Positions 1-64,000 of a DNA stretch of 64,000 bases are shown here, piece after piece; position 1 is the first letter of the stretch; the number at the start of each line of letters is the position of its first letter. This DNA comes from Aptenodytes patagonicus (taxonomy: Eukaryota; Chordata; Aves; Sphenisciformes; Spheniscidae): NCBI RefSeq assembly GCF_965638725.1, contig NC_134956.1, positions 1,488,001 to 1,552,000 of the forward strand, read 5' to 3'. The position numbers and the translations under genes are program-made. The notes beneath the pieces were generated by a model, which was not told the DNA's origin, did not search any database, and worked only from the letters and a program-made list of their open reading frames with translations.

Positions 1-308
1 CGTGTTGGGATCCACTTCTGCCTTCGTGAACTGCAGGCACTGGAAGGGGGGTCGGGTAACAACGTGGGAGCCAGGCGTAGGTGGCGACTGCCAAAGCTGC
101 AGAGGGGCCTGGTGACCTCTTGGCTGGCTCCTTGCAGCTCTCCAAACACTCTTTCCAGGCCATGTGCAACACCCCTCGAGGGGCGGAGGGACCAACATAG
201 GGCCCCTCGCGGGGGAAAAACCACCATCCATGCTTCTCGGGGAGAAGAGCCCGCTGGCCCGTGAAAGGCTGCACCAGCGCCACCTGCTCACCTGCTCCCC
301 ACGCTCAC

Positions 309-385
309 CACAGAGCAGCCCGGGCAGCCCTGGCATGCAGGGCCACCAGGAGGAGGAGGAGGCGACGGCGGCGGGCAGGGGCCAT
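309..385 (-). CDS. Possible first coding exon of an unidentified secreted or membrane protein
   Basis: On the minus strand an ATG in a good context (the palindrome GCCATGGC) opens 25 codons reading MAPARRRRLLLLLVALHA and then an Ala/Arg-rich stretch. This is a classic signal-peptide layout: a basic n-region followed by a Leu-rich core. The frame runs straight into GTGAGC, a consensus splice donor, at plus positions 303-308, so the piece would be a 77-nt first coding exon with the rest of the gene left of the window. Upstream on the minus strand (plus 509-539) are two exact copies of a 12-bp block containing TGAGGTCA, a CRE/nuclear-receptor-like site. I cannot name the gene. The plus strand also encodes a Leu-rich signal-like peptide from the same palindromic start (MAPCACTMLLLLPLSLLLLP), because the region is CTG-rich. 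It lacks a consensus donor, so I prefer the minus strand, weakly. Confidence 0.3.
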
Positions 386-508
386 GGCCCCTTGCGCTTG
401 CACCATGCTGCTGCTGCTGCCGCTGTCGCTGCTGCTGCTGCCGCTGCTGCAGTCGGGGCCGGGGGCTGAGCGGTCGGTGCTCGTGGCCGGCGCGGCACCA
501 CAGGGCTC

Positions 509-539
509 TGTGACCTCACAGCCCCGCTGTGACCTCACG
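509..539. promoter_or_regulatory. Pair of exact CTGTGACCTCAC elements, 19 bp apart
   Basis: CTGTGACCTCAC occurs at 509-520 and again at 528-539. The core TGACCTCA (TGAGGTCA on the other strand) resembles variant CRE/ATF sites and AGGTCA nuclear-receptor half sites. The pair lies about 125-155 bp upstream of the candidate minus-strand ATG, a normal promoter distance. Binding is an inference from motif shape only. Confidence 0.35.
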
Positions 540-1094
540 GCCGGGCCGAGGCTGCGTGGGGACGGCTCTCAGGGCGCTCGTGGAGAGCCGCTGGCACACA
601 GCCGGGGGAGCTGCCCTCCCGGGGAGGGGAGCACGTCCCGCTGGGCAGCTCTGTCCAAGGGCTGGGACACAGTCCCACCGGGGGCTGAGCCCACAGCTCT
701 GCTCTGCTTCCCGGGCACCGTCACAGGGGCAGCGAGGAGCTCACAGTCCCCCAGAACAACAGGAAACCACAGCCAAGGGATTTCTGACCTCCTCGGGTGC
801 TGTTAGCCACAGCTCATGAGGCTGAAGCGTGAGTGATTTCAGTCTCGCGACAAGTGCAAGATCCCCTCCTGTAGGCAGCTTCCAGGCTGGAGCCCAGTTT
901 GACGCCTTGGGGCACCCCAGGGCTAACGAGCCACTTTCCTTTTGCGGGAAAAGATGAAGCCTTTACTTTTCCATTTCTTCTTCTTGTGAAATTTGAGGGA
1001 ATGCTTTCCGTCAGGGTCCTCAAAGAGCAAAGTCAATCAATAAAACAGAAAAGATATCCTCTTAAATTATTTGACATGCAAAAGGGAACCTCGA

Positions 1095-1171
1095 GAGAGC
1101 CCACGGTGGGTAGATGCTGCCTGACCAACCTAGTGGCCTTCTATGATGGAGTGACTACATCCGTGGATCTG
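1095..1171 (+). mobile_element. Fragment of CR1 LINE reverse transcriptase
   Basis: The plus-strand frame reads CCLTNLVAFYDGVTTSVD across about 1,116-1,169. From memory this matches a stretch of avian CR1 ORF2 just upstream of the YLD..KAFDTV block of the reverse transcriptase. The match ends abruptly after the Asp: the expected Lys-Gly-Arg-Ala continuation is absent and the DNA downstream is unrelated. This is a short, dead fragment. It could alternatively be an exapted piece, but nothing nearby supports that. Confidence 0.6.
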
Positions 1172-4100
1172 ATGTCCTACAGGACCAGTCATGAGACGTT
1201 TGTTTTCAGTCTGATGAATATTCCCTTCTAAGCAAATACAGAATTTTAGAAAGCGAACTAAGATCCCTACTTCAGGCTTCATACTCTTCAGTGAGTGCCT
1301 ATAAAGGGTCATTCTCTCAGCCAAAACAAGAGATATTAAAATATGAGTATATCAAAAAAAAGAACCTAGCATTCTGAAGGAGACACACGAGACATTAGTT
1401 GATTATTTGATGCTGAAAGCTTAGGTAGAAGATAGGACCCAACGGTAGGGCATGGGATCAAAGGGAATTTCGTGAAACAGGTATTTCTTAACCCATGCAA
1501 GAGCAAACATCATCCGGAGTTTTTCTTAGTTACTACATCTAGCAGTGAGGAAATTCACCATGGCAGCAGTTTTGCATCTAAGAAAGTAGAAGAAAGGCGC
1601 AGTATTAGAGATGTCTCTTTCTGTGCAGCTATGACTTAGAAATCTGAGGAAGTGTATCGTCACAAACCTTCGTGGCAGCTGTCCTCACTGCCCGTCAGGA
1701 CAGCCTCCGCTGGAAATATCACAGCACACAGAGAGCAGCAAACGCCATCCTGCTAAAACCCTGCAGTGAACCAGGGACAGGCTGCCATGGCAGGTTGGAA
1801 CGTGCTAAACGCTGCCGAGCGTCAGCAGTTCATACTATCACAACACAACACGAGGGAGCTGGCAGCATCCCAGGCCTGGCTAAGTACAGCAGAGAATGAC
1901 TGAGAGCAGGGAGGGGCGTCCACACTACCCCCGGTTTCTGGGATTTCCCTATTTTTGCCTTGGAGGAGTTCCTACCCTCACTTTTGCATTTCCTAGAGCT
2001 TTACTACAATATCACAGATCCTCTGAACTATCACGGGCAACACGCTGGTGATGCAGGAGAGAGCAGGGAAGAGACCAACCCTCTTCCCAGCATCTTCTGG
2101 AGGAGAATAAACTGGGACTGACCTATTGCAAGCAGTGGTAGGAATAGATTTCTTCATAGGAGGCAATAAAACAACCTATTTGTTTCTTTATTTTCTTACC
2201 TTAAACCCACAGCTTCTATGCTCTCTCTGCCAGTTAGGGACACATGCCAGCTGCAGCACACTGCTAAATTATGAACACCAGTTTCCAATGCAGCCTCAGG
2301 CTCTGAACTAATCCCTGAAAGGGTCTACACCAATATAGATATTTTACAAGTACACTTTTAGTAATAAAGGTATTTCACATTGAACCAAAACTGAGAAATC
2401 TAATGCCCGTATCTGACTTGCAGAGGATCTATTCAGTTCCAGTAAGGCAGGCCCAAGAAAACATGTGTGGACGTTGTCCATTTACCCTTTAAACTGGCTC
2501 AAAATGGCACTTAATCTAAAACCAAACAAGCCACCACCAAAAAAACCAAAAACCCAACAAAAACAAAAATGAGAGAAACATGAACATCACCGGCACAACC
2601 CCATCCTGTACTTCCTGACTTGATCTACCATAGTGGGCACTAATATGGCCACATTTCTCAGCAAAATAAACATTGGTCCATTTTCCTCCCCTGCCTCAAT
2701 AAAGTCAGTACGGTCTTTTAAGACAACATATGAACTTTTACCAGGAGAGCAGAGATCCAGCAACTCTCTACATCCTCATCTTACCTAACTGTTAATAGAC
2801 TTGAAATAAAAAGCCACATCAAACTACTTTGTCTGTCAGCCAGAACACGTTTTTGGACAAATCTTTTATTTGACATACCCTGCACACCACAAAACGAAGC
2901 AATATACAGAGTATTGCCCTGAGGTCTCAAAACACCTTTGCTGTCCTTGTCCTTGAGTTCTTGAAGAGATGCTCTGATTACACCCACTTCAATGGTCAGG
3001 CAGGGACAGATAATGGATCTAAAGAGCCTGACTCCAAAGTCTCAAAAGGAGAAATCCACCCTGATGGCAAATAAGCTGGGTGAAAAAATTCCATTGCTAA
3101 GAAGGGTTTCATGTCTCAGAAATTAGTAGGTGGCAAGCTATTAAAAATGAGTGGATGTTAAAATAATACATTTGACTGACATTTTTTTTATTTATATATA
3201 TATCTTGAAAGTCAAAGCCTCAGTTTAAGTATTTCAACGAATATTTTGTCATAGCATATAAAGATTTTTTCCAGGGTTTTACTTAATTTGCCAAAAAAAA
3301 TAATTACCTTTTGTACTTTTATATATCCATTAAGGAGAATTTGACCCATGTTACTCAGAATCTACTTTTTCCATAAGAACTGATTTATATTATATTGGAC
3401 AAGTGAAAAATTATATGGTTCTACTGCAATATTAATGTCAAGTCCAAAATTCAACTCACGTTGGCGGTTCCCACTATTGCAGGCAGCATCAGCCAGCTCT
3501 GACACCAAGTGTGTGCCGTGCATTCAGTGCTGTGTTTGGGCCCATATTTAAATAGTGAAGGACTTGATGCTGTATTTTGTAAAAATAACTGAATGCAGGC
3601 AATCAAGTTAACTCCATAAACAGGAAGCACCATGCGACTGTTACCTGTCCCTGCCTGCTCCATCCAAGTGATGTGGTCTTTGTACCACCATAAGGGTTAG
3701 CCAATGCCAGCTAAGAATTAAGAAATTGCATACTGGACTTCCGTAAGATTAAAGAAAAAATGGTGCGTGTCCTTATATTGCAATTTATGCTACCAGTTTC
3801 GCTGATAATTGTAATAGCATTTGCATGCAGGTAGTAACTGGCTTCCAATGACTGAAATGGTAAAGACAATGAATGAAGAAATACCATACTTTGAAACAGA
3901 TAAATAGCTCTACTTCAGGAAAGATAATGTATTAAATGCCAAACAGTGAATGTGTAACTTTTTATTTCTGAGAGCACTTTCTATTTCTATACTATTTGCA
4001 CTTAGGAACTGAACGACATCCACTATCAATATCTCTCTTTGCTGACTTCAGACATCTTTTGATCCAAGTACTTGGATTATAACATGTATCCAAATATCTC

Positions 4101-4515
4101 AAATACTACAACAGTTAACATAATAAGAAAACCACTTTTCAGTACATTATCACATTGACTGTCAAGGTGAATAAAGTGAGGCCAGTTAATGTAAAATGCC
4201 TGCACAATGACCACAGCAAATCACGACCGAAAGGAAGACGGAGCCGAGGTGTCCTGTCCCCGTGGCCTAAGCAGCCAGAGATCCTCCTTCAACCCTGGCT
4301 GCATTGCAGCCCCACTGAGCACCAAGAAAAGGGTTCTACTGAGAGGAAACAAACTTACTCTGTATCAAGATACTAATTTAGAGTGCAAAAAAGTCAAAGG
4401 GAATGTTCTACACAATAACATGAAACCCAAAAAGCATTCAGTGTTGGCAGTGACACCAGCTGACTGCAATACACATTGAAAATAACACCGTACTTCCCAC
4501 GCAGGGTTTCCACAC

Positions 4516-4562
4516 ACTCCTATTGATACTCCTATTTTTACACCTATTTTTACACCCATCTC
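4516..4562. repeat. 12-bp-period tandem repeat, about four imperfect copies
   Basis: Successive units are ACTCCTATTGAT, ACTCCTATTTTT, ACACCTATTTTT and ACACCCATCTCA. On the minus strand one frame gives a Val-Gly-Ile/Lys repeat, which I regard as accidental. Copy number would probably vary among individuals. Confidence 0.75.
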
Positions 4563-6073
4563 AGTTACAGAGCACACCTCCTTTCAGTATCCTCTGCTCG
4601 TCTGCACCACGCAACACAACTTGCAGGACACAAAGGTTATAGAAAAAGGAGAAGGACTAGAGATAAGAACAGCAACAGGCTGCTGGTGAAACAACAGGGA
4701 TTACACATTATTTTCCAAACGTACTGGTGACTAGAAAACTCTTGCTACACTACGATCAGACTCAACATTCAAGCAGACATTTTGTCTTCAATTCCTAGCA
4801 TAGTGTCCCCCATTTACTCCTCTTGCTTTCTCTAGGAAAGGTCTTGAATCAGAAAGATGGGGGAAAAACAACTCTCCTTAACTACTAGCCTGAAGCCTGC
4901 TGGCTTCACTCCTAATTTCTAGCTAATTGACAGCGGTTCACTACATACAAGAAAATTTATGTATGTCTGAGACCTGAATGCCAAATCTTCATTCCCATGG
5001 AGTAGGAATATCCCAAGTAAGCAGAGCACAGAACCGACCAGCTTTGCCCCAACCGAAGTTGCAATCATGTCCACAGATAGCTGCGGGTGGGCTGGAGATA
5101 ACAAAAGATGGAACATAGTTGCTATGACAACCAGGTATTAACATCCCCAAAGGGCAACATCTGATCAGTGTGTGTGCGCACATGCACCATTATCCACCTG
5201 TTCATGATTATACTTGTCCAGTTACCTTGATTTCTTTCAGTCATTAATCTATTAACTCCAATTTCCTAGCTACTGCACAACACACGATATATTTAACAGT
5301 AGATGAGGAATGTCTCATGTGGTTTCCATATCCCTGTCTAAAAGCAGCGAGCCAAATGCTACTGTCTTGGTAAATACACAAGCCTTACTGACAGCAAGGG
5401 GTTATGCCTGTCAGAGACTTTCAACAGTGGACACAGAAGCCTTTAATACATTTCAGTACCTGGCAGAAAGCAGTTACTTGAATGTTCCTCAAACACATGC
5501 CATGTTAGCTTTCAATGTTGTTGAATTATTCCATTCTCTAAAAAATGCATTTTAAAGACACTAATGATAACAAAAGGAATATTGCTAACAAGGCATAGGC
5601 TGACTTTTTGAAGCAGCTTTCAGCACAAGGTAATGAAAATGTGAATTGAAATGAGTGAACAAAACCAACAGACACAATTCTAAATGAAAAATTACAGGTA
5701 GTAAAATGATTTACCACCACAAGGAACTTCCCTTGTGTTGAGATGCAAAACTCCTCTAATTAGAGTAACAGATGCTGGATTGTTTCAACACCTCTGAGTG
5801 TTAATCACCCAAGAGCGTACTTAAATCGAGACTGAGGTGTTCCAGCAGAAAGGAGAATGTCCTGGTGTAATACAGTGATTTTGCACATGTGCTGGGTGGG
5901 ATCAGAGATGCAGGACATGCAATTAAACTGTCAGCATCTCGGAGAAGGGAACTGCCACTGCCATGGAGATGTTATGACAGACACAGGCTGGTTCTAGAAG
6001 TCTGGTGCCAGCAGAGAGGGGCTGCTCTGGCAGCTGTCAGAAAAGGGTCTTCCTCATGTGGTGAACCACCACC

Positions 6074-6247
6074 ACGGAAACCTTGAGACAGACACTTTCG
6101 TGCTCCGTGTGTCTGGGGCTGTTCACACCCCCCGTCCTGGTCCTGTCCTGCGCACACAACTTCTGTAAGCAATGCCTGGAGAAGATCCTGCAACACCAAA
6201 ACTGTCACCACGTCAACGTGTTTTTCCACTGCCCCCTGTGCAGGAAG
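6074..6247 (+). pseudogene. TRIM-like exon 1: RING finger, start codon replaced by ACG
   Basis: The 58 codons hold a complete C3HC4 RING: C-x2-C (CSVC), C-x-H-x2-C-x2-C (CAHNFCKQC) and C-x2-C (CPLC). All eight zinc ligands are intact. The frame is closed by TGA at 6,062-6,064, and the only codon at the expected start is ACG at 6,074-6,076. The first ligand Cys is residue 10 counting from that codon, the same spacing as in TRIM13 (M-E-L-L-E-E-D-L-T-C), so ACG most likely derives from the original ATG. The exon ends CGG-less at Lys (AGG AAG) with a good donor, GTAAGG. ACG initiation is possible but rare. Confidence 0.75.
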
Positions 6248-7315
6248 GTAAGGAGGGGTGATCCTACATTCTCTGTGGAAGCTGGGCAGATGCCACATCT
6301 CGTAGTTAGGAGACTTTTGTTTTAATTTGAAGTGGCAGGTATGCCCCATCTCTTCACTGGAGGACAACAGTCCTCACAAGGAGTAACACGCCACGTCACA
6401 TTTGTAATGAACGGAACAGGTTATTTGCAATCACTCCCATGTTTTTAATAGCGTGGCATCTGTGTTTCCGGTCCCTGAACGCGCTACTGCTGCACTGAAA
6501 CCTCGCCTCACAATCCTTGCATTCCTACCGGAGGAAAAATGTGCAAATGCTAAATGCTATCTTCTTTATATCAGGTATTTTCTAGGATTCTGACTAAACA
6601 AGATATTTGCTTACCGTTGTTTCCCAGGTCGACAGGTTGCAGGTTTATTACATAAGTAAATCAGCAGATTTTCTTGAAATTTGGAACATACTTATTTTAA
6701 TATCCATATTTTACAGACTTCTGTAAGTGCCAAGTCCACTGTGAAGGCTTCTCTTAGGGATAGATTCTGCCACCAAATGCTAATACATAGCATTTTAAAA
6801 CCTTCTCACAGTCTTTATGGAGGCAAAACCTTAATTCAGTGAAAACTGAAGACATCTATATATTCCCTGTCTAGCATGCAAGTAAATTTACTGACTTCAG
6901 GGAGTAAAAGGTTCAGGACTGGATTCTCATAATGCCTTCAGGACGTGCCTCTGAATATTTAAAAAAATACACTTTTTACCTGTTAACAGAAACCATAAGA
7001 TCTCTCTGCTTGATTTGCTAAATTCTGTGTCTCGGACTAAACAATGCAATTCCCGTTGGTTTAGGGTAAAGTCCCTATACTCCGAGGCAAAATATGGGCA
7101 AGTGATACTCACGAGCCTTCAAGTTACAAAATACATGTTTGAATGAAATGGCTGTCTAGGTACTTCTGCAATATTTCACCACGGTTTAAATCTTATTAAT
7201 GTAAATATCAACTAAATAAAAATGACGTATTTTTTTCCTACATTATACTGAATTATCAGAGAAACAAAGCATTCTTGTATTACTCAAACTATTTTACTAT
7301 TTTTTTCCTTTGTAG

Positions 7316-7474
7316 GTCATTTATTTGAGGGGCAGAGGAATTGTCGGCCTGCTACGAAATAGCCTAGTTGAAAGTATACTGGAGAAATTTAAATATGAGC
7401 TTGAAAAAATCTGTACTCAGGAGAAAAGACAGTCGTCCCAAATCTGTGAAGAACATGGAGAAAACATGAATTTG
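7316..7474 (+). pseudogene. TRIM-like exon 2: linker and first half of B-box 2, donor destroyed
   Basis: A pyrimidine-rich tract ending in TTTGTAG precedes this exon. It encodes 53 residues, including the MuRF-like block LLRNSLVESILEKF and the first B-box ligands C-E-E-H. Homology to TRIM13 (L-N-I-F-C-L-T-D) places the exon end after N-L at 7,474, so that exon 3 continues M-C-L-T-D. The next six bases are CTATGA where a donor such as GTATGA is expected. Read-through gives one extra Leu codon and then a TGA at 7,478-7,480. The first donor base therefore appears mutated from G to C at 7,475. Confidence 0.65.
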
Positions 7475-8284
7475 CTATGAATTTTTATCTATCCCTTTTC
7501 ATTTTAGTAACCTGCACACTTTCTATCCTATAAGTGCTAAGTCCTTACTAAGTCCAAAATTTCTTTATTGAAAATCCTAGTGGGTGGTCAATACTTCACA
7601 AGGTCCTTACATACAGCAAAGTTATTCTAATAACAAATTATATAATAAAGATATAGAAATTTATTCCAAAATTATAACAAAAATGAGATAATACTGAATA
7701 TTGATAAGGATTTCTTACCCAGAATATTTTTATCCATCCCACTAATAGGGGGTTTTCTGCAGCCACTAGCAAGCAGCTTCATAAACTTCAAAAGAACGGT
7801 AACCTTTTTAAAAGTCAAGCTCAGCCTTTCGGACTGAGTAACGGCAGAACTAAAACTGTTCCTATTAAACCTGACCAAGTGGTGTAAGATAAGTATCTTC
7901 TTTGACTTTTCTAAGCACTGTGCTAAAATGACTAAAAAGGACCAGAGTTTCCTTCCCTTCTTCATACTGAATACTCCCTTTCCCAATAATCCACTGATGA
8001 AGCTAGCTGCAAAAGCCACAGAAGCGTGGCTAGAGGTAAGCACGAGTAGTCCCAGTGAAATCAATCCTCTGAGAGGCCCGAGCTCTCATTCCTCAAGGAG
8101 TTCAATCATTCTACTACCATTCCTACACCAGCACTTACTAGAGAAAGCAACATATATATATAATAATCATAAATAGCTCAAAGACACAAAACCCCTTCAT
8201 TCATTCTATGGACTGGAAGACCCAGTGCCACAGATGGTGATTAGGCATCACTTTTTAGACACATTGTGGATGCATATTGTCCAT

Positions 8285-8376
8285 TTGTGTTGGAAAATTG
8301 CATCTCCTCTTTGAATTCTCCCACTGGCTCCCCGTTTCACTGCACCTCACTCAAGCCCCTCAATTCACACGCTCCG

Positions 8377-8416
<40 letters not shown>

Positions 8417-8810
8417 ACTACATCTGCCTTCTGATCTGCTCTTCAGTCTTACGATGCTATTTTGGTATCTCCTCCTGTTCCACCAGTGAAGCCATCGCTC
8501 ACTGTGTCCCACACAGATGTGCACCTTCATCAGCCAGGCACAAAAAGCACTTCCTGAACTAAGCCATAAATCAGAGTTCTTTCCGTCCTATAAAATAACT
8601 CAGCTTGTGTGTATGCGTGTGTGACTGTACTAACCTGGAAACAAAATTACAAATATAGGAAGAAACAGGTATTTATCCTTCCTGCAGGTATCACCTACCT
8701 CCATCATTCTTAAGTTTTCTGGGTAAGGACTGCATCTTCACCTGCAGTTATGCATCACTTTCCACTATCCCCCATCCCAGCGGGGTATCTAGCACTACGT
8801 ATCACCAAGA
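8285..8810 (+). mobile_element. Ancient L2/L3-like LINE fragment, interrupted by T33
   Basis: About 8,300-8,372 reads S-H-W-L-P-V-S-L-H in one frame. This is the hallmark HWLPV block at the C-terminus of L2/L3/CR1-superfamily reverse transcriptase, followed by a degenerate continuation. A 33-base T run (8,379-8,411) interrupts it, after which C/T-rich sequence resumes. At about 8,708-8,800 the sequence around CTGGGTAAGGACTGCATCTT and GGGGTATCTAGCACTAC resembles the 3' end of such elements (GGGCAGGGACT...TGCCTAGCAC). Family assignment is from memory and needs a repeat-library comparison. Confidence 0.4.
8379..8411. repeat. T33 homopolymer
   Basis: An uninterrupted run of 33 T lies inside the LINE relic in the third region of the TRIM gene's second intron. 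It may be an expanded microsatellite or the reverse complement of a poly(A) tail from an insertion. Such a run is a likely site of length error. Confidence 0.9.
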
Positions 8811-9172
8811 TGCAAAATACAAAATACTGTGTGTACTCTAAGGTCCAATAATATGGTATATCAAATGTGAAACTTCCCTATACCATCTGATATCAAAATT
8901 CACATGACATACAGGAAGGGAGTACACTTTTTTTACTCAGCAACTAAAAGGCACGTGGTTTGGCAAAATTCGTATCATGTACTGCAAATGCCAACAGAGC
9001 AAACACAGCATAACAGCAATCTTGGTTTGGAAGACAAACACTGCAGCTTCACCAGCAACACTCAGTTTTGGCACTTGTAACAGTACCTAACAACAGACAG
9101 ACCAACAAATTACTTGGATTATTTTGCTTATACATAGATACTAACTCTCCTTGTGTATTTTTTCTCCCTCAG

Positions 9173-9332
9173 ATGTGCCTGACTGACGATGAGCCAATAT
9201 GTGCAATCTGTAAACTCTTTGGAAAACACAAGGACCAATGTTGCAAAAGTATCAGAAGCTTACAATGCAAGAAAAAAAGCATTTATAAAAAAATTACACT
9301 TAGTTCACAAGAAATCTGAAGAAGCTAGGAAG
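9173..9332 (+). pseudogene. TRIM-like exon 3: second half of B-box 2 with one-base insertion
   Basis: The exon follows TTTTTTCTCCCTCAG and begins M-C-L-T-D-D-E-P-I-C-A-I-C, giving the C...C-x2-C ligands of B-box 2. The family pattern expects H-K-D-H-V-A, but the DNA reads GAC CAA TGT TGC, which ends in a stop 26 codons later (TGA at 9,317-9,319). Dropping one A at 9,237/9,238 restores a histidine at the last zinc-ligand position. It also opens a new frame (V-A-K-V-S-E-A-Y-N-A-R) with a TRIM13-like continuation to a donor AAG|GTACAAG in phase 0. The exon is 160 nt, one more than a multiple of three. This is strong internal evidence for a single-base insertion. Confidence 0.7.
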
Positions 9333-10651
9333 GTACAAGTGACTCATCTGAGATGATACTAACAAAATCACATGATCCCTGGATGTTTGACAGAAGATTA
9401 GAGAGCTGCATTTTGATTCCGACAGTAGGCAGTCAATTTGTAGATTTTCAAGAGAGGCTTAGGATATACAAGATAAAATGGCTTAGCAGGAGGAGAATAA
9501 GAACATATTTTAATCCTTACTTAGATTGTATTATAGGCCTGGCCAAACTGGCTCTTTGTCTTTTGTTCACCTAGTTATAACATGAGCTTTGAATACCAAA
9601 GCTTTTCTCACATCTTCAAAATTTGTTAATGTTCATTAAGTAGATGAAGAAACATACCAAGACATATTACTGGATGTGGGCTTGCAAATTTTAACTGCTG
9701 TTCTCTGCAAAGAACATGCAGTACATGCAATCTGCCATCCCAAATACTTGCAGTAACACATGTACAGAGCACAAATATTCCTGCAGAATACCTTGTGACC
9801 AATGCCTTTACTAGATAAGTGGGCTTGCAAGGAGGCACTTAAGAGCTGGTGGAAAAAACTGGCACCTTACTACTCTTATCTTTATCCAAAGGTATCGTGT
9901 GTTTGAATAGTTCCTAAGTCTCAAAGTAGATGGCTTATTCTTTGAAAGATATGCAGACATCACCTGGATATGCTCATGTCCTGGTCAGTGCAGTTAACAC
10001 GCTACTCCGCTCCCACCTTGCTGATCGGCAGGGGATCCCACCTTCCCAGAAGTGCTGCTGTGTCTCATGTGACTTCACTGATGCACTAACCTTGGCAAAG
10101 CTGCAGCCCAGCTTTATTCCCAGCTTCCCCTAGTGAAAGGGTTACGGAAATACCAGTAGCCTTTTCATTCTCAGTACATGAAGAGCAAGTAGGCCACATC
10201 TCGCCTGAAAAAAACTTGCAAACCCAAACAATTTATACAGTTTCTCTCACTGAACTGACTGCTAGTTCCCTCCTCTGCTCACCTTGGTGCTACCTCCACA
10301 ACGAAGGCTTGAGCACAGCACACAGTTGCCACAGGTTCCTAAAGAAAACAAATCACATTCCCAAGAAAAGACATTTTAAGAGATCTATTTTGAAAAGCAC
10401 CCTGCAGTTCAGGTAACTTGCTAACCTAGAGACAAAATAGCAAAACATTTCAAAATGCATTTACAATTATTTATATTTTCATTTGGCTTTGAGCACTAAC
10501 AGCTGCCAAAATTGTAGAAAGTACACAGCCTATAATGTGTATTGACATAAAATATTTTTTGAAAGTTAAAAGTGCATTTACCTACCCTGAACACTACTTG
10601 GACACACGGTTATGATGCAATACTAACTTTTCATTAATTTATTTCACACAG

Positions 10652-11224
10652 GAAACTGAAAAGCTGACTAATGAGCTAACAGCTGGTGCTACAGACACCA
10701 AGGTAATGATTGACACAGTTGGAATGGGTTTGCTGAAGGGCATATGGTACCGAATGGCTGAACTGCAATCCAAGTTACACCATGACTATTCTACAAAACT
10801 GGAGAAACTGCAGGTAATCTCAAACGAGGCCAAAGCTTCTGGACAGCTTTATCAGCAAATGGAAACCCTCCTGGAACAGCACGAAAACTCTGTACAATTT
10901 CTACAGGAGGACAAAAAATTCAAGGAAAACATAGAAAAAGTGCTAGAAGGAAAAGGCTCCTATCAGGACCCACCAAAGCATAAAATTTCAATGCAACAGT
11001 ATTTTGAAGAGCTCATCAGAGGAATTAATATCAAGGATTACTTCTCTACTGCATGCGAGGAGATGCTTCCAAGTACCACTGACATATCCGAGACACATCA
11101 ATGTCCTGCCTTTGTTTTTTCAGATAGGAGTCCTGATCACCACTTCTGCAAAGAAGTACTGCAACAGTTTGAGAAGTCAAGTGACACTGTCACACCCCAC
11201 CTGCGGGAAGGGGAGAGTGACTAA
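10652..11224 (+). pseudogene. TRIM-like exon 4: coiled coil and C-terminal COS-like segment
   Basis: The acceptor is TTTCACACAG. The exon is open for 190 codons to TAA at 11,222-11,224. Residues from about 30 to 110 of the exon are rich in Leu, Lys, Glu and Gln with heptad spacing (for example LQSKLHHDYSTKLEKLQ), as expected of a TRIM coiled coil. The stretch MQQYFEELIRGINIKDYF resembles a COS box. The C-terminal 50 residues are not recognised. A potential donor AAG|GTAATG lies inside at about 10,700, but the frame stays open through it. This exon carries no visible lesion, so loss of the gene is either recent or incomplete. Confidence 0.7.
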
Positions 11225-13362
11225 GATCCACAAATCCCCTTGGTGTGGATTAAGGTGAAATAACACTCAAGGTCCAAAAACAAACTCCCACTTTAATGGC
11301 ACAAACACTTCTATAAGCATCAACCCTCTATGTCTTAATATATAACACAAGCTAAGCGGCTTTGTGAGGAGCTGAGGTAGGCCTTGTGTTACTTAACAAC
11401 ATCAAAAACCAGAAAGCAAGAAGGAGAAGGAGGAGAGAGAAAGAGAGAGCTGGGCAGCAGAAGAGAGGGAGAGGGAGAGAGAAAGAAATCACCAATCCTG
11501 GATCCAGCGCCGGACCTGCCAAGAGGGGGTGTCGGTGTGGAGAGTGCCCTCAGGAGGCTCACATGCGCCCCTATTTATTGGCTCCAGCCCAAGGTTTCTA
11601 GAGTCTTCTCTCACCCCAGCTCCAGGAGTGGTTGAGACATTAGTCAGTCAAGGAGAGTGACACCGGGCCCCGCCCCGTGGCTGGCTTCTGGAGCTTTCCC
11701 TGGGGCATTCTCTGTGCTTACAGCACAGCCATGTGAGCCTCGTCCCTTACAGACATCAAGCAAGATAATTTTGAAAATGCAGGCCCCCCTGCACTGCAGC
11801 ACTAATGCGGACACCAGCATTAGTGAAAAATCAGCTTTTACAGATTTGCCGACAGGATAAATTAAAGCACTATCTCCTGACATTTAGCCTTACTTTCCCA
11901 GTCATATGTGCTGCCTATATATTCTACCAAATGACTGAAAGGCACTTTGAAAGGTTAACAGAATGAGAGGTATTTAGTATATATCCTCTGTTGCATGCTT
12001 TATTGTAGCAACACAAATTAGTAACTGTTGGGACGCTGGCACTAAAAGAGTAGCCTAGGACAGAGTAACACAGGCTGTCTAACCAGGGTGGATTTAGAGA
12101 TGTCGGGGAAAAGGACCCTGTGTACAGCATGTGCTGTGAATCCTTCCTACAACCCCGACAGCTTCAAGTTTATTCTCTATGAGAAATGTAATTCACATCC
12201 TAAGCACTAAATTTGAGCCTTAAACCATGACCACACACAGTTAATTCCATAAAAACCTACATACGAAGGTTAGTTTAATAACTTATTTAAGGGAACTACA
12301 AAATAATTTAAATTTATTTTAAAATTATAAATGCTAGGCTACAACACTTCACATATTTGGTCATCTGCCTGATAATTTTTCCAGAACAGTCAACAATATA
12401 TTAATAGGAGTGCACCTTTTAAATTTTTGAGAGGTACAGAGCCTAACTGCCACTTTTTCCCTTACATAATTTCTCTACATTCCTTTGCTAACTAACACAA
12501 AAGCATTTCTGCTTTTCAGGGTAATGTCTGCTCAATCTCTGCACATTTTAACTTTGGAAAACTTAAAAAGCTATCAGCTTCATTTTCTTTTGGCTCTTCT
12601 GGTAGAATCAGAACTAACTTTTTGGAAATCTAACAAACACAGGACATGTCAAAGAGTACTCCTTGTACTATGTGAGAAGAGATCCATAGGATTCTGGGGG
12701 ATTATTATGTTCCACATGTAGGTGGCTTTCCTTTTAAAATACCATTTCAGATCAGGCCTGGGGGTGGTAGTGATCAAAGCCCTGATGCTGAAGGCTTATA
12801 GGATCAGCCCCGCATGCCCCCTCTCGGTACCAAGCCTCCTCGTGCAAACACAGACATTGCTAATGAGGGTCACCGACGAGACTGGGGCCAAAAGCTGTCA
12901 TTTCCCCACAGCTCCTTGGTACCCCACATGAAAGCGGGATGACAGGCATACCGGTGGAATGCGAAAATCGATTCTAAAAAGAGCAGATATTGCATCCCTG
13001 ACTTGTTTTGCACAAAACCGACCCCAAACTTGCTGTCCTAACTACTCTCAAGATGATTTTGAGATAACATGCACCAGCAACTCTATTCTCAACCTGTCTT
13101 GTTGCACATGCTTAATGCAAGAAGTGGGAGACACAGTCCTCATACCAAATTCCATTTGACGCTTTTAGTCTGGTTTCCAAGGTACATGTATGTGTCCATC
13201 CTTCTTCCTCTCATTCCTTTTGAACCCACCGACCACTTTCAAGCCAATTTAACTAAGTGCAAAGAGATTAAGTTCCCACAAGCTTCATGATCGTTTTCTA
13301 TTAGCAGTCTCTGTGAAAAGAGGGTGCACATAAGTTTAATTTTTTTTTTTTTGACATTACAG
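11225..13362. other. Noncoding DNA downstream of the TRIM gene
   Basis: I see no exon that I can support. An A/G-rich tract (AGAAGGAGAAGGAGGAGAGA and similar) covers about 11,408-11,490. The rest is unremarkable AT-rich sequence. Confidence 0.55.
11408..11490. repeat. Polypurine (GA-rich) tract
   Basis: About 80 bases of nearly uninterrupted A and G with imperfect GAGAGA and GGAGAA units. Such tracts can form triplex DNA, but no function is shown here. Confidence 0.75.
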
Positions 13363-13444
13363 GATTCATATGGGAATGGTGGAGAAATATGAATGCCCTA
13401 ATTGTGAGAAAAGCTTCAGCTGTCACTTGTACATTACTAGATAA
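13363..13444 (+). pseudogene. Relic of a C2H2 zinc-finger coding segment
   Basis: After a long T tract and a splice-acceptor-like ATTACAG, one frame reads IHMGMVEKYECPNCEKSFS. This matches the linker and first half of a Kruppel-type finger (H-T-G-E-K-P-Y-x-C-x2-C-x-K-x-F-S) with Thr, Glu and Pro replaced in the linker. The first zinc-ligand His would follow twelve residues after the second Cys, and a TAA stands exactly there (13,442-13,444). No further fingers are visible. It is therefore a decayed fragment. ZNF169 lies near the human let-7a-1 cluster, so shared ancestry is conceivable but unproven. Confidence 0.5.
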
Positions 13445-14514
13445 TGGCAAATCCAGAAGCAAACAGAAAACAGGAATCTAGGTTTCACTGGTTCCACTGC
13501 TATGTGACCATGCACTTCCATATTCACCAGGCTGAGACACTCCCTCCAGTCCCAATGTTGCCAGGTCTTTTCACACTTTTTTCATCTTTACTATTTTGAC
13601 CATCTTCTAATTTTGTATAATTTGTAAAGACACATGTACTGACATTTTCACTGTTACACAGAATGAATAGAACTGGGACCAACCATGAATTTTATCCTGC
13701 TTCTTAACTTAGAGCCCACCAAGGTGCTGCCCTAAGATGCTGTTCAGGTGCTGTTTAATTGCAATGAACATTGTGCTCAGAAGGTAAACTGAGCTTCACA
13801 TGGCTAAGGTTACAGCTTGTAATCACTTGCTGCTGCAGTCAAGCAATGCTCAGAATAACTTCACTGTCATTTCTGATCTTTTACACTTGGTACAGCCGAA
13901 GCTCAAGTATGGTACGAGGAAATCGGCAGCAGCCAGGGCCAACAGTACCACCTGTTTACTGCATCTACCAGTCCGGGTCAGAACTCGGGCTTTCTACATC
14001 ACCCCTTTTTCAAAGAATTTTATTCGACTGATTTATCATAACAAGTGATTTATACGTCTGAATTATTTTCTTCTGTACTGATACCAACTGCATTTGCCCA
14101 CAGTGTTTGTTTTCAACGTGTTCTACACTGTGATCCACCTTCAGGTAAGGAAAAGGGTTTAGACTCTCCAATTCCTATCTGTCCTAAAGAAATACAGAGT
14201 AAGGTAAGCAGAACTTTTTGGCACTATTTTGCAAGACCAAAGACTCTTCCTAGGATATTACATTTCAGGACACATAGTTTCAATGTCCCTTGATCTGCTT
14301 TTAAAATAATTAGTGCTATTGAAAATGGCCTGCTAATCCACAACTATGTGCATTCCAGTAAAACAGATGGGCTGGCATTCCTTATTAAAATACAAGACTT
14401 ACGTTAGGCAAAAAGTGATAAAACAATTCACTTTCCGAAGAAAAATTTGTCACGTCAACAACTCTCTGGTGCCTGACTGGACATACTGTAGAACTGTACT
14501 CTAAGCCAGAAACA

Positions 14515-14609
14515 ATGTCATTTCCCAATTATGAGTATAATGAGCAACGGCCACCAATGAATCAGCGTGCATCTGGCAAAGCGCAGGCCCAAAAGAACAC
14601 CGTCACTCA
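14515..14609 (+). CDS. Unidentified exon-like ORF with consensus splice donor
   Basis: An ATG opens 31 codons (MSFPNYEYNEQRPPMNQRAS and 11 more, Gln/Lys-rich) that run into CA|GTAAGTATT, a near-perfect donor. The frame also continues upstream (Pro-Glu-Thr) to a possible acceptor CTCTAAG. The composition looks coding-like, but I recognise no family. It could be a terminal or lost exon of a neighbouring gene, or chance. A further short exon-like piece (about 14,108-14,152, acceptor CCCACAG, donor CAG|GTAAGG, one frame hydrophobic) lies nearby. Confidence 0.25.
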
Positions 14610-14611
14610 GT

Positions 14612-16480
14612 AAGTATTTCCTGCTTTGAAAATAGATGTGTCATCTATAGAACGCTTAATTTTTGAAAAATGCTTCTGTATCCCTCCTCATTTATCTGAT
14701 AGCTGGGATTGACTTCCTTATTACAGCACTCTACTCCTCCGGCAAATCCAGCCTCCAGCAATCCTCACTATAGACAGCACAACCTGTAAATTACTAAAAA
14801 TGTGAATTTACATATACCTCTTACAACCTTTCTGAATATAACTCCTGAAAAATAACATTTAATAACTACTACTTCTAGTAAATTCTGTCTGTGTGCTAGC
14901 AAGAATTATTACAGTGGCTAAGCAAAATACAATGGTAAGATGGTATTTCACTGCTGAATGTGTTACTTGGACAGTCATCTTTCTCGGTACTCATACCCCA
15001 TCTTGTGACCTACGCTGGAAGTGCAGGAGCTACCAAAGCGCTTCTCGGTTGTACCTGGCAGACACCTGACAAAAGCTTCTCACCCTAACACGGGCTGTAG
15101 CTCCAATATTCATCAGAAAATGAGTCAAATTACACCTGCAAGTAAAGATTAAGAAGTAATTTAGCAGCTGGCCGAATTTATTTGACAAAGTTTTACGTGC
15201 ACAAGGATGAAAGCTGCATTTGGGTTCACCTTTCAGCTGTTGAGGCATCATGATTTAGTTTGTTCGACATGCAAAACGTCTGCCTTACCCAGACAGGTGT
15301 CGGGTCACTGTTTAATCTGTTCTTTGCTCTCATCACCAAAAACAAGGCTCCATGTTCCCTTCTCACATTTGTGATAAAAGTCATTATTTCTGAAGACAGG
15401 ACACCACACACACAAGAACTTCATCATTCAAACGCTATAAACTTTTACAAGATTGTTAAGAACTCACAAAAGTTTCATTATTTCTAAAATTTCTCAAAAG
15501 AAGAAAACATAAAAGCTTACTTACAAAAACAGACCGACAAGAATACTCTGTGCATTCACACTTTTTTTAAGGTATCTCTATCTCAATGATCTGTGTCTGA
15601 AGTTTGTGCTGCTCTGAAATACTTTGATATGCCTTATAGCCCCTGTGCATCTCCAAAGCATTAAAAAAGAATTGATCAGGAACATAACCAGAAAAGGTAT
15701 TTTGATCAAGTAACAACACACTAACATAACACTTCCAAGTCAGATTGCTTCTGAAGTAAAACAGGATAAAACCCAAATGCAGAGGCAGAGAGAAAAGTAC
15801 AAACTTTGCCAAAAATACACAATTCACAATAGAGCGTCAACAGCGAGCTAGAGGTTTATCTCATCCAACCGCAAAGGCCAGTAACCTGAAAACAGGAATC
15901 ACTTACAAGGGTGGCTGGTACAAAAGAGACTCTCTTCCCAGCAAGGAACAGTACAGACTCATTACTTCAAGAGCCCATTAGCATTGCAGGGAAGGATGAA
16001 GAAAGAGAAAGTACTTCAGTGGTTTCTCCCCAATTAAACAAGATTATCATCTATCACAGAACGCTATGGACAAAGCAATTAAAACTCTAGTTGTTGCTCA
16101 ACCATCTACTTAAATAGACTACAAAAATACGATGACAACAAAAGCTGCCAACACCAAGGAGAAAAGCTGCTCTTGCAATGCTGAGGCTAACAAGAGCTCT
16201 GGATAAAAACTGCACGTACAATATGGTGTGTTTATTGGGAACTGTTACTCCTCACCCCCTCAGGAGAGCTCGCTAAAGACACTGCAGTTGACCACGCTGG
16301 TTAACCTATGCTGGCTGCAGCTGGTGTTTGTGATTTACCCGCCGTCATACTACTTGGCACCACACAACAGTTTGGATGGCCACTGTTTGGACAGATGCAT
16401 TACCACTACTCACAAATTTTTTTACCCGTTTCCAGTCTAAGCAGCTTATGAGAAACGACACGGAAGCAGCCAGAAGGGCC
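14612..16480. other. Noncoding DNA between exon-like ORF and CpG island
   Basis: No supported gene. Open frames on both strands are short, lack splice sites and carry no motifs. GC content rises from about 16,450 on as the CpG island begins. Confidence 0.55.
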
Positions 16481-16816
16481 AAAGGGGATCCAAAGCCCTT
16501 GGTAACGGTGCTAACAAGAACCGCAACTAGTGGCTGTCCTGGAAACGCCAGCCACCGCTGGCCCCAAGACTACAAACCAACACCAAGTGACGGCAGGAGG
16601 GTGGAGGACACACACGCCGGCCGGGCCACGAAAGGCCACCCGGGCCGGGCCGCGCAGCCCCTTCCTCAGGAGAGGAGGGCACCGCCGCGGAGAGGCACCA
16701 CCACAGAAAGGCACCGCCGCGGCGGGGAGCAGCCCCCAGGGAGTGGGGGTAGGGGAGGACGATGAGCGGGAGGGGCCGCGCAGGCCGAGCGCGGGAGCTG
16801 CCGGGCAGCCGCCAGA

Positions 16817-16863
16817 GGCGCCATTTCAGGGCGGCCCCCGAAGACGCCTGAAATAAATGGCGG
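16817..16863. promoter_or_regulatory. Inverted pair of YY1-like sites
   Basis: GGCGCCATTT (16,817-16,826) and AAATGGCGG (16,855-16,863) are inverted copies of the AAnATGGCGGC motif that YY1 binds near many CpG-island start sites. YY1 sites usually lie just downstream of a start site and mark direction, so opposed copies fit divergent transcription. Confidence 0.4.
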
Positions 16864-17026
16864 AGGGGGGGCGAGAACCTTTTCCCCGTTATCCAGTGAG
16901 GAGAGAGAGTCCCAGATGGAGGCGGTGCCGCGCTGCCCCAAACCAAATGGGCGTGAGAGGCGGTGGATGATAGACGGGTGGCCCCCTCCGCCTAGCAGCT
17001 CTAGTGGGCGGAGCTTGGCGCCCATC

Positions 17027-17040
17027 GGCCAATGGGGCGG
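17027..17040. promoter_or_regulatory. CCAAT box fused to a GC box
   Basis: GGCCAATGGGGCGG combines an NF-Y CCAAT core with an Sp1-type GGGGCGG. NF-Y sites usually sit 60-100 bp upstream of a start site, which would place one near 17,090-17,140, just before the donor at 17,150. Confidence 0.5.
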
Positions 17041-17722
17041 GCGGCGCGGGGCGCGTCGCGCCTTCCCGTGGTGCTGCGCGGCCAGAGGCGGCAGGAGCGG
17101 CCGCGACTCCATCCGGGTCCCAGCGCGGCTCCGGGTCACCCTGCGGCAGGTAACGGGGCGGCGGCGGCGGGCGCGGTCCCCGCGGGGCGCCGCCATCGCC
17201 CGCGTGGCGGGCGGCGAGCTGGGGGTAGCCCACAGGAAACGGCTGGCGGGGCCCGGGTGCAGGGGTCGGGGCGCGGGCGGGGCGGCGCGGCGGGTGGGAC
17301 GGGCGGGCCCGGCCCGGTCCTCTCCCTGCCGCGGGGGGGGGGGCGGGGGGCGCGGGGGCCTCGGCCCGGCCCCTCCGCTCGGCGCCGCCGCCCCGCGGGG
17401 CGGGGGTTGTCCCCGGTGGGGGGAGAGGCCCGGGCCGCGGGCGGAGGCGGTGTCTGTAGCCGCGGCCGCCTGCTCCGGCGAGAGGCGGGGCGCGGTCGCC
17501 GCTGCCGGGCGGGGCCTCCCCGCCGCCCCCCGCCCCCGGCGGCGCTGGGGTCTCCGTCTATTGTCGTTATTTTCCTCGTTGAGGCCTTTTTTCCCCTTTC
17601 CTCCCCCCTCTCTCCTCCAGACTAACTTGAAGGCCCGGAAGTGCCGCCCCCGGGCGCTCCTGAGTGGTGGGCTTGCCCCGCCGCCCGCCGGGGATAGGCC
17701 GCGGATGCCGTCAGCGCCTGGG

Positions 17723-17735
17723 TACGTCACTTCCG
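17723..17735. promoter_or_regulatory. CRE-like site abutting an ETS site
   Basis: TACGTCACTTCCG contains ACGTCA (CREB/ATF) next to CACTTCCG (ETS/GABPA on the opposite strand). This composite is common in housekeeping CpG-island promoters and suggests a second start region in the island. Confidence 0.45.
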
Positions 17736-20628
17736 CTATCAAGTGTGTGGGCAGGGGAGACCTTGGCCGCAGGGGGGAGCCCCCCCCGCCGGTACCGGGG
17801 CTGCGGGGGGAGCCGGGAGGAGCCGCGGGGTCACCGGCCCGGCCCCGGGCACCCAGGTGCGCCGGCCTGCGGCGGGCAGCGCTGGCCGAAGGAAGTCGCG
17901 GCGGGGCAGGCAGGTGGAGGCGGCGGGCAGGGCCGCAGGCAGCTGCGGGAAGGGCGTGAGAGGCGGGACGGGCAGGCGGAAGGCAGTACGGCGTAAGAGG
18001 AGCTCAATGAAAAATGGGGAGGCAGGAGCTGGGAGGAGGAAAACGCCTTACGAGGCGTGCGTGCTTTGGTAGCTAACCAGAGTGCCGTCAGTAAGCAGTA
18101 GGGTAAGGGGTGAGAGTGCGGGAAAGGAAACTCGAGCGCTTGTCGGTACACGCTGCACCCCTCGTCGCTGAACACCGGCGCTGTAGTTCATTATTGTTGC
18201 TAGCACAGTGCGAAATCCGTCCCTGATAAGCAGTAACATGCTTACGGCGACTTTCTTCTGGCGCAGCACAGTCAGCGTTAGGGAAGGACACTACTCAGTC
18301 GAATTATATCGTTATGACTTATTTCTTGTAGGAGTGGAAACTTAACCTGATGTTCAAGGTTACGATAATCCTCACTTATAGATTTGCCTTTTCTGTGTTG
18401 TCTGTGCTCCTCTTTAATTGTACTTCTTTGCACAGACGGTTTTCTGACTGTAATGCAAGTCCTAACTGGCATGGAAGAATTGCCTCTGTCAAAATGTACG
18501 TAGAAATCCACAGAACGATGCTTAATCATAACAATGGGTCAAATTCAATCCATGACAGAATTTTTGAGAAAATGAATCTGTCCCTTCAAAAGCAATAATA
18601 TTTCTTTAACTTAATTAAAAAATGCTTCAGAAACAGGGCATCCTCTTCCTAATTCTTGAAGTGGGTAAGCATCCCCAGCTGCCAGGGGGCTTCACCGAAA
18701 CAGCTATTTACTGGTGTGGCTCCTCTTGTCAAATTTGATGTGTTCTGTTCACGGCAACACTCAGGTGTTAAATAGCCTGAGCTTACCCAAGGAGTTATTT
18801 ACAGTGGCTGTTCAAACCTGGTGCAGTCTTTCCAGTGTAGTCAACACGTGATGATAGATTTAGTAGTATTTTTTTGCCCTATAATAGCTAGCTTCACGGC
18901 TATTACAGCTAGTAAATAGCTGTATCGTTATATTTTTAATATAAAATTGTTGACTGTAATTTTTTTCACTGAGCTTTTCACCACGCTGAACTCTGTATAT
19001 CTTAAATGCAACCTCAATTCATACAGGTCATGCTCGGAAGTTATTTTACGTAATAAGACTGGAGACTTGGCAAAAGGAAGCTTAGATAAAACATCAAATC
19101 ACTTGCTTTGTTTTTCTACTATTACTAACGAGCTGTATCCTTATTTCACTTTCCTTTTGATAAATGCCTTCTGTATTTTCCTCTATTGTTAGTAGCGGAA
19201 AACATTGGTTCATTTGCAAAACAGTGGAAGGCTCCCAGGACTTATAAAGGGCAATAGATGTTTAATTATGTTGCCAATTAATAACGTAACACAGCATTCT
19301 TGAAAACGTTCTCATGCACTAACTTCATTATTTGCTGAATTTGCGTAATTATTATATTAACGTGCAAAATTTATGCAAAAAAAGTTAGCCCGTGCCCTAG
19401 TAGCATGTCCTAAGACACACAAAGCTAGTGAATAAATGCACATTTGTATCTTTATAAGTAAGTATACATTCCTGAGTGAAGCAGGAACAAAAAAGCAAAA
19501 TGATGGTTTCCTTTGAGAAGTGCGCAGGGACCCTTGTACTGTTTGAAGCTGTAGCTAAACTGAAGTGTGCTCGCATATGTATTTCTTCTGCCAGTCTACT
19601 GACAGACGTGTATGCAAAAGGGATTTCTGAAAATCTGGTAACGTTTTAGTGTAGTCATTTTCCATACTACAACATGTTATCTAATTTCACTGAGGTTTTT
19701 GCCAGCATTGTACAGTACTGTAATGCATGCAGCACTTATATCGTATATATACTTATGTATATTTATTTATAAATATACAAATAAAGGTATTAACACAGAT
19801 ACTTTAATACTAACGTTGTAAAATCGAGTATGTCTACAGGAAGATGCTAGGGTTTGTATTACTTTGGTTCTTTGTTCATATTAGAAATTACTAATTACGA
19901 TCACATACTTTACTTTTCCACAGGAGATGTTCTTCATTCGGTGCATGAGTGGGCAGTCGTGACTTCTAATTTCTTTCAGGCCGTGGTTTCTGGATATTTA
20001 TATTCCATCTGTAACTGCATGGTTAGAAAAATAAGTCAAAATCAAACATACTAATTGAAAATGTGGCAAAACAGTAATATTTCACGTTATAATGACTTAA
20101 AACCAGAATGCTTTGTGTTAAAGCAATTAAATGTAAATGGGATATAGATTTTGTTTAAAAAATAAAAAAGGCATTTCCGATTGAGACACTAGATAAATAA
20201 GCTGTTGATGATAGTCGAAGGTATTAATCTTACACTGTTGTGTGAAAAATGCCAAGAAATGCCGTAGTGGATGCATATGCCCGTCTAGGTGCGTGGACCT
20301 TGGTACTGCTCATGCTTAGAGTTAAAGCACGTCTATAAATATGTATAGTGCTGTGTGCTGAAACTGCTTGTACTCCTTTTCTCCTCTTTGTAAAATTTGC
20401 CAGTTAAACACGTATTCTGGTGTGATTTACACTTACTCCAGTGTATTGCTGCTAAGGGGACTAGCATGTCCAAATAAAGGTATTAAATTCTAAGTTTTGG
20501 GGCATAAGCAGGGTACTCTTAAAAAGGTGCCTGGACTTCAGCTGGCAAGCGTTACATTCCAATGAAAGAATTTTTGCTTTCTTGGTCAGTGTCTATTTTC
20601 AGTGCAGGTGAATTTGCTTGGCACAAAG

Positions 20629-20690
20629 TAAAAAAAAAAAAAAAAACACAAACAAAAAAACCCCAAACAAACCAAAAACAACCCAGCCCT
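20629..20690. repeat. A-rich low-complexity sequence
   Basis: A run of A is followed by AAACAC/AAACAA/CCCC-type units. Blocks like this are common in bird genomes; no function is inferred. Confidence 0.8.
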
Positions 20691-21430
20691 CTAGTCTGTT
20701 TAGTCTTAATCTTCACTGGGTTTTTAACTTACAGCTTTGATTTTTCTGTTTTGCTTAATTTTATCAGCTGAATTTCTAAAGCTGAATTTAAGCACTAGAG
20801 TAAAATAGTCTTTTCAGATAACGAGCTGTTTACAAATTTACAATTGCCAAATGATCTTTTCACAGAAGGATGTGCTACAGCATTATATACCTCAAGTTAA
20901 TGTATCTGTTTACCTCCATGCTGTGTATAGTAGGTGTTGGTAAAGCCCAGTTTGTAGGAACTATTGCTTTTACAAACTCACCTTCAGCTTTCGGTGGTTT
21001 CTTCTGTGCTGCAAAATTGACAAAACTGGGAGAATAAAGCATTTGTCTTTTAGGATCACACCAAGAGGAAAGGATCACACTGAGATGAAATGGGACTTTT
21101 GTTATTTCCACAAATGCACATTTTGTTCCTTCAGCAGAGTAATGGATAAAAATCATAACTATCATTTGAGCTATTTTTTCTCTTCCACAGGTTGGAGAAT
21201 AGCTTAAGAGTGCTTATGTTCCACTATGTGCTACTAAACAAGAACATGTAAATTTTTGAGATTTTTTTCTATGCAGTTTAGGATCATTTCAGAGGTTTTA
21301 AACTTTACAGGTAGCTCAAGAAAACCATGAAAAGCATACTTCAGAGTGCTAGAGCTTGTTTAGATTCTACTACTGTCACCTCTCTTGGACACAAACTAGG
21401 AGCAAGCCTAGCAAGATAAGCACTTTATTA

Positions 21431-21457
21431 ATACAAAGGAAGGTACATCCTTTGTAT
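21431..21457. promoter_or_regulatory. Perfect 10-bp inverted repeat containing opposed ACAAAGG sites
   Basis: ATACAAAGGA (21,431-21,440) and TCCTTTGTAT (21,448-21,457) are exact reverse complements separated by AGGTACA. The arms contain ACAAAGG/CCTTTGT, the core bound by SOX and TCF/LEF HMG proteins. SOX9-type dimers use inverted HMG sites a few bases apart. It may be an enhancer element or merely a hairpin. Confidence 0.4.
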
Positions 21458-24400
21458 AAGTATAAAAGTATATATATAAGAGTACAAAAGAGGAAAAATT
21501 TTTAATTCACACTAAAACTTTCATGTCAGTATGTAATTTTACTGAGCCTCTTTTGGAAAGAGGTGATGAGGTAGCACGTGATGGCAGGTAGTGCTGGGGC
21601 AGTTGAGTGAAGTGAGGGGAAGCAATATGAAGGATAATTAAGTTTGCATCAATCGCGCTGCTCCCTTTCTCCTGCCCCTTCAATACCCACCAGTCAAGCA
21701 AAAAACCCACGGAACGAACAAACTTGAGTTTGTAAGTCTGCATGTAGTCATTTGGGATGCTGGACGTGCAGGTACTCCAGGCGTGGCTGGAGAAGGTGGC
21801 AGGAATTCACTCACCGAAAGAGTCTGTGGGAGTCAGGAAGTGGGGCTCCAATGCGGGGGGTGGTACTGAAATTATGGGGTAAAACTGAGAGGAATTGGTG
21901 TTAGTGCTGGTATTGTAAACCCTGGAGCTCCATCGTGTGGTGAAAGCTGTGTGCAGGCTGGAGCCTCAGCCCTTGGCTGCGGTAGGCAGCTTCAGTGAAG
22001 TCATGTTTGGCAGTGAACTTGTTCATCTTTGCTGGTGCTATGTGAAAGTTACACAGTTGCACAATTACAGTGTCATTTTCTTCACGTTCACTGCTTTGGG
22101 GATTTTAAAATACAAACACATGGTAACTGGAAAAATAGCACTTTACGGAAAGCAAATTAAACATGTATTTCTTAAAAGCTTAAGGTCTCCTCATAGTCTA
22201 AGTGTTTATTGCTGAAGTAGAGACTATGCAGGTAGATAGCCCTGGGACTCTTGTGCTGTGCTAAGGCGTGATATCATCAGCGTGGTGACTTCAGTAGCAG
22301 GGATGTATGCAATAGCAGTCACTTGAAGATGAGAACATACCAAATCAATAGAGGCTGTGCCAGGAGCATAATTTATCAAGCATGCTGTACATCAAGCTTC
22401 TCTGCTTCAGTATGTATGTGCCAGGAAGCTTTAATGCATGATATCAGAGAAGCAGCATACAGCAGGCCTCCAAGGAGACCTGGCAGATCTCATTCTGTAA
22501 AAGGACATTGCAACTTGGGTGATACAGTTTTTAAAAACCGTTAGAAATAACCCACAAGTTAGAAACTCCCCAAACTGCAGGATTAATATAAAGCAGAACA
22601 GTAATTCACTAGGCATGAATACACAGTAAAAAAAGCAAAAGGTAGTCTGAACTTCTTCCAAAAGAAGATTTTGACTTGAATTTTAATTCTTTTAATTCTG
22701 TGCCCTTCTAGTATTAAACAGGATTAAAAAAATGATACCTGAGTGATGTAACATAAATAAAATTGCTTTTCTGCAAGAGTTAGAAGACAGGATACCTGGT
22801 GGTCTTTCGTAAGGTGTATTTGTTACAGAATGAGGTTTTCCTAATGTCCTATGTATACTTCGTGACCTCAAGCCAGACTACTGTACTACACAGGATAATA
22901 ATTGGAAGTAATTAATAATATTTTTTCAAGGACCTTTTTTTTACCTTAAGTAACAGTCCATCCAGACCTGTATTAGATGAAAGGCTCTTGTTGCAGGAAG
23001 CTGAAAGGAGCCAGATTCTTAAGGTTTGAGGAGCTGCAGGTACTTAACAGGAAAATCTAGTGGTGGCGGCAGAAAATTATTTAGAACTTCTGATAACAGA
23101 ACTTGATTGGGAAGTCCTGCTGTCAATGGAAATAATAAAAACAAGAGCTGCTTGCTCTGTCTTCTCAAGTTGGTTAGGTTTATAGCTAACTTGCCGAAAG
23201 GTGGTGAAATGCAACAGATGGGTTTCTAGGTTTATTACAATCCTTGTGTCCTTCAGGCTTCCTTTTAAAGACTCAGAAGTGTTGTCTTACGTGTTTTATA
23301 CATTTTACATTTTTGACATAAGCTTTTTGTGTGGTAACACCTATTCAGTTTATCAAAGCGCTTAAAACATTTTCAGTACATAAGAGAATCATCAGCTTCG
23401 TCTTAAAGTTCCTCCTGAAACTAAATGTCTGGGACTTCATTAACTTCATGGAATCACTAAGTGACAAAGTGAGGATACTGAGTTGGCGCTCTCTGCAGCT
23501 AGACTCACTGGACAGGCCTCAGCAGGCTGCCTCTCTCATTGAGAAATGGGTGCTGTGCATAAATTCTGCTCAGCTGTTGAAGGTTTGGATGCAGGAACAG
23601 GGAACTGAAAGGACTGTCAGCTTCCCTACTGAACGTCTGCTTGACAGCAGGACCTCTGCCTGATCTAATTCAAAAGGATATGATGTGTGCTGGTGCTTCA
23701 TAATGGTTTGATTTTGTCCCAGTGCTACTGTTCTGATTTATTTCTGTTTTGGGCATTAGGACCAACGCTTGTGTCCATCTGTGCATGCTAAAGTACATGT
23801 TCTGGTAGGTGTGTAAGTTAGCAAAAGCAAATAATGGGATTTATACCGATTACAAGCAAGATTTTAAGAGTGATTCACCAAAATTTGTCATCAATATTTG
23901 TATAAAGGATTCTGGAGTAAAGCGTTGAGGGGGTTGGAAAGTACTTTTATTTTTTCTCTGTTCAAGGAATAACGTCATCCCTTTGTATATTAATGCATTG
24001 GATCACGCGTTGTGTTTTTTGGCAAGGACATCAACATGCATTAGGGCGCTCTTGTTCTATCAGGCTTTGTTTGAAGAGTGGTTTGAAAACCTCAGTTTAG
24101 AATTGGGATGAAGTACTAGTAAAACATGTATTTAATGTTTTTAAAACTGCATTTCTGTAAACATTTTCAACTATCTTGTAAATTACATTGACAAAAGAAT
24201 CAGTTTTCCTCTCCAGCTCTGTTCTCAAGATGTCCTTGCTAAGAAGGGGATTGTAAGTCACACATCTGGCTGGCAAGTATTTTGCTTTCAGTATTCGGAG
24301 ACTTTTTTACTTCAAGATCATGTTGAGCTGTGTTAATGTAGATACTGACTTTAAGGTTATATCAGGAGCAGCTAGAAAATCCCACTTGTTTCTGATCTGA

Positions 24401-25094
24401 AAACAGTGTCTATTTTAAGTGGCCTTTTGGTAAGGCAGTTTAACAATGAAATGTCAGGGTATAGGCTGTAATCTTAATGAGTTTTGTTTGTAATAAAAGA
24501 ATCCCTGTGCACAGGACTTTATGTAATTTAACACTAACAGAAGCAGCACAAAATACTACTTTTGACAGTACATGATGTTCTTTGAGCTATTAACTGCTAG
24601 GATAGCTGAAAAAAGTCACTATGTAATATTACTTATTTCATCAGAATTATAAATATTAGGGCCTCGTACTGATCCATGTAAATCAGCTGCATAGCTATGG
24701 TCCTAGATTTCATTATTTTTAAGTTCTAAAGAAGAAATTTACATCTGCATACGATGTTTCTGATACTTTTCTTCTAATTTCAGATGAGAGGTTACATCTG
24801 TGGAACATGAATAGTAGTTTTCCTTTCACAGAAGTTTAATGACTATAGTTGCTATGACTACTACAACTTGCTAACTGTCTAAAGATGAAATATATTAAGA
24901 CCCAAGCAATTGGTAAAATTTTGAAATTAAGGAATCTTATCTTTACAATAACTTTATTGCATGACTGGGGGGAGTGAGGGGAATGCTTTTTCTATGATCA
25001 ATATTTTACACTGTACGTGCTGTCTGCAGCTAGCCTAACTTGTCTTTACTAAAGCGACACTCTCTCTACATCAACTCTGAAGATGCCTGCGCTG

Positions 25095-25174
25095 TGGGAT
25101 GAGGTAGTAGGTTGTATAGTTTTAGGGTCATACCCACAACTGGGAGATAACTATACAATCTACTGTCTTTCCTA
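25095..25174 (+). ncRNA. let-7a-1: let-7a-1 microRNA precursor
   Basis: The 5p mature segment (25,100-25,121) starts TGAGGTAGTAGG and has the full 22-nt let-7a sequence. The 3p arm (25,151-25,171) reads CTATACAATCTACTGTCTTTC. The two arms pair to give the standard let-7 stem, with a loop beginning TTTAGGGTCATACCC. The loop differs slightly from the mammalian one while both arms are kept. let-7a represses growth and timing mRNAs such as LIN28, RAS and HMGA2 through the seed GAGGTAG, and its maturation is blocked by LIN28. It is first in a three-hairpin cluster, 7-8 kb downstream of the CpG island. Confidence 0.97.
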
Positions 25175-25536
25175 AAGCAGCAGAAAATCAACAATGGAAA
25201 CTTTTGAATTTTAAGCTCAGTATCAGATTCTACTGAACTTCTGTACTTACTATGCTTATTATAGGAGAAAATATTTCTGTAACACCGATGGGTAATTGTG
25301 TTTAGATTTTTCTAATCCTTGGAAAAGCTAGGTTATTATTCTACATTAATTTTTCTCCTCTAATGAGTAAAAAATTAAGAATAGATTGATTCCTGTATGT
25401 GTATGGTGGGGTAATCAAATAGATGATTGATGTTCCAGTTGTGTTGTTTAACATTGCTAACTGAAGTATCTAATATCCTTTAGAATGAAACTGTGGTTAG
25501 CTGCTTAAGCTCTTTGCTGAAGTATATGCTTCTCTG

Positions 25537-25623
25537 TCAGAGTGAGGTAGTAGATTGTATAGTTGTAGGGTAGTTATTTTACCCTGTTCAGGAGATAACT
25601 ATACAATCTATTGCCTTCCCTGA
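25537..25623 (+). ncRNA. let-7f-1: let-7f-1 microRNA precursor
   Basis: The 5p mature segment (25,543-25,564) differs from let-7a by the diagnostic A in TAGATTG (GAGGTAGTAGATTGTATAG). The 3p arm is at 25,599-25,620 (CTATACAATCTATTGCCTTC). Flanks TCAG and CTGA pair at the base of the stem, as in the mammalian precursor. The hairpin lies 442 nt downstream of let-7a-1 and shares its seed, so it targets the same mRNAs. Confidence 0.97.
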
Positions 25624-26602
25624 GGAGTAAAACAAACTGCGGTCCTTTGCAGTCATTCGTGTCCGCATTGCGTAAAAATAGATCTGTCAGATAATCTTAG
25701 GGTTGTAAAGTATCAGATTAATCAGTGACAGAATTTGCAGGATTAACAATCAGTGTGAATGGTGCAACCCCCAAATGATATATTTGACTAATATGATTTT
25801 TTTTCTTCCAAGGTGAGTGGCACAGTGCTGGCTGGATATTGAAAATGCGTATGTTCCTAGATACAGAGTGGAATACTCCATAGAGTTGAAATTACTCTAA
25901 CACAATTTGGTTTTGAATGTAAAAATACAGGTAGCTCAAACTTGTACATTGTGACTTAAACTGTTTTGAGACCCCAATTTCTATAATGCATTAAAATTCT
26001 ATGACTCCAACTGCTTAGTAAAGGTTGGAGGGAAAACTTACAATTATACCTTATTAATAAAGTCTGCTTATTTTTCTCCAACTCTTCTAGCATGTGAGAC
26101 TTAAACAATGTCATGCAAAATTAAAGCATTGAATGGCCAAAATTGACCCCTCACCTTTTTTGGGGAGTGTAAAAGCTGTGGAGTTTGAGCATCCAAGATC
26201 CAGAACTGTAATTCCTCTCTGAGGTGGTTACTGTTTTTATAAAAAGACATTTTAAGCTTACCGCATTCTTTTTCCTCCTGACATCCTAGGTGTACCTAGT
26301 CTACCTGCTTCTGCACTAGCATGACCAGCTAGCACCTTGCTATAGTAACAAAGAAAAGCGTGAAAATGCTTTTTGGGACTGGAAGTTTAGCATAGTAGGT
26401 CAGAGTGGAAATGGAGCCATTCATGAGTATTTAAGCCCAGAGCGTTAAAACTGGTTAATGACTTACCAAGCAGTGATAACAGTGTAAACTTGCAGTACGT
26501 GCCCAGGCCTAAAAGGCAGAAGACCAAAAGCAGCTGGTAAGCTAAACTGACTTCACAGAGCAGCTGCTAAGTAAGAAGAACTGCAAAAGGAAGCATTGGG
26601 CT

Positions 26603-26689
26603 CCTAGGAAGAGGTAGTAGGTTGCATAGTTTTAGGGCAGGGATTTTGCTCACAAGGAGGTAACTATACAACCTGCTGCCTTTCTTAGG
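26603..26689 (+). ncRNA. let-7d: let-7d microRNA precursor
   Basis: The 5p mature segment (26,610-26,631) begins AGAGGTAGTAGG and continues TTGCATAG, the features that set let-7d apart. The 3p arm (26,664-26,685) reads CTATACAACCTGCTGCC. The base of the stem pairs CCTAGGA with TCTTAGG. Compared with the human precursor as I recall it, the 3p arm has A for G at its seventh base. The miRBase chicken let-7d, as I recall it, has GTAGTGGG; this sequence has GTAGTAGG. That would argue against chicken, but it is from memory. Confidence 0.96.
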
Positions 26690-27535
26690 GCTTTATTATA
26701 ACACCAGGACCATTTTGGCTCCATCCTAACCTCTGCAGCTTTGGTACATGAAGAGAAGTGACAAGCTATTATTTCTAAGCATATTGAGGTTTAATGAAAC
26801 CGGTGTATCAGCAAACTTGGTACCAAACTCAAGCGTAGTACTGCTAGCTGGAACTCGGTATGGTGAAATGCTGCGTTTGAGGGTGCACTTGCCATTTTGG
26901 TGACACTGGGTTGTGATAACCTGCAAGTAAGAGGCTATGGTTGGAAGGCAACTCCTTCAAGAGCAAGACTGAGTTCCCTGCGATTAGGATGGAGGTGGTA
27001 TGCACTTTGTAATGTTCAGCTGAGGTACTATGTACTTAAACAGGTAGCTACAACACATCTTCCTTTAGGCTTTGTGCGTTTCAAGTGAAAAAACTAAAGT
27101 TTTCCTTCCCCAGAAAGATCAGCTTACAACTCACCTGAGAACTGGTGGTTTCTCAACAGGTCTAGGCACTCCTAATAAAACAAGCTCTCAGTCATGGATT
27201 ATTTGCAGTCTTGCAGGAGGGAAGTTTTCAGTCAGTTAAAATGAATGGTTGAATGGTTTGTGTCTCATGGAATTGTATGTTAAAAAGTAGTCCATGTTTT
27301 ATGTAATTACACTGCACTACAGCAAATAGTTCTGGTCGGGCTTCTGCCGGGCAGCCTGATGGGATACAGAGACTATTTTAAGTGCTGAGCACCTTGTAGC
27401 ATTAACATGTTATGCCTACACCAGCCACTATTTAAACTTTTGACAGTAAGACAGAATCGTAGATACTATAAACAGGTTAAGTATGCATATATTGAACATC
27501 CTGTATGAATTTGATTGTACATGTTTGATTTAGTT

Positions 27536-27541
27536 AATAAA
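27536..27541 (+). terminator. Candidate polyadenylation signal after the let-7 cluster
   Basis: AATAAA lies about 850 bp downstream of let-7d, followed within 30 bases by T/G-containing sequence (CATTTTGTGC). It is a plausible 3' end for the primary transcript, but AATAAA is frequent in AT-rich DNA. Confidence 0.3.
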
Positions 27542-27663
27542 ACATAGCATTTTGTGCAACTCTTGCGGTGAATGGGCTTTACTTTCTCCAAATTAAGGAA
27601 TTGAATTTTGCAGGAAAACAGTGCCCACATTATTGAAATAAAGTCAAGACCATGTTACAAAAA

Positions 27664-27710
27664 TTAGTGTTAACTAGAATTAGTGTTAACCAATTATTCT
27701 AGTGTTAACT
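27664..27710. repeat. Three copies of AGTGTTAAC in 46 bp
   Basis: AGTGTTAAC occurs at about 27,666, 27,682 and 27,701, each followed by CTA or C. The palindrome GTTAAC resembles an HNF1 half-site pair. It is either a short degraded tandem repeat or a clustered binding site. Confidence 0.5.
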
Positions 27711-27719
27711 ATGACTTTT

Positions 27720-30700
27720 GTTGAAGAGCTTTGGTACAAGACTTCACGGGGGGAGAGGGGAGAAGGGGGAAAACAACATTGCTGATGGATGTGCAGGAAC
27801 TCCGCTTACTCTAGAGCTGGTTTCTGAGCATAAGTTTGAATTGCTGCACATAAACCTAGACTTTAAGAGGGTGGGTTCCACTAGTCTTAACTGCACCTTG
27901 TTTTTTGCATAAATGCAGCTGGTCAGGTATCAACAGATAGATTCAGGCAGAGGAACAGATGCCAATAAGTTTGATTTTAGCAGCACAAAATGCCTTAAAA
28001 GCTTTAATGTACTTAACATCTTATACTTACTTATAAGGAATGTGCTTATAAAAGACAAATAATCTGTGTTAGCCACTCCAGCTGTGATACTCCCACCATA
28101 CCTACCACATTTGTAAAGCCCCTTTTGTGAGAGAAGTAAATAGAACTTGGGTCCTAGATGAAAATGAGTAGCTGTTTAATGTTAAGTTTGGAGTAATACG
28201 CAAGTTTTAGGCTTGATGTGCCTATTTCTGCCCTTCTGTTACTGTAACACTTGACATTGGCTCTCAGCGCTGCTGGGTTTCTTTAACTGTACTTCAGAGA
28301 ACAAGGAGTAGATGAAGCTTTTAATTTCTTAGTCTCTGACTGAAGTTATATACATCACAACATTATTATCAGAGCCAGAATATTTTTTTTTTTTGTGTTA
28401 AAAATGGAACCCCTCTTCAGCGTCCCAAGAGTTTCTTAGGCAAGAGTACCTGAATTTTGGGATTAATGTCTCTCTATGCTTTCAGTGTATTGTGATAAGC
28501 AGATACTGCAGGGAGCTGCTGCAGTATTGGTTCTGCCACATCAAATCTAGCCCCTCTCGTGCAATACTGTAAGTGGCCTTGATCCTGTCTTCATAGAAGA
28601 AAGCAGTACTGCTCAGTTAATTTTTTAAAATGGTTAATTAGTTCTTCCCTTTATCTAATGATGTTAACCCTTGACTCCCATTTTTCTACTACTGATTCTG
28701 TCTTACCTGTAACAGGTACAGGCATTTATTTCCTTGTAATTGGAAGCAGCTTGATTAAGTGATAAGGCTCAAACTAGAAAGGAATTGCCTTGTGGTTTAG
28801 CAGTCTTGTCTCATCAGATTATTTCTTACCTTGACTTATCTGTGGGCTCCACCTCGTAAATGGTATCTGCTCAGCAAAGCACAGGATTTGTTTGCTTTTT
28901 TCCACATGTATTATTCAGACAGGGCTCCAAGGATGAGGTGACAACACGGCAAGAATCCTTCCAATAAAGAAACAGTGGTTAAAGAATGCACAGCAAACTG
29001 CAGAAAAGTTTGCAGTAGAGACATGTTTACCACCCATATTGAAGTAATTGTGTCATGGTGGTCTTGGAAACATTCCAGTAGAGCTCCAAAAATAGAATAC
29101 AGCTTCAGTGCAGAGCCACATCCCAGGAGAATTATTACTGTTCTGTGCCCTTCCATGCAGGAAGGTGTGCTCTGAAATCTTGCTGGCAGTGGGAAACCTG
29201 AGACCTGTTGAGCTCTTTCCGTAAGAGAGAACACTCCTGGTAAACATCCTTATGCTTCGAAAGGGGACTCTGAGCACCTGTGCCACGTTCACAGTACGCA
29301 AACTTCATGCGTTAAAAACTCGCTCCCCTATGCTGCCTTGTGTTCAGAGCTAGGATTGTGGCAGACAAGAATTGCTGTTGTTGTTTTCTATATTTTGTGC
29401 TATGCCGAAGATATTGGAGCTCCTAGAGAACAGCTGCTACCACAGGTACACACAGCAGTTTTACCCTGCCTCAAAAGGGTGTTCTCTACTGGGGTTTCCC
29501 AGGTCGGGAAGGGCATTTGCATTCCTGACCATTAGTTTTTCTTTGTGCTTCTGTATCCAGCCTCCCTCCAACCTGTGAGAACAGATGCAAGGAAGTTAAC
29601 CTTTAGCTATGAAATGTATAGAGAGAGGTGTTAGCAACACGCACCTAGAGTTTTCATGCTGTATCTAGATTCCTTGATTGCTAGATCCGATACCGTGGTC
29701 ATTTGAAATGCCACATCATCCTTATGCCAAAAAGCTCTTCTTGCTCTCCTGTTTGGTAACCAGCAGGCTGGACTCAGTAATAGGTGCAGACAGGTGGTTC
29801 ATCTCCTTTTGGATTTACCAAGCAAACTATAAAATACCTGATATATGCAAGGGGGGGAAAAAAGAGAAAAAAAAAAAAAAGAAAAAGAGGCAGGAAAGTC
29901 TCAGATACACTGGTCAAAACAGACAAGTGTGACAAGTTAGCCTGAAATCCCTCAGTTCTAGAGGCATCAGTGCATGGTGTGGCCTTCAGACCTCTGCTAG
30001 GCTTTAAAAAGTCTAGCAGATGAGATAGTTGGATTTAGTCAAGAAAGCGGATTTCACCTAACAAGCTTAGTTGTATATTTAATGACATTGTTCTGTAAAG
30101 ATGAGTCATGACAGGACCTACTGGAAGCATCAGATGTCAAGGTACGTTTTGTTGCAACACAAGAAATCAGATTCATTCTTATTGCGTAGATGGTCTTACT
30201 GAAATTTGATTTTTATACTAGTTTGTTTCAGACACTTAAAACCACTACAGTGAAGAAGGCTTATATGCATCGGAAAATAAGACACTGTTCTATTTCAGCC
30301 TGTTGTATTAAAGTGACCTTCAAAATAAAGCTATTACAAGTCATACAATGCTACTAAGGACTGTATTTTTGGTGACTGAAAAGGTCCTTTCTGAAATAGG
30401 AGAATGTTGCTGAAAAAAATACTTCCTTTGACATTAAAACTCTCCTATATAAATGATGTTGAGCTGATTAGTTAAACCCAGCTCAGCATAAAACCAGAGA
30501 GAAGGATCAAATCATGCATTGCAAGTCCCAGTTCTGTGAGGGAGTTTAATACTCCCTGAATACGTTACCTTATATATTATACACCCTTTAATACATTACC
30601 TTTGGGGATATCTATGGTCTCAGTACTCCCAACAGCTACCCATAAATTGCTAGGTGAAAGTAGTAAGGAGTAGTAAATCAACCCTGGTATCCCAAATCGC

Positions 30701-33700
30701 CATCGCACGTGAAACCCGATTCACATCTGGAATCTTTAGTGTGTAAGCGGCTCCTCCTGCAGTGGCTCCTTAAAACGAAGGGGGATAAGGAAGAAAAAAA
30801 GAGAGAGGTGTAGTTTGAACTTCCCAACTCCTACAAAAATAAATCTGTACAATGTCAAAGAGCTAATACTCCTGACTAACATTCTGCCCGATTAAGCCGT
30901 GACCGATGCTATTAGGACCTGGTACATAAGACTAAAGCATATCTTATGCCAAAACAAGCACAGTCAAAGACTTTCTTCGAGACTTATTTTACAAAAAAGT
31001 AACCCTGAAGCTGTTTTTAGAGACTGATGTCATACCATCCTGATCGTTTCTTCACCAGCTGGCATACACTGCCCCAATTGCCTTCTAGTACATGCTGTAA
31101 TGAAAGAGGTGATGCATAGCTGCAGAAAACGATGGATAGACAGACAGTACAAAGCAAATTTTCCTCCATTATTCGTGTTTTGAACAAATGCGGTATATTT
31201 CCTTTTTCTGTTACTGTTTCAAGTGAAATGCAGCTACTGTGGAGCGTACAGGAGAGCCAGCAGCGAGCACTACCACTGCAGTGCAAATAAGCACAGTCAA
31301 CACGTCTGACTAATCTCTCCCCGTTCCCAGGGTGGCAGTGGTGAACAGAACAGTATTTCTACTGTTCCCTGCTCCGCACCATCCCACTTCTGTACTTGCT
31401 GTACAGTAACACTGGAGATGACGTTCTGGTACAACACTGATTCACATGTGGTATTTCTGGTGCTGAAAGAGGTAGGTCAAACCTAATCAGACCAATGGAA
31501 GGAAACTAAAGGTAATTAAAAGAGTTGGAGCATTAGGCATGAGAATAACTAATGAATAAATAATTAGTGCAAAATAACTGGAGTATATGAGTATCTGAAG
31601 GATACAAATGCAGGAAATATGATTCTTGTTAGGATGCTGTTAAAACATTTCAGCTAACCGTCACAAAAATTTGCAATGAAGTATGTAAAACTCTATTGTG
31701 GAGATATTTGAAGGGATGAATTGCCAACAAGCAGCTCTGGAAAGCTGTCCTTTGACAGGAACAGACACGTTTAAACCCTGTTTCAGCTGAAGTCAATGGA
31801 AATCCTTCCCTTCATCTCAGGGCAGGATTTCACTTTGAGCCCAAGTACATTTTTTTTTTTTTTTTTTTTAAACACGAGTGATTGAAATAAGGTGAACAGC
31901 TAACTCATTACTATGTAAATCAACATATTTAGATAATTATTAGATATTAATAAGCATTAGTCATTTATTTTTTTTTTTTAAATCTACTCACAGCTAGGAA
32001 AGGCTTGTTGTTTACTGAGTGGGCAGCCAAGCTGCATGAAGGTGGTGATGTGGAAAACGCAGCAAGCTGTTCTCCAGAGTCACCCTGCCAGGCTTGGATC
32101 CCTCAGTGGGGCAATCCCTGCTAGCCTGTGCTGCGGGACTGCGATGGCTTTTCCTGCGAGGAGCTTGACCAGGACCCTAGCCAAGAACAGTAAGATGCCA
32201 GTTAGTAACCATATAATACAGAGTTAATTATTACAATATTGTTAGTTTATTCATATTGAAGTGAAGTAGACCATACGAAATTCTCAAAGACATTTAAAAA
32301 AAAAAAAATTTCTTGGGTGCGTGATGCAGTTTTTACTCTTAATAAAATACCTGTTTTCTGTTTCGCATTTCAACCGTGGTTGGACCTGTGTCCCCACTGG
32401 ATTACCATGACTCAGCACACTCCATTGTGTTTCAGAAATTCTGAAACGTGGCCAAGAAGTTCCTTCCAAAGATTACCTTGTTAAAGAAAAAATATCCGCT
32501 GTATTGCTTACCCTTCAAATCTCATTCAGTGACCGCAGATTGTTGTATTTCAAGTAGGGGCAACACAGGAGTTTCCAGTCAACTTCTCTTAAAATACAGA
32601 AACTAAAATTCCTTCCCTAATCTCCCCCCACCCCCTTTTCTTTGGTTTTTGGAGCAGCATCATGGTCCTGTGGAATTCGGAGTCCATTTCTGGATCCACA
32701 CGTACCACAGCTGTACACAAAGCTTTCTACCTTCTCTGCCAACTCGTTTCACTGTTGACTCACAGACGGATATCCCAGGTATTTTAAGACTGCATTTATA
32801 CGCAGCTGTGACAGTAGCCAAATCTAAGCTGCTCTTGAGTAGTGTTTATTAGTTTTAGGGTGACTAGTGTGAATGCCAGTGGTCAGGAACTAATTTCCAA
32901 AAATAAAAATTAAAAAGTCCGAAGTGCTGATCAGCAAATTTGATACTGAACACAGTGTTTCATGCGGTGGATAACAGTACTGGGTTCATCACTGTGTAGT
33001 CCCTCTCCAATCCAAACAGAGTTTCCTCCATCAAAAATCAGCAACAGAAAATAATCAAATGCTGCTCTTTGATTCAGTACAAATTCTGTGACTGGATGAC
33101 TGCTAGACCTCTCCTGTGCAAAGAGCCTTCAACAGCAGAAGAAAAATGTGAATTGTCATACAAACTGCCACATTGTTCCTTTCTGTCTTTATTTTCAGAC
33201 AGATCAAGCAGCAACGAAATACGCTTACATCCTCGATGCACTGTTTTCTTCTACAGTGTTTTAAATTAGGCCCTGAAAAAAAATGGTGATCAGCAACCCA
33301 AGTATCTAGAGACTCCTGTGTAAGAGAGAATATTTCATTATATGAAGACATCAGAAAAACTGAGTGACTGGTACCTTTACATGCTTTTATACCACTATTG
33401 CGTGCCATCTGTGTTTCTAGCAGAGCTCACTATGTCTGAACTGAAAAGAGTTTAGTGTGTGAAATACTATCTGCTGAAAGCTAATGTTCTCAGGTCACAA
33501 TAGTTGTTTACTAAGCAGAGCAGGATTCTGTAAAAACCAAAAAGTAGAGGGCATAAATATTGAGGGCATAAGTACTGCAGGACAGATCCGGGCCTTAAAT
33601 TTCATTTTTAAGGGAAGAGAAAAATATGTGAACTTACGTATTTTCTCACCTCTTGCCCTTTCCAGGCTGTAACTGTGCCATCAGTAAGTACAAGCAAGAG

Positions 33701-35650
33701 ACCCTAACGTTCCAGCAGCGAACGTGTTCGTTGTCGGACAGATAAGCCATGACAACTGTTTTTCCTGCAGTAAAATAAAAGTTAGAAAACAAAACATCAT
33801 TAAATAGAACTGAAAGGTTTGATTCTCCACAAGCTCTGTTCAAGCAAAGTGTTTAAAGATGTGGAGCTCAGTACACCCGGAAAAATACCATGCCCTTTAG
33901 ACAGCATATTACTAAGTATCATTAAATGACTGCATGTGTAAAATAGTTTCCCTCTTAGAGTGTTACCTTGTGGATGATTAACAATTGAGATTTTACTGTA
34001 GGTTCAAGAAACAGATTTGCAACGTTTGTAGGTAGGTAACACGGTTGGTGTGCAGATATGTACCTTAATATTTTCTCAAATCTGATTCACGGTCAGGGAA
34101 GATGGAGAAAAAAAGACTTTAAAAATTATGCCGTTTCTTCACCACCACAGATGACTTACTGAGATATGCTAATGAGGCAAGGCTTTGCATCACCATTTTT
34201 ATGTAAATTCTTTTTTAGGGTTGGTAAGGGAGTGTTACAGTTAGCCACTTCATAAAGAAAAACAAACAGACAGAGCTCTATTTTTAGTCTTCTGAGAATA
34301 TAACACACAAATGCCATTTTTCCAGAGGTGACTCGTTGAGTTTCCACATTTCTGCTTATGGGCAGCAAAGCTTTTAAAAGAAACCCCGATACGGATTTGC
34401 ATCCTAAAGTCATGCAACAGTTGCATACAAAATCTTTCAAAATGTTGTATCCGAACCTAACATAACATTAATAGGTGGCTTCTTTTCATATGCATCTTTG
34501 TGAGCTTCATCAAAACTCAATTAATTCCAACTATGCATTTTGAAAACGGTTACCCACCATGAGACAAGCAACCAAACAAAACACTTTTTTTTCTACTGCC
34601 TAAGCCTAAACTGGGGTGAATATATCCCTCCAGTTCCCTTCCCTCAGACTTTTAGATTCTTTACTGGATCTGTTATTGCTTGGGTAGTTCGTGTGTCTGT
34701 CCAGTCACCAGCCTATATCAGGGACAGTACTTGTGTATTTTCATTGTACAGTAGTAAAAACCTAAGCAAATCTATACAAGATGTACCTGTACAACGTGAG
34801 TGGTTTCATTTTAACACTGTACAACCAAAAGAAACTGATTTTGATACTTTGGGCATCAAAAAAAAAGCCTTACTTGCCCAGGGAACCGTTCTCCGAAGCG
34901 TTGCTCCACAACTGTTGTGCCAAAAAAGGGATTTTAGGCACGCTGAAGCCAATTCCAAGTATTTAACATCTTTTGCTGTCAAGGAAGTAGTAACAGATTG
35001 AATCCCTGTACTGCCACTAAAGCCCCAGTTCTTTGAACCATTGGTGTTACACATTCAAAGAAACTGTAAATGTAAGCGTAGGCTTGTGGGAGAATTTTCA
35101 AAACAAATCATTGTGGTCATTGTTTATGTTAACTTTTTCAAGGAAATGCGAGAATAAAAGTCGCTGTAATATTCCACTTTTTTTTTTTAAATGAAAGAGG
35201 TCATAACTATATACCGTGCAATGAAGGATAGTAAGACTACCATCACGTACAAAATTAATTTGGTGTTGAAAATAGTAACATCAGTCACAAGGAACCACTT
35301 CTGTCCCGTAAAGATCCCATAAACTGACCGCTCGTCACTAGGTACAGCGCCTCACACAACAGGTCGGGGTTTTTCAGACCCCCCACGATTTACTGGCTGG
35401 TAAGTGGCTGCAGGACAGCTATTCAGACTCCCTGAGGAACATGTTACCAATTTGTTTTGGCTGGTCCTTGTGCAGGTTTTCACTTTGTGCGTGTCAACAC
35501 TGGGTGTGCTGGTTGTCATTTCTTGATACCAAAAGCCATACACCCGTGTTTGGGCATGGGTATCGTGCTTCACCTCTATGTGAAAGGTTCACAGGAAAAG
35601 TATTCTACTGCGTGAGTATACTGATATGGTGACATTAAAATACACTGCCA
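27720..35650. other. Intergenic DNA between let-7 and the CR1 tail
   Basis: No gene supported. Open frames are under 155 codons and lack family motifs or paired splice sites. Low-complexity runs include A/G-rich 29,850-29,890 and T20 at 31,850-31,869. The 153-codon plus-strand frame at 34,540-35,001 is the longest but has no recognisable domain. Confidence 0.55.
31850..31869. repeat. T20 homopolymer
   Basis: An uninterrupted T run that could mark the 3' tail of a minus-strand retroposition, but no recognisable insert body adjoins it. Confidence 0.85.
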
Positions 35651-35653
35651 AAT

Positions 35654-35834
35654 ATCATAGAATCATAGACTAGTTTGGGTTGGAAGGGACCTCTAAAGGT
35701 CATCTAGTCCAACCCCCCTGCCCTGGGCAGGGACATCTTCAACTAGATCAGGTCACTCAGAGCCCCATCCAACCTGACCTGGAATGTTTTCAGGGATGGG
35801 GCATCCACCGCCTCTCTGGGCAACCTGTGCCAGT
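35654..35834 (-). mobile_element. CR1 LINE 3' end, antisense
   Basis: The left edge carries ATCATAGAATCATAGA, which on the minus strand gives the (ATTCTATG)-type octamer repeats that end CR1 elements. The body includes TTTGGGTTGGAAGGGACCTC, AGGTCATCTAGTCCAACCCC and GGATGGGGCATCCACC, all hallmark CR1 3'-region sequence. The element is a typical 5'-truncated bird CR1 of about 180 bp and is well preserved compared with the other relics in this window. Confidence 0.95.
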
Positions 35835-35835
35835 G

Positions 35836-35892
35836 ATTCACCGGATCAATTTGGTAAAATAGAATCCAATTCACCAGATGAATTTGGTTAAA
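35836..35892. repeat. Two imperfect copies of a 23-24 bp unit flush with the CR1 edge
   Basis: ATTCACCGGATCAATTTGGT (35,836 on) recurs as ATTCACCAGATGAATTTGGT (35,869 on), each followed by (T)AAA, with a 10-base spacer. The first copy begins immediately after the CR1 truncation point. Confidence 0.7.
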
Positions 35893-38800
35893 GGAGACAG
35901 GCACGGGCACATGCTGAAGGCAACCAGTGCAAGCACAGCCTCGTGCTACCAGAGACACTCAGCAGCAAGCATCCCAGTCCCAGGAGGACGATGACTTCAC
36001 AGGTGCTCAGAGTCCATAAGGAGCTCCCCGGCGCGAGCAAAGGGCCAGCTCAGCTAGCCAGGTCACAAGAGCAGAAGGGGTGGCTTTAGTAAGACCACAG
36101 TTTCTCACCGTGTTACCAAGCACACAGTTGCTGTAGCTGGTTCACAATACGGCAAACTCTCACCCGGGTAGCAGGACCAGTTGCAACTGTTGTCACCTTC
36201 ATCTTACACTCTCAGCATACAAAGAGGATGAAGTCTGAAGCTTATGTTTTTCCCCCCTTTTTTTCCTCTGTCCCCAGAGGGGCTTTACTCAAGGCTTTGA
36301 TTTTCTTCAAAGCACCTAAAGTAAAATCGAGTGAACTCGGTGGTAGCAGCTTGCCACCAAACTGCCATCAGGTTCTGCTGGTCTTAGCTAAAAGCAGCAC
36401 TGCATAAAACTTCCCTGCTAATATGCATTTCCCATCCTACCTGGAAGTTACGGACCTGAAGCTGCCTGATGGATCTCACCAATTAGTGTGCTATACCTCC
36501 GAGATGAGAGATGCGGTAGCTGCATTTTACAGCGATCTTGCAGCCAGCAGTGCTGTGGAGCCGTGGGGCAGCTGTTTCAGCATGGCGAGGGGAGGCAGCA
36601 AAGCTGGGGGCACCCCGAGCTCGGTCCTGCACTGGAGGGTGTTGTGGTGCTTCCCAGCTCAGCAGCAAGGGCAAGCCCTGGCCCTGGTCTGCTGGGAAAC
36701 GGCTGGTGCCAGGGGCCTCACAAAGGGCAGCACGGTGGAACTACCTGGTAGGGGTTTTGCCCACTCCCTTTGATGGTCCTCCCCAACTTCTGCTGCAGCA
36801 CACCATTGGGGAGGGCCACCGAGCAAGCTGATGAGCTGTGAGCCCATCTCTCTAGCACAAACGCCAAGGTTAAAGGGGGAAAAAAACCTCCCAAACAAAC
36901 CCAAACCAAGCTTTTGACCTGCCTTTTTAGTGGCATCACTGGGTTTCATCCAGCTTCTGTATCCTGAGAAGGAACCTGAGATTAGACAACTACAAGTGCT
37001 GGGTAACATCTGCCTGCTGCAAAATGTGGTGGTTTGCACCCAAACTGGGAAGCACAGGATGTATGAACAGACCCTGCCAAGCAGGTTGGCAAGAAAAGCA
37101 GAGCCCAGGTCTCCCGAGTAGTAATCCTGCCTGTTGGGCATAATCCCTTCCCCGTAGCCTCCAGGCCGTGCAGAACTCATGTTAAAGCCTGCACAGGTTA
37201 TATTTTTCATGTTCAGTAAAATTTGACTCAATTTGTGCCAAAAATTTTCAGGATTCTCCCTCCCCTGTCCCCCCATGAGTTATGTTTCCTTGAAAAACCA
37301 CAACCTTCTTTAAGCACCTTAGAAATGCACCATAAGCATTAAGCCAATGCTAGACAATAATAAATGAGGCAAATTACATGCCAGGATGTGCTGGTGATAA
37401 TGTTTTCCACTGAAGACAGGAGCAGTGAAATTTTCCAGCATAACAACAGAGGGACTGTTCCCCCGCCCCACACAAAATGCAAGTGAACTCTACCTTACCA
37501 CCCTGCTCCTGTGCAGACCTGCAAACCTTCACCCATCTGACAACGTCCCATAGGTGACACACGAAGCCGCCTGCGTAGTGTGTCGAGGCTGGCCAGCCCA
37601 GTGATGGCTGACCTTTAAATCCATCTTGTCTTGTCTGTGTGCCCAAGAGGAAATCACATGTATGGCACGAGCCTGACCCAGAAATATTGCAGGGAGTAGG
37701 ATATTTTGTGCGAATAAGGAAGGGCAGGGTCTGCAAGATGAATCACTGAAACAATAATTATCCTGAGGAAAAACCTTGGAGGGTGGATTAGCCGCGATAA
37801 CTGCCCTTTCAAGGTAACAACAATGCGAGCCGTCAGCTCTTCTCAAGTGTGAGGAGCAGAAAACTCTTTAGCACAAAACACAAAAAATAAAAATTATGGA
37901 AGTTCATAAGAAGAGATTGGCCAAGGAGGCATCCTTCACTTCCCAACTGCTCTGACTTCAGCCTGCGATTGTTATACAATCTGCCACAAGAATTGCTCCA
38001 AAAATTATTTTTAGCACACCAGTAGCTTTCAGTGAAAATAAATAAAGGGACAGACAGTTGCTATAAAGACAGGAAATAAACTTTAGAAACTATTTAGCTT
38101 TTGGCTAAGCAGGGCAACTGAATTACACAGTTCCTGAGCGTGCATGATAGTCTCAGATAAGATGAACTCCAAATGATAGTTTTCTTTTCTTTCCTCCAAT
38201 CAGCCCAGTTATAATGTAACGGTCCGTGCTTTGTGATTGCTTCACACCTGGAGCAAACACCAAAGCCAGGAATCTCAGGGTGCTGCAGTCTTCTGCCTGC
38301 ATCTCTGGTATGCACTTCCCATGGCTGTATCAAATACGACTGCGATGTGCAGACACAGGGTTCGCAGCCAGCAGCTCCCATTAACAGTAGCTGTAGTGCT
38401 ACGCCTATTCCCTGTCCCTGGAGGCAGCCCCTCCTGGCCATAGCACGTCCCCAGAGCAGCGTCCCCCTCCTTCCCCAGCCCAGGCCAGCTGGTGTGCCCA
38501 CCCTGCTGCTTGACTTAGGCATGGGAGCACTAGTGCCTCCTGAAGAAATCAGGACAGCTCTGCTTGCGTGGCACTTAAACTGCTCAGAGGAGCTTCAAGC
38601 ATCCCAAAGACAGGCAGAGCCATTGTGGCAGCGAGGGAAACAGGACACGTCCTTATCCCTTCTCATCCAGAGATGGGAAGAGATAGCAGCACCTCCAGCT
38701 GCCGCAGAGCCACAGTGCGGCGAGCAGGGGCAGGCAGATACGCCTGCCCAGGCAAACCGTTAGTAATAATGATCTGCTGCTAATCAAACATGCACCGCAC

Positions 38801-40730
38801 TGAAGGAGGAAAAAGTAAAGGCCTAATTCTGTCTCCTGATTGAAACAATATTAAGATTTTTGTTAATGAGCCAACCTTGTGTTCAGCCTTGACTACCTTA
38901 GTGAAATGCTCCTAGCTACCATGATGTCAATCAGAGCTGATCTCCGAGAGGAGACAATATTTTGCTGCCTTTCAGTTTTTCAACCAGTTATCTCCCTCAA
39001 GTCTGCTTCAAATATCAGAGCTGCCACAGCCTTGTCTGTGCTTTGCTCCCATCCACCTCCTGGGCTGGCGAAAGCGGTGGGGTTACTTCTGCAAACGCTG
39101 CCTGGCGCAGACGCCTGGTGGGTGCTTCTCAGGGCGAGAGCTGGAGCGAAAAATGCGTCTGGGGTCACTCAAGCTCTGTACTGCACCTGAATAGAAAAGC
39201 TTGCTGCAGTGACACCGTTTGAGGTAAATAAACCAGAATGTGGAAGACAAAACCACAGGCAATCCATACTCCGCTTCAGAGGCAAAGGGAGCTGCACGTA
39301 GAGCATGAGGCCTCATCTGCCTGTGCATGTTCCTCATCAGACACGGAAGAGGTTCTACCTTGAACACAGTCTGCGCTTATGAGGAATGTGCTGTCAGGCT
39401 CGCACCCGCATACGCTGAGGAAAGGCTCTTCCTGCTCTTCTCCGAGACCAGCTGAACGGCTGCCAGCAGCAAACGCCGAGATAGCCATGGAAAGTGAAAC
39501 CACAGCGCCAAGGGGGAGAGAAAACTGGGAGAAGGCGCTTCTCAGGCGCTGCTCTTTCGCTCAGGTATTGAGGACTTGAGCTTACAGTTACCACTGCAAA
39601 TTCTTGTGCCCTTTGCAACAGAAAGCCAATTCGTGGAGTAACTTTAATAATAAATAAAAGTATTTCCCTGTTCCAGTGTTACGTGGATGCCTTTCCATCT
39701 CACTGCTCCTGAATTATGAGAAAGAGTAAATATGATGGTTGCAACTTACCATTACTAAAACTGTTAACAGTTTTGTATACCTCTGCCACAACTTCCTTCT
39801 GAACCAGACAGCCAGCATCCTTTCACTTCTCCCCACAAGTCTTCCCTGAACATCTTGGATGTCTGTTGTTTGGAGATGGGTCCATCAGCACTTGAAGGGT
39901 GGTCTGGGGGTAAGGTGAGGTCAAATTACTTAAACATCCTACTATTTTATTTGCTTGTTTAGCTGTACATGGAGATCCCTTCTGACCACAGTAACATCCC
40001 TCCTCTCTGTTTTTAATTTAAGGTTTAACAAAATGATTTTCATATTTTTATGTCCCCAAAACATAACACCCCCCCCACCTTCAGCCACAGCCCTTCAGCT
40101 TGGACGCAGTCATGCCTCTCTCAGTGACAGAACAAGAGTAAAACACGTTATCAATTTGAACAGATCAGTTTCCTTTATGGTGGAGTTGTTTTCAGTGTGC
40201 TGTGATGTGTATTACAAAAGCCAAAGATATAAATGATCAACTGGAAGCTTGAATTAATTTTTCCTCATGTCTAAATTAGGAGAGTGAGTAATTGCTGCAG
40301 TAATCACAAGCAGAGCCTGTTTATCAATGCCAGTGAATAATTGGCTATTAAACAATAGTGCACTTTGCCTTTGAAAATTCACAACACTCTAACAGGAAGC
40401 ACGCTGCCAGTTTTATATTAGCTTGATGATTGATGAGAGGAGTGGCAGGATTACAAACGCAGTTTGGGGAAAAGCTTTCTGACATGTCTCCCCCAAAATC
40501 ATCCCTATGCCTAAAAAGTTATCCTTGCTGCAAGGATAAGCACACAGTGGGCTTAGATTACAGCATCTGAAGTCACAGGGCCAAAATAGCACAAGTCTAA
40601 TTCTGTAATCAATCACTTTTGATTGCAGGCAGCCAAACACTGTACCTAGAAACCACAGGCAGGAGCTGCCTCTTGTTTTCCGTTTTTGTACATGCGTCCA
40701 TCTGCCACCCGGCCATTGCTCTGATCTCAC
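35893..40730. other. Intergenic DNA, moderately GC-rich
   Basis: GC content is higher than in the flanks over about 36.4-39.6 kb, giving several overlapping open frames of 60-205 codons on both strands. None shows a domain, signal peptide or matched splice sites, and I take them as chance. No repeat family recognised. Confidence 0.5.
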
Positions 40731-43210
40731 CCTTTGTTCATAGCAGCGTCTGGCCCTGTTATCTTTCTTATGCCCGCCCATTTTCCATGCCAAGCCTATC
40801 CTCTTCCCACCATGCTCCTCATCCCTTCCTTTGACAACTCTGGATCAAGTCCCTGTCCTCCTGGCATACCACTCTCTCTACCCAGCTACACCGACCCCTC
40901 ACCTCCACCTGCTTTTCAGTGCCACCACTGCATTTCTTTCCCCTCCCAGCTGTTTCCGAGCTCTGCACACTCACCCCAGGCACCCACAGCTCCTCCAGCT
41001 CTCAGGACCTCACCTATGCTCTCTTCCTCTTCTGGGCATCGTCATTTCTCTGAGCTTCCTGGATCAGGAGCAGACATGGTGCAAATGGTTGGGGGTCCCT
41101 CCTGTTCGTGCTGCTTCCAAGCCCTTTCTCTTGCCCAGCCTCTCCCTCCTCCTCCTCCTCCTCCATGCTTGATCCAAAGCTCTTTCTCCTCCTCCCAGGT
41201 TCCCACATCCACTCTTGGTGGTGTCGGGTTCTGACGTGAACCCAACCAGTTTCTTACATTGGCATCTCTGTATCCTTGAGCCTTCAATTGATCTGCAGCT
41301 CACTTGACTCTTTCAGTCACTCTGAAATGGTTAATCTGCTATGATTTTTCACCTAGCACCGCTCTTCCTCACCTCTCCGCTGTGTAAATTCCCCCTCTGG
41401 TCACTGCTCATCCAGATAATTCAATTAGTTTTTCTTTCCTCCTCTGTTTGAGACCTCTCCTCCCTGTCCTTTTCTTAATTTGAAAATTGCTCATTTGCTT
41501 TCAAGCTTCATTTCAGTCCAGTCTAGACTACCATCCCAGAGTCTGGCCTACTGACTTCATTTCACTTTTATTTTTTTTCCCCTGAAGCTATTAACACAGC
41601 AGCAAATTCATTCTCTCTATGTCTCTGTACTGTCACCTTCCCAGCTAAGCAGCTGCAAGATCCAGCTGAACCTGAAGAAGCATATCTGCAACTCTGGCTG
41701 ATGCAACTTCTCACTCCTCAACCACTTTCTTCTCCTGTTCTCCCAAGAAATATGAGCTGGCTGGTTTTCCTTGTCTCTGTGGTAGGGCACTGGTCTATTC
41801 TCCCTTCCATCTCCATGCCATCTCAGTTCCCTTCGTCCCTTTTAATTCTAGTTATCCTTAACCCTCCTCATTTAATCTTGAATTCTTCGATTTCCCCTTT
41901 GCTAACATCCTTTAGCATCTCCTTTCTTTAAAATGTACCAAAAAGTCCTTGATTCCCCTCTCGCCCTTCCAGACACCACTCCATCCCATAGATCACTGCT
42001 GTTTATAGGCTCCTGATGTTCCTCCAACAGTTCCTGCCCCTCACATCTTACTGAAACTTCTCTGGTCAAGCTCACTCATATCTTCTTCTTACCAAGACTT
42101 CAGTCAGACACTCTTTCACTATCCTTCTTCATTTACTTTTAGCACGTTGACCACACTCTTCTTGAGATCTTGTTCTCTGGATTCTGCACCCCTCATCCTC
42201 TGCTTCCCATCACTCATTCAGCATGTTTGCTAAAGAGTCTTCTTCGCCGGCCTTGAACAGGTCTTGGTCTCTTTTCCCCTACCGTCTCATTTCCAGGAAA
42301 AAAACCACCCACCAAACAAAACAACAATCCCAAACTCATCTCCATGTACAAACTCAATGACCACCTCTGCAGAGATACCTCCTGTTTTACTGCTCAACTC
42401 CAGACTTGTCGCTTCTATCCAAATAAAAAGTATTAGTACCTTTCTGTAAGGCCACTTCTTATTTAGATCTACTTTTAACTCAGGCTCTTCCTGGCCAAAG
42501 CAAAGCTCCTGCCCATGCCTCCATATAACCCCACTTTCTTTCATTACTGACAGTATGACTACGTGTGTCAGTCACCCCGCAACCCATCATGGCCTCCAAG
42601 CTCTCTCCTAATGCCTAGTTTATGAATTCTCTCCTCCAAAGGAGGTTTAATTCTCTTGAAGTTTTTCTGCATAGGGTCCTAAGGGCTGACAGCCCTTCCC
42701 AAGGATCCCCTCGGTTGAATTCTCACTGTCTGACCTCTTCGTTAGACTGCCAGTCCACTCTTGCCTTGCTCACAGCAATCCAGCGCTCTGCAGCAGAGTT
42801 AGTTTCCTCACTGGCATTTTGACATACACTTTTGCATCCCTCTTCTGACACCTCCTCTTCAGCATCAAGCGTAAGTCACTTGAGTTTGCTATCGTTCACT
42901 AATAAGAAGCTGCTCTATGGCTGGTCCACTACAATGGTCTTTATCCCTCACTATCATATTTCCAAGGAAGTGTCTTTCTTCTTTCTGGGTGCTGAATTCC
43001 CACTTAGAGCTCCCTATGAATACTTGCAAAAGCACTTAACTCCTCCTACAGCCACAGCAGCTGCTCACCATACCAACGAGCATGGTTTCCTTTTTACTCT
43101 CTTGTCTTCCACCCTCATCTTCTACTTACATAATAATGCTTTTTGAGGATGGGACCCTTTTTCTTCTGCATTTGTAGATGATACTGCAGAAAGGCAACCT
43201 ACTGAACAAA
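40730..43210 (+). mobile_element. Ancient L2/L3-like LINE relic, pyrimidine-rich
   Basis: For about 2.4 kb the plus strand is strongly C+T-rich, as in the coding strand of the old vertebrate L2/L3 LINE family that I associate with this composition. At 42,776-42,880 the frame reads AIQRSAAELVSSL, matching the I-Q-x-A-A-A-R-L-(L/V) block at the end of reverse transcriptase. It is followed by the region where HWLP..RIK.K would stand (HQA / SIKRK in shifted frames). At 43,140-43,175 the sequence TTTTTGAGGATGGGACCCTT and TGCATTTGTA resembles the usual 3' end. Stops and frame changes are frequent, so the element is long dead. The boundaries are approximate, and the family name is from memory. Confidence 0.45.
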
Positions 43211-46200
43211 TAGGTCTATCAAGAAGCCCTGGCTTGCAAAGCGCAGCGATCTGCGGCAGATAGAATTATCAGTCTTCTCCTATCACACATCCTTTATCAA
43301 ATGTATAAATCCTCCCAGGGTTCCTTTCAGTCTGTGACCTCTGCTCGGTTTGAGCACAATGCTGACACATTTCAAATGGCCCTTACTCTCTGGTCCACAA
43401 GAAAATAATTTCACAAGAGCATATACTTCTGAGTTTGTGTATGCACTTACACACCCCCTGGCCACGGCTCCCAGATGCTTCCCAGGAATACTCCAGTAAA
43501 GGCTGAATTCCTTGGTGTCTTTTCAGGCTTTCCCTTCTTTCCCTTCTGACGAGCAGCAAATGCCCTTAGTGACGAGAGCACTCACTCAAACCAGACCAGG
43601 GAGGACACGGCCGGAAAGCCATTTTAACCTGAACTACAAGTTAAAGGTTATGTCTGGAAGTCACTCCTAGCTCAGAGAGCAGACACCAAATATTTTGCTT
43701 CTCCTCTGTGACTATATGACAGTCTTGGACCAACACATGAAGCTTATTAGAAAAATTAGCAGTTTTGGCAGATGAACACTAGAACCAATAATTAAGCTGC
43801 TGAGGGTCCTCACCTGGCCATTAGAGAGGTGACACCACCTCTAGCTCTGGTCTCAGTGACATCTGAGCGGCTGCACAGGAGCTGTGGCAGGAGGGCAGGG
43901 CAGTGTTGCTAACGCAGCATAAAGAAACTTGAGTTTCCTGATGCGGAGTCTATTCATAAGGCTTAAGCCAGCAAGCTCTGCTGAAGTCAGTGAGGCCAGA
44001 ACAACCCACGACCACCAAAACCGTGGCCCAGACCCCCCCTAAACAACCCACAGCCCTTGTGGCCTGGTACTGATTTGCCTCCATGTTACATCTTCTCAAC
44101 TGTACAAAGTACATGCTAGGACTCGATCACGTTGCCTTCTATACCATTAGACCCCCAACAGTTTACAATTATATGTTTTGATACCTTTAATTTATTTACT
44201 CCACAATTACTGTTTGGAAATGTATAACTGGAGGGCTGTGTGGATCACTCTGAAGACATTACCAAGCCCGTGGTAAACAGATGTGCTTTAAGTGTCTGTA
44301 CAAGCAACCTTTCAAAAAACATGAATTAGCTTAGTCAAGCATTTTCCATGAATGCATTTTTGACAGATCAGTTAATATTGTTTACATAATTTTAAACTAA
44401 ATATTGAATGGAAGCCTATTTTGCCTTACACCTTGACATAAAATATATCTCTGCGTAGGTAGATAGGGAAAAGTTCCTGGCTTTGCAAGGAGGTAGGAAA
44501 TTATTGATAAAAGCCCTGATATCTGCAATACAATACCCTTTCCTAGGGTTCACAGAATTCCCCCAAAGCTCTCCTGTTAGCAAAGGATGTTTGAACAAAC
44601 TTGGCTGGAAAACAAAATCTAGTTCAGTACTTTTTTTTTTTTTTTAACCTGCAGTGCTATTTTAAGACCAGTTTTATGGTTATAGTTTAGGCAACGGCTA
44701 AAATGGAAGGGAAAAAAGTTACAATATTTCATAAAGTTTATGTGCCTTGCTCATAACTCTCTCTCACACCATGATATCACCATGGCCTCGTGTATTTCTA
44801 GTGACACCTTGACATCAGCCTTGTAAAAATGCATCTCGACTCTTTGAATAGAAGAAAAAAAGGGAAGCTTCATTTTGGAAAAAGACAGGTTTTGAGTTCT
44901 ATTGTTTTAACTGTAGCTATAATTATAGTGATATTAATCTCGTCAATAGTAGTAATAGTGTCAAAATGTCTTCTGCTGATTGTCAGATTTGTAAATACAT
45001 GTTAGCCCAAGGTCAATCTTCATCAGAACAAAAAGTAGACCTGTGTCTTTCAGTGCCTTCCTCCCCATCATTCCACTTTCTCCACCCTTTCTCTCCTTCC
45101 TGCCATGAACATGAGCTTGCTTCCCCTGGTCTCCACATGATTTCCTCATGCTATTTGTTACCCCTTCCCATACACAATTTTGTGACTCCGCCCTGCACAC
45201 ATTCAGGGAATAGACAACACCCTTGTTGTCCACGCTGCTGTTCTCCACCCAGCCACACATGCTATCTGCTTTGCACATCACTGTGCTCACAGGCAATTTG
45301 TCCAACAAAGAGCTCATGTTACCTTTGCAGCGACTGGTGTCAAGCACAGCTCTGCTTCACCCTTCTCCTCACTCGCTGCCCCGGTGCTGTGAGCAGCTGT
45401 GAGAGTTCGGCATATTCTGTGGCAAGTCACTGGTATCCAGCAGGTTTTGCCACCAAAAGATACACCAGCAGGACTCCTATGTTCAACACCAGCTGGCCAT
45501 GGCTAAGAAAGATGCATGTTTGACACCCAGTTTTGCAACCCAGCTCTCTCCCCTCCATGCGTGCTATTGCTGCTCCATCTCTCTGTAGGCTTGGGGAGAA
45601 TCCGATAGCTTTGGAAATACCTTCTTTTAACAGCATCTGTAGCTCTCTGGTTCTTACCCTGCCTGGAAGACTGCGTCATATTTGCTGGATCAGATCCACG
45701 GTGTTTAAGACCTTTCTTTGGCAACAAATAATCTGCTTTGACAGTTCATCTTTTCACCTCTGTGTCCGTTAATAAATGCATAAAGGAAATGTCAGGTCTT
45801 TTTTTTTTTTTTTTTTAAAAAAAGCAAAAATACTATTTGTCTAAGCACATGTTGTGATAACTGAGGAATATTATTTTTTGCAAATGCAACATATTCCCCA
45901 GTGAGTTTGTAATAAGTAACTTGTTACGGGGTGGAATCAGAAAAGTCTCCCAAAGAAACTGTGCGGGGGGGGGGGGGAGAAAAGAAAAAGAAACCTGGGT
46001 GAGCAGCATCCCTGTGAACAAATAGCTGTGTTTATACCTGTCAGGGGACAAATGGTAAAAAGAGAAAAAAAAAAAATGAGCCATTGTAGAACTGGAGGTC
46101 TCTATGTGATGTGCAATGGGCACCTGGTGACACTTGCACATTGCTTCAGGGAATAGGAGACGCAGACCAGTGGGATTCACGTACTTAGCTCAAAGTGACT

Positions 46201-49200
46201 GACAAAAAGAGGTCTGTTTCTCCGATTTTGCTATTGATGTAAAGGATTACTCTTTGAGGGAGCAATTTACTTCACGTATATTAATCATTAGCTCCTTCTC
46301 TAGTATGTGCAGCAGGTGCAGGGTCCAAACTCCAAGCAGTTGAGATGGCACCCAGGGGGGCACAAGCTGCAGCCATAGGCAGGGTTAAGCTCGATCACAT
46401 TTTGGAATACAGCCCCAAGACCAGGCCTGGTGCACGCATGCACGTGCCTTCAGGAGCATGGGAAACCACTCAGAGTGCAGCAACAGAGAGTTACCTAGTC
46501 CTCAAGATAGCACAGAAGAAAGATGAAGGCATTTTCAAAACAGCACATGAACAACCTCCAAGTTCTCCTGCCTGTGGTTTTTTAACACTCAATAGAATTG
46601 ATGATCATGTCTTCACGTAGGAAGACTTCCTCAACTCTGAGGCTCAAAACCTACAATTTTGCCCCAGGAACAGGGCTGGATGGAGTTCACCAGTTCAGGC
46701 TTAGAGCAGCTTCATCAACCCATTACTTCAGCTTTAATGTAAAGCATTCCTTCAGCTGTACTTAGATTAAAAAGTCTGAGCAAACCCAAACCCAGAGAAA
46801 CCCTGGACTCACAGACCTTGTTTTCAGGAGCTCCTCAGGCTGCGTCCAGCTCCAAAAGCCAATAGACGCATTAGAGGCTACAGCAGAGGAATACCTGCCT
46901 GGGTACTCACACGCTGACACAGCTCTGCACCAAATGGGCATAAAATAGCTGCATCTTCTAAGTCACTCCTAAATCACCCAGAGCAACTCTTTCCGTACCC
47001 CGCATCTTCTACTGGTTTCTAGTCATGCATCTCTCTCCTCATCTAGCTCCTCTAACACTTTGAGCCCATCAGTTACTAACTAGATGAAGCTGCAGGTAAT
47101 TAGCTCCCAGGTACATGTGCCTGCCTAAACTACTTTTGCCCGCTGGCTTGCATTAACTGCTGAGGTTGCCATCTGCCTGGCTTGGATGGGCCCCACCTGG
47201 AGCACACCTCAGTAGGACCTGGGGATCTGAGCTTCCCTCTGAAAGGGTGCAAACCTCCTCCGGGTTTCTCAGACCCCTGTCCTGAGCTTGCCAGACATCC
47301 TTTTACATCACCAAGTCAATCAATCACAAGGCAATCAATCGCAACAAGGCACGTGTCACCTTTATATTGCCGCAAGTGTTCAAAACCAGGTAAGACTTAC
47401 TCCGGAAACCTGCCCTGATCCAGTGGTGTGGTCAGCCCTGCCAGGCAGGGTAGGTGGCTCTCGCCCTTCCTGAGCTCTGACCTGCTGCAGCTCCTTATGT
47501 AATTTACTCCTCGCAGAGAGAAACTCTGCGGCAGGCTATTTATTGCTCGATTTGCAGTCCCATGAATACATCTGTAAACCGAGAAGTTACTGTGGTTGCT
47601 GATAGTATGATATATTGCATGAGTGGGCCAAGAAGAGCCCAGGAAATTAACTGGCTTTGCGAATGTTATTTATTTATTTATTGTATTTTTTTTAACACCC
47701 TTTGAGGAGGTAGGAGATTCTTAATACAGGGAGCATTGGTATATTAACCTCACATTTTTGCTACTGAAAGGACTCTCCAGTCTGACTTCTACAGGAGATG
47801 TTTTGACAACAAAACAGTGCAGCTATGATTAGCCTGATAAAAGGGAGCCAGAGTTGGAGTATTGATGGTATGTGCATCTAGGATCTAGTTACAAAATGGG
47901 CTTTTAACCACATTCTCCCTTGTGAATTCATGTTATCAGAGGCCATCTTAAAAAAAAAAAAAAAAAAAAAAGACAGTCAACCTTTCTTTTTCATTTTACG
48001 TGGGTATGTTTCTTGTATTTCTTTTTGTTTATGAAAAATGAGACATTAATAACCTTGACCAGAACCACACACTGAGCAGACGCGTTGTGCAAACTTCCTT
48101 ACTTAGCTTCGCTAACCCATGTCAGTGCAGAGACCAGGAGCAGCAGTGAATCTTTTTAACTAGAGGGAACTATTGGATTCAGTTGTAGTTTTGTGAGGGA
48201 GTCCAGAAGGATTGTGTCGAGACCAACAGACCTTTCAAGCTTCTTGTTTTGATCTAATTTATTTTGAGAATACATTTTCAGAGCTGATTAGCTCTAAATC
48301 ATTGCACTGCCTAACCCCAAAAAGCAACGCTGACAAACAATTAACAATAGAAACACCATTGTGGCAACAAATGATGGATGGCTCAAGGGTGTAGCTTGGG
48401 CCTAGTCTTTGTTCAGAAGAAAGTTGCTGCTGCTAAATAAAGAAATGGGTAGTAAAAGGTGAGAGCGAACAGATCATATCTGGAATAAAACTATTCGCTC
48501 TGCTTGAGGGTATGTTTCCTCATAGCAGCGAGCATCTCAGGAGAGACAGGCGAGCCCCATGGCTCAGGGCGGGCTACAAGTCAGAAACTGCCATGCACCA
48601 ACCCTCCTTCTGCCATAGCCTGGGATGAAACAGTCTCTCAAGGTTTCTCCTCTTCCACTGTCGGTGAAATATGGTGTCTGCTTGCCTGCAGGCTGGGCGG
48701 TGAGGTGGGGCGACTGCTCTCTCCTGGGATACACATTCAAGACTTGTACATAGGACCTGTAATTTCAGGCCTGCAGAGACCCTCTGCCTCGCTCTGACCT
48801 CCCCTGTTCCTCAGAGCTCCTCCGTGAATGCCTGGCTGGGCATCCCGGTCTGTCTGCCAGCCCGTGCCCGGCAAGAGCCGCATCCCAGTCTGGCCAGGCT
48901 GTCCGAAGTCTGCTGGAAAGGGCTGCTGATCACACACTGGGGTGCATTCCCCAGAAACAGGGTGAGCCTGACTCTCCCAGCTACCTTGGACTCTCTCTCT
49001 TGTAGAGTCAGACGAAGGTGTTTGGAACAGGCCTGCCACTTTCTGATGATGCAGACAGCTGTGCTTCATGGAGTAGCAAAAGCTGCCTCCTAAGTTCCTG
49101 CAAAGAGACCGCAGGGTTCTTCCAAGTGAAGAATCCAGAGCGCTGGATTTTCACCTGCAGACATCTTCTTATGAACCGGGAGCTCTGGGATTTCTTTTTT

Positions 49201-50900
49201 AGCCCTTTTAAGAACACGGTTTCAAGTTAATTTCTATTGCTACAGGCAATTTCCTGATTCCTACTTTTCTGTCGTTAATTTCTAATCGTTGTTCCAAGTT
49301 TTGTGTTAATTCACCAATTTGCCTATAACTTATTGCTGTACTCTGTTAAGGGAAATAGAATAATTTCTCACAATGCCTCATATTGATTTTATTATACAGA
49401 GATTAGAAAGTAATAAATATAAAGATACAGGGTAAAAAAGGAAGCTGGATATATATGCACTGTAGAACAGGCGGCAGGTAAAGATTAGTTACTATAGACC
49501 ACTGGAAAGACCACATGGTTGGAAGGACCATTTAAGGTCTGCAACATTTTAAACGGTGATTAAAATGTTTGAGAAACTTTGCCAAACAAGACAAACTACC
49601 CTTCCGTAATCTGCACAGGAATGTTATTTTATGAATGCTTCAGATGCGCACGCACACATGCACACACGCTCACATATATCTAGGTCACAATTTTTTTAGG
49701 AACAAACAGAGTAAGAGAAAGGCATTGATTAGTCCAGTAAATTATTTATCTTCATTTTCTGAGGAAGCTTTGCCATTTTCTGCTCTTACTGAACCCTAAG
49801 ACAACAATTTGCTCAGCCTTGACCTATCCCATACCCCTGTGCTGTGTTAAACAGCTGACTTGCTGAGGTTGAATTGGACAAAACATCTCTAGCTTCAGCA
49901 TCAGAAATAAAAAAAAAAATAAAAAAAAAAAGCAAAAATAAAGCCTAAAGAGCTCCTGGGCTGTGTTTTACGTGCCAGATCACCATAGCGGGGACTATGG
50001 ACTGAAACTCTGAAGCAAATTTTAAAAGACCTCCCAGTTGTTCTAGTGTTTAGAGGTTTGCTTTGGGGGTAGATTTGTTCTTTGGGAAGCAGGTTTAGTT
50101 CAGGGTGAGACTCCTGAGACTGTTTGTGCCCATTTCTGCTCAAGGACTATTGAACCAACATGACCAATTGTACTAAGAGCAACAAAAAAAGCAACAACCC
50201 CCACCTCCACCATGTGTCCCTGAGTCCTCTTCAGCAGCAGCTCTAATGCTCACCTGCTGTATTTTCGTGGTTGTTTTGGATTGCCCTAGCCCTTAGGAGC
50301 CCAGGTGGTGGATCGGGAAGTCATTGTATGGAGCTATGTACGGAGCAAAAAATGAAAACCTTCACTCACAAATCCACACAGGCGAAATACGTGCTTTGGT
50401 GACTGGCTGCAACGATGGGAATGTTCTGACACTTGGGGAACTTCTGCCTGATGTGCAAAGGGGACAAGTGCACTGAGCACATCCACTTTTCCTTACAGAA
50501 CTGATAAAACTTATGTTATACTGCTGCTTCATGCAGGACCATCCCACCTTGCCTAAACCGCTGGCCTAGCTCACAAGAGCTAGGTGAACATCTCTGTATG
50601 TCTTTGCTGCAGGAGTGTGCTGTGTGCAGGGTACGCCAGTTCTCCAAAATCCTCCGGTTGTTACACACCTGTCCCTGTTGCTTCCCCACACATGCAGCTG
50701 GCAGCGGTGCCAGTGCACAGTGAGGGTGCCTGTCCCAGCACGATGTCTGGGGCTGGGCTCACTGTTAGCATCAGCACAATACGTTCCTTGCTGATCTAAG
50801 GAGATGATAGACAAATGCAAATTGGAATAATGCCTTTCTGCCTATCTCTTAATGGCACTTTCCTTTTCTGGGGAGTTTCCCTCCCACCCAAAGAGGATAT
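43211..50900. other. Intergenic DNA upstream of WNT7A
   Basis: No supported gene. A further pyrimidine-rich patch at about 45,040-45,760 may be another scrap of old LINE. Homopolymers occur at 44,631-44,645 (T), 45,965-45,977 (G), 47,950-47,971 (A22) and 49,908-49,931 (A-rich), with TTTA units at about 47,667-47,683 and CA-rich sequence at about 49,648-49,675. Distal WNT7A regulatory elements could lie here, but none can be identified by eye. Confidence 0.5.
47950..47971. repeat. A22 homopolymer
   Basis: An uninterrupted A run, possibly the tail of an old retroposed sequence, although no source body is recognisable to its left. Confidence 0.85.
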
Positions 50901-51075
50901 GCCCTAAGCCTTGAATTTACCTCTCATGAATATATGCTGCCTTATATTCATGCGTATAGGTTGTGTGCTCTGGCCCACTGGCTTGTGTCTGGCGCTGGGT
51001 GCGTTCCAGGTCTAGCCGCCTGCTTTGTTCCACTTGAGGCTGCAAAAGGCTTGGGGCAGCTGCTCCCACTGCCCC

Positions 51076-51470
51076 TAAACGCCCTGCCGGTGCCGGGGGC
51101 TGCCCGTTCCGCCCGCGGCTGCCCGCTCTGCCCGTGGCTGCCGGTTCCGCCCGAGGCTGCCGGCTCTGCCCACTCTGCCCGAGGCTGCCCGCTCTGACGG
51201 CTCTGCCCGCCCTGCCCGAGGCTGCCCGCCCTGCCCGAGGCTGCCGGCTCTGCCCGCTCTGCCCGCGGCTGCCCGCCCTGCCTTCTCTGCCCGAGGCTGC
51301 CCGCCCTGCCCTCTCTGCCCGCTCTGCCGGCTCTGCCCGCCCTGCCCGAGGCTGCCCGCCCTGCCCTCTCTGCCCGCTCTGCCGGCTCTGCCCACCCTGC
51401 CCGAGGCTGCCCGCCCTGCCCGCCCTGCCCTCTCTGCCCGCCGCAGCCCGCCCTGCCCGCTCTGCCCGCG
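51076..51470. repeat. GC-rich minisatellite, roughly 9-bp period with higher-order units
   Basis: Units such as CTCTGCCCG, CCCTGCCCG and AGGCTGCCC recur about 40 times. Two near-identical longer blocks run from CTGCCCGAGGCTGCCCGCC to CTCTGCCGGCTCTGCCC at about 51,290-51,390. Minus-strand translation gives an Arg-Ala-Gly/Gly-Arg-Ala repeat and the plus strand an Arg/Leu/Pro/Ala repeat, because the period is a multiple of three. I take both as artefacts. The G-rich strand is the minus strand. Confidence 0.85.
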
Positions 51471-52680
51471 CGGGGCTGCGGCTGCTGCCCCCGCCGCGGC
51501 CGCGAGGTGGCGCCCTGACAAAGAGTTTGCGGCCGGCGGCGGCGGCGGGACGGGCTGTGCCCGCGGGGCTCGGGGGGCTGCTTCACGCCACCGGCACCCC
51601 AAATTTCATTTCGTTCTCCGCACAGGGCCTGGGGCCGGCCGACCGCTGGCTCCGGCTGCCCGTGGGGAGGACGGCCCGGCCCGCGGTGGGAGGCTGCCGG
51701 GCGTAAAAGCTGATGCGAAAGCATCTGCTGCGGCGGGAAACGCGGAGCGATGGGGAGGGAGGGGGGAGCCCCCTCCCTGCCCCGGGCACTCAGCAGGGAC
51801 AGACTTGGCAGGACTGCCGCCAACCCCTCGCCGGGGCCGGCAGCCACCCCCGCTCGGATCCCCCTTCTGGGGCGGTTCGGGGGAGCGGCGGGGCCGTGCG
51901 GGCGCACCGGCGGGGTCGGGCCGCCGCTCCGTCCCGCTCCGCTCGCTGCCCCGCGAGAGGGGCTTCAAACCGGCTTCCTAGGACGGATCCTGAGGGCCTT
52001 TCACTGTTTTTTTGTTTTCAGAAAAACACTATCAGCAGAACAATTCCCGCACCACACCCCTGTTATCATTTAGGTAACCTCCCTGTTTGAAATATTTTAA
52101 GTGGATAATAAAATAGTCACCATATCCGTGTAAATTCCCGCAACGAGGAGCCGGGATACTCCTCTCGGCCGGGCCGGGCCGGCCCCCCCGCGGCAGGAAG
52201 GCGGCTCCGCGGAGCGTCCCGGCGGCCGCAGCCGCCTGCTTCCCCCGTGGGGTCGGACCCGGCGCGGCCAAGTCCCACAGACACCCGATGCGAGCCCACT
52301 GCCGCGCGGGGCCCGGCGGGACACCCGGCTGCAGGCGGCCAAGCGTCCCTCTCTTTGTCATTAGAAGGATCAATCAAAAAATAAGCGGAGAGGGCACTGC
52401 AGGTACCCAGGCGGGGCGTTTGGACCACGCCGGGGTTTTTCTTTGCCCGCTGGTGGCTGGGGGGGGCGGCCGCCCCTCCGTACCTGCCGGTACCACCTAA
52501 CCCGCCCCGGTGCGGGACAAAGCGGCGCTCCCGGGCGCGCCGCCGGGGATGCTGCGGGCTGCCCGGGGCTCACCCCGCCGCGCCGGTTCATCTCGGCTCG
52601 GAAACCGGGAGGGAGAGCAGCAGCACGTTACACGCGGGGAGGCAGAGCGAGGGGAGGAGCGTCGGGGCCGGGGCAAACGC

Positions 52681-52686
52681 ATAAAA
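52681..52686 (+). promoter_or_regulatory. TATA-like element, possible WNT7A core promoter
   Basis: CGCATAAAACCAG stands out in otherwise very GC-rich sequence about 800 bp upstream of the WNT7A ATG. Human WNT7A has a long leader, so the distance is reasonable. No transcript evidence is available. Confidence 0.25.
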
Positions 52687-53081
52687 CCAGCCCCAGGTGC
52701 TCAGCAGCCCCGGCGAACGGGCGGCTATCGCGGAGTAAAAACTTCAGCCCCCCCCCCCCCGGTGCCGGCCGGCGCGGAGCAGCGCGGGGTGCGGGCCGAG
52801 CGCGGCGGCCCCATGCCGCCCGGCGGGCCGGGGCCAGCCCCGGGGGCACCCCCCGGTGACAACCCCCGGAGCCCCTGCCGCTTTCCCCTGGGCCGTGCCC
52901 GCAGGAGGAGCCGCGCTCTCCGCCCGAGGAGGATCGCTGTGAGCCTCCTTGCAGGCAGGTGATCTGTCTGCCATTTCTTGTTACCCTCCTTCCCACCTCC
53001 CCCGCCTTTCTTCCCCCCCGGCTGGACAACTCCCTCCTTTGGAGAACACGCCCAAGTAGCTGTAGAAGAGAGAAAGGGAGG

Positions 53082-53125
53082 AAAAAAAAAAAGGGGGGGG
53101 GGGGGGAGAGAGAGAGAGGGAGATA
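53082..53125. repeat. A11-G14-(GA)n polypurine tract
   Basis: A run of 11 A followed by 14 G and then GAGAGA units, all purine on the plus strand. The G run could form a G-quadruplex, and the whole tract could form triplex DNA. If transcribed it would lie in the WNT7A 5' leader. Homopolymer length may be misread. Confidence 0.85.
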
Positions 53126-53487
53126 GTTAACATTGAACCTGGGGGGAGCGCCCGGAGCCGCTGGCGCTCAGGAGGATCCCGCAGCCCATACATTGCCAGC
53201 AATAAAGCGCTACGTGTGACAGGCATACAAATCCGGGACAGAGGGAGAAGAGAGCGAGAGGGGCAGAGGCAGACGGACGGCCAGAGCGGAGAGCCCCGGG
53301 AGAGGGACATGGTGAGTGCCTGCGGGGGCTCGCCAGCGCGCAGCGGCGGGCGGCGCGGGGCGCGGCGGGGGCTGCCCCTCTCGGCCGCGCTGCCGTGACC
53401 GCAGCTGCACCGCCAGAAACGGCCCCGGGCCGGGAGCGTGGCAGGCATCGTTTCGCATGTTGGTCTGAGACACGGCAAGCAAGGAAT

Positions 53488-53558
53488 ATGAACAGGAAAA
53501 CAAGGCGCTGGATCTTCCACATCTTCCTGAGCCTGGGGATTGTGTATATCAAGATCGG
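53488..53558 (+). CDS. WNT7A: WNT7A coding exon 1 (signal peptide)
   Basis: ATG at 53,488 opens 23 full codons plus two bases: MNRKTRRWIFHIFLSLGI, then VYIKI. This is a basic n-region with a hydrophobic core, and it aligns with the human WNT7A start (MNRKARR...LFLSLG). The donor is GG|GTAAGTAAC. Exon 2 completes the Gly codon, which fixes the frame. WNT7A is a secreted, lipid-modified Wnt ligand that signals through Frizzled/LRP. It patterns the dorsal limb ectoderm, the female reproductive tract and synapses, and with RECK/GPR124 it supports brain vessel growth. WNT7B is ruled out because its start reads M-H-R-N-F. Confidence 0.96.

Positions 53559-64000
<10,442 letters not shown>

Follow-up and report, generated by a model that had tools for sequence, protein, structure and literature searches.

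A probable unitary pseudogene of a TRIM-type gene upstream of the let-7a/f/d cluster and WNT7A in Aptenodytes patagonicus

A gene of TRIM type lies on the plus strand of the Aptenodytes patagonicus window (the whole stretch of 64,000 nucleotides that was analysed), upstream of the let-7a/f/d cluster and WNT7A. The locus raises the question of whether this gene has been lost in place or can still give a product, and to which branch of the TRIM family it belongs. We consider it very probable that the locus is a unitary pseudogene, the sole copy detected in this genome of a TRIM gene with introns and a RING/B-box/coiled-coil architecture. In the neighbourhood, the three let-7 genes were the sole matches of an Rfam scan, a tRNA search of the window found none, and the Wnt family was recognised in one of the six open frames of the window that were run against Pfam. 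Six-frame translations of positions 1-5000 gave no Pfam match, and those of 11500-16499 gave just three weak ones, all below the family cut-offs (E up to 0.1). Since CHCHD4, TMEM43 and LSM3 sequences matched nothing at E <= 0.01 in the window and in 150 kb of flanking sequence, the upstream side is left without a named protein-coding neighbour.

Exon structure, domains and copy number

The features of the gene are collected in Table 1. All exon joins are in phase 0, in agreement with the original prediction, and the three introns (1068, 1698 and 1319 bp) all fall within the tripartite motif, with GT at donors 1 and 3 and AG at all three acceptors. The RING finger, also predicted to be intact, showed all eight C3HC4 ligands by eye, and exon 1 matched Pfam zf-RING_UBOX at 1.8e-08. 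When the exons were read through with an X at the frame change in exon 3, Pfam recognised the RING at 2.5e-07 and the joined B-box at 2.9e-07; the exon 3 half of the B-box by itself reached 0.0068, which is below the Pfam cut-off. RING, B-box and coiled coil follow one another in the order of TRIM (RBCC) proteins, the coiled coil being recognised only from weak homology and from helices in a low-confidence model.

Table 1. Features of the TRIM-type gene and of the inserted LTR (positions in the window)
Feature	Position	Strand	Remarks
Exon 1	6074..6247	+	58 codons; RING finger; canonical donor
Exon 2	7316..7474	+	linker and first B-box ligands; donor lost
Exon 3	9173..9332	+	160 nt; remaining B-box and start of coiled coil; internal frame change
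Exon 4 before the LTR	10652..11187	+	coiled coil and C-terminal region; open, 178 codons and two bases
Solo LTR inside exon 4	11188..11751	- (probably antisense to the gene)	564 bp; TG..CA ends; flanks GACAC / GACAT
Right target-site copy and resumed exon 4 frame	11752..11805	+	frame closed by the gene's own TAA (11803-11805)
ATTAAA, possible poly(A) signal behind the gene's own stop	11861..11866	+	consensus match only

The case for a TRIM gene stands on the RING finger, on the B-box once its halves are joined, and on how the exons are ordered and phased; exon 4 is its weak part. Before the LTR this exon runs for 536 nt with no stop or frame change, and 2 of 300 first-order Markov sequences generated from the same 10 kb contained an open frame that equalled or exceeded its 202 codons from stop to stop. 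Pfam assigned exon 4 to no TRIM family (the best match, PhaP_Bmeg at 4.8e-4, was under that family's cut-off), the PDB returned ArfA alone, at E 0.03 and above, and the coiled-coil part matched a set of six TRIM proteins at E 3.4e-4. Structure prediction for exon 4 alone, LTR-coded end included, had a mean pLDDT of 41.3, too low to be of use. The domains suggest that the product would have been an E3 ubiquitin ligase of RING type lacking a membrane anchor.

Searches for further copies covered a 1.35-Gb assembly. The DNA of exon 4 (10640-11180) had one match genome-wide, which was itself (1 candidate), and the exon 4 protein likewise found itself and nothing else (3 candidates, E up to 1). The whole reading gave 32 matches, five of them at this locus and none of the others above 52% identity. 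Elsewhere the genome holds TRIM13 and TRIM59, each as one frame open from stop to stop (410 and 407 codons), and exons of TRIM54, TRIM55, TRIM63, MID1 and a MID2-like gene; because all of these are present separately, the locus is none of them. That the locus is a recent duplicate of some working TRIM gene, or a processed copy of one, is extremely improbable. A processed copy would have lost its introns, and they are present here, as had been foreseen for a gene in place; the recent duplicate of a working paralogue, which the original prediction had named as the finding that would speak against it, was not found in the assembly, where neither a second exon 4 DNA match nor a second coiled-coil protein match at E up to 1 was returned. 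Disabled, with its introns kept and no working copy found elsewhere, the gene has the character of a unitary pseudogene. As expected of contig collections that contain no birds, no relatives were confirmed there, neither the one patterned stretch in viral contigs nor the 13 stretches in genome contigs.

Three small lesions and a solo LTR

Three lesions had been predicted, at the start, at a donor and in the B-box, and all three were present when the sequence was judged against paralogues and splice rules. At the start, ACG stands at 6074-6076, where TRIM13, TRIM59, MID1 and MuRF carry Met; exon 1 contains no in-frame ATG, and the first one occurs at 7466, within exon 2. This ACG is preceded by A at -3 and followed by G at +4. 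At the donor of exon 2, CT replaces GT at 7475-7476 (TTG/CTATGA), and reading on leads to TGA at 7478-7480. Exon 3 has a length of 1 mod 3: the B-box frame extends to about 9232 and, if continued, reaches a stop at 9317-9319, and the coiled coil runs from 9237 in another frame. The change of frame falls at the last B-box zinc ligand.

The claim that a last exon of 190 codons was intact did not survive, since an LTR had been overlooked: the last base of codon 179, the last 11 codons (180-190) and the stop (11222-11224) all belong to the LTR. This LTR is a high-copy element. Nine other copies, compared from among the 39 matches listed, aligned with it over its full length at 90.7-92.3% identity, and all nine shared its ends. 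The target-site copies in the window agree in four of five bases. Among the nine other copies, four had perfect 5-base target-site copies, one agreed in 4/5 and one had none; the remaining three continued into a common internal sequence, by eye on the side expected for the antisense orientation. AATAAA was present in the LTR on the minus strand only. The TG..CA ends, the target-site duplication and the copies with the same ends identify a solo LTR. When it was removed and the flanks were joined, the exon 4 frame was open for 194 codons in total, up to the gene's own stop. A seemingly "intact" exon can be partly mobile element, and a whole-genome copy count exposes it.

The four sequence changes are read directly from the DNA; from them we infer the consequences for the product. 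The missing Met start would block the gene. Loss of the exon 2 donor would cause either the skipping of exon 2 or read-through into the intron, ending after one codon, the frame change in the B-box, at its last zinc ligand, would disrupt the product, and the solo LTR would displace the C-terminus and the 3' end of the gene. An assembly error behind four such unlike lesions is unlikely, and loss of the gene here is believable.

Age and completeness of the loss

Lesion counts gave a neutral divergence of about 0.02 (0.004-0.06), and the branch of the LTR, about 0.044-0.055, sets an upper bound on divergence. Had the gene been free of constraint ever since the LTR inserted, the probability of seeing three or fewer further lesions would lie between 0.009 and 0.6 under the rates assumed, so the gene may have outlived the arrival of the LTR. 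The "recent" death of the original prediction can therefore be bounded only, at about 0.02 (0.004-0.06) from the lesion counts and at most about 0.05 from the LTR. A segregating or very young loss, in which working alleles persist and a broken haplotype happens to have been assembled, would suit a gene with three small lesions only and a divergence estimate reaching down to about 0.003-0.006, but it has a slim chance at best, since four unlike lesions stand on one haplotype and the branch of the LTR, even as an upper bound, far exceeds the usual diversity within a species.

The lesions also leave room for a shortened ligase consisting of RING and coiled coil, with no B-box, which would survive if exons 2 and 3 were skipped together, translation began at the ACG and the LTR supplied the C-terminus and stop. 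Splicing exon 1 directly to exon 4 would preserve the reading frame, both exons are free of internal stops and frame changes, exon 2 has no donor, the ACG lies in a strong context and the frame crosses the LTR junction to a stop. Such a ligase is nevertheless highly improbable, because it requires three things at once: an unusual start codon, the skipping of two exons and a C-terminal tail taken from the LTR. The place of the single internal lesion is no sign of selection, since it is a lone lesion and 29-30% of the internal target lies in exons 2 and 3; selection keeping exons 1 and 4 was unsupported by this target-size test.

Placement of the lineage among known TRIM families

The gene had been described as intermediate between MuRF and TRIM13, and the phylogeny that had been proposed as a check gives this weak support. 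The trees leaned toward TRIM13/59, but not firmly (72/77 and 78/85, unstarred), and tree tests rejected neither a MuRF clade (p 0.21 and 0.18) nor a MID clade (p 0.14 and 0.10), so that no placement was reached. In pairwise comparison with six human TRIM proteins, the top match was MID1 without its first B-box (31.5% over 314 residues), a relative that the original prediction had not named, and the introns coincided with neither MuRF nor TRIM13/59 positions. On the best reading, the gene belongs to a separate TRIM lineage, akin to TRIM13/59 and to MID/MuRF, that the trees cannot place.

TRIM13 and TRIM59 (class C-XI) likewise have a RING, one B-box and a coiled coil, the last weakly similar to that of the penguin gene. 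Their coding regions typically lie in one exon. In this genome both are single long frames with a hydrophobic C-terminal segment, whereas the penguin gene has three introns and no such segment (best 19-residue mean of 0.87 in exon 4 versus 2.25 for the C-terminal part of TRIM13 and 2.58 for that of TRIM59); it thus shows neither the C-terminal transmembrane segment nor the one-exon coding region of the class. MID1 and MID2 share its start position and a similar B-box 2, but the MID1 and MID2-like frames found here hold the RING and both B-boxes in one frame, in contrast to the single, intron-split B-box of this gene.

The MuRF genes (class C-II) are alike in linker and B-box, and TRIM54 and TRIM55 carry Met at the corresponding start. 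A MuRF paralogue (TRIM54/55/63/101) is an unlikely identity even so. Linker and B-box are 39% identical to TRIM55 over 84 residues and the MuRF clade survived the tree tests, but the exon ends of TRIM54/55/63, as read from tblastn pieces of this genome rather than from base-by-base splice sites, fall within the RING loop, ahead of the B-box and where the coiled coil begins, coinciding with none of the three introns of the penguin gene, and TRIM54, TRIM55 and TRIM63 are each present separately. No COS-type C-terminal stretch could be aligned by eye in the pairwise alignment. TRIM101 (MuRF4), named among the possible relatives, is judged unlikely by synteny, since in the fishes described in PMC9353778 it sits on the crh2 paralogon and the present locus lies beside let-7/WNT7A; the sequence itself leaves the MuRF clade unrejected.

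A 2023 study (PMC10445537) reports TRIM215, a further relative of TRIM13/TRIM59 that occurs in duck and chicken and has no mammalian homologue. The duck protein is presented there without a C-terminal membrane segment, and because duck TRIM13 too seems to have none in that account, the missing segment discriminates little. Whether the lineage of the penguin locus may be this TRIM215 is, for us, an evenly balanced question of candidate identity. A TRIM lineage absent from mammals is plausible, and it would already have been published if the identity holds. In that case nature would have knocked out, at this locus, a TRIM ligase for which no mammalian homologue is reported, and a comparison of birds with and without the gene could reveal its role. 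TRIM215 as described and the penguin locus both lack a membrane segment (in duck, for TRIM215); the former is a reported gene in duck and chicken whereas the latter is broken.

Exon structure and lesions of the TRIM gene

The four exons lie where the original prediction had put them (see table). Every exon join is in phase 0, and GT or AG was present at donors 1 and 3 and at all three acceptors. The translation of exons 1–4, joined with an X at the frame change in exon 3, matched RING (2.5e-07) and B-box (2.9e-07) families in Pfam. A PDB search with it returned TRIM proteins, with TRIM21 at the top (1.2e-09), and Midline-1 was its top match among chains consisting of a B-box only (5.3e-09). 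Exon 4 taken alone was weakly supported as a TRIM exon: it matched no TRIM family in Pfam, its ArfA matches in PDB were at chance level, and an open frame as long as its own occurred in 2 of 300 Markov sequences. The intact ancestral gene presumably encoded a RING E3 ligase.

The gene carries four sequence lesions, including the three predicted originally, at the start, the exon 2 donor and the B-box frame. The conserved stretch opens with ACG where the aligned comparison sequences of TRIM13, TRIM59 and MID1 have Met; the MuRF Met aligned with this position sits within a longer N-terminus. Met was also found there in the TRIM13, TRIM59, TRIM54, TRIM55, MID1 and MID2-like frames of the same genome, and exon 1 contains no in-frame ATG. 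With the normal start absent, no RING-bearing protein would be made from one. Behind exon 2, CTATGA stands where the GT donor is expected and read-through meets a TGA after one codon; exon 2 would be skipped, or read-through would end the product there. The two halves of the 160-nt exon 3 are open in different frames, and the switch, either +1 base or −2 bases, falls at the B-box's last zinc ligand, so the B-box would be lost through the frame change. Finally, the 564 bp of a solo LTR in exon 4 would displace the natural C-terminus and the 3′ end. A surviving RING–coiled-coil protein from this locus would require three unusual steps together, and the positions of the lesions lend it no support. 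In outline, the earlier interpretation, a gene lost in place, is a good one.

Features of the TRIM gene and its neighbourhood (window coordinates unless a contig is named)
Feature	Position	Strand	Description
Tandem array	G000:C8 (contig of the searched assembly), 1388001 or further left to about 1484114		array loci L028–L032, L018–L022
Exon 1	6074–6247	+	58 codons, RING finger, Pfam zf-RING_UBOX 1.8e-08
Exon 2	7316–7474	+	linker and first B-box ligands
Exon 3	9173–9332	+	remainder of B-box, coiled coil start
Exon 4	start 10652	+	fourth exon of the TRIM gene
Complete LTR	11188–11751	antisense suggested	TG..CA ends, target-site copies, other genomic copies
ATTAAA	11861	+	behind TAA of joined frame
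let-7 precursor	25094–25175	+	Rfam
let-7 precursor	25537–25623	+	Rfam
let-7 precursor	26604–26688	+	Rfam
Minisatellite	51100–51469		GC-rich, 9- to 55-bp units
WNT7A exon 1	53488–53559		WNT7A match
WNT7A exon 2	54468–54716		WNT7A match

The LTR in the last exon and the age of the probable loss

A search of the 1.352-Gb assembly placed the window at C8:1488001–1552000; of the supposed exon 4, nothing but the end recurred elsewhere in the genome. Among 40 scored matches (206 candidates), one was the locus itself and 39 fell within query bases 574–630 (window 11173–11229). Comparison of the window with nine of these 39 places showed that all nine copies shared the TG..CA ends, with 90.7–92.3% identity to the window copy, which is flanked by GACAC/GACAT (4/5 bases identical). 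Target copies at the nine places included four perfect 5-base repeats and one of 4/5 bases; one place, L007, had none. Three of the nine continued into common internal sequence, which, read by eye and together with AATAAA on the minus strand only, suggests an orientation antisense to the TRIM gene. Since the LTR begins at 11188, the final 11 codons and the stop of what had been described as an intact 190-codon last exon are LTR sequence; the original prediction missed the LTR, so that of its observation the exons and three lesions stood and the intact last exon did not. When the LTR flanks were joined, a 194-codon open frame ended with TAA at 11803–11805, and this continuation of 15–16 codons behind the LTR gives mild support to a once-coding exon 4. 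The LTR family has many genomic copies, and the branch of the window copy is longer than those of the nine copies among themselves.

The lesion-count age took stops, frame shifts, start and splice sites as targets at three indel rates, with exon 4 counted to 11221, LTR-coded codons included, and the LTR itself not scored as a lesion. Three lesions gave a neutral divergence of 0.016–0.030 (Poisson limits 0.003–0.088) over the three rates and 0.021 (0.004–0.062) at the middle rate. The LTR's own branch (three-point rule, 36 pairs of nine copies) was 0.055 (0.044–0.073) for all sites and 0.044 (0.032–0.056) without CpG, an upper bound because the copies, being among the best matches, may represent a younger subfamily. 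At a substitution rate of about 2e-9 per site per year, the lesion count would correspond to about 10 million years and the LTR to at most 20–28 million years. The probability of three or fewer lesions since LTR arrival was 0.009–0.6; the gene may have died together with the LTR insertion, or later.

Genomic neighbourhood and copy number

From their mature sequences we take the three let-7 precursors to be let-7a, let-7f and let-7d. This cluster follows the TRIM gene at a distance of about 13 kb and precedes WNT7A exon 1 by about 27 kb; its promoter may be a GC-rich stretch located at about 16.5–18 kb. WNT7A matched Pfam wnt (8.6e-16), and its later exons lie past the window, within the following 26 kb of contig. 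The minisatellite precedes WNT7A exon 1 by about 2 kb. On the side away from let-7 and WNT7A the analysis named no protein-coding neighbour. A tandem array, GC-rich and at least 96 kb long, built of 111-bp sub-units within longer units, ends there about 10 kb from exon 1 of the TRIM gene. All five array loci checked contained the 111-bp unit, and five 1.5-kb samples taken further left along the contig all lacked it. Together with the original prediction, this gene arrangement points to a bird genome. The loss is of an ordinary kind, though its location is interesting.

With the LTR removed, exon 4 had no match in the genome but itself, whether searched as DNA (one match, one candidate) or as protein with E up to 1 (one match, three candidates). 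The whole reading gave 32 matches, five at the TRIM gene locus and 27 of at most 52% identity. Relatives were named by best match to the comparison proteins, among the matches that had a locus (all but two of the 32). They comprised TRIM13 (410-codon stop-to-stop frame, 76.7% to the human sequence), TRIM59 (407 codons, 61.0% to the human sequence), exons of TRIM54, TRIM55 and TRIM63, MID1 (97.8% over 93 residues) and a MID2-like gene (86.0% over 93); the remaining matches look like other TRIM genes. Judged by this copy count and the separately identified relatives, the TRIM gene represents a lineage of its own.

Relation to known TRIM lineages

Among six human comparison proteins, MID1 gave the best pairwise match (31.5% over 314), followed by TRIM54, TRIM55 and TRIM63, then TRIM13 (27.1%) and TRIM59 (24.1%). 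The coiled coil alone leans towards TRIM13 (E 3.4e-4; TRIM59 0.003, MID1 0.017; same six sequences, composition adjustment off). The gene had been proposed as an intermediate between MuRF and TRIM13. Trees of 7 and 12 rows, the latter without the TRIM55 and MID1 pieces or the further TRIM matches of the same genome, placed it next to TRIM13/59, although not firmly (support 72/77 and 78/85, respectively); neither a clade with MuRF (p 0.21 and 0.18) nor one with MID (p 0.14 and 0.10) was rejected. The TRIM gene formed the longest end branch in both trees, so its placement is tentative.

In the same genome, the exon ends of the MuRF genes do not coincide with the introns of the TRIM gene, and nothing interrupts the frames of TRIM13 and TRIM59, whereas the TRIM gene has introns. 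The lost lineage may already have been reported. TRIM215 has been described in duck and chicken as a class C-XI distant relative of TRIM59/TRIM13, said to have no mammalian homologue (PMC10445537), and we consider the chances about even that the TRIM gene is TRIM215. Duck TRIM215, like duck TRIM13, is seemingly without a membrane segment in the same account (PMC10445537), and exon 4 of the TRIM gene, searched up to the short stretch behind the LTR, likewise has none.
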